Shown piece by piece: positions 1 to 64,000 of a DNA stretch of 64,000 bases (positions are counted from its first letter, which is position 1; each line of letters starts with the position of its first letter). Both the position numbers and the translations under genes were made by a program. The notes under the pieces are model-generated. The model was not told where the DNA came from, did not search any database, and saw nothing but the letters and a program-made list of their open reading frames with translations. Origin of the DNA: Sulfurimonas lithotrophica (GTDB lineage Bacteria > Campylobacterota > Campylobacteria > Campylobacterales > Sulfurimonadaceae). Location: positions 496,001-560,000 of the forward strand of contig NZ_CP043617.1 in assembly GCF_009258225.1 (NCBI RefSeq), written 5' to 3'.

Positions 1-1
1 A

Positions 2-445
2 GCGGCAAATGTAGCTTATGGTTGTGAAGAGATAGATGAAGAAAAAGTTCATGAAGCTTTAAGACTTGCAGATGCCACAAAGTTTGTTAATGAACTTGAA
101 GATGGAATAAATACACAAATGGAAGAGTTTGGTGCAAATCTTTCAGGTGGACAGCGTCAACGCGTAGCTATCGCTAGGGCGATATACAAACATTCGTCGT
201 TGTTACTCTTTGATGAAGCTACATCTGCTTTGGATAATGAGAGTGAAAAGAGAATTCAAAAAGCTTTGGATGAATATACAAAAGATAAGATAACCATAAC
301 GATAGCACACAGGTTAAGTACGATAAAACATGCCGATAAAATCTTGGTTCTACAAAAAGGAGAAATAGTAGCATCCGGAACTCATAATGAATTATTAGAG
401 AGTAGTGATATTTATAAAAGATTAGCGGGTCAGTTAGAAGCTTAA
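2..445 (+). CDS. ABC exporter ATPase domain, MsbA-like (5' truncated)
   Basis: The reading frame is open from base 2, so the gene begins before the window; only the end of the nucleotide-binding domain is seen. Visible motifs are the ABC signature LSGGQRQR, a Walker B region LLLFDEATSALD and the H-loop IAHRLSTI. This pattern, with NVAYG before the signature, is typical of fused permease-ATPase half-transporters of the MsbA/lipid A exporter type, which act in the inner membrane. The ATG at 119 lies inside the domain, before the signature, and is not the real start. Substrate cannot be judged from this fragment. It ends just before the convergent marR-type gene. Confidence 0.9.
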   Translation, partial: AANVAYGCEEIDEEKVHEALRLADATKFVNELEDGINTQMEEFGANLSGGQRQRVAIARAIYKHSSLLLFDEATSALDNESEKRIQKALDEYTKDKITITIAHRLSTIKHADKILVLQKGEIVASGTHNELLESSDIYKRLAGQLEA

Positions 446-451
446 ACTAGT

Positions 452-952
452 TTATTCTCTATCGTGATCACCTAGTGCATGAAAGAGTGAGTCGGATAAT
501 CTTTTTCTATCTTTTTCGTTTAAATGTATAAAAAAATTCTCTTCCAATTCAATAACCTCACTTAAAGATTTTTCCACAATATTTTTTCCTAAAGGTGTAA
601 GTTGAACAAGTTTACTTCTTTTATCTTCTATATTATCAAGTCTTTTTATAAATTCTTTTAGTTCTAGCTTTTTTAATACCTTTGTCATACCTCCTGAAGA
701 AAAAAGTAGTTTTTCATACAGTTTTGTAGGGGTTAAAGTGTGCTTTTCGTCTTTGCAAGAATATAAAGAAGCTAATACGTCAATTTCGCTATTTGAGAGA
801 TTATATTTTTTACTTAAAAGGTTCTCAATCTTAGTCAAAAGTTTTTGAGATAACATAATCAAAGGCAAAGTTACATAGCCTATGTCACTCTTACTACATA
901 TATGGTCGTCATCCTTGCTATCAAGGTGTAATTTTAATTCATTAGCATTCAT
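452..952 (-). CDS. MarR-family transcriptional regulator
   Basis: A 166-residue protein with a MarR-type winged helix: the region around residues 60-125 contains LSNSEIDVLASLYS, TPTKLYEKLLFSSGGMTKVLKKLE and the wing stretch DNIEDKRSKLVQLT. MarR proteins are dimeric DNA-binding repressors, often released by small aromatic or toxic ligands. It is transcribed divergently from the efflux operon that begins at 1053, and a perfect palindrome lies between them. This suggests, by inference, that it represses both itself and the efflux pump. A -10-like TATAAT on the minus strand (960-965) would start transcription almost at the ATG. Confidence 0.9.
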   Translation of the reverse strand: MNANELKLHLDSKDDDHICSKSDIGYVTLPLIMLSQKLLTKIENLLSKKYNLSNSEIDVLASLYSCKDEKHTLTPTKLYEKLLFSSGGMTKVLKKLELKEFIKRLDNIEDKRSKLVQLTPLGKNIVEKSLSEVIELEENFFIHLNEKDRKRLSDSLFHALGDHDRE

Positions 953-984
953 TAATAGAATTATACAATTTTTTTACTTAGAAA

Positions 985-1012
985 AAATATATCTTTCTAG
1001 AAAGATATATTT
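985..1012. promoter_or_regulatory. 28-bp perfect palindrome, likely MarR operator
   Basis: The sequence reads AAATATATCTTTCT followed directly by its exact reverse complement, with no spacer. It lies between the divergent marR-type gene and the efflux operon. It covers the expected -35 position of the regulator gene (its -10-like TATAAT is at 960-965 on the minus strand). It also sits just upstream of a -10-like TATGAT (1022-1027) for the efflux genes. The symmetry and the position fit a dimeric repressor site. The binding protein is inferred, not shown. Confidence 0.75.
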
Positions 1013-1052
1013 AAGAAGGGCTATGATACTATTGCAGACTTAAAGGAAAAAA

Positions 1053-2291
1053 ATGATAAAAAAACTATATTTAATATGTGTCATTCCTTCTTTTGTTTTT
1101 GCTCATACCTTAAATGAATTAGTAGAAATGTCTTTTAATAACAAGCTGATAGAATCTTCAAAAATGAATATCGAATCAACTCAATATGAGTATGAAAGTG
1201 TTAAAGCAAAATATCTACCTCAATTATCGCTTGGGGCTAAATATCAGTTGACAAATAAGGAAACATCAAGTGTAGCGGATAATATAAATGTTTTATATGC
1301 AGAGGTTGATTATAATATATATGACGGAGGAAAAAGGGAAAACACTTTTGATTCATATGAATCGGATATCTTAAGTGCTAAAGAAAATCTTTCGGATTTA
1401 AAAAACAAAATAGCTCTTGAAGTTGTTAACTACTATTACAGTTATATGTCTTTGTCTTCACAAAAAGAGGCAAAACTTAAACATATAGAGCAACTTCAAG
1501 CCCAACATCAAAGACTTCAAAAGTTTTTAGAAGCAGGCAAAGTTACTAACGATGAAGTAGATAAAATTGTATCTAGAGTACAAAGTGCAAATGTAAATTT
1601 ACATGAGATAGAATTAAATATACAAACAATTCTACATAATTTAGAATATTTAGTAGGTAAGAAAGTTAGTGTTACCGGTACTTCAAAGATAGAAGAGTAT
1701 ATTGAACAAGAAGATAACGGAATTCGATCGGATCTTAAGGCTTTAAAATTAGATACCGAAAGTTTACTATATAAAGCTAAAGCTCAAAAAAGTGATTATT
1801 TTCCAAGTCTTAATATTAATGATACTTATTATAGATATGATTTGAACTATAAAACTCTGACATATAACGGGCTTTCTGATGAATACACTCAAAATCTAAT
1901 ATCTTTAAACTTGTCTTGGAATATTTTTGGATTTGGTACAACAAAAAAAGCTTATGAATCAGCTTATAAAAAATATACCGCTTTAAAGTCAAAATTTGAA
2001 TATGAAAAAAATAAAGCAAGTGTAGATTTAAAATTAGCAAAAAAAGCTTTAGAAATCGGAAAACTTAAAATATTATCGGCAGAGGCTGCTTTAAAAGCGG
2101 CAGACAGTACATATGTAACTATTAAAAATAAATACCAAAACGGTTTAGTAGATAATGTTGCTTATCTTGAAGCTTTAAGTGAAAAATATTCGGCAATCAG
2201 CCAATTAAAAGATGCAACTTATGACTTAGAGATAAAAAAAACAAATATAATATACCACAGCGGTAAAAATATAGAGGAGTATATAAAATAA
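1053..2291 (+). CDS. TolC-like outer membrane efflux channel
   Basis: A 412-residue protein with an N-terminal signal peptide (residues 1-17, cut after VFA) followed by two long alpha-helical, coiled-coil-rich repeats typical of the OEP/TolC family. It would form the outer membrane exit duct of a tripartite pump. The start is supported by the purine-rich AAAGGAAAAAA just before the ATG. It is the first gene of the efflux operon, and its stop overlaps the next ATG (TAATG). Family identity is clear; the transported substrate is not. Confidence 0.87.
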   Translation: MIKKLYLICVIPSFVFAHTLNELVEMSFNNKLIESSKMNIESTQYEYESVKAKYLPQLSLGAKYQLTNKETSSVADNINVLYAEVDYNIYDGGKRENTFDSYESDILSAKENLSDLKNKIALEVVNYYYSYMSLSSQKEAKLKHIEQLQAQHQRLQKFLEAGKVTNDEVDKIVSRVQSANVNLHEIELNIQTILHNLEYLVGKKVSVTGTSKIEEYIEQEDNGIRSDLKALKLDTESLLYKAKAQKSDYFPSLNINDTYYRYDLNYKTLTYNGLSDEYTQNLISLNLSWNIFGFGTTKKAYESAYKKYTALKSKFEYEKNKASVDLKLAKKALEIGKLKILSAEAALKAADSTYVTIKNKYQNGLVDNVAYLEALSEKYSAISQLKDATYDLEIKKTNIIYHSGKNIEEYIK

Positions 2292-3409
2292 TGAAAAACC
2301 AAAAGAGAATACTAGTCTTATCAATCTTGTTAATTATCATGCCGGTGTATATATTAGCCGCTGAAGAGAAAAAAGCTATGCCAGCACCAAAAGCAGACAT
2401 ATATATAGTCCCTGAAGCCAAGGATATTCAAATAGATTTAAAATATCCGGCACAAATAAAATCTTTTAAGAATGTAAAAGTTTACTCAAGAGCGTTAGGT
2501 ATATTGGAAAAAAAACTTTTTAAAGAAGGTCAAATTGTACAACAGGGAGATTTGCTTTATAAAATAGAAGACAAACTGTATGAGGCTAAAGTTCAAGCTG
2601 CAAAAGCTTCCGTTGAAATGAATCAGGCAGTTTTAAACAATGCAACACGTAATTGGGAGAGAATAAGTAAGTTATATAAAAGTAAATCCGTAAGTGATGA
2701 ACAAAGAGATGAAGCCCTATCGGAATATGAAAATGCACTATCTGCACTGGCTTTGGCAAAGGCACACTTAAAACAAGCTCAAATTGACTTAGATTATACA
2801 TCTGTAAAAGCACCTATTACAGGAGTGGTTGGACTTAAAAAAGTTGATATAGGAAACTTAGTTACCAATGAACCCCCGAGTGAATTAGTTAGTATAACTC
2901 AAAACGACAAGGTTTATATCGATTTTTCTATGCCTATGAGAGATTATGAAAATATTAAAAATAACCTTTGGTCAATACCCGAAAATGGCAAAATACAGGT
3001 TGCAATAAACCTTGATGGAAAAGAACTACCACAAATAGGTGTGGTAGATTTTATAGATGTTAATATAAATCAAGCAACTTCTACTCTAAAGATGAGAGCA
3101 ATAGTAGAAAATCCGGAAAATACATTGATGCCTGGGAATTTTATAAGAGTTGCATTAAGGGGAATTTTACAAAAAAATGTTATTACTATTCCTCAAAAAG
3201 CACTTTTACAAAATCCTATGGGGACTATAGTTTTTGTGGTTGAAGAAGGTAAAGCAGCAGTAAGACCTGTCATAGCAGGAAGAGAAAGCAATGATAAATA
3301 TATTGTTGCAGGCGGTATGTTAAAGAGTGGAGATAAAGTTATAGTAAATAATTTTTTTAGAGTAAAACCGGGACAACCTTTAACTGTAGATAAGATAATT
3401 AATAAATAA
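2291..3409 (+). CDS. RND efflux periplasmic adaptor (AcrA/HlyD family)
   Basis: A 372-residue membrane fusion protein. After a signal peptide (about 1-23) it shows a lipoyl/barrel-sandwich half (SRALGILEKKLFKEGQIV), an alpha-hairpin rich in Ala, Lys and Glu (about residues 100-165), the second lipoyl half (VKAPITGVVGLKKVDIGNLV) and a beta-barrel plus membrane-proximal region. Such adaptors link the inner membrane pump to the TolC channel. It overlaps the TolC-like gene by one base and precedes the pump gene by ten bases, so the three form one operon. There is no lipobox, so it is probably held by protein contacts rather than by a lipid. Confidence 0.9.
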   Translation: MKNQKRILVLSILLIIMPVYILAAEEKKAMPAPKADIYIVPEAKDIQIDLKYPAQIKSFKNVKVYSRALGILEKKLFKEGQIVQQGDLLYKIEDKLYEAKVQAAKASVEMNQAVLNNATRNWERISKLYKSKSVSDEQRDEALSEYENALSALALAKAHLKQAQIDLDYTSVKAPITGVVGLKKVDIGNLVTNEPPSELVSITQNDKVYIDFSMPMRDYENIKNNLWSIPENGKIQVAINLDGKELPQIGVVDFIDVNINQATSTLKMRAIVENPENTLMPGNFIRVALRGILQKNVITIPQKALLQNPMGTIVFVVEEGKAAVRPVIAGRESNDKYIVAGGMLKSGDKVIVNNFFRVKPGQPLTVDKIINK

Positions 3410-3419
3410 GGGAAAATAT

Positions 3420-6400
3420 ATGTTTTCAAAGTTTTTTATAAATAGGCCCATATTTGCCACCGTCGTATCTATTTTAATAATTTTAGCAGGAATTATATCT
3501 ATAAACATACTTCCTGTAAAAGAATATCCTGCAGTTACACCTCCGCAAATTAATGTACAAGCTACATATCCCGGAGCGGATGCAAAAACATTGTCTTCGA
3601 CTGTTGCAACAACTTTGGAAAATGCAATAAACGGTGTAGAAAATATGACATATATTACTTCTACGGCATCTCCAAGCGGCATTCTTTCAATGAGTGTTAT
3701 GTTTGAAGTCGGAACAGCTGTAGAACAAGCTAAAGTTGATGTTAACAATAGAGTTCAGCTTGCTTTATCTAAACTTCCTACAGAAGTTCAAAGACAAGGT
3801 ATAAGCGTAAAAGAACGCTCACCTGATATGTTAAAAGTAATTGCATTTACATCAAAAAATGAAGTCCATGACACTACATATATATCCAACTATTTAACCG
3901 TAAACGTAATAGATGATATAAAAAGGATAAAAGGTGTCGGTGAAGCGATGGTATTTGGTGCAAAGGATTATGCAATAAGAATTTGGATAGATCCTCAAAA
4001 GTTGGCTTTTTATAGTTTGACAGCAGATGATGTAACATCAGTTATAAGAACTCAAAATAACCAATATGCAACAGGGAGTATAGGAAGAGAACCTATAAAA
4101 ACAGTTACTCCATTTACTTACTCTATAACTACGGAAGGTAGGTTAAAAACAGTTGAAGCTTTTGAAAATATTATAGTTCGTTCAAATGAAGATGGTTCAA
4201 CTCTTAGAGTTAAGGATTTAGCGCAAGTTAAACTTGGAGCCGATTCTATTAATACTGTAGGACGTTATAGCGGTGATCCAATGATACCTGTTGGTATTTT
4301 TTTATCTCCTGGAGCGAATGCTCTTGAAGTATCTGCTGCTTTGGATAAAACACTAGAAGAGCTTTCAAAAAATTTTCCGGAAGACATTAAGTATAAAATA
4401 CCTTATGATGCTACACTTTTTGTAAAAGAGTCTATAAAAGAGGTTATTAAAACCCTTGGTGAAGCTATTTTGTTTGTAATAATACTTATATATTTGTTTT
4501 TAGGAAATGTTAGAGCGACTTTTATTCCGGTTATGGCTATTCCTGTTTCGGTAATAGGTACTTTTGCCGGATTATATGCGGCAGGCTTTTCAATAAACTT
4601 ATTGACATTGTTTGGGATGATTTTAGCAATCGGTCTTGTTGTTGACGATGCTATTATTGTTATAGAAAATGTTGAAAGAAATCTAAGAACTAAAGACTTA
4701 AAAGTTAAAGATGCAACTATTGAGGCAATGAAAGAATTAACAACACCTTTGATAGCTATTATATTAGTCTTGTCTGCCGTATTTATTCCTGCAGCACTTA
4801 CGGGTGGTTTTAGTGGAGTTATGTACAAACAATTTGCAATTACGATAGTGATGGCTGTTGTTATTTCAGGAATTGTGGCATTAACATTAACCCCTGCATT
4901 ATGTGCTATATTCTTAAAACAACATGAACCTGAACCTATTTGGCCAATTAGAAAATTTAATCAGTTCTTTGATTGGTCTACAAGAATTTTTATCGGTATA
5001 ACAAAACAAACTATACGATTGTGGTTTTTTTCTTTGGCTTTATTTGCTATTTTGATTTATGCAACTTACTCCATTATGAAAATTAATCCAACAGGATTAG
5101 TCCCTACGGAAGATAAGGGTATGCTGATGGTTTTAACATATATGATGCCAGCAACGTCATTAGGAGAATCTAAAAAAATAACTGCAGAAATAGAAAAACA
5201 ACTTTTAGCAAATCCAAATGTTATAGGAACAGGTGCAATAACTGGTATCGATATAGCTACATTTGCCTATAAAACAGATGCTGGAATTATGTTTACAAAG
5301 CTTAAACCTTGGTCTGAAAGGAAACTACCTGAACAGAAATCACAAGCACTTGCAGGTCAATTTATGGGTCAATTTATGATGACTAGTAAAGAAGCATTTG
5401 TAGTCCCTGTTAACCCACCTCCAATAATGGGTATGAGTACTACCGGTGGATTTGAAATGTGGATACAAGACAGAACAGGCGGAAGTTTACATACTCTTAA
5501 TAAATATACGAGTGAAATAGTTGCTAAAGCAAGTCAAGATTCAAGACTTAGTGGTGTAAGAACTACATTAAATACTAATACACCGCAATATAAACTAAGT
5601 GTAGATAATGATAAGGCAAAAGCTATGAATATATCAATTGATTCTATATTTAATACAATTCAAAGTACATTTGGACAAGGATATATAAATGATTTTAATT
5701 TATATGGAAGAACATTTCATGTAAATATTCAATCGGATTCACAATACAGAGCCACAAAAGAAGAATTTAAATCTGTTTATGTTAAAACTAAAGATAACAA
5801 TCTAGTTCCACTAAGTGAACTAACAAGTTTAGATAGAGTTGTAGATGCAAGTGTAATTGAGCGTTTTAATATGTTTAATGCTGCAAAAGTGACAGGGAAC
5901 CCAAATATTGGCTATGCTTCTAGTGATGCGACAAAGGCTATAGAAGAAATAGCTGAAAGTGTTTTACCTGAAGGCTATACTATAGCATGGTCGGGAACTA
6001 CATTTCAAGAAAAAAAGCTTGAAAGTGAAGGAAATTATACATCTTTATATGCAGCTATATTCGTATTTTTAATTCTTGCGGCACTTTATGAGAGTTGGAG
6101 TATTCCTTTAGCTGTAATTATATCCATTCCTTTTGCAATATTCGGTGCAGCTCTCGCTGTCTTTTTACGTGGACTTGAAGCTGATATATATTTTCAAGTA
6201 GGGTTAATAACCTTAGTCGGGCTATCGGCAAAAAATGCTATATTGATAGTTGAATTTGCTATGGATAAATTAAAAAACGGTATGAATTTGTTGGATGCAA
6301 CAATTGAAGCTGCTAAATTAAGATTTAGACCTATAGTTATGACATCGTTAGCTTTTATTGTAGGTACTTTACCTTTGGCTATAAGTAGTGGAGCAGGTAG

Positions 6401-6548
6401 TGCCAGCCGTCATATAATAGGTACTACAGTTGTCGGTGGAATGATAACAGCAATGGTTATCGGTGTTTTATTTATTCCATTGTTTTTTTATATTGTTCTT
6501 AAAGTAAAACAAAAAATATTAAAGACCAATACAAAACTTGATATTTAA
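3420..6548 (+). CDS. RND multidrug efflux pump (AcrB/MexB family, HAE1)
   Basis: A 1042-residue inner membrane transporter of the usual length for the hydrophobe/amphiphile RND family. It begins with the family's FFINRPIFATVVS and has twelve expected membrane segments in two halves, each with a large periplasmic loop. The proton relay aspartates in segment 4 are visible as GLVVDDAIIVIENVER, residues 409 and 410. It uses the proton gradient to expel drugs, detergents or similar compounds through the adaptor and channel encoded just upstream. Expression is probably controlled by the divergent MarR-type regulator. Confidence 0.95.
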   Translation: MFSKFFINRPIFATVVSILIILAGIISINILPVKEYPAVTPPQINVQATYPGADAKTLSSTVATTLENAINGVENMTYITSTASPSGILSMSVMFEVGTAVEQAKVDVNNRVQLALSKLPTEVQRQGISVKERSPDMLKVIAFTSKNEVHDTTYISNYLTVNVIDDIKRIKGVGEAMVFGAKDYAIRIWIDPQKLAFYSLTADDVTSVIRTQNNQYATGSIGREPIKTVTPFTYSITTEGRLKTVEAFENIIVRSNEDGSTLRVKDLAQVKLGADSINTVGRYSGDPMIPVGIFLSPGANALEVSAALDKTLEELSKNFPEDIKYKIPYDATLFVKESIKEVIKTLGEAILFVIILIYLFLGNVRATFIPVMAIPVSVIGTFAGLYAAGFSINLLTLFGMILAIGLVVDDAIIVIENVERNLRTKDLKVKDATIEAMKELTTPLIAIILVLSAVFIPAALTGGFSGVMYKQFAITIVMAVVISGIVALTLTPALCAIFLKQHEPEPIWPIRKFNQFFDWSTRIFIGITKQTIRLWFFSLALFAILIYATYSIMKINPTGLVPTEDKGMLMVLTYMMPATSLGESKKITAEIEKQLLANPNVIGTGAITGIDIATFAYKTDAGIMFTKLKPWSERKLPEQKSQALAGQFMGQFMMTSKEAFVVPVNPPPIMGMSTTGGFEMWIQDRTGGSLHTLNKYTSEIVAKASQDSRLSGVRTTLNTNTPQYKLSVDNDKAKAMNISIDSIFNTIQSTFGQGYINDFNLYGRTFHVNIQSDSQYRATKEEFKSVYVKTKDNNLVPLSELTSLDRVVDASVIERFNMFNAAKVTGNPNIGYASSDATKAIEEIAESVLPEGYTIAWSGTTFQEKKLESEGNYTSLYAAIFVFLILAALYESWSIPLAVIISIPFAIFGAALAVFLRGLEADIYFQVGLITLVGLSAKNAILIVEFAMDKLKNGMNLLDATIEAAKLRFRPIVMTSLAFIVGTLPLAISSGAGSASRHIIGTTVVGGMITAMVIGVLFIPLFFYIVLKVKQKILKTNTKLDI

Positions 6549-6726
6549 ATTTTTTTTTGATACAATTCGACTATCGTTTTGGCTCTTGAAATAATCCCTC
6601 TGTGATTAAGAGCTGTAGTCGCTTTAAGCGATAAACGCCAAATGGCGGTAAGAGGCACAATAAAACTACATATATTTTATTCTGCAGAAATACCCCCAAT
6701 ACTATTTTATAATTAGGAAACTAAAA
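6549..6726 (+). promoter_or_regulatory. Promoter and structured leader of the rpsP operon
   Basis: A -10-like TACAAT (6561-6566) after a T-run is the best promoter candidate. It implies a leader of about 150 bases before rpsP. The leader can fold into three neighbouring small hairpins: GCTCTT...AAGAGC (about 6580-6614), TCGCTT/AAGCGA (around 6620-6635), and CGCCA/TGGCG (around 6637-6648). No known riboswitch or RNA family was recognised. The hairpins may mark autoregulation by a ribosomal protein or a small RNA, but this is inference. Confidence 0.45.
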
Positions 6727-6954
6727 ATGACAGTAATTAGACTTACTCGTATGGGAAGAAAAAAACAACCTTTTTATCGTATAGCGGTAACAGATAGCCG
6801 TAAACGTAGAGATGGTGGTTGGATTGAGTTAATCGGACACTATAATCCAATGAATGATGAAAAAACTCTTGTAGTTGACAATGAAAGACTAGACTACTGG
6901 TTAAGCGTTGGTGCTAAAATGAGTGACCGCGTTAAAAAGATAACTGGTCGTTAA
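6727..6954 (+). CDS. rpsP: 30S ribosomal protein S16
   Basis: A 75-residue protein beginning [18 protein letters not shown] and containing [19 protein letters not shown], the classic S16 sequence. S16 is an early-binding small-subunit protein that stabilises the 5' domain of 16S rRNA. It heads the rpsP-khpA-rimM-trmD-rplS operon. A Shine-Dalgarno sequence TTAGGAAA precedes the ATG. In many relatives (for example Campylobacter) ffh lies directly upstream; here the RND pump gene takes that place. Confidence 0.98.
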
Positions 6955-6955
6955 G

Positions 6956-7192
6956 ATGATTAGTGAATTTGTTGCACAGTTTGCTAAACTTATAGCAACT
7001 CATCCAGAAGATGTTAGAGTTGAGTTAACTGAAGGCAATGAAGTTACTGAAATTGTACTTTTTGCCAATCAAGCTGATATAGGTAAGCTTATTGGTAAAG
7101 AGGGTAAAATGATTGGTGCTATAAAAACTGTTATCTCAGGTTGTAAAGCCAAGGATGGTATGAGTTATCGCATCAATGTTGAGGCTGTGTAA
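6956..7192 (+). CDS. khpA: KH-domain RNA-binding protein KhpA
   Basis: A 78-residue single KH domain with the RNA-binding loop GKLIGKEGKMIGAIK. KhpA-type proteins bind structured RNA and are commonly found between rpsP and rimM, as here. It starts one base after the rpsP stop, so translation is probably coupled. Its precise RNA targets are not known from sequence. The family call is firm because length, KH core and gene order all agree. Confidence 0.93.
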   Translation: MISEFVAQFAKLIATHPEDVRVELTEGNEVTEIVLFANQADIGKLIGKEGKMIGAIKTVISGCKAKDGMSYRINVEAV

Positions 7193-7197
7193 ATAGC

Positions 7198-7731
7198 TTG
7201 AAACAGTCTGATCTACTTTATATCGCTACAATCGGCAAGACAGTCGGTTTAAAAGGCGATATGAAACTCCACATAAAATCTGATTTTCCAGAACAATTCA
7301 GAAAAGGTGCGTCTTTTTATATAAATGAAAAAGATAAACTAACTATTGATAGTATAAACTTTGAAAGAGGTTTAGTTAAGTTCGAAGGCTATTCTACACC
7401 TGAACTTGCAAAAAAACTGACAAATAAAAATCTTTATACTACTTATGAACAAACAAGAAAAGATTGCCGTCTTGAAGAAGGCGAAAATTTTTGGTTTGAC
7501 ATAATAGGTTGCAAAGTGTATGAGGAAGATGAGCTTTTAGGTGAAGTTAAAGAGTTGGAACGCATATTAGATGTAAATTACTTATTAATTAAAACAGATG
7601 AGAAACTTCTAGAGCAAAAAAAAGCAAAAAGCTTTTTAGTTCCACATAGAAAACCATTTTTAATCTCTATAGATGTAAATGAAAAAATCATTAAACTAAA
7701 TGGTGCAAAAGATATTTTAGAAGCTTCATAA
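7198..7731 (+). CDS. rimM: Ribosome maturation factor RimM
   Basis: A 177-residue protein with the N-terminal RimM domain (IATIGKTVGLKGDMKLHIKSDFPEQF) and a C-terminal PRC-barrel (NFWFDIIGCKVYEEDELLGEVKE). RimM binds S19 and helps mature the head of the 30S subunit. The start is TTG at 7198, chosen because it begins six bases after the khpA stop and opens directly into the family's first strand. It is immediately followed by trmD with no gap. Confidence 0.95.
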   Translation: MKQSDLLYIATIGKTVGLKGDMKLHIKSDFPEQFRKGASFYINEKDKLTIDSINFERGLVKFEGYSTPELAKKLTNKNLYTTYEQTRKDCRLEEGENFWFDIIGCKVYEEDELLGEVKELERILDVNYLLIKTDEKLLEQKKAKSFLVPHRKPFLISIDVNEKIIKLNGAKDILEAS

Positions 7732-8436
7732 ATGAAATTTACATTTGTAACACTCTTCCAAAATATTATTGAAGGTTATTTTAGTGATTCTATATTGAAA
7801 AGAGCTATTGATAGTAATATTATAAATATAAACTATTTAAACCCAAGAGATTATTCTACAAATAAACACAATAAAGTAGATGATACAGCTGTGGGTGGCG
7901 GAGCTGGAATGGTTATGAATCCGCAGCCTTTATATGACTGTTTGGAAGATTTGAAAAATAAAGATAAAAATGTACATATTGTTTTTTTAACTCCTGTAGC
8001 AAAGCAATTTAAACAAAATGATGCAAAAAGATTATCAAAAAAAAGTCATATAGCGTTTGTTAGCGGAAGGTATGAAGGTATTGATGAACGCGTAATAGAA
8101 AGCTATGCTGATGAAGTATATTCTATTGGTGATTATATTTTAACAGGTGGTGAATTGCCGTCAATGGTAATGTCCGATGCTATTGCCAGAAATATAGATG
8201 GAGTTCTAGGTAATAGTGAATCACTAGATATAGAAAGTTTTGAAACATCTCTTTTAGAGGCACCATCATTCTCTAAACCGGCGAATTTTAAAAATAATTA
8301 TGTGCCTAAAGAATATCTAAAGGGAAATCATAGTAAAATTCGCTCACTAAAAATCGCCTTGTCTGAATGTAAGAGTAAATTTTTCAGGCCGGAGCAGCTT
8401 AAAAAGCATATAATAAGGACATCTTATGAGAAATAA
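7732..8436 (+). CDS. trmD: tRNA (guanine-N1)-methyltransferase TrmD
   Basis: A 234-residue enzyme that methylates G37 of tRNAs reading codons that begin with C, CCN/CUN and CGG, preventing frameshifts. The trefoil-knot SAM-binding region is visible as [23 protein letters not shown], and [13 protein letters not shown] is the family's N-terminal motif. The ATG directly follows the rimM stop, and the last bases overlap rplS by 11. This fits an operon for ribosome and tRNA maturation. Confidence 0.97.
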
Positions 8437-8785
8437 GTATATTGAAAACTTTGAAAAAGCACAAACTGTTGAAAAAAATATTCCAGATTTTCGTGCGGGT
8501 GATACTGTAAATTTAGCAGTAACTATTAAAGAAGGTGACAAAACTCGTGTTCAGGCATATGAAGGTGTATGTATTGCAAAACGTGGTCAAGGAACTGGTC
8601 AAACTATTACAGTTCGTAAAATTGGAGCTAACGGTGTAGGAATTGAGAGAATCTTCCCAATTTACTCTGATTCAATTAACGAGATTAAAGTTGTTCGTCG
8701 TGGTCGTGTTCGTCGTGCGAAACTTAACTATCTTCGTAACCTTGCTGGTAAAGCAGCTCGTATTAAAGAACTAAGAAGCAAATAA
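8426..8785 (+). CDS. rplS: 50S ribosomal protein L19
   Basis: A 119-residue protein with the L19 core ([26 protein letters not shown], then [32 protein letters not shown]). L19 sits at the interface between the subunits. It overlaps the end of trmD by 11 bases and is the last gene of the operon. A hairpin overlapping its stop codon probably ends transcription. Confidence 0.98.
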
Positions 8786-8798
8786 GCTTCTTGGTTTT
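8773..8798 (+). terminator. Putative terminator of the rpsP-rplS operon
   Basis: AAGAAGC (8773-8779) pairs with GCTTCTT (8786-8792) around a six-base loop that contains the rplS stop codon, and a T-rich stretch (GGTTTTAT) follows. The stem is short and not very GC-rich, so termination may be partial. The next gene downstream is the rRNA operon, which has its own promoter region. Confidence 0.5.
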
Positions 8799-9296
8799 AT
8801 ACATACTTATACCTTAAAATTCTTTCTTAAATATCTTCAACCTTAAATTACCAGTAACTTTTTTCTACTAAAAAACGCATAACTGCAACAATTATATTTA
8901 TTAAAATAATTTTTGTAAAACATAATAAACTAATTTATAAATAATAAAATGTATACAAAATTTGATTCTTTCAACATTTGTTAAAATCCTAAGCGGTCTT
9001 TAAGTAAATTCCTCCTATAATTCCCATCCACAAACGGAAGCAACCTAGAGTTTAGGTAAAAGCTGAAGACGTTTGAGATCATTGAAAACTAAGTAAGTGA
9101 ACTAACTAACAACTAATAAAGAAATTAGTTAACGGTTTTAAAAAGTTTACTTTATAAAACACAATAACAACAACCGTCTATTCTATAAATACCCGGTATT
9201 TATAGCAATAGATACTTTACGTGTATATATTATATATAGTATATACATAAAACAAAGCCAAAGATTTTGATCTTGGGCTATGGAATCAAGCATTCA
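8799..9296 (+). promoter_or_regulatory. rRNA operon promoter and 16S leader
   Basis: About 500 bases without a gene. The best promoter element is TATAAT at 9016-9021; a -35 box is not clear, as is usual in this phylum. Downstream are the left arm of the pre-16S processing stem (9077-9117), a long hairpin at 9177-9212 (16 paired bases with one bulged base: TCTATT-CTATAAATAC then CCG then the complement), an AT-rich inverted repeat around 9223-9246, and another hairpin at 9256-9279. No protein-coding potential is evident. Confidence 0.65.
9077..9117 (+). other. Pre-16S processing stem, left arm
   Basis: This segment (GATCATTGAAAACTAAGTAA...AACAACTAAT) is almost exactly the reverse complement of 10864-10903, just after the 16S gene. 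Together they would enclose the 16S precursor in a stalk of about 40 base pairs with a few mismatches in the middle. This is the usual arrangement for RNase III cleavage of rRNA precursors; the enzyme's role here is inferred. Confidence 0.8.
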
Positions 9297-10811
<1,515 letters not shown>

Positions 10812-10863
10812 AGAGTAAGAGCAACTATTCGTTTAGTTGGCTCAGAAAAGTTCTCACGAACTA

Positions 10864-10903
10864 ATTAGTTGTTAGGATGTTGCTTACTTAGTTTTCAGTG
10901 ATC
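10864..10903 (+). other. Pre-16S processing stem, right arm
   Basis: Reverse complement of the leader segment 9077-9117, with the long matching blocks ATTAGTTGTTA and CTTACTTAGTTTTCA and a few mismatches between them. It lies about 50 bases after the 16S 3' end, within the 16S-tRNA spacer. It would pair with the leader to form the RNase III stalk. Confidence 0.8.
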
Positions 10904-11054
10904 TGTGATCATTGAAAGATATAGATGTTTATCTTATAGGGATTTTTGCTTTAATCGAGGTGGGTTCTTGAACGAATGAGGAGTATAGTTAGACTATATG
11001 ACGAATGAGAGAAAGGTTCCAACGAAGAAAAAAGAAAAAAGCACATAAGAAAGA

Positions 11055-11131
11055 GGGCCTATAGCTCAGCTGGTTAGAGTGCACCCCTGATAAGGGTGAG
11101 GTCCCAGGTTCAAGTCCTGGTAGGCCCACCA
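11055..11131 (+). tRNA. tRNA-Ile (anticodon GAT)
   Basis: A 77-base cloverleaf with encoded CCA. The acceptor arm GGGCCTA pairs with TAGGCCC, the D arm is AGCTCAGCTGGTTAGAGT, and the anticodon stem CCCCT/AAGGG holds the loop with GAT. The T arm is CCAGGTTCAAGTCCTGG. It lies in the 16S-23S spacer. The tRNA-Ala that usually accompanies it in bacterial rRNA spacers is not present here. Confidence 0.97.
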
Positions 11132-11466
11132 TTTTTGGAAATTTGCACTTGATAAGCTTGCTCACATACTTAAAGTATGCTTCGCAATCTTCTCAAGCAC
11201 AACTTCCACAAAAATACTAAAGATTAAAAAGTTTAATCCAAGTCTTAAATATTAAGATTTAGATTAGACTTTTATGTTTAAAGTCTTGTTCATTTAAAAT
11301 ACAATTGTTAAAGTCAACAACTATAGTTAAAGAAACTAGTTATAGATAAATTATTAGATATAACAATAGGTCAATTTAATTATAACAACTAAATAACTAC
11401 AATAATAAGATTACTGACTTGTTTGAGGTATTAAAGTACATTAAACAAGGTAGTGAAGCGAATTAG
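11132..11466 (+). other. tRNA-Ile to 23S spacer with inverted repeat and processing arms
   Basis: About 335 bases without a gene. Right after the tRNA, 11131-11215 forms an imperfect inverted repeat with arms of about 40 bases around TTAAA: it starts ATTTTTGGAA and ends CACAAAAAT, with ACATACTT/AAGTATGC at the tip. Further on are two segments complementary to the region downstream of 23S, at 11304-11319 and 11439-11459, forming the pre-23S stem. No tRNA-Ala and no reading frame are seen. Confidence 0.7.
11439..11459 (+). other. Pre-23S processing stem, left arm
   Basis: CATTAAACAAGGTAGTGAAGC pairs with 14365-14385 (GCTTCACTACCTTGTTTAGTG), with one G-U pair. A second, outer segment at 11304-11319 (ATTGTTAAAGTCAACA) pairs perfectly with 14397-14412. 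Together these bracket the 23S gene, as expected for precursor processing. Confidence 0.8.
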
Positions 11467-14362
<2,896 letters not shown>

Positions 14363-14364
14363 AA

Positions 14365-14412
14365 GCTTCACTACCTTGTTTAGTGTATTAAGTTGCTGTT
14401 GACTTTAACAAT
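14365..14412 (+). other. Pre-23S processing stem, right arms
   Basis: Bases 14365-14385 pair with 11439-11459, and 14397-14412 pair with 11304-11319. The inner and outer stems lie directly after the 23S 3' end and before 5S. Confidence 0.78.
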
Positions 14413-14473
14413 TCTATACAAACAACTTATACAATCAAATATAAGTACATACTACGATGTATTTATACTTGAT

Positions 14474-14593
14474 TGTCTAGGTGGCAATAGAGAGAGGGAA
14501 ACGCCTGGCCCCATTCCGAACCCAGAAGCTAAGCCTCTCATCGCTGATAATACTTGTCCTTTCAGGATTGGAAATGTAGGTCGCCGCCTAGTT
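14474..14593 (+). rRNA. rrf: 5S ribosomal RNA
   Basis: About 120 bases. The ends TGTCTAGGTGGC and GCCGCCTAGTT pair, and the conserved block CCCCATTCCGAACCCAGAAG is present, followed by AAGCCTCTCATCGCTGATAATACT. It closes the rRNA operon, and the convergent aat gene begins about ten bases later. No clear separate terminator is visible between them. Confidence 0.95.
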
Positions 14594-14603
14594 GATCAGT
14601 TTC

Positions 14604-15284
14604 TTATTTAATAATTTCCCAACTATGTTCTAATTTATCTATATTTACTTTATAGAGTCTATCTAAAAAATATGTCCTTGCTACTTCTTTAGCACCTAGA
14701 CTTTTAAGATGTTCAGTCGGTACTTGACAATCTATAAAATCATATCCCCATATTTTTAAATGTTTGACTAGAATCGCATATGCAGCTTTTGAAGCATCAC
14801 TTACATCTGCAAACATAGATTCTCCACAAAAAACTTTACCAACAACTATGCCGTATAAGCCACCCACTAATTTATTATCTATATAACTCTCAATAGAGTG
14901 TGCTAAACCCATACCGTGTAACTCTTCAAAGGCTTCAATAATATCTTCTTGTATCCAAGTTCCTAACTGCTCTTTTCTATTTATAGTTCCGCATCTGCGA
15001 ATTACTTGTGAAAAATTTGTATCAAACTTATATTCAAATTTTTTCATACTTTTTTTAAGTGAGCGAGATAGTTTAAAATCATCTAACTCCATTATTAGTC
15101 TAGGATCTGGTGACCACCATAAAATTGGTTCACCTTTGTTATACCATGGAAAGATACCGTTTTGATATGCTCGTATAAGTCTGGAGGGATTTAAATCCCC
15201 TCCCCAAGCCAAGATGCCGTCTTCATTGGCATCTTCTGGATGAGGAAAGATAAGTGAGTATTTATTTAGTTGAGGGATTTGCAT
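14604..15284 (-). CDS. aat: Leucyl/phenylalanyl-tRNA--protein transferase
   Basis: A 226-residue enzyme that attaches Leu or Phe to proteins with N-terminal Arg or Lys, making them N-degron substrates. Family sequence is clear: ILAWGGDLNPSRLIRAYQNGIFPWYNKGEPILWWSPDPR near the start, then GESMFADVSDASKAAYAILVKHL and the end IDCQVPTEHLKSLGAKEV. It overlaps the end of clpA by 19 bases and lies in one operon with clpS and clpA, which recognise and unfold the same substrates. Confidence 0.97.
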   Translation of the reverse strand: MQIPQLNKYSLIFPHPEDANEDGILAWGGDLNPSRLIRAYQNGIFPWYNKGEPILWWSPDPRLIMELDDFKLSRSLKKSMKKFEYKFDTNFSQVIRRCGTINRKEQLGTWIQEDIIEAFEELHGMGLAHSIESYIDNKLVGGLYGIVVGKVFCGESMFADVSDASKAAYAILVKHLKIWGYDFIDCQVPTEHLKSLGAKEVARTYFLDRLYKVNIDKLEHSWEIIK

Positions 15285-17446
15285 TTTATTGTTAATTTAC
15301 CCTTTAAGCCTACTTCTACAACTCCACCATTTTTTAATTTGCCAAACAGAATCTCATCGCTAAGTTTATTTGTAATATTATCTTGAATATATCTTTTTAA
15401 CGGACGAGCACCCATTTCAGGAGAATATGCTTCTTCTGCAATAAACTCTTTTGCCGCATCAGATGCTTTTATTGTTATTTTCTTAGATGCCAGTTCATTA
15501 TTTAGCTCATTAATAAATTTTTCAACAATACCTTTAACTGTGTCAAGTCCAAGTTGAGAAAATTCTACAATAGCATCCAAGCGGTTTCTAAATTCAGGTG
15601 TAAAGAATGATTTTAATTCTTCATTTGCAGATATAGATGAATCTTTATTAAATCCCATAACGCTTCTTGCATTTGCCCCGATATTTGAAGTCATAATAAG
15701 TATTACATTTTGAAAATCTGCTTTATAACCGTTGTTGTCCGTCAAGGTAGCATTATCCATAATTTGCAGTAAAATATTTATTAAATCTGGATGTGCTTTT
15801 TCTATCTCATCTAAAAGTAAAACAGTATATGGATGTTTTTTTATAGTCTCTGTCAACAGTCCACCCTGCTCAAATCCAACATATCCAGGAGGTGCACCGA
15901 CTAGACGCGAAAGTGCGTGTTTTTCCATATATTCACTCATATCAAAACGCTCAAAGTTAATACCAAGAGTTTTACTAAGAGATATTGCAAGTTCAGTTTT
16001 ACCCACACCTGTCGGACCTGAGAATAAAAATGAAGCTATCGGTTTATCGGCAGGTGTAAGACCTGCTTTTGATATTTTTATAGCTTTTGAGACTTCAAAA
16101 ACTGCATTGTCTTGTCCAATAACCTGTTTTTTCAAATCATCTTCAAGTGATGCTAAAACTTTTGTTTCATCTTTATCAATTTTAGAACCGCTTATTCCGA
16201 TAATTTTAGATATTGTAGCTTCTATATCGCTAACACCGACCTTGGTTTTTGCTTTTTTGAGAAGATGAAATGATGCTGCAGTTTCATCTATTAAATCTAT
16301 GGCAACATCAGGTAAGAATCTGTCTGTGATATATCTTTTAGACAATTCAACGGCACTCTCTAAAGCTTTTGTCGTATATTTTACATTATGATGTTTTTCG
16401 TATTTTTCTTTTAGACCTTTAAGTATTTCTATACTTGTTTCAATAGAAGGTTCATTAATATCAACCTTACTAAAACGTCTGCTTAGAGCTTTGTCCTTCT
16501 CAAATCCGTTTCTATACTCGGCAAAAGTAGTAGCACCCATACATCTAAGCTCTCCAGATGCAAGAGCAGGTTTTAATTGGTTTGCAGCATCCATAGTACC
16601 GCTTGTAGCACCCGCACCGATAAGTGTATGAATCTCATCTATAAAAAGAATGGCATTTGGATTCGATTTTAACTCATCCATAACACCTTTTAGGCGTTTT
16701 TCAAAATCACCTCTGTATTTTGTACCTGCAAGCATTGCACTTAGATCAAGTGCAAACAGGTCAGCTTCTTTTATAATATCAGGAACTTTGCCGGCAACTA
16801 TATTTAAAGCCAGACCTTCAGCTATTGCAGTTTTACCAACACCTGCCTCGCCTACAAGTATCGGGTTGTTTTTTTTCCTTCTGCAAAGTATCTGTGTAAC
16901 TCTCTCAATCTCGTTTTTACGTCCAATTACGGGATCAATTTTACCTTCCTTGGCTTTTTGTAACAAATCGATTGAGTATTTGCTTAGAAAACCTTCTTCG
17001 GCTTCTTTTATATCTTCTTTTACATTAGTATGGGAGATTATTTCTAAAATATCCAGTTTTGATATATTATATTCTTCGAGCAGTGTATGTGTAAAAGTAT
17101 TTTTCTCTTCAAAAAGCGCTGCTATCATATCACCTATATCTGCAGAGTTTTGACCTGCACTTTGAATGTGTCTAACCATCGAATCAACTACGCGTGAGAG
17201 AGCTGCACTCTCATACGGTTCTATATTAATATTTTGTGGAAGAGGGTCAATATTTGTAGTGATATATATTTTTAAAAGTGAACGCATCTTCTCTACATCT
17301 CCACCGCAGGCGAGAATGATATACATACCCTCATCCGAAGCTAAAATCTCATAGAACAAGTGTTCTATGGTCAAATACTCATGTCTTAATTCTTTTGCAA
17401 ATATAATCGAGTTTTGTATAACTGTATTTAGATTTGAACTTATCAT
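15266..17446 (-). CDS. clpA: ATP-dependent Clp protease ATPase subunit ClpA
   Basis: A 726-residue AAA+ unfoldase. It has an N-terminal Clp repeat domain (about 1-145) that docks ClpS, then a first ATPase domain with GEAGVGKT (199-206) and a second with GPTGVGKT (about 475). The stretch MTSNIGANARSVMGFNK corresponds to the loop that docks the protease ClpP. It unfolds substrates and feeds them to ClpP, which is not encoded in the window. The start lies one base after the clpS stop, and the end overlaps aat, so the three genes are translationally linked. Confidence 0.97.
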   Translation of the reverse strand: MISSNLNTVIQNSIIFAKELRHEYLTIEHLFYEILASDEGMYIILACGGDVEKMRSLLKIYITTNIDPLPQNINIEPYESAALSRVVDSMVRHIQSAGQNSADIGDMIAALFEEKNTFTHTLLEEYNISKLDILEIISHTNVKEDIKEAEEGFLSKYSIDLLQKAKEGKIDPVIGRKNEIERVTQILCRRKKNNPILVGEAGVGKTAIAEGLALNIVAGKVPDIIKEADLFALDLSAMLAGTKYRGDFEKRLKGVMDELKSNPNAILFIDEIHTLIGAGATSGTMDAANQLKPALASGELRCMGATTFAEYRNGFEKDKALSRRFSKVDINEPSIETSIEILKGLKEKYEKHHNVKYTTKALESAVELSKRYITDRFLPDVAIDLIDETAASFHLLKKAKTKVGVSDIEATISKIIGISGSKIDKDETKVLASLEDDLKKQVIGQDNAVFEVSKAIKISKAGLTPADKPIASFLFSGPTGVGKTELAISLSKTLGINFERFDMSEYMEKHALSRLVGAPPGYVGFEQGGLLTETIKKHPYTVLLLDEIEKAHPDLINILLQIMDNATLTDNNGYKADFQNVILIMTSNIGANARSVMGFNKDSSISANEELKSFFTPEFRNRLDAIVEFSQLGLDTVKGIVEKFINELNNELASKKITIKASDAAKEFIAEEAYSPEMGARPLKRYIQDNITNKLSDEILFGKLKNGGVVEVGLKGKLTIKCKSLN

Positions 17447-17447
17447 T

Positions 17448-17747
17448 CTATTCCTCCTCTATAATACATTTTAGCGGAAAATTACGCTCTTTAGCACGTT
17501 TATGAACAGTTAATACTTTTGTTTCAGCTATTTCATAAGTATAGATGCCACAAATACCTTTGTCTTTTTTATGTACATCAAGCATAATAGCTTCAGCTTG
17601 TTCATAAGTTTTGTGAAAAACATTCATTAAAATATCTATCACGAACTCCATAGATGTATAATCATCGTTTAAAATAAGAACTTTATATCTCTTTGGAAAC
17701 TTAATTTCAATCTCATTTGATAGTTCATGCTCAGTATGTGTACCCAT
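17448..17747 (-). CDS. clpS: ClpS adaptor protein
   Basis: A 99-residue protein with the ClpS core KVLILNDDYTSMEFVIDIL, followed by VFHKTYEQAEAIMLDVHKKDKGICGIYTYEIAETK. ClpS binds N-terminal Leu, Phe, Tyr or Trp and hands such proteins to ClpA. It starts at the last base of the preceding PLP-enzyme gene and sits one base before clpA. With aat in the same operon this is a complete recognition branch of the bacterial N-degron pathway. Confidence 0.96.
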   Translation of the reverse strand: MGTHTEHELSNEIEIKFPKRYKVLILNDDYTSMEFVIDILMNVFHKTYEQAEAIMLDVHKKDKGICGIYTYEIAETKVLTVHKRAKERNFPLKCIIEEE

Positions 17748-18982
17748 TACGCGGCCGCCTTTATAAAATCATCTATAATATCTTGTGGATTTTCTAATCC
17801 TATAGATATACGTATTAAACCTTCAGTTATTCCTAGGAATTTTTTTTGTTCTTCATTAAAATCACTGTAAATAGTTGAAGCCATATGAAGCGCAAGTGTA
17901 CGATTATCACCTATATTTGCCGTCAGTGTAGCAATCTTTGAGTTATTTAAAAATCTAAACGCATCTTCTTTTGTACCCATATCTATAGTTAATAGTGTAC
18001 CGCAACCTTTTGAAAAAAGCTTTTTATATTTAGAATTTTGTTCACTAGATGCTAGAGATGGATGGTTTACTTTTATACCTGCTTTAGATAACTCTTTTGC
18101 AACTATTTCAACACTTTTAACAATTCTATCCATTCTAAGTGTCAATGTTTCAAGCCCAAGCATTGTTTGATAACTTGCATGAGCTGATGCACTCATTCCA
18201 AAATCTCTAAGTGCTCTTTTTTTTGCATTTGCTATTAGAGCCATTTTACCCATCTTATTTATAAACTTATGAACATCTTTGTATTTTTGTGTTTTAAACT
18301 TATCATCATTTTCATTTATGGCACGAAAGACTGTACATCCGCCAAGAGCCGATGTATTTCCGGAGATAATTTTAGTAGTTGAATATACAACTATATCTGC
18401 ACCGAGTTCAAGAGGCTTTAGGCTAAGGGGTGTTATCGTATTATCCACTATTAAAACAACTCCGTATTTGTTTGCGATATTTGCGATTTTTTTAATATCG
18501 GGAAGTCTCATGTTCGGATTTCCTACACTCTCGCAAAAGATTATTTTTGTATTTTCGTTTATCGTATTTTCAATTGCTTCTAGCTCATCAACATCAAAAA
18601 AATGTGTTTTAATTCCAAATCGTGTTAGTGTTTCAGAAAATAGTGAATAAGTCCCGCCAAATAATCCTCCTATAGATATAATCTCATCCCCCATAGACAA
18701 AAGACTCATTGTTGCAAGAGTTACAGCACTCATTCCACTGCTTGTTGCTACGGCACCGATTCCACCGTCCATCTCTGCCATTACATTTTCAAGTTTTGCA
18801 GTAGTAGGGTTGCCCATACGCGAATACAGAGGTTTTTTTACACTCCCGCTAAAAATACCTTCAGCAGTATCTGCATCTCCATAAGCAAAAGATGCAGATG
18901 AAGTGATAACAGGACTTACAGGGCCCTCTTTATTCCCTATAGTTTGTACAAATTGGGTACAATATTCTTCAAAATTGTTCAT
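17747..18982 (-). CDS. Cys/Met metabolism PLP-dependent enzyme (OAH sulfhydrylase or methionine gamma-lyase type)
   Basis: A 411-residue fold-type I PLP enzyme. PLP-binding features are visible: SRMGNPT and TSSGMSAVTLA in the N-terminal half, the pyridine-binding aspartate at 180 (LIVDN) and the Schiff-base lysine at about 204 (YSTTKIISG). The family includes O-acetylhomoserine sulfhydrylase, cystathionine gamma-synthase and methionine gamma-lyase; sequence alone does not settle which. It heads the operon with clpS, clpA and aat, though a functional link to proteolysis is not evident. Confidence 0.85.
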   Translation of the reverse strand: MNNFEEYCTQFVQTIGNKEGPVSPVITSSASFAYGDADTAEGIFSGSVKKPLYSRMGNPTTAKLENVMAEMDGGIGAVATSSGMSAVTLATMSLLSMGDEIISIGGLFGGTYSLFSETLTRFGIKTHFFDVDELEAIENTINENTKIIFCESVGNPNMRLPDIKKIANIANKYGVVLIVDNTITPLSLKPLELGADIVVYSTTKIISGNTSALGGCTVFRAINENDDKFKTQKYKDVHKFINKMGKMALIANAKKRALRDFGMSASAHASYQTMLGLETLTLRMDRIVKSVEIVAKELSKAGIKVNHPSLASSEQNSKYKKLFSKGCGTLLTIDMGTKEDAFRFLNNSKIATLTANIGDNRTLALHMASTIYSDFNEEQKKFLGITEGLIRISIGLENPQDIIDDFIKAAA

Positions 18983-19032
18983 TTTTTAATAACCTTTAAA
19001 TAATGCAAGATTATAACAAATTAGAGATAACT

Positions 19033-19692
19033 ATGAATAAAAGAATTTTTATTACTGCTACAAATACAGATATCGGTAAGACTTATACTACTAAGCTACT
19101 TTTGAGAGAGTTTGCATCTCGTGGACTTAGGGTTGGTGTTATAAAACCCGTTGAGACAGGTGTAGTAGGCGGTGTCTATTTGGATGGAGATGAGCTTTTA
19201 AAAAAAGTACAAGAGTTAAACATTGAGTTTGAAGATATTAAAGTTGAGGATATCGTGCCAATCTCTTATAAACTTCCTGCTGCTCCCTTTGTTGCATCTA
19301 ATGCACAAAAATTTGATTTTAAAACCGTAGATGCAAAGGTGAAGCTTTTGGAAGATAGATGTGACGTACTTATCTTTGAAGGTGCCGGTGGATTGCTTGT
19401 ACCTATTGATGAAAACAATATGGTAGTTGATTTAATAAAGTATTATAAAGCTTCTGCTTTGCTAGTAACACACTGTTCACTTGGATGCATCAATGATACC
19501 TTGCTCTCAAAAAAAGTACTGGATGATTTAGATATTAAACATACGGTGGCGTTTAACTGTAGAGAAAGCGATAGCAGTTTTAAAGATGTGAGTGAACCTT
19601 ACTTTAATAAAATAGGTTTTGAAGTTTTAAAGGTTTCTGAACAGATAGACAAAATTTGTGATGTATTGTATAATTTGCAAAATAAAAATTGA
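19033..19692 (+). CDS. bioD: Dethiobiotin synthetase
   Basis: An enzyme of about 219 residues that closes the ureido ring of dethiobiotin from diaminopelargonate, CO2 and ATP. It opens with KRIFITATNTDIGKTYTTKLL, the family's modified Walker A loop, and has IKPVETGV and IFEGAGGLLVPI further on. I chose the ATG at 19033. The frame is open to an ATG at 19003, but that would add ten residues not found in the family and lacks a ribosome-binding site. It is divergent from the PLP-enzyme operon. Confidence 0.93.
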   Translation: MNKRIFITATNTDIGKTYTTKLLLREFASRGLRVGVIKPVETGVVGGVYLDGDELLKKVQELNIEFEDIKVEDIVPISYKLPAAPFVASNAQKFDFKTVDAKVKLLEDRCDVLIFEGAGGLLVPIDENNMVVDLIKYYKASALLVTHCSLGCINDTLLSKKVLDDLDIKHTVAFNCRESDSSFKDVSEPYFNKIGFEVLKVSEQIDKICDVLYNLQNKN

Positions 19693-19714
19693 TGAGAAAT
19701 AGACAAGGTATAAA

Positions 19715-20593
19715 TTGAAACATTTGACTAGAACTGATGATTTTACAAAAGAAGAGATAGAAGAACTTTTAGCAGATGCAAAAAAGTTTTCGGACGGGAA
19801 ATTTCATAGAATTTTAAAAGATAAAATTATTATCACTCTGTTTTTTGAAAATTCTACCCGTACAAAAAGCTCTTTTGAGATAGCGGCAAAACGTTTAGGT
19901 GCTGAAATCGTACACTTGGATGTTGCTAAAAGCTCAACTAAAAAAGGTGAAACACTTGTCGATACGGCAATGAACCTAGATTCAATGGGTCCCGATGCTA
20001 TTATAGTTCGTCATCAAAATTCAGGTGTTCCAAAAATACTCTCAAACCATACAAAAGCTTCTATAATAAATGCGGGTGACGGTGCTCATGCACACCCGAC
20101 TCAGGCATTGCTTGATTTATATACTTTAAAAAATCATTTTAAAGACTTAGAAGGTAAAAAAATAGCAATAGTGGGAGATATAAAAAACTCACGCGTAGCC
20201 AACTCAAACATAGAACTTTTAGGTCGTTTTGGCATGGAAGTTATACTTGTAGCACCTCCGCACTTTTTACCAAAAACATCACTTCGTACAACTCACTATA
20301 TAAACGAAGTTATAGATGAAGTAGATGCTATCATGAGTCTGCGTACCCAGACTGAGCGTCACTCTTCACAAAGTTATGCATCTTTAAAAGACTATGCGAG
20401 TGATTTTTGTATAACTGAAGAGTTAGTAGGTGAGAGAGACATTATACTTCTGCATCCGGGTCCTGTTCATAGAAATATCGATATAAGCGATGCTATGCTT
20501 GAAGATGACAGATGCAAGGTACTAGAACAGGTAAGTAACGGTGTTTTGATGCGTATGGCAGTTCTTAAAAAATTGATAAATGATGTGGGATAA
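19715..20593 (+). CDS. pyrB: Aspartate carbamoyltransferase catalytic subunit
   Basis: A 292-residue enzyme of pyrimidine synthesis that makes carbamoyl aspartate. The carbamoyl phosphate site [19 protein letters not shown], the [12 protein letters not shown] motif and [13 protein letters not shown] are all present. The start is TTG at 19715, preceded by an AAGG-containing ribosome-binding site; no upstream ATG fits. No pyrI regulatory subunit is adjacent. It overlaps the following pabB-like gene by 14 bases. Confidence 0.96.
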
Positions 20594-21518
20594 GTTAAAC
20601 TCTCTAGGAAAAGATAGAATACCTTTTTTATTTATAAGTGATTTTGAAGCAAAAGAGCTGATAGTTATACCGCTTGATGAACTCTCAAAACATGATGTAG
20701 AATACAGCATAAATGAAAACTATGAGTATCAAAGGCACAGAAGCGAATTAAAAAAAACTCTTATAAGTTTTGATAAGTACAAAGAAAAATTTGACTATGT
20801 GCAAGAAAAGATCAAAAACGGTGATACATATCTTTTAAACTTAACAGCCCAAACGAAAATAGATACGGATTTAACTTTAAAAGAGATTTTTAAACTCTCA
20901 AATGCTCACTATAAACTTAGATATAAAGATGAGTTTGTATGCTTTTCACCTGAAAAATTTGTTCAGATAAAAGATAATACTATCAGTACTTTTCCAATGA
21001 AAGGTACAATTGATGCAAGTGTACCTCAGGCACAAAGCGTCATTTTGGCAAATGAAAAAGAGATGGCTGAGCATATTATGGTGGTTGATCTTTTAAGAAA
21101 CGATTTAAGCATGGTAAGTAAAAATGTCAAAGTTAAAAAATTTCGTTATATCACAACTATAGACGCAGGCGATAAAAAACTGCTCCAAGTTAGTTCACAT
21201 ATAAATGGTGAGCTTGAGAATGAATGGCATGAGAATATCGGTAATATTTTAAAAAAACTTTTACCCGCAGGCAGTATAAGCGGTACACCAAAAAAATCTA
21301 CTTTAGATATAATAAAAACAATTGAAGATTATGAACGCGGTTTTTTCAGTGGAGTGTTTGGAATCTACGACGGAGAATCACTTGACAGCGGTGTAATGAT
21401 ACGCTTTATTGAAAAAAATAAAAACGGATATGTTTATAAAAGTGGTGGGGGGATAACACTCGATAGCGACTCAAAAAGTGAGTATAAAGAGCTATTGGAT
21501 AAAATATATCTACCTTAA
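20580..21518 (+). CDS. pabB: Aminodeoxychorismate synthase component I-like
   Basis: A 312-residue chorismate-binding enzyme. The signature region reads [35 protein letters not shown], and [11 protein letters not shown] and [11 protein letters not shown] are other family blocks. It converts chorismate with ammonia to aminodeoxychorismate for folate. It is shorter than the usual 450 residues because the N-terminal region is reduced, as in many Campylobacterota. No glutamine amidotransferase (pabA) or lyase (pabC) lies beside it. It overlaps pyrB. Confidence 0.88.
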
Positions 21519-21531
21519 GGATATGTAACTA

Positions 21532-22848
21532 ATGATAAATGTATGGAATGACTTTTATACAAGCGGTATGAGTTTTGATGATTCAGAATTAGAACTCAAA
21601 GCCAGGTATCAGGTTGTCAATATCATTTTACTTCTTTCTATTTTGGGACTTTTGTTTGGTATTTTAGGAAATATCATAAGGGGTATAGACGGCTATATAT
21701 TAATAGAATTTATTTTGATTTTAAGCGGATTTATAATGATATACCTGATTAGAAAATCAAAAAGATTTTTTAATCCTGTAATGGAGATTTTGTCTTTTGA
21801 ATATAGTATTTTTTTCGTTTTTTTAGTACTTTTTAGCCCTATAGAAGATATGAAACACGTATGGCTTTTTACATACCCTTTAATTATTTTGAATTTACAA
21901 ACACCTCAAAAGTCAAAATATTGGCTTTCTTTTGTAGTTTTTTTACTTATTTTTGCAAATTTTCAACCTTTTTTTAAAATATCAATTAGCTCATACCAAA
22001 CGATATATATAATTTTTGTTCTTGTGTTAGTTAGTCTGATTACTTATTTTTATCAGAGAAAAATGATGGATGCAAGAGAAGTGATTATGCAGCAACGAGT
22101 TGTACTTGAGAAAAGGTATAACGAACTTTTAAAAAAAGACAAGATGCTCTCAACCCAGTCTAAGCAAGCCGTCATGGGAGAAATGATGAGTATGATAGCC
22201 CATCAGTGGAGACAACCTCTCTCAACCGTAACACTTTTAATCTCAAATCTGCAGTTTGGCAAAATGTTAGGAAATGAAATAAGCTCTCAAAAACTTGACA
22301 GCACACTCAATGAGATTAGCAGTACCTTGGTATATCTATCTGAAACTATTAATGATTTTCAAACATACTTCCATCCAAATAAAATAAAATCAAAAGTTGA
22401 AATTCACGAAGTTTTAAAAAAAGCCGTAAACTTTGCAAAACCAAGAGCCAATAGGAATAATATAGAGATGCTTATAAATAAAGAGACTGATATTGAATCG
22501 GTTACATATGAAAATGAACTAATCCAAATTATATTAAACCTTATAAATAATGCAATAGATGCACTTATAAATAAAGATACTCAAAACTCAAAAATAACTA
22601 TAAGTGCTAAAAATGTAGATGATATGATTTATATCTATGTAAAAGATACCGGAGAGGGAATAGCCCAAGAACATATAGACAAAGTTTTTGAACCGTACTT
22701 TTCCACAAAAGGTAAGAACGGTACCGGTTTAGGACTATATATGTCTCAAATTATTGCTCAAAAGCAGTTTGACGGTGAAATAAGTGTAAGTAGCTCAGAT
22801 GTCGGAGCTACCTTCTTAGTAAAGATAAAAAAAGACGTAAATTTTTAG
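21532..22848 (+). CDS. Membrane-bound sensor histidine kinase
   Basis: A 438-residue protein. The first about 175 residues hold five or six hydrophobic membrane segments and no extended periplasmic domain. Then come a short linker, the phospho-acceptor box IAHQWRQPLSTV (His 224), the N box LNLINNAIDAL and the ATP-lid region DTGEGIAQEHIDKVFEPYFSTKGKNGTGLGL. The HQWRQP type of H box is common in Campylobacterota. No response regulator is adjacent, so it is an orphan kinase whose signal is unknown. Confidence 0.9.
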   Translation: MINVWNDFYTSGMSFDDSELELKARYQVVNIILLLSILGLLFGILGNIIRGIDGYILIEFILILSGFIMIYLIRKSKRFFNPVMEILSFEYSIFFVFLVLFSPIEDMKHVWLFTYPLIILNLQTPQKSKYWLSFVVFLLIFANFQPFFKISISSYQTIYIIFVLVLVSLITYFYQRKMMDAREVIMQQRVVLEKRYNELLKKDKMLSTQSKQAVMGEMMSMIAHQWRQPLSTVTLLISNLQFGKMLGNEISSQKLDSTLNEISSTLVYLSETINDFQTYFHPNKIKSKVEIHEVLKKAVNFAKPRANRNNIEMLINKETDIESVTYENELIQIILNLINNAIDALINKDTQNSKITISAKNVDDMIYIYVKDTGEGIAQEHIDKVFEPYFSTKGKNGTGLGLYMSQIIAQKQFDGEISVSSSDVGATFLVKIKKDVNF

Positions 22849-22851
22849 ATC

Positions 22852-23199
22852 ATGTTTATAAGTTTTTTTATTGCCGTTTGTAACTTTATACTTATAGAGA
22901 TATTTGCTTCAACATCTTACGTATTTTATTTTATACTACTTTTTTTCTTTGTATATTTTTGTAGTTTTAAAGTAAAAATCCATCAGGTTTTTATTTATGT
23001 AACAATTATTTATATATCTGCAAACTTTTTTAGCAATGAAATCTTTGAGTTTTTTTTATATTTTGATATTTACAATTATTATATTTATGTTGAAAATGAG
23101 ATAATTATTATATTAAGTCTAATACATATATTTTTGTTAAAATATGTATCTTATTATTTTGATTTAAAAAAAATGGGTTATAATTTAATAAAAAAATAG
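22852..23199 (+). CDS. Small hydrophobic protein of unknown function
   Basis: A 115-residue reading frame starting three bases after the kinase stop. It is very rich in Phe, Ile and Tyr and contains about three or four possible membrane helices, ending in the basic tail KKMGYNLIKK. No family was recognised. Position and spacing suggest co-translation with the histidine kinase. However, the strong AT bias of this stretch means a chance open frame cannot be ruled out. Confidence 0.5.
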   Translation: MFISFFIAVCNFILIEIFASTSYVFYFILLFFFVYFCSFKVKIHQVFIYVTIIYISANFFSNEIFEFFLYFDIYNYYIYVENEIIIILSLIHIFLLKYVSYYFDLKKMGYNLIKK

Positions 23200-23209
23200 G
23201 ACTGTTTAT

Positions 23210-24190
23210 ATGTATATAGAAGACTTAAAATTTTCCCTTTGGGCTGATTTTATAGAGAGGGATTTTTTAGATAAAGGCTTTAGAGAACTGATAGAATCAA
23301 AAACAATAAACGGTGCCACATCAAATCCAGCAATATTTAAAAACGCTATTTTAAACTCACCTGCTTATAAAGAACAAGTAGCTACATTAAGCGAACTTAG
23401 TCCAAAACAAAAATATGAGGCTGTAGCGATATTTGATATAAAAAAAGCTGCAGATATATTAAGACCTTTATATGATAACGATGATGACGGATATGTAAGT
23501 ATAGAGGTTGACCCTTATCTTTGTGATGATGCTGAGGGAACTATAGTTGAAGGTAAAAGACTTTTTGCAGAAATTGCACGTCCAAACGTTATGATAAAAG
23601 TTCCTGCTACAGATGCCGGATATATAGCAATGGAAGAGTTAGTATCTTGTGGTATCCCCGTAAATGCTACGCTGATTTTTACAAAGGAACAAGCCGTGTC
23701 TTGTGCCAAAGCTTTTGAAGCAGGAGCTAAAAGAGGAGAAGGTGCTGTTGATACCGTGATTAGCGTATTTGTTAGTCGTGTTGACAGAGCTATAGATGCA
23801 ACACTGGCACAAAAAGGCGTAGATGTAGCGTTAAGCGGAATTTATAACAGTGCGGATATATATAATGAAGTTGAAAAACTTGGAATTCAAAAATGTCGTA
23901 CACTTTTTGCAAGTACGGGTGTAAAAGACGATTCTCTTCCTCCACATTATTATATTGAGAATCTATTGGCTTACAACAGTGTAAATACGGCCCCTATAGA
24001 AACTATTGAAGCGTATGTTCAAATGGGACTTAAAGATAATGCACTCCCTATTTCAGATAATGTTATAAAAGAACATTTTTCTAGGGTAAAAGAGGTAGGT
24101 ATTAATATGGATGAGGTATATGCTAAACAGATATCAGACGGTTTAGATGCATTTAAAGTTGCATTTAAAGATATATTGGAGAACTTATGA
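23210..24190 (+). CDS. tal: Transaldolase
   Basis: A 326-residue enzyme of the pentose phosphate pathway. Family blocks are INGATSNPAIFKNAI near the start and NVMIKVPATDAGYIAMEEL, with the Schiff-base lysine in IKVP. It transfers a dihydroxyacetone unit between sugar phosphates. The last codons overlap the next gene's ATG by four bases. Confidence 0.95.
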   Translation: MYIEDLKFSLWADFIERDFLDKGFRELIESKTINGATSNPAIFKNAILNSPAYKEQVATLSELSPKQKYEAVAIFDIKKAADILRPLYDNDDDGYVSIEVDPYLCDDAEGTIVEGKRLFAEIARPNVMIKVPATDAGYIAMEELVSCGIPVNATLIFTKEQAVSCAKAFEAGAKRGEGAVDTVISVFVSRVDRAIDATLAQKGVDVALSGIYNSADIYNEVEKLGIQKCRTLFASTGVKDDSLPPHYYIENLLAYNSVNTAPIETIEAYVQMGLKDNALPISDNVIKEHFSRVKEVGINMDEVYAKQISDGLDAFKVAFKDILENL

Positions 24191-25386
24191 GCGAAGAGAT
24201 AGATTTTAGTCAATATGATTTTAAATTAAGAGATAAGATAAATGATTATCTAAAAAAGATGATTGCATTTGGCGGAAGTGATTTACACGTAAAAGCAAAG
24301 TCTGTGGTGCGTGCCAGAAAAGACGGTAAGATACACCAGTTTCCAGGTTGGATTATGTCAACGGATGATTCAAGAACTTTGGCAAAAGAGATACTTAAAG
24401 GTGATTATATGAAATTCACCAAGCAAAAAGAATATGACACCGTTCATAAATTTAATGAAAAATATAGCTTTCGTGTAAACTTTTTTTTCCAAAAAGACGG
24501 AGTTTCTGCTGTTTTTAGGATAATTCCGACAGAAATCCCTCCTCTAAAAGATTTAGGAATGCCTTCTATAGTGAGTTCCTTTGCAAATAAAGAAAGAGGT
24601 CTTGTTCTTGTAACGGGTGTTACGGGTTCCGGTAAGTCAACTACTCTTGCATCTATAATTGACTTGATCAACAGAACAAAATATAAACATATTATTACGA
24701 TAGAAGATCCGATTGAGTTTACCCATAAAGACAGACTCTGCATTGTAAATCAACGCTCTGTAGGAAAAGATACACTCTCTTTTAAATCGGCGTTAAAAGC
24801 GGCACTTCGTGAGGATCCTGATATTATATTAGTAGGTGAGATGAGGGATCGTGAAACTGTAGAGTTAGCACTTCATGCTGCAGATACTGGACATTTAGTT
24901 TTCTCAACTCTACATACAACTGATGCCAAAGAGACGGTTAATCGTATAATATCTTACTTTCCCGTTGATGAACAACAACGTGTTAGATTATCTTTATCAA
25001 ATGTTATTCAAGGAGTTATCTCTCAAAGGCTTATCCCGACTGAAGATAAAGACGGTAAACCTACAGGACGTCGTGCAGCTATGGAGATAATGGTTCGTAC
25101 GCCTACCATTGAAAAACTAATTTTAGAAAACCGTGATAACGAGATACCGGACGTGATTGAAGCAGGACGTGATTTGTACCATTCTCAGACTTTTGACCAG
25201 TCTATACTTGATTTATATAACGAGGGTGTTATATCTAAAGAAAAAGCAAAAGATTATGCTACAAGTGCATCTGACTTAGAACTTAAAATGAGTGGATTAA
25301 GTAGTGGAAAAGTCGATACTAATCAGGCCGATAAGTACAAAAAAGAAGACTTGACACAAGATGATGATATTTTTGATTTAAAATAA
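24187..25386 (+). CDS. PilT-like ATPase (type IV pilus/type II secretion family)
   Basis: A 399-residue hexameric motor ATPase. It has Walker A GVTGSGKSTT at about residues 143-152, the Asp box ITIEDPIEFTH, the AALREDPDIILVGEMRD Walker B region and the His box HLVFSTLHTTDA. These match PilT, the pilus-retraction ATPase, more closely than PilB or GspE. No other pilus genes are in the window, so its partners lie elsewhere. The C-terminal 35 residues are hydrophilic and probably disordered. Confidence 0.85.
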   Translation: MSEEIDFSQYDFKLRDKINDYLKKMIAFGGSDLHVKAKSVVRARKDGKIHQFPGWIMSTDDSRTLAKEILKGDYMKFTKQKEYDTVHKFNEKYSFRVNFFFQKDGVSAVFRIIPTEIPPLKDLGMPSIVSSFANKERGLVLVTGVTGSGKSTTLASIIDLINRTKYKHIITIEDPIEFTHKDRLCIVNQRSVGKDTLSFKSALKAALREDPDIILVGEMRDRETVELALHAADTGHLVFSTLHTTDAKETVNRIISYFPVDEQQRVRLSLSNVIQGVISQRLIPTEDKDGKPTGRRAAMEIMVRTPTIEKLILENRDNEIPDVIEAGRDLYHSQTFDQSILDLYNEGVISKEKAKDYATSASDLELKMSGLSSGKVDTNQADKYKKEDLTQDDDIFDLK

Positions 25387-25421
25387 AAAATAATTTAACG
25401 CATATTAAAGTTTTATTTTGA

Positions 25422-25427
25422 TAAAAT
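25422..25427 (+). promoter_or_regulatory. -10 element for rplY
   Basis: TAAAAT in the context TTTTATTTTGATAAAATTCC, a T-rich upstream run followed by a -10 box, which is the usual promoter style in Campylobacterota. It lies 29 bases before the rplY start and is followed by a good ribosome-binding site (TTAAGGA). Confidence 0.5.
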
Positions 25428-25455
25428 TCCAGACATTTTTTATTAAGGATTTAAT

Positions 25456-25992
25456 ATGTTAGAAGGTATTATTAGAGAGAGTACTGGGAAGAAAGCTGTA
25501 AAAGCTCTTCGCCGTGATGGTTATCTAATTGCCAACATCTACGGAAAAGGTTTAGACAATGTTAACGCTGCGTTTAAATCAAATGAATATATCCGTACTG
25601 TTCGCAACAAAGATTCTATTGCATTCCCGGTAAAAGTTGACGGAAAAGAATTAAATGTTGTTGTTCAAGCATATGAGTCTCACCCTTTAACAGCTGAATT
25701 GTTACATGTTGATTTAATGGTAGCACAACCGGGTGTAGTTACACACTATATGGTTCCAGTAAACCCTGTAGGTACTCCGGTTGGTCTTAAAAACAAAGGT
25801 CTTTTAAATGTTGCTAAACCACGTTTACGTGTAAAAGCAGCTATCGAAGCTTTACCAAATACAATCGATATCAATGTTAATAACTTAGATGTTGGTGATG
25901 CGGTTATGATTCGTGATTTAGCAGATATTGAAAATGTTAAATTCACTGATGATGGTCGTGTATCAGTTCTAAGTATGATTAAAGCTAAGTAA
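25456..25992 (+). CDS. rplY: 50S ribosomal protein L25 (CTC/TL5 type)
   Basis: A 178-residue protein with the N-terminal 5S-rRNA-binding L25 domain ([31 protein letters not shown]) and a C-terminal TL5-type beta domain (about residues 95-178: [17 protein letters not shown]). It binds 5S rRNA in the large subunit. It is followed closely by pth, an arrangement common in this phylum. Confidence 0.95.
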
Positions 25993-25997
25993 TAATC

Positions 25998-26555
25998 ATG
26001 CTCATAGTCGGTCTTGGAAATCCCGGGGCTAACTATGAACAAACCCGCCATAATATTGGATTTATGGTAATAGATGCTCTAATTAAGCGTCAAAATGCTA
26101 CAAAACAAAGCTCATCTAACTTTGATGGAGAGCTTTTTAAATTTTCAAATCATTTTTTATTAAAACCCCTTACATTTATGAACCTCTCAGGCATCTCCGT
26201 TGCTAAAGTAAAAAAATTTTATAAAGTTGAAGACGTAGTTGTAATACATGATGATTTAGATCTGCCTTTTGGAACACTCAGATTTAAAAAAGCAGGTGGA
26301 CACGGCGGGCATAATGGACTAAAATCAACAGATTCGCATATAACGAAAGAGTATATAAGGGTACGTATGGGTATCGGTAAACCGGAACATAAAGGGGAGG
26401 TAGCCTCTTATGTGTTAAGTGATTTTAATTCTGAGGAACAAGAACATTTAGATAAATGGATTTCCCAAGCTTGCGAAGCTATAGAATATTTGTTAGGAAA
26501 TTCGCTTGAAGATGTAAGTTCTAAACATACAATTAAAAAATTTCAGCTAAAATAA
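25998..26555 (+). CDS. pth: Peptidyl-tRNA hydrolase
   Basis: A 185-residue enzyme that frees tRNA from stalled peptidyl-tRNA. It opens with IVGLGNPGANYEQTRHNIGF, including the catalytic His in TRHN, and also shows PLTFMNLSG and VIHDDLDLPFGTLRFKKAGGHGGHNGLKS. It lies five bases downstream of rplY. Confidence 0.97.
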   Translation: MLIVGLGNPGANYEQTRHNIGFMVIDALIKRQNATKQSSSNFDGELFKFSNHFLLKPLTFMNLSGISVAKVKKFYKVEDVVVIHDDLDLPFGTLRFKKAGGHGGHNGLKSTDSHITKEYIRVRMGIGKPEHKGEVASYVLSDFNSEEQEHLDKWISQACEAIEYLLGNSLEDVSSKHTIKKFQLK

Positions 26556-26577
26556 CTTCAAATAAACTAGGATACTG

Positions 26578-27642
26578 ATGTTAGCTTTTAAGTATATTTC
26601 ATACCACTTTTTAAAATATTTTTTTATTATTCTTTTTGCATTGGTACTTTTCTCAGTTGCTTTTGAATATACATCAAAGTCTGTAAACACTCTGGAATCG
26701 GCAAATTTACTTTTGATTTTTTTAGTATATAAAAGCTTTTTTGCAATAGATATGCTTTTACCTATATCGCTTATATTTGCAATGATATCTACAAAGATAC
26801 TCCTTATACGTTCCAATGCTCTTGTATCATTCTATTCACTTGGTTATTCAAGAGTTCAAATTTTAAAACCTTTTGTCGTTGTCTCGGTTATTATCACAAT
26901 TATATATATATTGTTGCATATTAGTTCTTCTTTTTCACGTGCAAATGAACATGCAAAAAATATTGAAGACAATTCCGAATACTTAAGCCCGACACGAGAT
27001 TTGTTTTTCTCATATAAAGAAAAATTTGTATATTTTTCAAAAATGATTCCTCTTCAATCGCGAGCAGAGGGCATCAGGGTGTTTACTGCGACTAAGGGAA
27101 GCTTAAAAGAGGTAGTTGTAGCAAAAAATGCTGTTTATGAAGATGGTTTTTGGCACATTAAAAAAGCAGATATCATAGTTAAACCCGATGATTTGAGTTT
27201 TAATTCTCCGGGTATAAAAGTTAGTACGACTGAAGATTTGAAAATATTAGAAGGTTTTAAACCAAAAATTTTAGATCAAGTATATGAGGGAAAGGTTAAT
27301 TTTACTATCGGTGATGCTATAGAGGCATTACTCATTTTAAAAGATGAAAATGTGAATATAGATACTATAAAAGGTTCTTTGTACAAAATAATAATTCATC
27401 CGTTTTTTGCTCCGTTTTTAGTTATAATAATTTTCTTTTTTGTACCCATTAGTGCAAGATTTTTAAATGTATCGTTATTTAGTTTTGGAGCTATAATAGC
27501 TACGCTTATGATATGGGGGATTATGTTCACACTCTCAGAATTTGCAAAAAACAAGACTATTCCCTCAGAAATCGGTATAGTTTTGCCTGTATTTATCCTC
27601 TTTATAATATCTGTTAAACAGTGGCGTAAATACGCAAAGTAA
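26578..27642 (+). CDS. LptF/LptG-family permease (lipopolysaccharide export)
   Basis: A 354-residue protein with the YjgP/YjgQ layout: three membrane segments near the N-terminus (about 10-30, 50-70, 98-118), a periplasmic jellyroll-like domain (about 125-270) and three more near the C-terminus. LptF and LptG form the membrane part of the ABC complex that extracts lipopolysaccharide from the inner membrane. Whether this is LptF or LptG is not certain from sequence alone. Its partner and LptB are not in the window. Confidence 0.82.
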   Translation: MLAFKYISYHFLKYFFIILFALVLFSVAFEYTSKSVNTLESANLLLIFLVYKSFFAIDMLLPISLIFAMISTKILLIRSNALVSFYSLGYSRVQILKPFVVVSVIITIIYILLHISSSFSRANEHAKNIEDNSEYLSPTRDLFFSYKEKFVYFSKMIPLQSRAEGIRVFTATKGSLKEVVVAKNAVYEDGFWHIKKADIIVKPDDLSFNSPGIKVSTTEDLKILEGFKPKILDQVYEGKVNFTIGDAIEALLILKDENVNIDTIKGSLYKIIIHPFFAPFLVIIIFFFVPISARFLNVSLFSFGAIIATLMIWGIMFTLSEFAKNKTIPSEIGIVLPVFILFIISVKQWRKYAK

Positions 27643-27756
27643 GAAAGTATAAATAACTTGACCTCTAAAAATATTAAAGTGTAGTTTTACTTTCATAACA
27701 AAACAATAAGCACTTTTTGGATAAAATATCTCAAAAATATATTTGGGATAATATTA

Positions 27757-28962
27757 ATGGATTTTAAGACAATAGCAAATGAGTATAAAACACCACTATA
27801 CGTGTATGATTTAGACCACATGACTAAGCAGTATGAAAAACTAAAAGAAGCTTTTCGCGGTCGTAAAAGTATAATGGCATATGCTGTAAAATCAAATTCA
27901 AACCTAAGTGTCGTTAAACATTTTGCAGATTTGGGAAGCGGAGCCGACTGTGTATCTATAGGTGAAGTTCGTCGTGCTTTGGCTGCAGGTGTAGCACCAT
28001 ATAAAGTTTTGTTTAGCGGTGTGGGTAAAAATGACGATGAGATTCGTGAAGCGATTGAATCAGACATCCTTTACATAAATGTAGAGAGTGAAGCTGAACT
28101 TGGACGTGTTGAACTTATAGCAAAAGAGTTGGGAAAAGTATCTAGAATCTCAGTTAGAGTAAATCCAAACATTGATCCAAAAACCCACCCTTATATCTCT
28201 ACAGGATTGCATGATAACAAATTCGGAGTAGAGATAGATGTAGCAAAACGTATGTACATTAAAGCAAAAAACTCTGAGTTTCTTGATCCGGTTGGTATAC
28301 ACTTTCACATCGGAAGTCAACTGACAGACCTAAAACCGATTTATGAAGCAAGTGAAATTGTTGCAGATATGGTAAGAAGCCTGCATGCTATAGATATTGA
28401 GCTCAAATTTTTTGATATCGGCGGAGGTCTTGGCATCCAGTATGATGATGAGAGCACAATAGAACCGTATGATTATGCACAGGCAATTTTAGGTACTCTA
28501 AAAGGTTTAGATATTACTGTTATTTGTGAACCGGGAAGATTTTTAACCGGAAATGCAGGGTATTTTTTAACAAAAGTACTTTATGAGAAACAAAACGGCG
28601 AGAAACGATTTGTAGTGGTTGACGGAGCTATGAATGACTTGGCTCGTCCGAGTTTGTATAATGCTTATCATAGAATTGAAGCGATTACGGATAATGACGG
28701 TGAAGTAAGCAAAGCTGATGTTGTAGGACCCGTATGTGAGAGTTCGGACTTTTTTGCAAAAGACTGTGAGTTACCGATGCTAGAACATAACGATCTTCTT
28801 GTCGTTCACTCTGCAGGTGCGTACGGTTTTGGTATGGGGAGTAATTACAACACTAGAAACAGAAGTGCCGAAGTTGCCGTAAAAGGCGGTGAAGTTAGGC
28901 TTATTCGTAAACGTGAGACTTATGAAGACTTGATAGCATTAGAAAAAGACCTTTTAGGATAA
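27757..28962 (+). CDS. lysA: Diaminopimelate decarboxylase
   Basis: A 401-residue PLP enzyme that makes lysine from meso-diaminopimelate. The PLP lysine lies in IMAYAVKSNSN, followed by HIGSQLTD, the glycine-rich DIGGGLGIQY, CEPGRFLTGNAG, and the C-terminal GPVCESSDFFAKD, which carries the substrate-binding Cys. It begins a gene run (HAD, pheA, hisC, flagellar genes) that is conserved in related genomes. Confidence 0.97.
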   Translation: MDFKTIANEYKTPLYVYDLDHMTKQYEKLKEAFRGRKSIMAYAVKSNSNLSVVKHFADLGSGADCVSIGEVRRALAAGVAPYKVLFSGVGKNDDEIREAIESDILYINVESEAELGRVELIAKELGKVSRISVRVNPNIDPKTHPYISTGLHDNKFGVEIDVAKRMYIKAKNSEFLDPVGIHFHIGSQLTDLKPIYEASEIVADMVRSLHAIDIELKFFDIGGGLGIQYDDESTIEPYDYAQAILGTLKGLDITVICEPGRFLTGNAGYFLTKVLYEKQNGEKRFVVVDGAMNDLARPSLYNAYHRIEAITDNDGEVSKADVVGPVCESSDFFAKDCELPMLEHNDLLVVHSAGAYGFGMGSNYNTRNRSAEVAVKGGEVRLIRKRETYEDLIALEKDLLG

Positions 28963-28966
28963 TAGT

Positions 28967-29746
28967 TTGTATTTCATAGATGTTCAAGGTACTTTAATAA
29001 GCGATGAAGATAAAAGCCCAATCAATGGAAGCATAGAATTTATTGATTTTTTAAATAATAAAAAAATCCCGTATATGGTTGTTACAAACAACACTAAAAA
29101 AGCTTCATCAGATTTTTATAACTTTTTAAATGAGAGTGGTTTTAATTTTTCATTTGATAAATATCTTGATCCTTTGATGCTACTTGAATCACGTGTAGAA
29201 AAAGACTCTGTAGCAGCTTATGGAGCAGAACAGTTTTTAGAAACTTTGCAAAAAATGGGATACAAATTTAATTACGAAAATCCTAAGACAGTATTGGTGG
29301 CTATAAAAGAAGATTTTAACTCTGAAGAATTTGCCCAAATGATAGACTTTTTACTCTCAGGAGCAAAACTTGTTGGGATGCATGAGACTTCAATCTATGC
29401 TAAAAATGGCAAACGTTATCCAGGTGTGGGTGCTGTTTTAAAACTTTTAGAATTTGCTACAAGTGTAAGTTACGAGGTGATAGGAAAACCGAGTTTAGCT
29501 TTTTATGAAGAGGGTTTAAGTGCTCTTCGTAAACAAAATTCTACAGCCAAATATTCAGATATAACTATGATAAGCGATGACGTTAAAGGTGATTTAGGCG
29601 GTGCAAAAGAGCTTGGGATGAAGTCTGTATTTGTAACTAGTGGAAAATATAGAACAGCAGATGAAATAGTTCCATTTTTGCAAGAAAATCTAAAGCCGGA
29701 TGAGATATATGCAGATATGGCTGAGATATTGGAGAAGATAAAATGA
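28967..29746 (+). CDS. HAD-family hydrolase (NagD-like phosphatase)
   Basis: A 259-residue protein of the haloacid dehalogenase superfamily. The nucleophile motif reads FIDVQGTLIS, motif II is VVTNNTKKA, GKPSLAFYEEGL matches the class IIA (NagD/NMP phosphatase) group, and motif IV is MISDDVKGDLGGAKELGM. The start is TTG at 28967, five bases after lysA. The substrate is unknown. It overlaps the pheA start by four bases (ATGA). Confidence 0.85.
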   Translation: MYFIDVQGTLISDEDKSPINGSIEFIDFLNNKKIPYMVVTNNTKKASSDFYNFLNESGFNFSFDKYLDPLMLLESRVEKDSVAAYGAEQFLETLQKMGYKFNYENPKTVLVAIKEDFNSEEFAQMIDFLLSGAKLVGMHETSIYAKNGKRYPGVGAVLKLLEFATSVSYEVIGKPSLAFYEEGLSALRKQNSTAKYSDITMISDDVKGDLGGAKELGMKSVFVTSGKYRTADEIVPFLQENLKPDEIYADMAEILEKIK

Positions 29747-30831
29747 AAACCCTTGATGATTGTCGTGTAAAAATCGATGAGTTGGATGACAAACTTTTAG
29801 ATATTTTAAATGAACGTATGAAAGTAGTTGAACGTGTAGGCGAGATAAAACATGAGAGTGGCGGTGCTATATACAGACCTGAACGTGAAAAAGCTATTAT
29901 AGAACGTTTGGCACTTAAGAGTAAAAATGACGGAGGTTTATTAAATAAAGCTGCAATTGAAGCTATGTTTTTAGAGCTTTTTGCAGTATCACGTAACCTT
30001 GAACTACCTGAACGCATAGCATATCTGGGACCTGAAGGTAGTTTTACCCATCAAGCTGCAGAGAGTCGTTTCGGTGCTATGAGTGATTATATGTCACTTA
30101 GTTCTATATATTCGGTTTTTAAAACTTTGGAAGCAAAACGTGCAAAATTCGGTGTAGTGCCAATTGAGAATTCACGTGATGGAATAGTCGGTGAAACACT
30201 TGATTTATTGGCAAAATCATCTGTAAAAATAGTAGCGGAACTTTATATGCCGATACATATGTCCTTTGCGACAAAATCTAAAGAGTTAAAAGATATTAAA
30301 AAGATATACTCCAAAGATAAAGGTTTTGGGCAGTGTCGAGAATTTTTAAATGAACATGGACTCTCGGATGCTGAATTAATACCTGTTGAGAGTACCGCAA
30401 AAGCTGCAATATTAGCTAGTGCTGAGCCAAATTCTGCAGCTATTTGTTCCCATATAGCTGCAAAACTTTACGGAGTACCTATACTTTTTAACGATGTAGA
30501 AGATAACATAGGAAGTTCTACAAGATTTGTAATTTTAAGTGATTTTAAAAATGCAATGAGCGAAAATGATAAAACATCTATTTTTGTCCAACTAAAAGAT
30601 GCCGTTAAAGCCGGTTCACTTGTTCATTTTCTACAGGACTTTGATGATGCAAATATAAATATGTCTAAAATAGAATCGCGTCCTTCAAAAGATAAAGAAG
30701 GATTTGGGTATTGGTTTTTTATAGATTTTTACGGACATATAGATGAACCTAGGGTTCAAGAAATTATAAAAAAACATGACGGAGAGATAACATGGCTTGG
30801 AAGTTATGTAAAGGGTGATAATGAAATTTAA
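29743..30831 (+). CDS. pheA: Bifunctional chorismate mutase/prephenate dehydratase
   Basis: A 362-residue P-protein of phenylalanine synthesis. Domains in order are chorismate mutase (about 1-88, [24 protein letters not shown]), prephenate dehydratase (about 92-270, [20 protein letters not shown]) and a C-terminal ACT domain (about 280-355, with KIESRPSKD), which usually binds phenylalanine for feedback control. It overlaps both the HAD gene and hisC. Confidence 0.96.
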
Positions 30832-31918
30832 TAAACATATTGAAAATATTAAAACGTATGAGGGCGGAAAACCTATAGAGTTGGTAGTTCGTGAGTTTGG
30901 GATAGATCCTAAAGATGTAGTAAAGCTTGCTTCAAATGAAAATCCTAACGGATGTTCTCTAAAAGTTCAAGATGCCGTAAAAAACATAGTTGCAAATATG
31001 GCGCTTTATCCTGATGATTCTATGATGAAATTAAAAGCCGGACTCTCACGCCGTTTTGGTATGGATGATGAGAATATTATTATCGGTTCAGGAAGCGATC
31101 AGGTAATTGAACTTGCCGTATATGCTAAGACAAATAAGGAAAGTAAAATACTTACAAACGGTGTAACATTTGCTATGTATGAAGTCTATGCAAAACACGT
31201 CGGATGTGAAATAATAAAAACAACTTCAACGGATACACATGATTTAGAGCAGTTTTATACACTTTACAAAGAACACAAACCTGAAATAATTTTTTTATGT
31301 ACACCTAATAATCCTACAGGAGATGCTAGCGATGCAAAAGAGATATTTGAGTTTATTTCAAAGATAGATTCCGATACTCTTGTTATAGTTGATGGTGCTT
31401 ATATGGAGTATGCAAAAGCAAAAGATGCTTCTAAAGCAATTGAACCAAAAGAGTTGATTGATAAGTTTGACAATGTCCTTTATTTGGGAACCTTCTCAAA
31501 AGCGTACGGTCTTGGCGGTATGCGTGTAGGTTATGGAATTGCAAGATTAGATATAATAAAACAGTTATATAAGCTTCGCCCACCCTTTAATATAACTACC
31601 TTATCACTAGAAGCTGCATCAGTTGCACTTGAAGATGAAGAGTTTGTTAAAAATAGTATTGAAATGAATTTTAACGAGATGAAACGGTATAAAAATTTCG
31701 CAAATGAGCAAAAAATAGATATAATTGAGAGCTATACAAACTTTGTAACTTTATGTTTTGAAAAGCCAAAAAACTCAAGCAAAATAGCAGATGCACTTCT
31801 TAAGCGTGGAATGATTGTTAGGGATTTGAGCGGATACGGGATGAATGCTATCAGGGTAACTGTCGGTAAACCCGAACAAAACAGTAAATTCTTTGAGTTA
31901 CTTGTAGAATATTTATAA
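30821..31918 (+). CDS. hisC: Histidinol-phosphate aminotransferase
   Basis: A fold-type I PLP aminotransferase of about 365 residues. Motifs: [25 protein letters not shown], the PLP lysine in [19 protein letters not shown], and the C-terminal Arg in [12 protein letters not shown] chose the ATG at 30821, with AAGG six bases before it, over a GTG two codons upstream. In this phylum HisC following pheA may also act on aromatic amino acids; this is inference. Confidence 0.93.
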
Positions 31919-31933
31919 AATAATGGGAAGTTG

Positions 31934-33652
31934 ATGGATTTTAGTGCACTTTTTTCACAGTTAGTTGTTTTATATGCGAAGTTGACAAAGCAGCAAAAAA
32001 TGATTATTGCAGCAGCTATTATAGGTATAGTTGCATTTTTAATTTTTTTAGTGGTATATACTTCCAAAAGTACAAAAGACAGTAAATACGAAGTCCTTTT
32101 TGATAAATTAAGCTCCTCTGATGCTGCAAAAGTTATTGAACAACTTGAAAAAGAAAATATCCCTTATAAACTTGAAGATAAAAATGTTATAAAGGTGCCA
32201 AAAGGTGTCGTTTATAAACAAAGAATATCTATTGCATCCATGGGTATTCCAAAAGATAACGGTGTCGGTTTTGAACTTTTTAACGAGCAAGAGTTCGGTG
32301 CTACGAGTTTTGACCAAAACGTAAAATATATGCGTGCCTTAGAAGGTGAACTCTCTCGTACTATTGAAGCATTAGCTCCGATTGAGAGTGCCGCAGTATC
32401 TTTAGCCCTTCCAAAAGATTCTTTATTTATTGAAAAGCAGATTGATCCGACGGCTTCGGTTATGGTAAGTATTGTTGAAGACAGAAGACTCTCCCCTAAG
32501 CAGATACGCGGTATAAAAAACCTTGTTGCATCTGCAGTTCCAAAACTAACAAGCGATAATGTTATGCTTGTCGATAGTGACGGTGAAACTTTGGGCGATG
32601 AAGACGAAATGGCTCAAATGAGTGAACTCTCTCAAGTTCAACAAAAATTTAAAAATAAAGAAGAGAAGAAAAAACAAAAGAAAATTATAGAAGTTATATC
32701 GCCTTTTGTCGGAGGGGAGCAAAAAGTTCGTGCACAAGTCACGATAGAGTTTGATTTCTCTATAAAAAATTCTACGAGTGAAACATTTGACCCTGAAAAC
32801 GTAGTAAGAAGCGAACAAGTAAGTGAAGAATCACGTGAAGGTTCAACTCCTCCGGAAGTCGGAGGCGTACCTGGAACCGTAAGTAATATTGGACCTGTTG
32901 AGGGCTTAAAAAGCAACAACGTTACCGAAAAATATTCTAAAAATACGGGTACTACGAATTATGAAGTCGGTAAAACAGTTTCAACTACAAAAAGTCAGTT
33001 TGCCAGAATCAAGCGTATTACGGCAGCAGTTATAGTAGATGGAAGATATAAAAACAAATTTGACGAGGAAGGCAAAGAAACAGATGAAAAAGAATACGAG
33101 CCTTTATCTCAAACAGATTTAGAAGCACTATCTTCTCTTGTATCACGCTCAATAGGTATAGATGAAAACAGGGGTGATGTTATAACCGTTCAAAACTTGC
33201 AGTTTAAACGTACAAAAGGTATTGTTAAAGTTGATGAGATCAGTAAGTTTATGGAGTTCTCACAAACTTATCTTGCTCCTTTTTCAGGACTGTTCAAATA
33301 TCTGTTTGTTCTTTTATTGCTTCTTATACTTTACAAAAAAGTTATCTCTCCGTTTGCAGAGCGTATGCTTGAGATAACAAAAGAGGAAGAGGAACTTGAC
33401 AAACCTAATCTTGATATAGAAGACGATGAAGAAGAAGATCTTGTTGAAAAAGTTCAAGCAATGCGTAAAAAAGTTGAAGACCAACTTGGTGTCGGAGAGA
33501 ACTTCAATGAAGACGAACTCAAATATGACGTACTGCTTGAAAAAGTAAAAATTATGGCAGAGGATGAACCTGAACAGATTGCGGCTCTTCTTCAAACATT
33601 GCTGACCGAAGAACAGACTTTGGCCGATATGAAAGAACCATCAAGGGGATAG
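31934..33652 (+). CDS. fliF: Flagellar M-ring protein FliF
   Basis: A protein of about 572 residues forming the MS ring in the inner membrane. It has a membrane segment near the N-terminus (about 27-46), the secretin-like YscJ/FliF region with ENIPYKLEDKNVIKVPKG and the conserved MRALEGELSRTIEALAPIESAAVSLALP, a charged periplasmic part, a second membrane segment near 455-475 and a C-terminal cytosolic tail that binds FliG. The ATG at 31934 is preferred to the TTG one codon earlier. It begins the fliFGH group. Confidence 0.96.
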   Translation: MDFSALFSQLVVLYAKLTKQQKMIIAAAIIGIVAFLIFLVVYTSKSTKDSKYEVLFDKLSSSDAAKVIEQLEKENIPYKLEDKNVIKVPKGVVYKQRISIASMGIPKDNGVGFELFNEQEFGATSFDQNVKYMRALEGELSRTIEALAPIESAAVSLALPKDSLFIEKQIDPTASVMVSIVEDRRLSPKQIRGIKNLVASAVPKLTSDNVMLVDSDGETLGDEDEMAQMSELSQVQQKFKNKEEKKKQKKIIEVISPFVGGEQKVRAQVTIEFDFSIKNSTSETFDPENVVRSEQVSEESREGSTPPEVGGVPGTVSNIGPVEGLKSNNVTEKYSKNTGTTNYEVGKTVSTTKSQFARIKRITAAVIVDGRYKNKFDEEGKETDEKEYEPLSQTDLEALSSLVSRSIGIDENRGDVITVQNLQFKRTKGIVKVDEISKFMEFSQTYLAPFSGLFKYLFVLLLLLILYKKVISPFAERMLEITKEEEELDKPNLDIEDDEEEDLVEKVQAMRKKVEDQLGVGENFNEDELKYDVLLEKVKIMAEDEPEQIAALLQTLLTEEQTLADMKEPSRG

Positions 33653-33655
33653 CAA

Positions 33656-34681
33656 ATGAATCTAAATCAAGTACAGCAGGCACAGTTTGATGAAATGAGT
33701 ATAGCTGAAAAGATAGCTATCCTTTTATTGCAACTTGGGGAAGAAACAACTGCAACACTTTTTACGAGTATGAATGTCGATAGTATTACGGAGGTATCAA
33801 AATATATTGCAAGAGATAAGTCGGTAGATCGTGGGGTGGCAACTGCAATTTTAGAAGAATTTTATGCAATCTTTCAGTCCGGGCAATACATAACAAGCGG
33901 TGGTTTAGAATATGCAAGAGAACTTTTATATAGAACTTTAGGACCTGATGAAGCAAAGAGAGTTTTGGAAAAACTCTCAAAATCTATGCAGGAATCTCAA
34001 AACTTTTCTTATCTTTCAAAAATCAAGCCTCAACAGCTTTCTGACTTTATTATAAACGAGCATCCACAAACGATTGCCCTTATTTTGGCACATATGGATT
34101 CAACCGAAGCTGCAGATACTTTAAGCTTTTTTCCGGATGAGTTAAGAAGTGAAGTATCTATGAGGATGGCAAAACTCGGAGATATCTCTCCATCGGTTAT
34201 TAAAAGAGTTTCTGCTGTGCTTGAATCCAAACTTGAATCTCTTGCATCTTACAAAGTCGAAGTTGGTGGACCGCGTGCAGTTGCAGATATCTTTAACCGT
34301 CTCGGTGCTAAGAGTTCTAAAGCTACTCTATCTCAAATTGAACAGCAAGATGAAGAACTTGCATCTATGATTAAAGAGATGATGTTTACTTTTGAAGATA
34401 TATCTACTCTTGATAAGGGTGCTATTACCGAAATTCTTAAAGCGGTTGATAAAAAAGAACTTATGCTTGCACTTAAATCGGCTCCTGAAGAGCTTAAAGA
34501 GAAATTTATGTCTGCAATGAGTGAGCGTGCTCAAGAAGCATTCCTAGAAGAGATGCAGTTCCTTGGTGCTGTTAAAATGAAAGATGTTGAAGGTGCTCAA
34601 CGTAAAATTGTTGAAACGGTTAACGGACTTGCCGAAACAGGAACTATTCAGATTGGTAACAATGAAGAGATGGTGGAGTAA
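33656..34681 (+). CDS. fliG: Flagellar motor switch protein FliG
   Basis: A 341-residue cytoplasmic rotor protein. The middle domain shows NEHPQTIALILAHMDSTEAADTLSFFP (containing the EHPQ motif), and the C-terminal torque-generating domain contains the charged helix DKKELMLALKSAPEELKEKFMSAMSERAQEAFLEEM. It connects FliF to FliM and interacts with the stator. It is three bases downstream of fliF. Confidence 0.97.
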   Translation: MNLNQVQQAQFDEMSIAEKIAILLLQLGEETTATLFTSMNVDSITEVSKYIARDKSVDRGVATAILEEFYAIFQSGQYITSGGLEYARELLYRTLGPDEAKRVLEKLSKSMQESQNFSYLSKIKPQQLSDFIINEHPQTIALILAHMDSTEAADTLSFFPDELRSEVSMRMAKLGDISPSVIKRVSAVLESKLESLASYKVEVGGPRAVADIFNRLGAKSSKATLSQIEQQDEELASMIKEMMFTFEDISTLDKGAITEILKAVDKKELMLALKSAPEELKEKFMSAMSERAQEAFLEEMQFLGAVKMKDVEGAQRKIVETVNGLAETGTIQIGNNEEMVE

Positions 34682-34684
34682 ACC

Positions 34685-35491
34685 TTGGCTAAAGTTATTT
34701 CTGAAAATAAATTATCAAAGCATACTATGGATAAATATAAATTTAAAGTATTCTCTATGAATGTAGGTAGTAATGAAGAGAATAAAGAACAAGTTGGTAC
34801 TAGCTCTTTGCAAGAGACTTCTGCAGAGTCTAAAACCCAAGAGAAACAAGAAATACAAAACGTTGACTCAAGTTCTTTAAGTACTAATTCAAAAGATTCA
34901 CTTATTGAATCTTTAATGAAAAAGACAGATGAGATGAGCTCTAACTTTATTAAGCTGCAAATGAAGTTAGAAAATATGAGTGACGAGCATAAGTTAGAAC
35001 TTCAAAAAGTAAAAGACGAAGCATTTGAAAAAGGTGTTGAAGAAGGACTGGAACAAGCTAAAAAAAACCAAGATAATAATGTGGCAAATAGTTTAAATCA
35101 GTTTATAGCTTCGGTAGAGACTTTGGGACAAAGTGCAAAGGAGTTTGAGTCTGCATTGGAAGGTATAAAAAGTTCTTTACTTGAGGCAGCCTGTGATATA
35201 GCTAAAGAGGTTATCTCTATTGAACTCTCGGACAATTCTAACGAGATAGCTAAAGTACTCTCAGAAGAATTGATAAACGAGTTGCAAAGTGCTTCAAAAG
35301 TAAAACTAAAAGTAAATCCTAAAAATCATGGAGCTATTTCTGAAGCAGTCGGTTCAGACGAACGAATAGAAGTATTAGCTGATAATGCCGTAAGTGAAGG
35401 CGGTGTTGTTGTTTTAAGCGATGCAGGTAATATAGATGCACAGATTAAAAAAAGATTTGAAAGAGTAAAGAGGGCAGCGTTAAGCGAGTAA
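34685..35491 (+). CDS. fliH: Flagellar assembly protein FliH
   Basis: A 268-residue protein. It has a low-complexity Ser/Glu/Lys-rich N-terminal part (about 20-75), a central coiled coil (about 75-140) and a C-terminal FliH/HrpE-like domain (LLEAACDIAKEVISIEL, VKLKVNPKNH, LSDAGNIDAQIKKRFERVKRA). FliH binds and restrains the export ATPase FliI, which is not in the window. The start is TTG at 34685, three bases after fliG. Confidence 0.9.
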   Translation: MAKVISENKLSKHTMDKYKFKVFSMNVGSNEENKEQVGTSSLQETSAESKTQEKQEIQNVDSSSLSTNSKDSLIESLMKKTDEMSSNFIKLQMKLENMSDEHKLELQKVKDEAFEKGVEEGLEQAKKNQDNNVANSLNQFIASVETLGQSAKEFESALEGIKSSLLEAACDIAKEVISIELSDNSNEIAKVLSEELINELQSASKVKLKVNPKNHGAISEAVGSDERIEVLADNAVSEGGVVVLSDAGNIDAQIKKRFERVKRAALSE

Positions 35492-35496
35492 TATAT

Positions 35497-37311
35497 ATGG
35501 ATATAAAATCAAAAAATATTAAAGAATTAGAAACTGTTTGTAATGATATAAGAGAAAGAATTTTAGACGTAGTAAGCAAAAACGGCGGGCATCTTAGCTC
35601 AACACTAGGTGCGACAGAATTGATAGTAGCTATGCACAAGGTTTTTGATAGCAATAAAGATCCGTTTATATTTGACGTATCGCATCAATCATATGCACAT
35701 AAACTTGTTACAGGACGATGGGATGAGTTTGAGAGTCTTAGAACATTCGGCGGTTTAAGCGGCTATACGAAACCTAGTGAGAGCGATGATGATTATTTTG
35801 TCGCAGGACACAGTTCCACATCAATCTCTTTAGGCGTAGGTGCGGCTAAAGGCATCGCACTTAAAGGTGAAACTGACAGCCGTATTCCGGTAGTTATGAT
35901 AGGTGACGGTTCTATGACTGCAGGTATGGTTTATGAGGCTTTAAATGAGCTTGGTGACAGAAAATATCCTATGGTTATCATACTAAACGATAATGAGATG
36001 AGTATAGCAAAACCCATAGGTGCAATATCAAAGATGCTCTCATCGGCAATGGCAAGCCCTTTTTACCAAAGATTTAAAAAAAATACGGAAAGTTTTGTAG
36101 ATAATTTTGGAGACGGTGCTAGATATATGGCTAAAAGGATGGAAGAATCCTTAAAGCTTATAACTCCTGGTATTATGTTTGAAGAGATGGGAATAGACTA
36201 TATAGGGCCTGTTGACGGACATGATTTAAAATCATTAATTGAAACACTTGAACTTGCTAAAAAACTGAACAAACCCGTAATTGTTCATGCTCAAACTCTA
36301 AAGGGCAAAGGTTATGAGATAGCTGAGGGTAAAGAGGAGAAGTGGCACGGAGTTGGACCCTTTGATATTGAAAACGGAGCTTCATCTAAAAAATCATCTT
36401 CAAAATCTGCAACTCAGATATATACAGAATCATTAATGCATCTGGCAAAACAAAACGAAAAGATAGTCGGGGCAACTGCCGCTATGCCGAGTGGAACGGG
36501 GCTTAGTGAACTTATAGAAGCTTATCCAAACAGATTTTGGGATGTAGCAATTGCGGAACAACATGCCGTAACATCAATGGCGGCTCTTGCAAAAGAGGGT
36601 TTTAAACCTTTTTGTACGATATATTCTACATTTTTACAACGTGGATACGATCAAGTTATACACGATACCTGTTTAATGAATCTTCCTGTTGTATTTGCAC
36701 TTGATCGTGCAGGTATAGTGGGTGAAGACGGTGAGACGCATCAGGGTGTTTTTGATATATCGTATCTACGTGCAGTTCCAAATATGACGCTTTTTGCTCC
36801 TAGGGATGAGAAAAGTTTTCATCAGGCTATGGCTTTTGCGGCCTCTTATGAGTATCCGTGTTCATTGAGATATCCAAGAGGTTCGTTTGTAGAAACAGAC
36901 CTTCCTGAGTCTGAAGAGTTTAAACTTGCTAAATCGCAACTGTTGCGTTCATCAAAAGGAGATAAGCTCTTTATAGGTTACGGCGGGGGAGTAGGACGTG
37001 CATATGAAACGGCTAAACTTATGGATGAAGATGTCAGCATCTTGGATTTACGTTTTGTAAAACCACTGGATGCTGAGATGCTTAGAGATTTAAGCACTAA
37101 ACATAAAAAATGGTATGTTTTCTCAGACAGCTCAAAAGCGGGCGGTGTAGGTTCTGCAATTTTAGAATTTTTATCCGATGAGAAAATACAAGATGTAGAG
37201 CTAGAGAGTTTTGAGTATGCTGATAAATTCATAACTCACGGAAATACAAAACTTGTTGAAGAGTCACTTGGTATATTACCTGAACAATTAGCCAAAAAGA
37301 TTAAAGGCTAA
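35497..37311 (+). CDS. dxs: 1-deoxy-D-xylulose-5-phosphate synthase
   Basis: A 604-residue thiamine diphosphate enzyme, the first step of the non-mevalonate isoprenoid pathway. It condenses pyruvate with glyceraldehyde 3-phosphate. The ThDP motif is visible as IGDGSMTAGMVYEALNELG, with FDVSHQSYAHKLVTGR upstream, and the transketolase-like middle domain has AEQHAVTSMAALAKEGFKP and DRAGIVGEDGETHQGVFDIS. It follows fliH by five bases, so it is co-transcribed with flagellar genes, as in related genomes. Confidence 0.97.
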   Translation: MDIKSKNIKELETVCNDIRERILDVVSKNGGHLSSTLGATELIVAMHKVFDSNKDPFIFDVSHQSYAHKLVTGRWDEFESLRTFGGLSGYTKPSESDDDYFVAGHSSTSISLGVGAAKGIALKGETDSRIPVVMIGDGSMTAGMVYEALNELGDRKYPMVIILNDNEMSIAKPIGAISKMLSSAMASPFYQRFKKNTESFVDNFGDGARYMAKRMEESLKLITPGIMFEEMGIDYIGPVDGHDLKSLIETLELAKKLNKPVIVHAQTLKGKGYEIAEGKEEKWHGVGPFDIENGASSKKSSSKSATQIYTESLMHLAKQNEKIVGATAAMPSGTGLSELIEAYPNRFWDVAIAEQHAVTSMAALAKEGFKPFCTIYSTFLQRGYDQVIHDTCLMNLPVVFALDRAGIVGEDGETHQGVFDISYLRAVPNMTLFAPRDEKSFHQAMAFAASYEYPCSLRYPRGSFVETDLPESEEFKLAKSQLLRSSKGDKLFIGYGGGVGRAYETAKLMDEDVSILDLRFVKPLDAEMLRDLSTKHKKWYVFSDSSKAGGVGSAILEFLSDEKIQDVELESFEYADKFITHGNTKLVEESLGILPEQLAKKIKG

Positions 37312-38006
37312 TTTAAAATAATTACTCCGGCAAACCTTCCCGTTTGTCCATCACGTCTATATGAGTAGTAGTTTTTGTCATTGCATGAACTACACTCATC
37401 TAAAAGTTTGATATTTTCATCCAAAACCCCATAATCACTTAGCTGTTTTAAAATTATTTTATTTACATCCAAATAAAAAAAGTCGTCTATTATTTTTACG
37501 GCATAATCAAACCCTAGTTCTTTTGCTTCAGCATCTATCTCACTTCCGACTTCATAACAGTTTTGACAGATGCTCGCACCTATATGAACTTTTATATTTT
37601 TTATATCCGAGGCATAGTTTTTAACAAAAACATCCAGTACGTTTTTAACTATATTTTTAAAAGCACCCTGACGTCCTGCATGAACCGCTGCTATAACTCC
37701 TCTTATCTCATCATAAAAAAGTAGAGGGCTACAATCTGCTACCATAACCATAAGAGGGATGTTTTTCTTATCTGTTATAAGTGCATCGCACTCGGGTGGA
37801 TTGTTAAAGTTATTATCTTTATCTACAATATGTACGATATCGGAGTGAATTTGTTTCATATGAACGAGTTTATTAAAATCATAATTATGTTTTTTAGCTA
37901 AGTGTTTATGATTGTTTATTACACTATTCTTATCATCATTGACATGAAATGCTAGGTTACCGTCTTCTCTTGATGTGAAGAAAAATTTAGTTTGATATAA
38001 TGACAT
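37308..38006 (-). CDS. pgeF: Laccase-domain purine nucleoside phosphorylase (YfiH/PgeF family)
   Basis: A protein of about 232 residues with the multicopper-oxidase-like YfiH fold: LVHMKQIHSDIVHIVD, then VADCSPLLFYDEIRGVIAAVHAGRQGAFKNIV, holding the zinc-binding Cys and His residues, and later YSYRRDGQTGRFAGVI. Homologues act on adenosine/inosine or trim peptidoglycan intermediates. The ATG at 38006 gives MSLYQTKFFFTSRE; an ATG 23 codons upstream would add an unrelated extension that overlaps ovoA. It converges with dxs. Confidence 0.87.
   Translation of the reverse strand: MSLYQTKFFFTSREDGNLAFHVNDDKNSVINNHKHLAKKHNYDFNKLVHMKQIHSDIVHIVDKDNNFNNPPECDALITDKKNIPLMVMVADCSPLLFYDEIRGVIAAVHAGRQGAFKNIVKNVLDVFVKNYASDIKNIKVHIGASICQNCYEVGSEIDAEAKELGFDYAVKIIDDFFYLDVNKIILKQLSDYGVLDENIKLLDECSSCNDKNYYSYRRDGQTGRFAGVIILN
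37996..38001 (+). promoter_or_regulatory. -10 element for ovoA
   Basis: A perfect TATAAT in the context GTTTGATATAATGAC, 33 bases before the TTG start of ovoA and inside the first codons of the divergent pgeF. It predicts a short leader of about 27 bases with an AAAAAGGG ribosome-binding site. Confidence 0.5.
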
Positions 38007-38034
38007 TATTAATTGTACCGAAAAAGGGTTTGTT

Positions 38035-40137
38035 TTGAGTAAGTTAAGTATATATCCACTAACATTGCAGGGCACAGATATAGAAAAAAAGAGAGAAGAG
38101 ATACTTGCGTATTTTCATAATACGTATAGTCTTTATGAGAAGATGTTTGAAGTTTTAAAGGATGATAGCGTCTTTTATAAAAAGAGTGAACCGACTCGTC
38201 ATCCAATGATTTTTTACTTTGGTCATACTGCTACTTTTTTTATAAATAAACTTATAAATATGAAGATAATAGATAAACGGATAAATCCTGATTTTGAGTC
38301 TATTTTTGCCGTGGGCGTAGATGAGATGGAATGGGATGATATGGATGAAGCCAGATATAAATGGCCCCAAGTCTCAGAGGTAAAAGAGTATAGAAGTAAA
38401 GTAAGGGAATTAGTCGATAAACTAATCAGTGAAATGGATTTTAAGCTTCCTATTACTTGGGATAGTGATATGTGGATAATACTTATGGCAATTGAACATG
38501 AACGCATCCATATAGAGACATCAAGCGTATTGCATCGTCAGATGCCTTTAGAGTTTATTAAAAATGTAGATGACTTTAAAATATGTAAAGAGTGTAAAAA
38601 TGTAGTCTCAAACTCACTTGTAAGTATTCCAAAAACAAGTGTTAATCTTGGAAAAGACAGAGATGATAAATACTATGGCTGGGATAATGAATACGGTATT
38701 TATAAAGAGGATGTAAAAGAGTTTAAAGCATCCAAGTATCTAGTTTCCAACAATGAGTTTATGGAGTTCGTACAAGAGGACGGTTATGAAAGAGAAGAGT
38801 ACTGGTGTGATGAGGGTAAAAAGTTTTTAAAAATCACAGGGGCAAAACATCCACCTTTTTGGATAAAAGAGCAAGAAGGTTTTAGTTTCCGTACCCTTAC
38901 AAAAAAAGTTAAGATGCCTCTTTCTTGGCCAGTTGAGGTAAACAACCTGGAAGCTATGGCATTTTGCAGATACAAATCTCAAAAAGATAAAATTAAATAC
39001 ACACTGCCGAGTGAAGCCGAATATGAAGCTATCTGCCAGTATGCAGGTGTAGATGATATACAGAGTGAGTTAAAAGCAAACCATAACTTTGGAGTCTCAA
39101 GCAGTGTATCTGTAAGCATCAATGAATTTAAAGCTAATAACGGGAGCATCTATGATGTAGTGGGAAATGTATGGCAACATTCACGTACACCTATAAGGCC
39201 GTTTGAAGGATTTGAGGTACACAAGGCATATGATGATTTTACAACACCTACATATGATGAAAAACACGCACTTATTTTAGGTTCGTCTTGGGCAAGCAGT
39301 GGAAACTTGATAATGAAAAAATCACGTTACGCTTTTAGAAGGCATTTTTACCAACATGCAGGTTTTAGATACGTGGAGACTCAAGCAGATGATTCAAAAA
39401 AAGAAAATATTTACGAGAGTGATGATTTAGTCTCTCAGTATTGTGAATTTCAATACGGCGATGAAAACTTTGGCATAAAAAACTTTGCAACATCTTGTGT
39501 CGAAAATGTTATTAAATATATGACAAAATCTAAAAAAGCACTCGATATAGGCTGTGCAACGGGTAGGGCAAGTTTTGAATTGACAAAGTTTTTTGATGAG
39601 GTGGAAGGGATTGATTTTTCTGCTCGTTTTGTAGGCGTGGGTACAAAGCTGAAAAAAGAGGGTTATATAGCTTGGAAGTCAAAAACAGAAGGCGATTTGT
39701 ATGAACACAAAAAAGTAACTCTTGAAGATTTAGGCTATAAAGGCTTTGAAGAAAAAGTCACTTTTTGGCAAGGAGATGCATGTAATATCAAGCCGAATTT
39801 TACAGGCTATGATTTGGTACTTGCAAAAAACCTAATAGACCGTTTATATAATCCAAGACTTTTTTTAAAATCTATAAAACAGCGTATAAATCAAGGCGGA
39901 GTTTTAATGCTTACTTCACCTTACACTTGGCAGGAAGAATCAACTACTAAAGAGTTATGGCTAGGCGGATTTAAAGACTCTTTTGGTAAAGAGTGTTACA
40001 CACTTGATGGGATAAAAGAGATTTTAGATGACGAGTTTGAGCTTTTAGAAGTAAAAGATATAGAGTTTGTTATAAAAGAGACTAACAGGAAGTTCCAGCA
40101 TACCGTAGCAGAGGCTAGCATCTGGAGAAAAAAGTGA
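38035..40137 (+). CDS. ovoA: 5-histidylcysteine sulfoxide synthase, ovothiol biosynthesis
   Basis: A 700-residue three-domain enzyme. The N-terminal DinB-like domain carries HX3HXE as His155, His159 and Glu161 (IEHERIHIE), with another conserved His at 64 (YFGHTATFF), likely the non-haem iron ligands. The middle is a formylglycine-generating-enzyme-like domain (about 215-450, with VVGNVWQHSRTPIRPFEGF and SSWASSGNLIMKKSRYAFRRHFYQHAGFRY). The C-terminus (about 480-700) is a SAM methyltransferase with LDIGCATGRASFEL at about 502. OvoA joins cysteine to C5 of histidine with O2 and later N-methylates 5-thiohistidine to ovothiol A. The start is TTG. The next gene overlaps by four bases. Confidence 0.92.
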   Translation: MSKLSIYPLTLQGTDIEKKREEILAYFHNTYSLYEKMFEVLKDDSVFYKKSEPTRHPMIFYFGHTATFFINKLINMKIIDKRINPDFESIFAVGVDEMEWDDMDEARYKWPQVSEVKEYRSKVRELVDKLISEMDFKLPITWDSDMWIILMAIEHERIHIETSSVLHRQMPLEFIKNVDDFKICKECKNVVSNSLVSIPKTSVNLGKDRDDKYYGWDNEYGIYKEDVKEFKASKYLVSNNEFMEFVQEDGYEREEYWCDEGKKFLKITGAKHPPFWIKEQEGFSFRTLTKKVKMPLSWPVEVNNLEAMAFCRYKSQKDKIKYTLPSEAEYEAICQYAGVDDIQSELKANHNFGVSSSVSVSINEFKANNGSIYDVVGNVWQHSRTPIRPFEGFEVHKAYDDFTTPTYDEKHALILGSSWASSGNLIMKKSRYAFRRHFYQHAGFRYVETQADDSKKENIYESDDLVSQYCEFQYGDENFGIKNFATSCVENVIKYMTKSKKALDIGCATGRASFELTKFFDEVEGIDFSARFVGVGTKLKKEGYIAWKSKTEGDLYEHKKVTLEDLGYKGFEEKVTFWQGDACNIKPNFTGYDLVLAKNLIDRLYNPRLFLKSIKQRINQGGVLMLTSPYTWQEESTTKELWLGGFKDSFGKECYTLDGIKEILDDEFELLEVKDIEFVIKETNRKFQHTVAEASIWRKK

Positions 40138-41321
40138 GTTATAGCTTTAAAAAGTCAGCTTGCAGAAAAGATACTAATGCAGAAAAATATAAACTAAGAG
40201 AGAAGCTTTTTGGGACTGAAGACGTAGAACCCGTATGGGTTGCGGATATGGATATAGATACACCGGATTTTGTCACAGATGCTATAAAAAAAAGGCTAAA
40301 TCATCCCGTATTTGGTTATGAAGATATGCCAGAGAGTGCATATGAAGCTCAAATAGACTGGCTTTATAGACATCATGGAATTAAGTACGAAGTAGTTGAT
40401 ATGCTGTACTCTCACTCTGTTGTTGCATCTATGCATACTGCAATAGAAGCTTTTAGCAAAGTAGGGGATAAGATTATAGTTCAAACACCTGTGTATCCGC
40501 CTTTTTTTAAATCTGTAACACAGCTGGATAGAAAAGTTTTAGTTAATCCTTTAAAGCTTCAAGAGAATGGAATATATACTTTTGATTTGGATGATTTAGA
40601 ATCACAAATAGATGAAAAAACAAAGATGATTTTATTGTGTTCCCCTCACAATCCCGTTGGACGTGTATGGAAGAGGGATGAGTTAGAATCTCTTTTAGAG
40701 ATATGTCTTAAACACAATATTGTAATTTTTTCAGATGAGATACACTCAGATTTGGTATATGCTCCAAACAAGCATATCCCGTTTGCATCTATAAGCAAAA
40801 AAGCAAAAGATATTACGGTTAGTACCTTTGGAGTCGGAAAAACATTTAATATGGCGGGATTTGCAATAAGTACGGTAGCTATTGCAAATGAGGAGCTTAG
40901 AGATAGATTTTTAAAAGCATATTCTAAAGTACATTTTGCCCAGGGTGCATCACTCTCTCATGTGGCATTTGAAGCTGCATATAAAAACGGAGATGTATGG
41001 TTAAGTAAATTAAAAGAGCATCTGCGTAACAACTATACTCTTTTAAAAAAATTATGCGATAAATATCCTCAGTTTATAAAAATAACACCTATTGAAGCTA
41101 CATATTTAGCCTGGCTTGATTGTAGAGGTATGGGTTTAAGAGATAAAGAATTAAGAGATTTTTTTATAAAAAATGCAAAACTCGGGTTAAATGCGGGAAT
41201 TGCTTTTGGAAAGGCAGGAAGTGGCTTTATGCGCTTGAATTTTGCTCTCTCGTCTGATAAAATGTCAAAGGTTATTCAGCAGTTGGAATCTGCACTTAAA
41301 AATAGGAAAATAAATGGTTAG
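40134..41321 (+). CDS. PatB/MalY-type C-S lyase, candidate OvoB
   Basis: A 395-residue fold-type I PLP enzyme: VWVADMDIDTPDFV, LLCSPHNPVGRVWKRDEL, FSDEIHSDLVY and the PLP-lysine region TFGVGKTFNMAGFAIST. These match the PatB/MalY cystathionine beta-lyase-like group. The GTG start overlaps the ovoA stop (GTGA), so translation is coupled. In ovothiol synthesis a PLP beta-lyase (OvoB) cleaves histidylcysteine sulfoxide to 5-thiohistidine; the coupling makes that role very likely here. General cystathionine lyase activity is the alternative. Confidence 0.82.
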   Translation: MSYSFKKSACRKDTNAEKYKLREKLFGTEDVEPVWVADMDIDTPDFVTDAIKKRLNHPVFGYEDMPESAYEAQIDWLYRHHGIKYEVVDMLYSHSVVASMHTAIEAFSKVGDKIIVQTPVYPPFFKSVTQLDRKVLVNPLKLQENGIYTFDLDDLESQIDEKTKMILLCSPHNPVGRVWKRDELESLLEICLKHNIVIFSDEIHSDLVYAPNKHIPFASISKKAKDITVSTFGVGKTFNMAGFAISTVAIANEELRDRFLKAYSKVHFAQGASLSHVAFEAAYKNGDVWLSKLKEHLRNNYTLLKKLCDKYPQFIKITPIEATYLAWLDCRGMGLRDKELRDFFIKNAKLGLNAGIAFGKAGSGFMRLNFALSSDKMSKVIQQLESALKNRKING

Positions 41322-41544
41322 AAATATAGATTGGGGAGAATTCAAATCATATCGTGCTTCAAGCACAAAAGAACAAGATAATTTTTTAATGATGCTTGAC
41401 TTTTTAAAAAGTTATTATAATCTTTACAGTGTATTTGATATATACGATACATTGGCAGGTGATGAAACCACAAAGATGATGTTAGATAAAAGAGATATAA
41501 CCTCTCCTGAAGGTTTAGAATCTTATCTTTTTAAAGCCGTTTAA
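41314..41544 (+). CDS. Small conserved-looking protein downstream of ovoB
   Basis: A 76-residue acidic protein (NIDWGEFKSYRASSTKEQDNF, then LAGDETTKMMLDKRDITSPEGLE). It overlaps the end of the lyase gene by eight bases and its stop abuts the next start, which supports real translation. It has no signal peptide, membrane helix or cysteines. No family was recognised; any role in ovothiol metabolism is only suggested by position. Confidence 0.6.
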   Translation: MVRNIDWGEFKSYRASSTKEQDNFLMMLDFLKSYYNLYSVFDIYDTLAGDETTKMMLDKRDITSPEGLESYLFKAV

Positions 41545-41958
41545 TTGTCTTTAAAAAAAATAGAATCGTTTTTAGATGAGCATCATGTTCTTAGTCTTGC
41601 TACATCTTATAAAAATGAGTTAAGTGTTTGTAGTCTTTTTTATGCATATGAAAAAAACAGTTCGACTTTTGTAGTTGCAAGCAGTGAAGATACTACGCAT
41701 ATTCAACATATTTTAAAAAACAAACAAGTAGCAGGTTCTGTTGTTCTTGAAACAAAAAAAGTCGGTAAAATTCAAGGTCTGCAGTTTCGCGGTGAATTTG
41801 AGGTTTTGGAAGATAACGACTTAAAAAAACTCTACTTTAAAGCTTTTCCATATGCTTTGACTATGAATCCAAAGTTGTGGAAAATAAAAGCAAATTACTT
41901 TAAATTTACGGATAACACTTTGGGTTTTGGTAAAAAATTTATTTGGGAGAGAGACTAA
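41545..41958 (+). CDS. PNPOx-like flavin-binding-fold protein
   Basis: A 137-residue protein with the split-barrel fold of pyridoxamine phosphate oxidase-like proteins: HHVLSLATSYKNELSVCSLFYAYEKNSSTFVVASSEDTTHIQHI followed by GKIQGLQFRGEFEVLED, similar to the YhbP group. Such proteins bind FMN, haem or related cofactors, with varied roles. The start is TTG directly after the preceding stop. It is the last gene of the apparent ovoA operon and overlaps the convergent Cys-rich gene by four bases. A flavin-dependent link to the thiol is possible but not shown. Confidence 0.72.
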   Translation: MSLKKIESFLDEHHVLSLATSYKNELSVCSLFYAYEKNSSTFVVASSEDTTHIQHILKNKQVAGSVVLETKKVGKIQGLQFRGEFEVLEDNDLKKLYFKAFPYALTMNPKLWKIKANYFKFTDNTLGFGKKFIWERD

Positions 41959-42134
41959 GAACTTTTTGCGGGTTTCTTTTGTATAAACTGTGAACAGTCG
42001 CTTCCTGAGCTTTGAAATACTACTATTGATGGTAACTGTTGTGATTTAAATCCGTATGCCCTGCATCCATGAGGTTTACCGGCCTGCCAAGTTACAAAAT
42101 AATATATACATCTTCTACAGTTGATTCTTTTCAT
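41955..42134 (-). CDS. Small four-cysteine protein, conserved in Campylobacterota
   Basis: About 59 residues from the ATG at 42134: MKRINCRRCIYYFVTWQAG, PHGCRAYGFKS, and SSGSDCSQF. The cysteines (CxxC, then two single Cys) suggest a small zinc- or metal-binding fold. I have seen similar short proteins in this phylum without a firmly assigned function. An upstream ATG at 42188 would add a poorly fitting extension. It is divergent from dut and convergent with the PNPOx-like gene. Confidence 0.65.
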   Translation of the reverse strand: MKRINCRRCIYYFVTWQAGKPHGCRAYGFKSQQLPSIVVFQSSGSDCSQFIQKKPAKSS

Positions 42135-42158
42135 AACCGAAATTTTATCATATTTAGA

Positions 42159-42164
42159 TACAAT
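42159..42164 (+). promoter_or_regulatory. -10 element for dut
   Basis: TACAAT in the context TTTAGATACAATTATTTT, about 30 bases upstream of the dut start and followed by the ribosome-binding site AAGGG at 42181-42185. Confidence 0.45.
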
Positions 42165-42194
42165 TATTTTACTAAATTTAAAGGGCATATGTTT

Positions 42195-42887
42195 ATGGAT
42201 AAGATATTAATTATGTTACAACTTCAGAATCAACTAAACGATTCTACAAACGGTGAAAACTGGACAAAAGGTGTTACTAAGAACGGTAAAGTTATTAACT
42301 GGAAGAGATGCATCTATATGGAGTGTGCCGAGATGATAGACAGCTTCTCATGGAAACACTGGAAAAATATAGATGCACAGCCGGATTGGGATAACCTACA
42401 AATCGAAGTTGTCGATGTATGGCATTTTATTATCTCTTTAGCTATAGAGAACTACGCCCTTAATATGCGTGGCGGTGTTGAAGATTTGGGGATAAATATC
42501 TCAAATATGCCTAGTTTTAAAAAAATAGATACTTCCCATGACCTTTTTGCAGCCCAAGATGAAGTTATATCTAAAGTTGAGAGTATTATGTCGATAGTGC
42601 TCTCAAAAGATGAACTAGATCTAGATTTATTAATATCGGAATTTTTTGATTTAGTCCTTATGAGCGGATTGGATTTAAGTACATTATATAGATTGTACGT
42701 AGGAAAAAATATTTTAAATCAGTTTCGTCAAGATCACGGATATAAAGAGGGTACATATGTAAAAGTGTGGAACGGCGATGAAGATAATGTAATTATGAAA
42801 AAAATCTGGGAAGATGACAGTGATATAAAACCGGATGACCTTTACAAAAAACTATCTAAAATATATCTGGCATTTAATAAAAGTTAA
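42195..42887 (+). CDS. dut: Dimeric dUTPase
   Basis: A protein of about 230 residues of the all-alpha dimeric dUTPase/MazG-like family: INWKRCIYMECAEMIDSFSWKHWKNIDAQPDWDNLQIEVVDVWHFIIS carries the acidic metal-binding residues. FRQDHGYKEGTYVKVWNGDEDN is typical of the C-terminal half. It hydrolyses dUTP to dUMP, keeping uracil out of DNA. The start at 42195 is chosen from homology; ATG 42189 is also possible. The longer open frame upstream overlaps the neighbouring gene and is not used. Confidence 0.9.
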   Translation: MDKILIMLQLQNQLNDSTNGENWTKGVTKNGKVINWKRCIYMECAEMIDSFSWKHWKNIDAQPDWDNLQIEVVDVWHFIISLAIENYALNMRGGVEDLGINISNMPSFKKIDTSHDLFAAQDEVISKVESIMSIVLSKDELDLDLLISEFFDLVLMSGLDLSTLYRLYVGKNILNQFRQDHGYKEGTYVKVWNGDEDNVIMKKIWEDDSDIKPDDLYKKLSKIYLAFNKS

Positions 42888-42898
42888 GGGCTAATCTT

Positions 42899-43471
42899 TT
42901 GGAGAAAAATCTTATTGAAGTAAATAAACTCTCTTTTGGTTACTCAAAAGATAAGCTACTTTTTAAAGATCTTTCATTTACCCTGAAAAAAGGTCAAATA
43001 AAGGCTATAGTAGGACAAAGCGGTGCAGGTAAAAGTACACTTTTTGAGTTGATTTTAGGAAACTTAAAACCTTTAGTCGGAGATGTGAGTTGTGCTAAAG
43101 CATCAGAAGTATTTCAAGACCCTTACAGCTCTTTTCATCCAAGTTACTCTATACTTAACCAAATTAAGGACGTAGCATCTACAGATGATTTACAAATCCA
43201 TTTAGATGTACTTAACCTTGAATACGAACTACTTTTAAAACTTCCGCATGAACTCTCTGGCGGACAGTTGCAACGTGCTTCAATACTTCGTGCAGTATTG
43301 ATGAAACCCGATGTTTTACTTTTGGATGAGCCTACAAGTGCTCTGGATAATGTTATACAACTTGAAGTTATGAATAATCTTATAAAAAATCTGGACAAAA
43401 TGGGGATGCTTTTAATAACCCATGATTTAGAGTTGGCAAAATGGTGTGCCGATGATATTATACAAATATAA
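42899..43471 (+). CDS. Solitary ABC transporter ATPase
   Basis: A 190-residue ATP-binding subunit: Walker A VGQSGAGKSTL, the Q-loop VFQDPYSSFHPSY as in peptide/nickel (Dpp/Opp) importers, signature HELSGGQLQRASILRA, Walker B VLLLDEPTSALD, and the switch His in LLITHDLE. It is shorter than typical 250-residue subunits, ending soon after the H-loop. The start is TTG at 42899 after an AAGGG site near the dut stop. No permease or binding protein is adjacent, so its partner and substrate are unknown. Confidence 0.82.
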   Translation: MEKNLIEVNKLSFGYSKDKLLFKDLSFTLKKGQIKAIVGQSGAGKSTLFELILGNLKPLVGDVSCAKASEVFQDPYSSFHPSYSILNQIKDVASTDDLQIHLDVLNLEYELLLKLPHELSGGQLQRASILRAVLMKPDVLLLDEPTSALDNVIQLEVMNNLIKNLDKMGMLLITHDLELAKWCADDIIQI

Positions 43472-43482
43472 AAAGGAAAAAA

Positions 43483-44241
43483 ATGAAAATAAAACTGATT
43501 ACACTTTTACTAATCTTTACAAGTCAACTTATGGCGTTGGTTTCAATACAGCCTGTAGAGATTGGTGAGCAAAAGGGAGTTTCGGGCGGGATTGAAATCG
43601 GACTTGAAACGAAACGAGGAAATACAGATAAGGACTCATATAAAGGTGACATAAAAGTTATGTATGACAGCAATGCCAGTTATCTAACATGGTTGGAAAT
43701 ATCCGGAGAATACGGAGAGGCTAATAATGTTGAAGATACAAATAAAATCTATGCGCATCTAAGATATATACATAAACTTACACAAGAGACTATAAGATAT
43801 GAAGCTTTTTTGCAAACTCAAGAGGATAAGTTTAAGGCTATTGAGTATAGAAGACTAGCAGGTGCAGGTCTTAGATTTAAAATATTTAATACGCCCATAG
43901 GTGGAAAAGGTTACTACGGTCTTGGTGCTTTTTATGAAGACATAAGATATACAAACCCCGCTATAGATCCCGATGAGAGTGAAGTAAGAGTAAATACGTA
44001 TCTTGCTTATGCTATAAACTTTTCAAAAAAATCATCACTTGCATATACACTTTATTATCAGCCTATTATAGATGAGTTCAATGATTATGTATTAACAAAT
44101 CAACTTGAATTGACATTACAGGTATATGAGCAGTTATATCTTAAGTTTAGTGCTTCATATGATAGAGATTCAAGACCACCAAAGGGAATAAAGAAAAAGT
44201 ACGATTTTACGCAAAGTACAACTTTTGTGTATAAGTTTTAA
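43483..44241 (+). CDS. DUF481-type outer membrane protein
   Basis: A 252-residue protein with a signal peptide (about 1-18, ending LMA) and a beta-strand-rich body ending in the aromatic C-terminus FVYKF typical of outer membrane barrels. Repeated features such as IGLETKRGNTDKDSYKGDIKVMYD, YAHLRYIHKLTQETIRYEAFLQTQED and YYQPIIDEFNDY match DUF481 (YdiY-like) proteins. Function is unknown; in other bacteria such proteins respond to salt or acid. It converges with crcB. Confidence 0.8.
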   Translation: MKIKLITLLLIFTSQLMALVSIQPVEIGEQKGVSGGIEIGLETKRGNTDKDSYKGDIKVMYDSNASYLTWLEISGEYGEANNVEDTNKIYAHLRYIHKLTQETIRYEAFLQTQEDKFKAIEYRRLAGAGLRFKIFNTPIGGKGYYGLGAFYEDIRYTNPAIDPDESEVRVNTYLAYAINFSKKSSLAYTLYYQPIIDEFNDYVLTNQLELTLQVYEQLYLKFSASYDRDSRPPKGIKKKYDFTQSTTFVYKF

Positions 44242-44633
44242 ACTTTAAAAAAGTATTTTACTAAGTAAAAACCGCTTCCCGCCATTATAATAGTTCCAAA
44301 AGCATTGACACTTATGTTTATAAGTGCCAGTGTTATATAACCGCCTTCAAGTAAAAAAAAGCTTTCTATTGCAAATGTTGAGTATGTAGTCAGTGCACCT
44401 AAAATACCTGTAGATATAAAGGATTTTATATGCAGAGAAAAAACAGTAGTGTACATAAAATATGCTATAACTACGCCCATAATAAAACTACCGATTAGAT
44501 TTACTCCCAGTGTACCAAAAGGTAAATCATGGGGAACTCTGTGTGAGATTACACCGTTTAGGTAGGCTCTAAGAACAGCCCCTATGAAACCGCCGCTACC
44601 TATGGCGAGGATTGTTTGCCAACTCATCGTCAT
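44238..44633 (-). CDS. crcB: Fluoride channel CrcB/Fluc
   Basis: A 131-residue protein with four membrane helices. Family motifs: GSGGFIGAVLRAYL, FGTLGVNLIGSFIMG and GILGALTTYSTFAIESF. Fluc channels are dual-topology dimers that release fluoride from the cytoplasm. It is the last gene of a seven-gene minus-strand operon and overlaps plsC. No fluoride riboswitch was recognised, as expected for an internal gene. Confidence 0.95.
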   Translation of the reverse strand: MTMSWQTILAIGSGGFIGAVLRAYLNGVISHRVPHDLPFGTLGVNLIGSFIMGVVIAYFMYTTVFSLHIKSFISTGILGALTTYSTFAIESFFLLEGGYITLALINISVNAFGTIIMAGSGFYLVKYFFKV

Positions 44634-45294
44634 ATACCTTTTGCATTTTCTCTCTTAGATTTTTTAACCAGTCTTTGTCTGCTTTTTCTGCTACAAATGA
44701 TTCTAAGTAAATAAGCTTTACACGTCCGGGTTTATAAAAATATTCTTTAATATTATAATACTTTGCACTCTGTATTATAACTACGGGTTGAACTCTAAGT
44801 CTGTATTTGTCCGCTACCATCTTAGCACCGACTTTAAAAGGAAGCATTTTGCCTTTTGTACTTCTTGTACCTTCAGGAAACATAGTTATGGTCTTACCGA
44901 TATCCAAGCGACTTTTTACATCTCTTACCAATTTTACCAGAGATGTTTTATTTTCACGCTCAACAGGTATATCCCTAGGAAGTTTTAATGCATATCCGAA
45001 GAAGGGTATATCAAAAAGTTCTTTTTTCGCCACCCAAGCTAAATCTTTTTTTGTGGATGTTTCCATTATAGCTATATCCATATCGCTTTGATGGTTTAAA
45101 AGTATCATATTCGCTTCAGGATCTTCTTTCCCTTCTATTTCGACACTGAAAAACGTCCCAAGCCTTATTATCCAAGCAGAAATTTTTGGAGCCATAGGTT
45201 CCGGTACAAAATGAAATAAAAAAATTAATATCCCTAAAGATATAAAGATTATTATAGTTGCAATTAGCCAGCTAATATTTGCAAATATTTTCAT
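44596..45294 (-). CDS. plsC: 1-acyl-sn-glycerol-3-phosphate acyltransferase
   Basis: A 232-residue membrane acyltransferase with the catalytic NHQSDMD (HX4D type) and FPEGTRS motifs and an N-terminal hydrophobic anchor (about 8-30). It adds the second acyl chain to lysophosphatidic acid to make phosphatidic acid. It overlaps the SH3-domain protein gene upstream and crcB downstream. Confidence 0.93.
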   Translation of the reverse strand: MKIFANISWLIATIIIFISLGILIFLFHFVPEPMAPKISAWIIRLGTFFSVEIEGKEDPEANMILLNHQSDMDIAIMETSTKKDLAWVAKKELFDIPFFGYALKLPRDIPVERENKTSLVKLVRDVKSRLDIGKTITMFPEGTRSTKGKMLPFKVGAKMVADKYRLRVQPVVIIQSAKYYNIKEYFYKPGRVKLIYLESFVAEKADKDWLKNLREKMQKVYDDELANNPRHR

Positions 45295-46393
45295 TTTTTA
45301 CCCATCCTATTTTATTGCTTTTTAGTTTTACTTTTACGAAACCTTTAGCTTTTCCTTCTTGTTGAAGATAAATTGTTTCTGATGTAGTTTCAAATATAGT
45401 ACCGTTGCTAACGGGAAGTAAATAGATATTTGAGCCTTCTTCAATACACAAGTTTTTAGAAGGTGCAGATAAAAACGTGATGTAGGCTACTGGAAAAATC
45501 AATAAAATAGAATAGATATATTTTTTTCTCCATACAATTAAGATTAGCAATACAAGTGCTACACTAAGAGCAATAATCAGTTTTATTCTCTCTTTGGATT
45601 GATCTTTTGGTTTTAAATCTGTTTGTGTAGTAACTTTGTCATCATCGACTATAATAGGTATATGTATGTTGTTAAATCTGTTTTGCTCAAGATTAAAATA
45701 TGAAAACTTAAAAGTCTCTACTTTTTTATCAACCACTACAAAGTAGGTAATTTTAGAGTCTTCTATAGATTCAATTATAGATTCAATCCCTTGTTTATAT
45801 ACATTTTTAAACTCAATATTTGCTATATCACATCTTTTAGCTTCGGCAACAAACACTATAATATTATGCAGATTGTCAAAGCTTGTTGTTTTGTACTCTA
45901 CAAGTCCAAAATGTTCGGCAATTATGTTTGAGAAGTTGTTTTTTGGATTTAAGGTAATAACATTTAGTTTTTTACCTTTTAAAACAGTGCTTTCGTATTT
46001 ATTATTCGGATTTGGTTCAATATATGCTTCAATATCAGGTAATCTCGCCCAACTTGAGTTAGCTAAATAGTAAAAGGTGTCGTAAAAATATTTTCCGTTT
46101 TCGACTCTGTAGGGTATTGAATTAAGAGATTTTAAACCGTCTTGATTGGAAAAATTATATTTTATTTGTTCATACTTATCTGTTGTAGAGAGAAGTCGTA
46201 TAGTAATAGGAAATATTTCACCTTTTACTATACGTTTTGGCAGGTCTTCATAATTGACATATAAAACTTTTTCGCTTTGTATTTGTTGGGAAGTATTTGA
46301 TTCAGGGAAACCAAACGGTTTGCTATAAGTATCAAACTCTTCTTGCGCAAACAAAGCGGCCAAGAAAAAAACAGATAAAAGTATAAGACGCAT
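45272..46393 (-). CDS. Membrane protein with SH3-like C-terminal domain
   Basis: A 373-residue protein with a signal peptide (1-15, LAALFAQ) and a long N-terminal extracytoplasmic region rich in beta strands (about 20-270). Two membrane helices follow (about 273-293 and 295-312), then a C-terminal bacterial SH3-like domain (SNIYLLPVSNGTIFETTSETIYL...GFVKVKLKSNKIGWVKNENIC). Such domains often bind cell-wall peptides. The layout recalls the BatD-type proteins without being a clear match. It starts at the last base of purQ and overlaps plsC. Confidence 0.7.
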   Translation of the reverse strand: MRLILLSVFFLAALFAQEEFDTYSKPFGFPESNTSQQIQSEKVLYVNYEDLPKRIVKGEIFPITIRLLSTTDKYEQIKYNFSNQDGLKSLNSIPYRVENGKYFYDTFYYLANSSWARLPDIEAYIEPNPNNKYESTVLKGKKLNVITLNPKNNFSNIIAEHFGLVEYKTTSFDNLHNIIVFVAEAKRCDIANIEFKNVYKQGIESIIESIEDSKITYFVVVDKKVETFKFSYFNLEQNRFNNIHIPIIVDDDKVTTQTDLKPKDQSKERIKLIIALSVALVLLILIVWRKKYIYSILLIFPVAYITFLSAPSKNLCIEEGSNIYLLPVSNGTIFETTSETIYLQQEGKAKGFVKVKLKSNKIGWVKNENICKY

Positions 46394-47067
46394 TACGCTT
46401 TAAAAAACCCTTCTAACATTTTAATACCGTCATCACTGCCTAATATTGTTTCCATGGCACGTTCGGGGTGTGGCATAAGACCAAATATGTTTTTTTCTTT
46501 ATTGCTTATTCCTGCGATAGATTCAACAGAACCGTTAGGGTTAAGTTCATTGCCGTTTTCATCACAGTACGTAACTAAAATTTGATTGTTCTCTTTGAGT
46601 TCTTTTAAACCTTTGTCGTCTATATAATAGTTTCCGTCGTGGTGTGCTATTGGTATATTTACCACATCACCGTTATTTAATTCTTTTAAAAAATCATTGT
46701 CGTTGTTTTGTACTTTTAGATGGTGATGCTTAGATATAAAATGCAAAGATTCATTTCTTTTTAGTGCACCCGGAAGTAATCCTGCTTCCGTTAGAACTTG
46801 AAAACCGTTACAAATACCCAAAACTTTCCCGCCTTTAGATGCATACTCTCCAACTGCTTTCATAACAGGTGAAAATCTTGCAATCGCACCGCTTCTCAAA
46901 TAATCACCGTAAGAGAATCCACCTGCAACAACAAGTAAATCTGTATCGGTAGGTACTTCTTCAGATTTATGCCAAAGAATTTCGGTAGATGCACCCAGTT
47001 TTTCAAATGCATATTGAGTATCATATTCACAGTTTGTTCCGGGAAATTGAAGAATTGTTACTTTCAT
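46393..47067 (-). CDS. purQ: Phosphoribosylformylglycinamidine synthase subunit PurQ
   Basis: A 224-residue glutamine amidotransferase subunit. The nucleophile is in GICNGFQVLTEAGLLPG, with GGFSYGDYLRSGAIARF upstream and the catalytic His/Glu in LMPHPERAME. It supplies ammonia to PurL in step four of purine synthesis. It directly follows purS. PurL is not in the window. Confidence 0.97.
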   Translation of the reverse strand: MKVTILQFPGTNCEYDTQYAFEKLGASTEILWHKSEEVPTDTDLLVVAGGFSYGDYLRSGAIARFSPVMKAVGEYASKGGKVLGICNGFQVLTEAGLLPGALKRNESLHFISKHHHLKVQNNDNDFLKELNNGDVVNIPIAHHDGNYYIDDKGLKELKENNQILVTYCDENGNELNPNGSVESIAGISNKEKNIFGLMPHPERAMETILGSDDGIKMLEGFFKA

Positions 47068-47310
47068 TTAGTTTACCAGCTCTATCTCATAGTCTTCAAT
47101 TACCGTATTTGCTAAAAGGTCTTCACACATTTGAGTTACTTCTTCTCTCGCTTTTGCTTCATCCGTATTAGATAGTTGCATTACAATCTGTTTACCGACT
47201 CTTACATCTTCAACACCGTTAAAATGCAATGAATCAAGTGCATGATGGACAGCTTTTCCTTGGGAGTCTAATACACCTGCTTTAAGAGATATGTTAATTA
47301 TTGCTTTCAT
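47068..47310 (-). CDS. purS: Phosphoribosylformylglycinamidine synthase subunit PurS
   Basis: An 80-residue protein with the PurS pattern ISLKAGVLDSQGKAVHHALDSLHFNGVEDVRVGKQIVMQL. PurS dimers bridge PurQ and PurL in the three-part synthase. Its stop is adjacent to the purQ start, and it lies 14 bases after purC. Confidence 0.95.
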   Translation of the reverse strand: MKAIINISLKAGVLDSQGKAVHHALDSLHFNGVEDVRVGKQIVMQLSNTDEAKAREEVTQMCEDLLANTVIEDYEIELVN

Positions 47311-47324
47311 GTTTTTCTTTTTTC

Positions 47325-48038
47325 CTATTTATTTAATATTCTGTCTAATACTTGTTCATAAGCTACTTTTAGCCCGCCTAAACCTTGACGAAATCTGTCT
47401 TTATCCATTTTTTCACCGCTTTTCATATCCCAAAAACGACAATTATCAGGTGAAATTTCATCTACTAAGATTATATTTCCGTCTTTGTCTTTTCCAAATT
47501 CAAGTTTAAAATCTACTAAATTAAGACCTTTATCCGCAAAATAAGGGCGAAGAATATCGTTTACTTGCCTTGCCATACGGCGAAGCTTGTCAAGCTCGTC
47601 TTGATAATCTACTAAACCTAATATAAGTGCATGTTGATCATTTAATTTAGGATCGCCCAAATCATCGTTTTTGTAATCAAACTCAACTAAAGTAAAAGGT
47701 AAAACCTTTCCGTCTTCGATTCCAAGTGAACGAGTTAAGCTTCCCGTAGCGATATTACGAACAATTACTTCTATTAAAATCACGTCAACTTTTTTATGTA
47801 GCATATGGTTATCATCAAGCATCTTTACAAAGTGTGTCTGAATACCGTTTGCTTCTAAAAGTTTGAAAAGTTCCGTAGAAATTTTATTGTTAAGTGCCCC
47901 TTTACCGGCTTCACTTGATTTTTTCTCACCGTTAAAAGCAGTTAAATCATCTTTGAATTCCGATATTACCAAGTTTTCATCGTCTGTTAAAAATAATTTT
48001 TTAGCTTTTCCTTCATAAAGAAGTTCTCTTTTTTTCAT
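47325..48038 (-). CDS. purC: SAICAR synthetase (purC)
   Basis: A 237-residue enzyme that joins aspartate to CAIR in purine synthesis. Motifs: [35 protein letters not shown] at the N-terminus and [30 protein letters not shown], a SAICAR synthetase signature. It follows ctpA by six bases and precedes purS. Confidence 0.97.
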
Positions 48039-48044
48039 CTTTTT

Positions 48045-49367
48045 TTATCCTTTCATGATTATAAGAGCTTTGATAATATCTACACTCTCTTTTAGTTGAA
48101 TATCTTTGTTTAACATTTTTTGAGTGATAATATTTTTATCATCAATTTCTTCTTTCTTTTTAGATTCTTCTTTATCGTCTGTATTAACTTTTTCAAGTTC
48201 TTCTTGAAGATGTTTTTTCAAATCTGCTTCTTTAATCGAGAACTTATTTTCATTTGTTTTTACACTTCCAGAAAAAACTTCAATATCCGGTGTTACACCC
48301 ACGGCTTGGATTGTACGTCCGCTTGGCAAGTAGTATCTTGCAATTGTTAATTTTATAGCCTCTTCATCCGTAATAGGCAATACGACTTGAACGCTCCCTT
48401 TACCGAAAGTTTTCTCGCCGATTACAACTGCACGTTTATGGTCTTGTAGTGCTCCGCTTACGATTTCGGATGCACTTGCACTTCCGCCGTTGACTAAAAC
48501 TACTAAAGGTACATCACTGATAGTCTCGGAGCTTTTAGCTCTATATACTTGTTTATCCGAATCTTTTCTACCTTTTTGAGAAACAACTACACCGTTATCT
48601 ACAAACAGGTCAACCAAACCTACTGCTTGGTCAAGTAAACCTCCCGGGTTATTTCTTAAATCAAGAATAATTCCCTTTGTTTTACCTTCATGTTTTTTTA
48701 TAGCTTTTGAAACGTCTTGTTTAACTTTTTTATCAAAGCTTGTAACACGAACGTATAATATATTATTATCTATCGTTTTTGTATATACGGATTGAATCGT
48801 TATGTTTCCACGGACAATTTTTATCTCGATAGGTTTTGATTCGCCTTCACGGACTATGGTAATATCAATCGGTTCGCCTATTTTACCGCGCATAATTGCT
48901 ACAGCTTCATCGATAGTCATATTCAAAGTGGATTCATCATTTATTTTTAAGATGATATCACCTGCTTGCAAACCGGCTTTATCGGCAGGAGTACCTTCAA
49001 GAGGTGCAATAACAGTCAATGCACCGTCACGAATACCTACCGTTATTCCAAGACCGCCAAATTCTCCGTCCGTTTGAACTTTTAAGCGTTTATAATCTTT
49101 AGCAATAAGATAGTTAGAATGTGCATCGAGATTTTGCATCATCCCCGCCAATGCTTTATCCATTAATTCTTCAATACTCACCTTATCTACATTGTACTGT
49201 TCAACAATGGATATTACTTTCGTAAATTTTGCCAAAGCCTCAAGCCTTGAAGCTTCTTTATTCTCTTCTTTACTTTTTGAATCGGCAAAAAGAGTAGTTG
49301 AAAACATCATTAAAAATGCAAGGGCTACACTTATAAAACCAATTGTCATAAACTTTTTGTTTTTCAT
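48045..49367 (-). CDS. C-terminal processing protease (S41, CtpA family)
   Basis: A 440-residue exported serine protease with a signal peptide (about 1-28), a PDZ domain (about 95-180, FGGLGITVGIRDGALTVIAPLEGTPADKAGLQAGDIILKI) and the S41 catalytic domain. The active Ser lies in VVLVNGGSASASEIVSGALQDH and the Lys in GEKTFGKGSVQ. Such proteases trim periplasmic or cell-wall-associated proteins. It heads the minus-strand operon through purC to crcB. A Lys/Glu-rich low-complexity stretch lies near residue 385. Confidence 0.93.
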   Translation of the reverse strand: MKNKKFMTIGFISVALAFLMMFSTTLFADSKSKEENKEASRLEALAKFTKVISIVEQYNVDKVSIEELMDKALAGMMQNLDAHSNYLIAKDYKRLKVQTDGEFGGLGITVGIRDGALTVIAPLEGTPADKAGLQAGDIILKINDESTLNMTIDEAVAIMRGKIGEPIDITIVREGESKPIEIKIVRGNITIQSVYTKTIDNNILYVRVTSFDKKVKQDVSKAIKKHEGKTKGIILDLRNNPGGLLDQAVGLVDLFVDNGVVVSQKGRKDSDKQVYRAKSSETISDVPLVVLVNGGSASASEIVSGALQDHKRAVVIGEKTFGKGSVQVVLPITDEEAIKLTIARYYLPSGRTIQAVGVTPDIEVFSGSVKTNENKFSIKEADLKKHLQEELEKVNTDDKEESKKKEEIDDKNIITQKMLNKDIQLKESVDIIKALIIMKG

Positions 49368-49396
49368 TGGAAATCCATTTTAAATTTAGAAGAGAT

Positions 49397-49402
49397 ATTA
49401 TA
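49397..49402 (-). promoter_or_regulatory. -10 element for ctpA operon
   Basis: On the minus strand this reads TATAAT in the context TTTTTACTATAATATC, about 30 bases upstream of the ctpA start codon at 49367. It is the best promoter candidate in the gap between ctpA and nosB. Confidence 0.5.
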
Positions 49403-49484
49403 GTAAAAAGATGTTTAAATAACAATTACTTAGTAAATTTTTTAAATTTGCTATATTATAATATGTAATGACAATTATAGTAAT

Positions 49485-49498
49485 TTGATATATCTCAA
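49485..49498 (+). promoter_or_regulatory. Crp/Fnr-type box upstream of nosB
   Basis: TTGATATATCTCAA differs from the Fnr-type consensus TTGAT-N4-ATCAA at one position. Its centre (49491.5) is 22 bases plus half a site upstream of the -10 element TACAAT (49521-49526). With a start near 49533 the centre falls at -41.5, the classical class II activation position. The identical spacing recurs upstream of 58957. Confidence 0.7.
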
Positions 49499-49520
49499 TT
49501 TACTTTTAGATAAAAAGTGA

Positions 49521-49526
49521 TACAAT
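49521..49526 (+). promoter_or_regulatory. -10 element of the nos operon
   Basis: TACAAT in the context AAAGTGATACAATGC, giving a predicted transcription start near 49533 and a leader of about 23 bases with the ribosome-binding site GTAAGGAAAA. No -35 box is evident, which fits dependence on the activator site just upstream. Confidence 0.55.
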
Positions 49527-49555
49527 GCTTGCAATTAATTTTGTAAGGAAAACTA

Positions 49556-50341
49556 ATGCATCCAAGTATTAAAAAAGCAAGAATATTTGCTACGTTGGCA
49601 CTTCTGATTCTTACGTTCGCGTTTACGTTCCCAATGATTTCATTTAACGGTGTTTTAACACAGATTGATGAAGGTAAAGGCAATGAGGTATCGGCATTCA
49701 GTGCTAAAGTTTGGAATCTATATAACCAAGGAAGATATAAAAGTGTGACTACGCCAAAAGAGGCTAGAAACGACCTTGAAAAGATGATAGATACGGCAAG
49801 TGAAATAGGTGTAGCGTCTATGCCTATATGGGCAGTTTCTCTTGAAGCACCAAACTATCCTAAAGAAGCTTTCCCTGAAGGGATTCCGGTATTTTTTCAC
49901 TTTGACGGCTATAGTGGAGAGGTACATGAAATGAACACGATTAACCACTATGTAGGAATGGATCCAATGTGGATCGGTGGTGTGTTTGAGCGTGAAATTG
50001 GTGCATATGCCTTACTTTTATTAACTTTAGGTTTTATATATTTTATAGCTTATGAGAACAAGTATTTAAACTATGCAATGTTAGTACCTGTATCACTACC
50101 AATACTGTTTATAGCTGATTATTCTTATTGGTTATATTGGTTTGGACACAATCTTCATGATTGGGGTGCTTTTAAAATAAAACCTTTTATGCCGACGGTT
50201 TTCGGTGATGGTAAAATTGCGCAGTTTACTACGCATTCATACCCTACAATCGGTTTTTACCTTTTAGTTGCTATCTCTCTTCTTAGCTTATTGGCTTTTT
50301 TCGCAAAACAAAAAGCTATGCGAGAGATGGAAGCCGAGTAA
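49556..50341 (+). CDS. nosB: NosB-like membrane protein of clade II nos clusters
   Basis: A 261-residue protein with an N-terminal membrane helix (about 9-30), an extracytoplasmic loop of about 110 residues and three further helices (about 148-168, 172-190, 224-245). It includes YWLYWFGHNLHDWGAFKIKPFMPTVFGDGK, which I recognise from the NosB proteins encoded directly after nosZ in Wolinella-type clusters. Function is unresolved; it may help electron transfer or cofactor insertion for N2O reductase. Here it is the first gene of the operon; there is no nosZ before it. Confidence 0.82.
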   Translation: MHPSIKKARIFATLALLILTFAFTFPMISFNGVLTQIDEGKGNEVSAFSAKVWNLYNQGRYKSVTTPKEARNDLEKMIDTASEIGVASMPIWAVSLEAPNYPKEAFPEGIPVFFHFDGYSGEVHEMNTINHYVGMDPMWIGGVFEREIGAYALLLLTLGFIYFIAYENKYLNYAMLVPVSLPILFIADYSYWLYWFGHNLHDWGAFKIKPFMPTVFGDGKIAQFTTHSYPTIGFYLLVAISLLSLLAFFAKQKAMREMEAE

Positions 50342-50347
50342 TTTCTT

Positions 50348-51559
50348 ATGATAAGACTATTTTTTATCTTATTATTTTCAACTCTTCTTGGAGCAAATAT
50401 ACTTCAAGAAGCTATTGATAATGCTCCTGTCGGGTCTATATTAAAACTTCCTGCAGGCGTGTATAAAGGTAAGATAACAATAGACAAACCATTAAGTATA
50501 GTCGGTAAAGAAGACGGTGTAATTATAGACGGTATGGGTGAGGGGACGGTTATAAAAACGGTTGGTTCAAACATAACGCTTAAAAACTTAACTATTGTTA
50601 ATAGCGGAGACAGACACGATAAAATCGATTCGGCAATAACGATGACAAATGGTAAGCAATGTGAAATAAGTAATTGTACTATTAAAGATTGTCTATTTGG
50701 TATCGATATGCAAATGGTCTCCAACTCTATAGTTCAAAACAACTATATAAGTTCTAAAGACTTAGACCTCGGTCTTCGTGGAGACGGACTTAGAATATGG
50801 TATTCAAACGATAATATTATTAGAAAAAATTCTCTTGTAAAATCAAGAGATATGGTTGTATGGTATTCTCACGGTAATTTAATCGAAGAGAATTACGGTG
50901 AACACAACAGGTACTCTCTTCATTTTATGTATGCAGGTAAAAATATAGTTAAAAATAATAGCTATAAATATAACAGCGTAGGGATATTTTTTATGTATTC
51001 CAAGGATACCGTTGCAACAGGAAACGTAGTTAAAAGTTCACTCGGTGCTACGGGTATGGGTATCGGGCTTAAAGACGTCTCAAACTTTACTCTAAAAGAA
51101 AATACGGTTATATATTGTGCACAGGGAATTTACATAGATAGAAGTCCTTTTGAACCGGATACGAATAACTGGATAGAAAATAATAAAGTTTTGTATAATT
51201 CAGAAGCACTTCACTTTCATTCTTTAAGTGAAAATAATATAATTAAAAACAATCTGATAATGGGCAATATAGAAGATATTGTAAATGATAGCAGAGGGAG
51301 TAAAACAGATCAAAATGATATAGTTGGAAATTATTGGGATAACTACAGCGGATTTGATAGAGACGGGGATAATGTCGGAGACACCCCTCATCGTGTATAT
51401 CAATATGCCGATCAACTTTGGGTGTACGACCCAAATGTAAAGTTTTTTTACGGTTCACCCGTAATCTCATTACTAAATTTTTTAGCAAAACTAGCACCTT
51501 TTACAAAGCCGCTTTTTTTACTAGAAGATGAAAAGCCAAAAGTTAGATTTGAAGGATAA
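50348..51559 (+). CDS. nosD: NosD, copper-insertion accessory protein
   Basis: A 403-residue exported protein. After a signal peptide (1-15, LLGANILQEAID) it has a right-handed parallel beta-helix made of many CASH-type repeats such as NIVKNNSYKYNSVGIFFMYSKDTV. NosD works with the NosFY transporter to assemble the copper cluster CuZ of N2O reductase in the periplasm. It lies six bases after nosB. A second gene of the same type and length is at 57200. Confidence 0.95.
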   Translation: MIRLFFILLFSTLLGANILQEAIDNAPVGSILKLPAGVYKGKITIDKPLSIVGKEDGVIIDGMGEGTVIKTVGSNITLKNLTIVNSGDRHDKIDSAITMTNGKQCEISNCTIKDCLFGIDMQMVSNSIVQNNYISSKDLDLGLRGDGLRIWYSNDNIIRKNSLVKSRDMVVWYSHGNLIEENYGEHNRYSLHFMYAGKNIVKNNSYKYNSVGIFFMYSKDTVATGNVVKSSLGATGMGIGLKDVSNFTLKENTVIYCAQGIYIDRSPFEPDTNNWIENNKVLYNSEALHFHSLSENNIIKNNLIMGNIEDIVNDSRGSKTDQNDIVGNYWDNYSGFDRDGDNVGDTPHRVYQYADQLWVYDPNVKFFYGSPVISLLNFLAKLAPFTKPLFLLEDEKPKVRFEG

Positions 51560-51561
51560 AC

Positions 51562-52302
51562 ATGGCAACAATAAAAACCGATAGAAGAAAATTTGTAAAA
51601 TACTCAACCCTAGGTGTTTTAGGATTGGCTATGGGTGCCGGTGTGTTTTTTAGTCCATACGGAAAAGTTCCGGAAAACAGGCTTAGACCTCCAGGAGCAG
51701 TCGAAGAGGATAAATTTTTAGCATTATGTATCAAATGTGGACAGTGTCTGCAGGTCTGTCCTTATCACTCTATAAAACTCTCGGATATGGCAAAAGGTCA
51801 CGGTGTTGGAACTCCATACATAGATGCATCTGAGAGGGCATGTTATGCTTGTAGTGCAGTTCCATGTGTACTTGCTTGTCCAAGCGGTGCACTTGATCAT
51901 CATTGTGAAAAACCTGAAGATATTGAGATGGGTATTGCATATTTAGAGCATCCGGATACTTGTTTAGCAATGACTAATACGCCTATCCCTAAAGGATATA
52001 ATACTAAGATGCACGAGTTTACGAAAAATGTAACTAATGTAACTCAGTTGGAATTGGATTTACTAGAAAAACTTGATAGTTTTGAGGGCAAACAATGTAC
52101 GCTTTGTGCAGATATGTGTCCTATACCAAATCCACTTAGTGCTATTGCTATGGTGTATGACAGTAGTGGTGATGGTAAGAAGCCTGAGATTTATGACGGC
52201 TGTATCGGATGTGGAGCGTGTGAGGAAGTTTGTCCGACTCAAGTTCCGTCGATTGTAATTAAACCAAGGGGTACATATGAACAGTATTATAAAAATGCAT
52301 AA
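51562..52302 (+). CDS. nosG: NosG, Tat-exported polyferredoxin
   Basis: A 246-residue protein starting with a twin-arginine signal (DRRKFVKYSTLGVLG) and holding four 4Fe-4S motifs: CIKCGQCLQVCP, CYACSAVPCVLACP, CTLCADMCP and CIGCGACEEVCP. NosG and the membrane protein NosH are similar to NapG/NapH and are thought to pass electrons from menaquinol to N2O reductase. The gene is two bases after nosD and overlaps nosC1 by 26 bases. Confidence 0.93.
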   Translation: MATIKTDRRKFVKYSTLGVLGLAMGAGVFFSPYGKVPENRLRPPGAVEEDKFLALCIKCGQCLQVCPYHSIKLSDMAKGHGVGTPYIDASERACYACSAVPCVLACPSGALDHHCEKPEDIEMGIAYLEHPDTCLAMTNTPIPKGYNTKMHEFTKNVTNVTQLELDLLEKLDSFEGKQCTLCADMCPIPNPLSAIAMVYDSSGDGKKPEIYDGCIGCGACEEVCPTQVPSIVIKPRGTYEQYYKNA

Positions 52303-52888
52303 TTTAATATATGCGCTGATTATTTCAACTATGATTATCGGATGTAGCGATAATAAGCAGACAGAAGAAAAAACTACACAAGTTAAACAAGCAAGTGCAA
52401 GCGGTATAGAGGTAGTGGAAAATAAAGATGCAAATGCTATAAAAGTACAAGAGAAAGCTCAAGATAAAAATCAGAGTAAATCATACTATTTTGATTACGG
52501 AATTAAGAGTGCTTACTCTGAAGATGCAAAACCGGCTAACAGCGACGCATCTGTTCGTGTTAAGCCAAGAACAAATATAGATGCGAACATGAACGTAAGA
52601 AGTCCGTATGAAAAAGTTCAAGTTAGTTTACTTGTTTCAAAGTTATCAAAAAAATTCATTGTTAAGTGTTCGGCTTGTCATAATGATTATGCAAACGGTG
52701 TTATCGGACCGTCTTTGTTACATAAAGATAGCGAGTATATATTTTCACAAATTATGAAATTTAAAAAAGATAAAAACTTAAATGTGCTTATGTCTAATTT
52801 GGTTGAAAATATGAGTGAAACCGAGATAAAAGAGATTGCGGATGAGATATATTCATTTAATAAAAAGATAAACGAGATGAGGAAATAA
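52277..52888 (+). CDS. nosC1: NosC1, monohaem c-type cytochrome lipoprotein
   Basis: A 203-residue protein with a lipobox (ALIISTMIIGC, Cys at about residue 23) and one haem-binding motif CSACH (about 131), followed by GVIGPSLLHKD and a distal Met (FSQIMKFKKDKNLNVLMSNL). It is probably anchored in the periplasm and transfers electrons toward N2O reductase. AAGGGG just before the ATG at 52277 supports this start, which lies within the end of nosG. Confidence 0.88.
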   Translation: MNSIIKMHNLIYALIISTMIIGCSDNKQTEEKTTQVKQASASGIEVVENKDANAIKVQEKAQDKNQSKSYYFDYGIKSAYSEDAKPANSDASVRVKPRTNIDANMNVRSPYEKVQVSLLVSKLSKKFIVKCSACHNDYANGVIGPSLLHKDSEYIFSQIMKFKKDKNLNVLMSNLVENMSETEIKEIADEIYSFNKKINEMRK

Positions 52889-52889
52889 T

Positions 52890-53369
52890 ATGAAAAATAC
52901 AGTAGTTGGAATTCTTACAATAATTATAGTGGCATTAATGGGCTTTGTAGCAACTGATGATGCAGTATATCACGGCGGTGAACACGGAAAAGTTATTGAG
53001 GATATGGGTAATAAAACCGTAAATGCTTCAAGCAGTACTGCACCGGAAGAAAAAGATGACAGAGAAAAAGAGAAAGAACAGCTAAAAGCACTTAGAGATA
53101 AAGCCGGAAATGCAGGAGCATTTAAAGTTTCCCAAGAGTATAAAAGTAAATGTGCATCTTGTCACGGTGTAAACGGTGAGGGTATTATGGGACCTAAACT
53201 ATTTGGACAAAGTGCTGATAAGGTTTATAAAGATTTAGTTGACTTTAAAGCAGGCAGAAAAGAAAACTACATTATGAAAGGTTTATTGATAAAACTTGAA
53301 GAGAGTGATTTAAGAAGACTTGCAGATGAAATAGGTGATTTCCCTAATAGGGCTAAAGAAAGCAAATAG
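52890..53369 (+). CDS. nosC2: NosC2, monohaem c-type cytochrome
   Basis: A 159-residue protein with an N-terminal membrane anchor or uncleaved signal (5-22), a charged Glu/Lys-rich linker (about 45-75) and one haem motif CASCHGVNGEG (about residue 88) followed by GPKLFGQSADKVY. The related nosC1 gene lies directly upstream, so the pair may relay electrons in series. One base separates the two genes. Confidence 0.88.
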   Translation: MKNTVVGILTIIIVALMGFVATDDAVYHGGEHGKVIEDMGNKTVNASSSTAPEEKDDREKEKEQLKALRDKAGNAGAFKVSQEYKSKCASCHGVNGEGIMGPKLFGQSADKVYKDLVDFKAGRKENYIMKGLLIKLEESDLRRLADEIGDFPNRAKESK

Positions 53370-53378
53370 GAGGTAGTT

Positions 53379-54284
53379 ATGGATAAGTATAACAACCGGG
53401 AGACCATTGCCAATAGTAGTTTTTGGTCAACTTTTTTTGATACTACTAGAGACGGAAAAAGAATTTTTAGTTATAGAATGAAAAGATGGATACTTGTAAT
53501 ATCTATCCATCTTTTCTTTTTCTTATCGTTTTTTATAGATTTACAAATGCTTGAAGGTACGTTAAACGGTTCTCGTTTTTTGGGCTTTCACATGATAGAT
53601 ATTTATACGACTATGCAACTTTTTTTAGCTACGCATGAAATGCCCGTAAATATGATAATCGGTACTTCTACTATTTTAATCGTATATGTATTAGTCGGTG
53701 GTAGAAGTTACTGCTCATGGGTATGCCCATACGGAATACTGAGTGAAATAGGTGAAAAACTTCACAATATGCTTGTAAAGAAAAAAATTATAAAAGAACG
53801 TAAATTTGATCAAAGAGTCAGATATATATTTTGGGCTATATTTTTAGTATTATCGGCAACAAGCGGTTACTTGGTATTTGAGACGTTTAACGTAGTCGGA
53901 ATTTTAAGCCGTATGTTTGTATATGGTTGGACTGTTGCACTCTTATGGGTAGTAGTTGTATTTTTAATTGAAGTTTTTTATTCCCGCCGTGCTTGGTGTA
54001 CATATGTATGCCCGATTGGAACTACTTATGGTTTTATAGGTAAAGTTTCAGCTTTAAGAATACAATGGAACGATAACTGTGACAGCTGTATGGTATGTCA
54101 TGATGTTTGTTTTGAGCCGCAGGTTTTAGAGATTACTAAAGCGAAATATAAAAAACAGATTGAAGAAAAAAATATAACTGAACAGTATATTACGGGTGCA
54201 GATTGTACACTTTGCGGAAGATGTGTAGATGTATGTCACGAAGATGCCCTAAAATTTGATTTTAGATTAAAAAGTTTGGTGTAA
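53379..54284 (+). CDS. nosH: NosH, membrane polyferredoxin (NapH family)
   Basis: A 301-residue protein with four or five membrane helices (about 31-50, 95-112, 147-165, 180-205). The CxxxCP motifs CSWVCPYG and CTYVCPIGTTYG are typical of the NapH/NosR family, and two 4Fe-4S motifs follow near the C-terminus: CDSCMVCHDVC and CTLCGRCVDVC. It probably oxidises menaquinol and passes electrons to NosG. AGGAGG gives a strong ribosome-binding site. Confidence 0.93.
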   Translation: MDKYNNRETIANSSFWSTFFDTTRDGKRIFSYRMKRWILVISIHLFFFLSFFIDLQMLEGTLNGSRFLGFHMIDIYTTMQLFLATHEMPVNMIIGTSTILIVYVLVGGRSYCSWVCPYGILSEIGEKLHNMLVKKKIIKERKFDQRVRYIFWAIFLVLSATSGYLVFETFNVVGILSRMFVYGWTVALLWVVVVFLIEVFYSRRAWCTYVCPIGTTYGFIGKVSALRIQWNDNCDSCMVCHDVCFEPQVLEITKAKYKKQIEEKNITEQYITGADCTLCGRCVDVCHEDALKFDFRLKSLV

Positions 54285-54286
54285 TT

Positions 54287-54925
54287 ATGGTAAAAATATC
54301 TAATCTAACTAAGAAATTCGGCTCACACGTATCACTTGACAATATAAACTGTGAGTTTAAAAAAAACGACTCTATAGCCCTTATGGGCGCTAACGGTGCA
54401 GGTAAGACGACTCTTATCCGTTCAATGCTTGGATATTACCATCCGGATGCAGGCGAGGTTCTTATAGATGGATATAACCCGATAACCGATAGAACAAAAG
54501 TTTTAGAAAATATTAGTTTTGTTCCACAACTTCCTCCACCGATAAAACTAAGTATTGATGAACTTATTAATTATATTTCAACAAGTAGCGGCGTTGATAA
54601 AGATTTGATTTTAAATTATGCAAACGAGATGCAACTTGATTTAAAATCAAATATGTCAAAATCTTTTTTTAAACTAAGCGGCGGAATGAAGCAAAAATTG
54701 CTTATTGCGATATCTTTAGCTAAAAAAAGTGATATAATAATTTATGATGAACCTACTGCAAACTTAGATCCTAAAGCCAGAGATGATTTTTATAGGCTTC
54801 TTAAAGAAAATGAACAAAACAAAGTACTTCTATTTGTTACCCACAGACTTGAAGAAGTTCAAGAATTGGTTAACAGACAGATCTATATGGATCTTGGTAA
54901 GGTGGTATCGGATGAGAGAGTTTAA
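54287..54925 (+). CDS. nosF: NosF, ABC transporter ATPase
   Basis: A 212-residue ATPase with Walker A ALMGANGAGKTTLIRSMLGYY, signature FKLSGGMKQKLLIAISLA, Walker B DIIIYDEPTANLDP and switch His in VTHRLEE. It pairs with the NosY permease and NosD to deliver a sulfur species or power copper-site assembly in N2O reductase. It overlaps nosL by 14 bases. Confidence 0.95.
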   Translation: MVKISNLTKKFGSHVSLDNINCEFKKNDSIALMGANGAGKTTLIRSMLGYYHPDAGEVLIDGYNPITDRTKVLENISFVPQLPPPIKLSIDELINYISTSSGVDKDLILNYANEMQLDLKSNMSKSFFKLSGGMKQKLLIAISLAKKSDIIIYDEPTANLDPKARDDFYRLLKENEQNKVLLFVTHRLEEVQELVNRQIYMDLGKVVSDERV

Positions 54926-55358
54926 ATATTATTTTTTTACATTTGTTTTATTGTTTTTAACAGCCTGTGATTCCGAGGTTAATTTAAATTTACAAAAGAA
55001 CAAATGTCCCGAATGTCATATGAATGTTAAATATGCGGATGATTATAGTACGGAGATTAAAGTAAAAGGTGAAGACTTTTATTTTGACGATATCGGTTGT
55101 ATGATAATTTATGCATATGAAAAAAATATAGATATAGAAAAATTTTTACCTAAAGTTTTTACAAAAGATACAAAAAAATATATACCGATTTTACAGGCAA
55201 AATATAAAATAGGCGATAATACACCTATGAGTTACGGTTTTGCAGCATATGAAAATGAGGGAGACGGTATGATATCATACGATGAAGTTGTACTTAAGAT
55301 GCTTAGAGGTGAGCATATGGCTAATCCGAAAATTAGAAAAAAAGTGTTGGGACAATAA
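54912..55358 (+). CDS. nosL: NosL, copper chaperone lipoprotein
   Basis: A 148-residue lipoprotein with lipobox VLLFLTAC (Cys about 17) and a metal site KCPECHMNVK of the CxxCxM type, followed by EDFYFDDIGCMIIYAYEK and TPMSYGFAAYENE, all typical of NosL. NosL delivers Cu(I) to apo-N2O reductase. The ATG at 54912 is chosen because it starts directly before the signal peptide; the frame is open further upstream into nosF. Confidence 0.9.
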   Translation: MREFKYYFFTFVLLFLTACDSEVNLNLQKNKCPECHMNVKYADDYSTEIKVKGEDFYFDDIGCMIIYAYEKNIDIEKFLPKVFTKDTKKYIPILQAKYKIGDNTPMSYGFAAYENEGDGMISYDEVVLKMLRGEHMANPKIRKKVLGQ

Positions 55359-56185
55359 TGAAAAATTTATCTTTAATTGCATATCTGGATCTAAAAGAAT
55401 CTATCCGAGCCAGATGGTTTTTAATATATTCACTTGTATTTGGAGGTCTTATAGCTCTGTTTTTTATAGCAGGAGTTACTGAGAGTCAAGTTATGGGTTT
55501 TAGCGGACTTAGCCGCCTTTTACTTATGTATATACAAATAACTATAGTTATATTACCTATATTTATTTTAATCACGACGGTTCGTTCAATCTCAGGAGAT
55601 AGGGATAATCATATTTTAGAATATATGCTTTCTTTTCCTATATCTTTAAAGCAATATTACTGGGGTAAAGTAATAGGAAGGTTTATTACTGTTTATCTTC
55701 CTGTTTTCTTTGCAATGCTCATTGCTATTATCTATGGTGCGACAATAGGAGCCGATATACCTTGGAGTATATTCTTCTTATATACAGGGTTGCTTTTTTC
55801 ACTCTCAAGTGCATTTTTGGGTATAGCTTTTTTTGTGTCCTCTTTTGTTAAGTCGAGTGAAGTAGCATTGGGTATAGCTTTTTTTGTTTGGATATTTATG
55901 CTTGCGTTTTTGGATATTGCACTTATTTCACTGATGTTATCCCAAAGATTTAATGAAGAGCTTATAATCTTTATAGCACTTGCAAATCCGATGGAGATAT
56001 TTCGTGTAGCTGCGATATCTTTATTTGACCCTGAACTAACAGTAATGGGTCCTGTTGCTTTTTATATTTTGGATACTATGAGTCAGGTTGTTTTTGTATT
56101 GCTCTCAATTGGGTATCCTTTAGTGTTAGGTTTACTTTTTGCCTATGGCGGATTTAAAATATTTAAGAAAAAAGACTTAGTTTAG
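55358..56185 (+). CDS. nosY: NosY, ABC-2 type permease
   Basis: A 275-residue protein with six membrane helices and the early TTVRSISGDRDNHILEYMLSFPISLKQYYWGKVIGR stretch, characteristic of NosY-type permeases. It forms the membrane channel for NosF. Its ATG shares the last base of the nosL stop (TAATG), so translation is coupled. Confidence 0.93.
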   Translation: MKNLSLIAYLDLKESIRARWFLIYSLVFGGLIALFFIAGVTESQVMGFSGLSRLLLMYIQITIVILPIFILITTVRSISGDRDNHILEYMLSFPISLKQYYWGKVIGRFITVYLPVFFAMLIAIIYGATIGADIPWSIFFLYTGLLFSLSSAFLGIAFFVSSFVKSSEVALGIAFFVWIFMLAFLDIALISLMLSQRFNEELIIFIALANPMEIFRVAAISLFDPELTVMGPVAFYILDTMSQVVFVLLSIGYPLVLGLLFAYGGFKIFKKKDLV

Positions 56186-56193
56186 GAGTATTT

Positions 56194-56664
56194 ATGTTGA
56201 AAATTTTTGTTAGTTTAGCAATGTTTATAGGTTTGCTTAATGCTTATGAGATGGATTTTACAAAAGAAACGCAGGGGTTGGTAAGACATATAAAAATATA
56301 TAAAGACCCAAAGTGGGCTTCTAAAATAGAACTTCAAAACGGTAAAAAAGTATTTTTTTGTTCACCAAAATCCATGTTTGAATTTTATTTTCGTCCGGGC
56401 AAATGGCATAATGTCGGAGTAAAAAGTGAAAAAGATTTTAAAGATATTTTGGTAACTGACCATAATACTTTGGAAATTATAGAAGCACGCGGTGCATTTT
56501 TTGTATACGGAAGTAGTGTCACAAGTCCTGCAGGGGATGATTTAGTTCCTTTTAACTCATATAAAGAAGCTAAAGAGTTCGCTGAAAAATATAACGGAAA
56601 AAGAGTTTTTGGATTCCGTGAAGTCAGTGATGCTTTAATTAGATTATTAAACGGAAGGATATAA
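56194..56664 (+). CDS. Second NosL-like protein, without CxxC motif
   Basis: A 156-residue exported protein (signal 1-17, GLLNAYEMDF). The body ends with GDDLVPFNSYKEAKEFAEKYNGKRVFGFREVSDALIRLL, the typical C-terminal half of NosL-family proteins. The metal-binding CxxCxM is missing; its only cysteine is in VFFCSPKSMFEFYF. It resembles NosL-type proteins in nos clusters of this phylum. It may bind copper differently, through Cys and Met, or interact with N2O reductase directly. The next gene starts two bases after its stop. Confidence 0.75.
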   Translation: MLKIFVSLAMFIGLLNAYEMDFTKETQGLVRHIKIYKDPKWASKIELQNGKKVFFCSPKSMFEFYFRPGKWHNVGVKSEKDFKDILVTDHNTLEIIEARGAFFVYGSSVTSPAGDDLVPFNSYKEAKEFAEKYNGKRVFGFREVSDALIRLLNGRI

Positions 56665-56665
56665 A

Positions 56666-57190
56666 ATGAAAAAACCAACTCCAATAGATGAAGAAATAGA
56701 GTTAGATCCTAAGAGATATATCGTAAGTGAAACGGACGAAAAAGGTAAAATTACTTTTTGCAATGATTATTTTAAAGAGATTTCAGGGTATAGTGAAGAA
56801 GAACTTATGGGCTCGCCTCACAATATAGTTCGACATCCGGATATGCCTAAAATCGTGTTTAAGCTTCTTTGGCAAACAATTTCAGCCGGTAAAAATATAA
56901 ATGCAGTTGTTAAAAATATGGCAAAAGACGGAAGATATTACTGGATATTTACGGAATTTGAGATTCGTAAAGATACTGATACGGGAAAAATTATAGGTTA
57001 TCATGCATCCAGAAAAAATATATCTAAACATGTATTAGCCGTTATAGCAGATTTATATGCAAAACTTTTAGAAATTGAAAAAACAGAAGGTGTGGATGCA
57101 TCTGAAAAATATTTAATTAACTTTTTAAAAGATAAAGGCGATGATATAGAATTCGCTAATATAATGGAAGAGATTCATAAATTTTACTAG
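56666..57190 (+). CDS. PAS-domain sensor protein (Aer-like)
   Basis: A 174-residue soluble protein with a single PAS domain (about 15-125: SETDEKGKITFCNDYFKEISGYSEEELMGSPHNIVRHPDMP), like the FAD-binding redox PAS of Aer. The C-terminal 45 residues are helical, and there is no kinase, HTH or methyl-accepting domain. The PAS sequence resembles that of the histidine kinase at 61030, including NIVRHPD. Located inside the nos operon, it may report redox or respiratory state to a partner protein. Confidence 0.82.
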   Translation: MKKPTPIDEEIELDPKRYIVSETDEKGKITFCNDYFKEISGYSEEELMGSPHNIVRHPDMPKIVFKLLWQTISAGKNINAVVKNMAKDGRYYWIFTEFEIRKDTDTGKIIGYHASRKNISKHVLAVIADLYAKLLEIEKTEGVDASEKYLINFLKDKGDDIEFANIMEEIHKFY

Positions 57191-57199
57191 TAGTAAAGT

Positions 57200-58414
57200 G
57201 TGAAAAGTTTTCTTTTTTATATTTTTTTTATTACCGGTCTTCTTGCAAATCCTTTGCAAGAAGCAATTGACAATGCGTCTGCTTATTCAACAATAAAATT
57301 ATCTCCTCAAAACTATAGAGGAAATATTATAATCAATAAACCTCTTACTATTATTTCTACAGAAAATGAAAAAGCTACAATACAAGGTAGTGGATTTGGA
57401 AATGTTATAAATATAAACAGCTCTGATGTTACACTAAAAAATCTTAATATATACGGTAGTGGAGATAAGATGTATAAGTTAGATTCCGCTATCTATATAT
57501 CTAAGAGTTCAAATGTAAAAATAGACGGTTGCAATATTAAAGACAGTTTATATGGAATACATATGGAGATGGTAGAAAAATCTGTATTTTCTAATAATTA
57601 TATTAGTTCAAAAAATCTACCGATATCCCTAAGGGGAGATGCATTGAAAATTTATTATTCTCATAATAATTTATTTAAAAATAATACTATTGAAAAGTCA
57701 AGAGACATTACTCTTGATTATTCTCATAATAATATATTTCAAAATAATATATTTCGAAATAATAGATTTGCTTCACATATTGCACTTAGTCGTAATAATC
57801 TTTTTAAAGACAATATTTATAAACACAACAGTGTCTCTATAATGCTTATGGGGGCACATGATACGAATGTTACGGGTAATACTATTAAAAGTTCCGACGG
57901 TGCGGCAGGAATAGGTGTTATGATAGGCGGTGTATCAAACTTTAGATTTGAGAGAAATACGCTAAAGTTTAATGCAAAGGCGATATATATAGAGTCCAAA
58001 GAAAAAGCAAAAGGTATGAAAAGATATATCTCCTATAACGATATCTCCTATAACGGCGAAGCTATACATTTTCATGTAGCTATAAAAGACAATACAATAA
58101 CTCATAATAAAATATACGGTAATATTGATGATATAGTTAAAGATATAGACGGGCATTTTTCAAAAACGAATGTAGTCGAGTACAATTACTGGGATAATTA
58201 TCAGAGTTTTGATGCAAATAAAGACAACATAGGTGATAAGCCGCATCAAGTGTACCAATATGCCGATCAGCTTTGGCACCATAACCATAAAATAAAGTTT
58301 TTTTATGCAAGCCCTATTATGAGCTTGATGAATTTTTTGCTGAAATTAGCACCTTTTATAGAACCAAACCTTCTAATGGAGGATAAAAAACCTATAGTAG
58401 AGATAGATAAGTAG
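57200..58414 (+). CDS. Second NosD-type beta-helix protein
   Basis: A 404-residue exported protein (signal about 1-16, ITGLLANPLQEAIDN) with the same beta-helix design as NosD. The C-terminus VYQYADQLWHHNHKIKFFYASPIMSLMNFLLKLAPF matches NosD at 50348 closely, so the two are paralogues. It begins with GTG at 57200, ten bases after the PAS gene. The repeats contain many Asn residues. Its own role, in N2O reductase assembly or in another copper enzyme, is not known. Confidence 0.85.
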   Translation: MKSFLFYIFFITGLLANPLQEAIDNASAYSTIKLSPQNYRGNIIINKPLTIISTENEKATIQGSGFGNVININSSDVTLKNLNIYGSGDKMYKLDSAIYISKSSNVKIDGCNIKDSLYGIHMEMVEKSVFSNNYISSKNLPISLRGDALKIYYSHNNLFKNNTIEKSRDITLDYSHNNIFQNNIFRNNRFASHIALSRNNLFKDNIYKHNSVSIMLMGAHDTNVTGNTIKSSDGAAGIGVMIGGVSNFRFERNTLKFNAKAIYIESKEKAKGMKRYISYNDISYNGEAIHFHVAIKDNTITHNKIYGNIDDIVKDIDGHFSKTNVVEYNYWDNYQSFDANKDNIGDKPHQVYQYADQLWHHNHKIKFFYASPIMSLMNFLLKLAPFIEPNLLMEDKKPIVEIDK

Positions 58415-58415
58415 T

Positions 58416-58853
58416 TTATTTTTTAGGTTTTAAAACCCTTTTATATACCTCGTTATAATCAATAACTTCTTCATCTTTAGGTATATTGACTTTTGACTTG
58501 TATGCAGAAAATCCAAATGCCATAGGTGTAATATTTTGCGTTGTATAAAAAGCCTCTCTTGCATCTATCCAAGAACCGTCTTTTACGTCGGTTATATATA
58601 TTTTAGAACTCTCTTTTAGTTCCGGATGTTCCTCTTCAAACCATAAAATCATACAACCTATGTCGTCAAACATATAGGCTTTACCTTTTGAATCTTTAAC
58701 TTGAACCGTATTGTGTCTGTCACTTACGACCATAACGCATCTAGCACACATATCTCTGTCCCAATGTACCTCAGAAACACCGTCATTTTGTTTTTCACTA
58801 CAACCTAAAAATACTAGAAGTGAAAGTGTAATTATATAGTTTAATTTTTTCAT
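58416..58853 (-). CDS. Third NosL-like copper-binding lipoprotein
   Basis: A 145-residue lipoprotein (lipobox SLLVFLGC) with MCARCVMVVSD, a CxxCxM copper motif, and GKAYMFDDIGCMILWFEEEHPELK and TPMAFGFSAYKSK, as in NosL. It is transcribed opposite to the nos operon and ends two bases after the second nosD. Its start faces the Crp/Fnr-type box at 58889-58902. A -10-like TATACT (minus strand, 58860-58865) would start transcription at the ATG itself, so a leaderless mRNA or another promoter is possible. Confidence 0.85.
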   Translation of the reverse strand: MKKLNYIITLSLLVFLGCSEKQNDGVSEVHWDRDMCARCVMVVSDRHNTVQVKDSKGKAYMFDDIGCMILWFEEEHPELKESSKIYITDVKDGSWIDAREAFYTTQNITPMAFGFSAYKSKVNIPKDEEVIDYNEVYKRVLKPKK

Positions 58854-58888
58854 AAATGAAGTATAACATTTTTACCTTTTTAAGAGTA

Positions 58889-58902
58889 TTGATAAAAATC
58901 AA
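58889..58902. promoter_or_regulatory. Perfect Crp/Fnr-type box between nosL-like gene and sensory operon
   Basis: TTGATAAAAATCAA is a perfect TTGAT-N4-ATCAA. It lies 22 bases before a TATAAT -10 element (58925-58930) for the gene at 58957, so its centre is at -41.5 from the predicted start near 58937. This spacing is identical to that at nosB. It is 35 bases upstream of the divergent nosL-like gene and could serve both directions. Confidence 0.8.
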
Positions 58903-58924
58903 AATATAATAAGAAACTTTTAAG

Positions 58925-58930
58925 TATAAT
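58925..58930 (+). promoter_or_regulatory. -10 element of the sensory operon
   Basis: TATAAT in the context CTTTTAAGTATAATCAT, 32 bases before the ATG at 58957. The leader holds a strong ribosome-binding site, AAAAAAGG. The perfect Crp/Fnr box upstream suggests activator control. Confidence 0.65.
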
Positions 58931-58956
58931 CATATTTATTTCAAAAAAGGTACAAA

Positions 58957-59394
58957 ATGAAAAACTTATTTTTAATACTTTCTATATTAGTCTCAATAAC
59001 AATTGCTGAAGAAACACCTACACGAACAGGCGAGTTTCCAAAAGAGCAGATGAAAATTCAGGCAAAAGAGATTGCTCAACGTGCAGCATATTCTATGAAT
59101 GAAGGGCTTCCTCAAACTATTGACAAATATACAGAACTAATAAGTGTTAAAGCAGAAAATACTACTATGGTTTTTACCTTTGAGATTAATACGGGTGCCA
59201 AGAGTGACGAGGCAGTAAGAAAAGAGGATCACTCCAGAATGCAAAAAGCTGTAACCGTTGGTGTGTGTCAACAATCACAAAAGTTTTTAGAATCGGGCAT
59301 AAACACTTCATATGTATATACAAGTGCAAAAACTAAAAAACTACTGTTTAAATTTGATATTTCTCAGGATAAGTGTAAGGGTCTTGTAAATTAA
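58957..59394 (+). CDS. Small exported protein of unknown function
   Basis: A 145-residue protein with a signal peptide (1-17, ISITIA-type ending before EETPTRTGEF) and two cysteines in the mature part (VGVCQQSQKF and QDKCKGLVN) that could form a disulfide in the periplasm. The rest is alpha/beta with no recognised domain. It is the first gene of the operon controlled by the Crp/Fnr-type box, nine bases before the Crp/Fnr gene. It may sense or bind a ligand; this is speculative. Confidence 0.65.
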   Translation: MKNLFLILSILVSITIAEETPTRTGEFPKEQMKIQAKEIAQRAAYSMNEGLPQTIDKYTELISVKAENTTMVFTFEINTGAKSDEAVRKEDHSRMQKAVTVGVCQQSQKFLESGINTSYVYTSAKTKKLLFKFDISQDKCKGLVN

Positions 59395-59403
59395 GGTAAT
59401 ATT

Positions 59404-60066
59404 TTGTCAATAAAAGAGATAGTGAAATCACTTAGCTTTTTTTCATCGCTAAATGATGAAGATGTTGAAAAAATATGTACTATTTCAACTTTACATAAAT
59501 ATACTACAGGCTATGTACTTCACTATGAAAATCAAGATAAAGATTCAATAGAATTTCTTGTAAGCGGACTTGCCAAAGCATATAAAATAGATAAACATAA
59601 AAATGAGATTTTTTTATATCATTTATCAAATGATTCTTTACTCTCAGATATTAATAATATATCGTCAGATACACTTACTTCTTTTTCAAACTTAGAAATG
59701 GCGGAAGACTCCGTTGTACTTAAAATCGATTATACAGAATTCAAACAACAGTTTTTAAACAGTAGAATATTATGCAGCGAACTTATGAATGAGATTATAA
59801 AACGCTCGGAATATATGCAAAATATATTTAATCGTGAATTTATCTTTGATGCAGTAACAAAAGTCGCTAAAATGATAGATGATGATTTGGATATGTTTAA
59901 TAAGATAAAACGACATGATATTTCTTTAATATTAAATATACAACCGGCTACTCTATCTAGAGTCCTTAGTAGATTAAAAAGAAATAACATTATCAGTATT
60001 GAGCATGGAAAAATCGGAATTATCGATAAAGAGGAACTAAAAGCTATATATGAGGAGGTACTATGA
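59404..60066 (+). CDS. Crp/Fnr-family transcriptional regulator
   Basis: A 220-residue protein with a cyclic-nucleotide-like beta-barrel (about 1-120), a dimerisation helix and a C-terminal winged helix (KRHDISLILNIQPATLSRVLSRLKRNNII). It lacks the N-terminal cysteine cluster of oxygen-sensing Fnr, so it may sense NO, via haem, or another signal, as DNR-type regulators do. The start is TTG at 59404. It probably recognises the TTGAT-N4-ATCAA boxes at 49485 and 58889, and would then autoregulate its own operon. That link is inference. Confidence 0.87.
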   Translation: MSIKEIVKSLSFFSSLNDEDVEKICTISTLHKYTTGYVLHYENQDKDSIEFLVSGLAKAYKIDKHKNEIFLYHLSNDSLLSDINNISSDTLTSFSNLEMAEDSVVLKIDYTEFKQQFLNSRILCSELMNEIIKRSEYMQNIFNREFIFDAVTKVAKMIDDDLDMFNKIKRHDISLILNIQPATLSRVLSRLKRNNIISIEHGKIGIIDKEELKAIYEEVL

Positions 60067-61028
60067 AAAAAATTAAAATTGTTATCGCATTAATTTTTCT
60101 GCTTTCAATATTATTGGCAATTATTTTTAGTTATATTAATGAACAAAGAAGTGTTAGCAATAATTTCCTAAACGTAATCAATCAGCAAAAAGCATTTACC
60201 CAAGAGATAGCAAAAAATATTTTTTATATGTATAAAAATCAAAATGCATCGGATAAACAACTTGACGATTCAATTAAAAAATTTTTATCGAATATGCAAA
60301 ATAGAGATAAAAATCTTAAATATATTGATTCTAAAGAGATAAGAGAACATAGCAAAGAAATAGCAGTTTTATGGAATAAATTTTATTTAGAAGTTCAAAA
60401 TTTCAGGGATTTAAATAAGGTTACGGTTGCGTATTCGAATTTAATATTAGAAGAACTTGTAAATAAGATATATAATTTGAATTTAGACTTGGTAGTTGAA
60501 TTTAATACAATGATAGATATTTATCATAAAGAGCTTGAAAATAATATATCTACTTATAGAAATATAGAGTACATCTTATTTTTAGTACTTGTAATTTGTT
60601 TAATATATCTTGTTAGTCAAGTAAAAGATTTAATAAAGTTTTTTCAAAAGTTTACTTCCGCATCAAAAAGAGTTATATCAAATGCAAGTGTTATAGGTAT
60701 CAAAAAAATTGAAGAAACAAAAACGGTAGAGGATGTGGCTTCTGCAACCTATGCTTTTAATACATTGGTTGAAAAAATAGACACTTCAATATTAAATGCT
60801 ACTAACTCCATAGAAAACACATATGCAAACCTCCATACTCTTGAGAACGATATAGAAAATTTTATAGAACTAATCAGTGAGATGCATGACGGAGAAGAGA
60901 TAGATAAAGAACTTACAAAAAAAGAAGATATCCTTATCGAATCACTTGAAGAGTTAAATGTCTCTGCTGAAAATCTTAAAAATTTAAAAAGAGATTTTTT
61001 AGAGTTTGCAAATCAGAAGAGGGATTAA
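60063..61028 (+). CDS. Membrane sensor protein without kinase domain (PilJ/NarX-like N-terminus)
   Basis: A 321-residue protein with two membrane helices (about 7-23 and 168-188) enclosing a helical periplasmic domain of about 140 residues, as in NarX/PilJ-type sensors. A cytoplasmic HAMP-like/coiled-coil part follows (about 190-321, SATYAFNTLVEKIDTSILNATNSIENT). It has neither a kinase domain nor a clear methyl-accepting signalling tip. It overlaps the Crp/Fnr gene by four bases (ATGA) and ends one base before the PAS kinase. It might pass its signal to that kinase. Confidence 0.7.
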   Translation: MKKIKIVIALIFLLSILLAIIFSYINEQRSVSNNFLNVINQQKAFTQEIAKNIFYMYKNQNASDKQLDDSIKKFLSNMQNRDKNLKYIDSKEIREHSKEIAVLWNKFYLEVQNFRDLNKVTVAYSNLILEELVNKIYNLNLDLVVEFNTMIDIYHKELENNISTYRNIEYILFLVLVICLIYLVSQVKDLIKFFQKFTSASKRVISNASVIGIKKIEETKTVEDVASATYAFNTLVEKIDTSILNATNSIENTYANLHTLENDIENFIELISEMHDGEEIDKELTKKEDILIESLEELNVSAENLKNLKRDFLEFANQKRD

Positions 61029-61029
61029 G

Positions 61030-62112
61030 ATGCTGCAACAGTTTAAAGATGCCATTGAGAGTTCAAACATAATTTCTAAGACCGATACGAATGGAATAAT
61101 AACCTTTGTAAATGATGAATTTTGCAAAATATCGGGTTATACAAAAGATGAACTTATAGGACAAAATCATAATATCGTTCGCCATCCCGATGTTGATAAG
61201 AACAACTTCAAAGAGCTTTGGAATACTATAAAAAATAAAAAGATATATAAAAGTACGGTTAAGAACTTAGCAAAAGACGGTTCCGTTTTTTATGTAAATA
61301 CGACAATTATCCCTATTTTGGATGATAATGATGATATATTTGAGTATATAGCTATAAGGTATGATGTAACAAAAGAGATGTTTTACAAAGAGGAGTTGGA
61401 AAAAAACGAGGTAAAACAAAAGATTTTATTTGCCCAAGCAAGACATGCATCTTTAGGGCAGATGCTGGCAAATATTGCACATCAGTGGAGACAGCCCTTA
61501 ACAGAACTCTCCCTTACGGTTTTTAATCTGAAAAAGAATGCTCTCTCAAAAGATGAAGAAGCTTTGCAAAAGTATTATGAAGAGAGTAAAAACATAATAA
61601 ACTCAATGTCTAAAACTATAGAAGATTTTAGTAACTTTTTTACGCCAAACAGAGAAGTTGAACAGTTTGATATAAAACTTAGTGTAGATGAAGCGTTAGA
61701 ACTTATGGATAACTCACTAAAGAGTTCCATGGTAGATGTGGAGTTTAGAATACAAAACGATTTGGAAGTTCTGGGTGTTGCAAACGAGTTGACGCAAGTA
61801 GTTCTAAATCTTTTAAAAAATTCTATAGATGCATTTGAATTAAACGGAGTGTTGATTCGTCAAATAGATATAACAATTAGAAGATTAAAAGATTCGGCGG
61901 AGATAGAGTTTAGAGATAATGCGGGTGGAATAAAAAAAGATATTGTCGATAGAATATTTGAACCCTACTTTACATCCAAGCATCAAAAAAACGGTACGGG
62001 TTTGGGGCTGTTTATGTCTAAGATGATAGTTGAACAATCTTTTGACGGTTCTTTGGATGTTAAAAGTAAAAAACATTACACGATTTTTAGTATAAAAATA
62101 CCGACGGCGTAG
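61030..62112 (+). CDS. Soluble PAS-domain sensor histidine kinase
   Basis: A protein of about 360 residues without membrane segments. An Aer-like PAS domain (about 5-115, SKTDTNGIITFVNDEFCKISGYTKDELIGQNHNIVRHPD) is followed by the H box IAHQWRQPLTEL (His 151), the N box LNLLKNSIDAFE and the ATP lid DNAGGIKKDIVDRIFEPYFTSKHQKNGTGLGL. The ATG at 61030, with GAGGGA before it, is preferred to an in-frame ATG at 61006 inside the previous gene. It should phosphorylate the response regulator encoded three bases later. Confidence 0.9.
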   Translation: MLQQFKDAIESSNIISKTDTNGIITFVNDEFCKISGYTKDELIGQNHNIVRHPDVDKNNFKELWNTIKNKKIYKSTVKNLAKDGSVFYVNTTIIPILDDNDDIFEYIAIRYDVTKEMFYKEELEKNEVKQKILFAQARHASLGQMLANIAHQWRQPLTELSLTVFNLKKNALSKDEEALQKYYEESKNIINSMSKTIEDFSNFFTPNREVEQFDIKLSVDEALELMDNSLKSSMVDVEFRIQNDLEVLGVANELTQVVLNLLKNSIDAFELNGVLIRQIDITIRRLKDSAEIEFRDNAGGIKKDIVDRIFEPYFTSKHQKNGTGLGLFMSKMIVEQSFDGSLDVKSKKHYTIFSIKIPTA

Positions 62113-62115
62113 TAG

Positions 62116-62790
62116 ATGAGAGATAAAAAGTTAAAGACTCTAAAGGTTTTACTTGTAGAGGATGAACAAGCTATTGCAGAGCTTTTAAAGAGTGCAATCG
62201 GCGATAATTTTCGCTCGTTTATCATAGCAAACGACGGTCTTGAAGGTTATGAACTTTATAGTAAAATAACTCCGGATATTATCATCACGGACATTATGAT
62301 GCCAAACTCATCAGGACTCGAATTAGCAAAAAAAATACGTTTAAACGATAGACTGATTCCCATAATTATTCTTAGTGCATTTAGTGAAAAGGAGAAGCTT
62401 TTCGGTGCTATAGATGCAGGTGTGACAAAGTATTTTACAAAACCGTATGATCCTGATGAGATACTTGAATATATTCATACTATTGCATCTGAGATACAAG
62501 AGAAGACCTTGGAGTTATGTGATGATTTTAGCTTTGATAAGAACAACCATTCACTTTACAAAGAATCCAGCTTTGTAAAGCTTAGTAAAAACGAGACAAG
62601 TTTTATTACATTGCTCGCTGAATCTTTGGAGAGACGATTAAGTTACGAAGATATAAAATCTTCTATGTGGGAAGATAAAGATGTAAGTGATGAGAGGCTT
62701 AGAACTTTTGTAAAAAGACTTCGTGAAAAAACCTCCAAAAATCTCATAGAGACTATTAAAGGTTACGGTTACAGACTTAACGAAAGTTAG
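62116..62790 (+). CDS. OmpR-type response regulator
   Basis: A 224-residue regulator with a receiver domain (phospho-acceptor Asp about 59 in IIITDIMMPNSSGLELAKKI; acidic pair in LLVEDEQAI; Lys in YFTKPYD). A C-terminal winged-helix output domain (about 135-222, LRTFVKRLREKTSKNLIETIKGYGYRL) binds DNA. It is the partner of the PAS kinase upstream. It overlaps the convergent reductase gene by 14 bases. The target genes are unknown, with the nos operon a reasonable candidate. Confidence 0.93.
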   Translation: MRDKKLKTLKVLLVEDEQAIAELLKSAIGDNFRSFIIANDGLEGYELYSKITPDIIITDIMMPNSSGLELAKKIRLNDRLIPIIILSAFSEKEKLFGAIDAGVTKYFTKPYDPDEILEYIHTIASEIQEKTLELCDDFSFDKNNHSLYKESSFVKLSKNETSFITLLAESLERRLSYEDIKSSMWEDKDVSDERLRTFVKRLREKTSKNLIETIKGYGYRLNES

Positions 62791-64000
62791 TTCTCTCAAT
62801 CGGTGGCTTGTAATTTGGGTCCTTACCCTCAATAGTCCATAACTCTTTTACTTTAAGGCTTATTGTCTTTCTAAAACCATCTTCATGTATTTCAAGCTCT
62901 TTAAAGTTGTCTTTTAGTAGTTTTTCTTCATCTTCTTGAGATATCTTTTTTGATTGTTTTGGTAGTGCTATAGTTTGTTTTGACTCTAAATTTGCCAGAT
63001 GCCATAAAGACAAAAATAGTTCTGAATAGTTGTTTAAAATCTCTTTTGAATAAGTCTCAAAATCACTGTATCCGCTTTTTTCAAATAAAGAGATAATTAG
63101 TGTTACTACACTGTTAAGATGCACAAAAGGAACCATGGAAAAAAGCTCACGTCCTACACTTTTACCATCGGAGTGCTCAGCTCCTATAAAAATTCTACAA
63201 CCACCGTCCGTGTCTCCAAAGTTATTTGTTTTAAGTCCGATAAGACCGATATCGGTATGGCGGTGTCTGCCACATCCTTTTGCACAACCTGAAAAACCTA
63301 CAAAGATGGAATGTTTTTGAATTAAATCAAGTGGAAGGTATTTGGTTTCTTCTTTGATGCTCCAAACGGCATATGGACAAAGATTACCCGCACATGCTAC
63401 TACGGTTGAGCTGTTTGAAGGTGAGATAAGAGGTGATTTTTTTTCTTTAAGCCCAAGTATATAGATGTTTTGGTCTATTCCTAATCTTATTTGTGCATCG
63501 TTCTTTGTTGCAAACTCTGCAATCTTATTCATCTCGTCTGCTGTAAGTTTTGAGAAATTTGTTTGATATACAAAAGCATATGTTCCGTCTTTAAGTTCTC
63601 TATATTCACTAAACTTACCTTTATTCAAAACAAGTTCACCGCTTGTTAAAAACTCTTTTTTATACTCATTTTGAATAAGTTCTTTTAGTTTATCTATACC
63701 AATATCTTCGATGAGGTAAATAAGCCTTGTACGAGAGCGTGAGTATCTTGAACCGTGAGTATAAAAAGTTTCGACAAAAGCTTTGAAAAAATCAAATACA
63801 TCCTCTTTATGTAAAAATATATCCACATCTTGTGCAACATCTGTATTTTTTCCGCCCATATAGACATTAAAACCGAAAACTCCGTCTTTTTTTGCCAGTG
63901 CAAAGTAGATGTCGTTTGCAAAAAATGAGTTTACGTTTACCGAATTTCCGGAAATTCCGATAGATACACGGCGAGGAAGCATCCCTACATAACGAGGATT
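62777..64000 (-). CDS. Siroheme nitrite/sulfite reductase (NirA/CysI family), 5' end outside window
   Basis: The frame stays open to the edge: the last bases encode NPRYVGMLPRRVSIGISG, so the ATG at 63982 is internal and the N-terminus is beyond 64000. Over 400 residues are visible, with the siroheme/4Fe-4S cysteine motifs CAGNLC and GCAKGCGRH, and the reductase half-repeat block ACAGNLCPYAVWSIKEE. The family reduces nitrite or sulfite to ammonia or sulfide using ferredoxin or NAD(P)H. Which substrate is used here is undecided. It converges with the response regulator gene. Confidence 0.83.
   Translation of the reverse strand, partial: NPRYVGMLPRRVSIGISGNSVNVNSFFANDIYFALAKKDGVFGFNVYMGGKNTDVAQDVDIFLHKEDVFDFFKAFVETFYTHGSRYSRSRTRLIYLIEDIGIDKLKELIQNEYKKEFLTSGELVLNKGKFSEYRELKDGTYAFVYQTNFSKLTADEMNKIAEFATKNDAQIRLGIDQNIYILGLKEKKSPLISPSNSSTVVACAGNLCPYAVWSIKEETKYLPLDLIQKHSIFVGFSGCAKGCGRHRHTDIGLIGLKTNNFGDTDGGCRIFIGAEHSDGKSVGRELFSMVPFVHLNSVVTLIISLFEKSGYSDFETYSKEILNNYSELFLSLWHLANLESKQTIALPKQSKKISQEDEEKLLKDNFKELEIHEDGFRKTISLKVKELWTIEGKDPNYKPPIERTNFR

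Follow-up and report, generated by a model that had tools for sequence, protein, structure and literature searches.

A clade II nitrous oxide reductase system in Sulfurimonas lithotrophica with nosZ located apart from its accessory gene cluster

The window analysed here (the whole 64,000-nucleotide stretch C1:496001–560000 of the 2.38-Mb chromosome of Sulfurimonas lithotrophica) contains a set of accessory genes for nitrous oxide reduction without nosZ, the gene for the reductase itself. This raises the question, put in an earlier note made from the sequence of the window, of whether nosZ lies elsewhere in the genome, physically apart from its maturation set, or whether the maturation genes serve some other copper enzyme. 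The former is the case, with nosZ present as a single-copy gene on the same chromosome, and very probably the locus is half of a split clade II system that arose by a large inversion at an existing boundary between units and by further rearrangement, and whose parts presumably act in trans.

Gene content of the accessory cluster

The reading frames at 49556–56185 (window positions) are nosB, D, G, C1, C2, H, F, L and Y, all on the plus strand and in the Wolinella-type order that the earlier note had given; family models and same-position homologues in relatives confirm these identities. The nosB gene (49556–50341) is without a match to any Pfam or NCBIfam model, and has 54–96% identity to the nosB genes of relatives, which are mostly preceded by nosZ. 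It is followed by nosD (50348–51559; TIGR04247, 419.7 bits, and PF05048), nosG (51562–52302), which has family model support as a NapG-like polyferredoxin, and nosC1 (52277–52888), which codes for a c-type cytochrome with a CSACH motif, a weak cytochrome match, and 50–89% identity to genes at the same position in relatives. Then come a further c-type cytochrome, nosC2 (52890–53369; PF00034), the NapH-like quinol dehydrogenase ferredoxin nosH (53379–54284; NapH/MauN family, TIGR02163, 286.7 bits) and the ABC ATPase nosF (54287–54925; PF00005). The first nosL copy (54915–55358), whose start is probably at 54915 rather than 54783, encodes a small lipoprotein with CxxCHM that has no Pfam match and is 40–86% identical to its same-position homologues, and nosY (55358–56185) encodes an ABC-2 permease (PF12679). 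The locus thus has the nosB of a clade II system together with both the NosGHC1C2 electron transport module and the NosDFYL maturation set.

The nine genes stand as the earlier note listed them, and the region additionally contains genes for a second NosL-family protein (56194–56664, plus strand; PF05573, 73.9 bits), a PAS-domain protein conserved across many clusters (56666–57190, plus strand; PF08447), a nosD paralogue 47% identical to nosD (57200–58414, plus strand; PF05048), and a third NosL-like lipoprotein on the minus strand (58416–58853; PF05573, 24.9 bits). A nosD paralogue and two further NosL-family genes behind the main nos operon recur in many Sulfurimonas clusters. To the right, on the plus strand, is a module found before nosZ in relatives. 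Its first gene (58957–59394), preceded by TTGATAAAAATCAA, encodes a 145-aa periplasmic protein; the second (59404–60066; PF13545, PF00027) encodes a Crp/Fnr-family regulator that is a candidate Nss-like protein and is also upstream of nosZ in relatives; and the third (60063–61028) encodes a membrane sensor-like protein with no Pfam match, which is directly upstream of nosZ in relatives.

Location and features of nosZ

There is no frame of the size of nosZ before nosB or elsewhere in the window, as the earlier note had observed; ctpA lies 188 bp from nosB, and the nos_propeller family is found only outside the window. The family occurs once in the whole genome (C1:1787602–1787814), in an intact clade II nosZ of 871 aa at C1:1786498–1789113 on the minus strand. 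The search of the genome that the note had proposed, for a nosZ with CuA and CuZ ligands, therefore returns a single gene, and it has all of the ligand positions: the HHP, HG, PHG, LH, GH and EPH motifs and CxxxCxxxHxxM align with those of solved NosZ proteins (CuZ His and CuA Cys/His/Met). The protein has nos_propeller, cupredoxin-like and C-terminal cytochrome c (PF00034 at 775–864) domains, and direct reading of its N-terminus (MTKHFGKLSSLILGTTLAATVASAA) shows no twin arginine, which indicates a Sec-type (non-Tat) signal. The gene is flanked by the divergent nrdD and a hemerythrin gene, and is separated from the accessory set by ~1.24 Mb in one direction and 1.14 Mb in the other. A nosB gene directly downstream of nosZ is usual, not universal, in such systems, and is absent here as it is in some relatives. 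By its sequence features the whole is an ordinary N2O reductase system of clade II (Sec-type) with a split layout, not a new system, and NosZ is predicted to be enzymatically active. There is also a nirS-type gene in the genome (C1:314687), so N2O reduction probably completes denitrification.

Rearranged junctions and gene order in relatives

The left neighbour of nosB is ctpA (S41 peptidase; 48045–49367, minus strand), which in nine genus-mates (G001, G004, G005, G007, G012, G018, G019, G020 and G021) faces a hemerythrin gene. Beyond the hemerythrin gene, where the contig extends, come in turn a gene for an NnrS-like membrane protein, aroK, a gene of thioredoxin type, hisD and genes for a ferredoxin/NrfD pair. 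In the present genome it is nosB that ctpA faces, and the same hemerythrin run comes after nosZ; the ctpA–nosB and nosZ–hemerythrin junctions are also present in G015. As two ancestral junctions have swapped partners, in the orientations that one inversion would give, we infer that a large inversion separated nosZ from nosB, with chromosome-wide synteny being drawn from separate stretches. The inversion ends are ~546 kb and ~589 kb from dnaA (C1:116) on opposite arms, as expected of an inversion nearly symmetric about the origin or the terminus. A clean reciprocal exchange is seen for one pair of junctions only, and at least one further rearrangement is needed for those between the third nosL and the regulator module, between the sensor gene and the histidine kinase gene (HK-RR-sir), and between nosZ and nrdD. 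The ancestral block nrdD-nrdG-(sir)-RR-HK is clear in relatives and is the neighbourhood broken here; comparison of the nrdD and kinase loci of relatives gave no single rearrangement step that accounts for all of the junctions. We note that the hemerythrin gene now behind nosZ has an upstream Crp/Fnr-like site (TTGATATAGGTCAG; L025:8300–8501), and nosZ thus adjoins a further gene whose promoter may be redox-regulated.

The usual order in the same-genus genomes compared, which include named Sulfurimonas records, is the gene for the 145-aa protein, crp, the sensor gene, nosZ, and nosB onward. Among 80 loci found by NosB, nosZ is directly upstream of nosB in 64; in seven the contig ends too close to nosB to judge, and in the remaining nine the 3 kb or more upstream of nosB contain no same-strand nosZ. 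One of the nine is G015 (L097), and the genomes of the other eight all have nosZ nonetheless. L101 and L134 (G026) have a common split with nosB behind a different Crp gene, and in G026 the contig with nosB also has nosZ, together with the regulator module, ~43 kb away and in inverted orientation, which is what a separate inversion would produce. In five others (L126, L130, L149, L150 and L155) nosZ is missing upstream of nosB and present elsewhere. A different departure is seen at L138:635–4243, where nosZ is flipped in place and is divergent from nosB, so that the two genes would start from a shared region of ~240 bp. A further apparent split, in G025, is only a possible one, the contig with nosB ending 208 bp upstream of it. 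There are also divergent nos genes in two relatives. The second nos locus of G012 (L095:7364–11240) has NosZ and NosB that are 65% and 55% identical, respectively, and a nosB-like gene and a gene for a haem-c protein precede nosZ, the reverse of the usual order; the only nosZ found in G004 (L006/L068; G004:C7:25991–28546) is of the divergent type (66% identical), with one internal TAG stop reported. Separation of nosZ from its accessory genes may have occurred more than once within the Campylobacterota, with three or four cases as a minimum among those surveyed (a cautious count of independent events, as the other split cases are individually uncurated MAGs), and it could be kept for unequal expression of enzyme and machinery, although we regard this reading as rather unlikely.

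Several other explanations were considered. That the cluster serves the maturation of some other copper enzyme, with no N2O reductase involved, is suggested by the lack of nosZ in the window, but its accessory genes are orthologues of those adjoining nosZ in other genomes, and in its exclusive form this second proposal of the earlier note is ruled out by the intact single-copy nosZ in the same chromosome; we give it practically no chance, and an added role of the cluster for other cuproenzymes is possible. An assembly break or misjoin at 49368–49556, which the note had named as a place beyond which nosZ might lie, would fit with a gene order that differs from that of most relatives. It is extremely improbable, however, because G015, an independent MAG and the closest relative (96% identical NosB), has the ctpA–nosB, nrdD–nosZ and nosZ–hemerythrin junctions inside contigs, and the host genome is in two contigs with 99.99% completeness. 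The shared junctions indicate that the arrangement is older than the strain and is not an assembly fault.

It is also conceivable that the cluster lost its nosZ and that a foreign copy was gained later next to nrdD by horizontal transfer. The gene does stand singly amid unrelated genes, and two Sulfurovum-type MAGs also have nrdD divergent from nosZ (L108:2086–4423 and L113:2893–5245). However, the nrdD genes of these MAGs are only 75% identical, compared with 82–87% within the genus, which shows that no block was transferred, and their nrdD–nosZ neighbourhood is probably a separate event; the possibility that it represents the ancestral state was set aside on the same identity. In both the NosZ and NosB trees the present genome groups with G015 inside Sulfurimonas, with similar branch lengths for the two proteins, and although the trees differ in fine branching and have many weak forks, there is no sign of a foreign nosZ. 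The box upstream of nosZ (see below) also has the form typical of the genus, and the reciprocal exchange at ctpA and hemerythrin would have to be coincidence. We therefore consider transfer highly unlikely and favour inversion and further rearrangement of a resident gene.

Two probable transcription units and comparison with known systems

Upstream of nosB, at 57 bp from its ATG, is a Crp/Fnr-type box (TTGATATATCTCAA; 49485–49498, plus strand) with an exact TTGA-N6-TCAA match, followed by a −10-like TACAAT. The earlier note had nosB following a dedicated promoter instead of nosZ; the promoter-like region is indeed present, but the word 'instead' misleads, as relatives with adjacent nosZ and nosB often have a box there too, and usually a terminator. 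In relatives keeping the adjacency the gap is usually 100–300 bp, and 25 of 58 such gaps have an exact box and 39 one with no more than a single mismatch, where first-order Markov shuffles lead one to expect 0.3 and 8.3, respectively. A strict terminator-like hairpin with a T-run, starting 9–33 nt past the nosZ stop, is in 35 of the 58 gaps (0.85 expected), and exact boxes, mostly TTGAC-N4-GTCAA, are in 35 of 41 regions upstream of nosZ (0.5 expected). The loci are related and these counts do not represent independent events, although the boxes and hairpins differ in sequence among relatives while keeping their positions. The same box sought at the relocated nosZ is present in its genus form at −92 (TTGACCTTAGTCAA), so that the split genome retains both boxes, each of which lies in a putative promoter. 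Past the nosZ stop is a hairpin with a 9-bp stem, which with its T-run some bases away fails the strict terminator test.

The favoured explanation is that the nosZ terminator and the Crp/Fnr-type boxes of each unit had already made two separately controlled units, and that the split was tolerable for this reason. The ancestor would have had the regulator module, nosZ, nosB-D-G-C1-C2-H-F-L-Y and the extra NosL and NosD genes in this order, with nosZ already ended by a terminator and the accessory operon already driven from its own Crp/Fnr-dependent promoter. The nosZ–nosB and ctpA–hemerythrin gaps on opposite arms would have been the ends of a large inversion that separated the units without breaking either, and through further rearrangement the regulator module would have come to lie at the other end of the accessory cluster and nosZ beside nrdD. 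NosZ, presumably exported unfolded by Sec, would then be loaded with copper in the periplasm by NosD, F, Y and L and receive electrons from NosG, H, C1, C2 and B, all in trans, with Crp/Fnr-type regulators co-ordinating both promoters.

An accessory cluster without nosZ does not therefore mean that N2O reduction has been lost. Surveys requiring proximity of nosB and nosZ, such as that in PMC11409646, in which nosB has to be within seven genes of nosZ, will miss clade II systems of split layout. Should the strain reduce N2O, it would show that gene linkage is not needed for maturation, and the genome would offer a natural case for testing nosZ and nosB promoters that work independently.

A limited literature search found no description of a nosZ lying away from the accessory genes, a result that speaks only weakly for novelty, and no nos information in the literature on Sulfurimonas marisnigri and S. 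baltica. The two-unit layout is already known from RNA-seq of Nitrosophilus labii, in which nosZ and nosB are transcribed separately, with Crp/Fnr sites (PMC11539149), and it is physical separation that is added here. As in N. labii HRV44, nosZ and the genes from nosB onward are separate units with Crp/Fnr sites for each, exact before nosB, but nosZ and the accessory genes are drawn there as one cluster and are on opposite arms here. The clade II nos cluster of Wolinella succinogenes, described in PMC6279868 and in Hein et al. 2017 as cited, shares the set of accessory genes, in almost the same order, and a Sec-type NosZ with C-terminal cytochrome c; the differences are that nosZ is not directly upstream of nosB here and that there are extra NosL and NosD paralogues. 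Other Sulfurimonas clusters (e.g. G030, G013, G012, G005 and L104 of Sulfurimonas indica) share orthologous genes, the regulator module and the same kind of boxes, but there nosB comes directly after the regulator module and nosZ.
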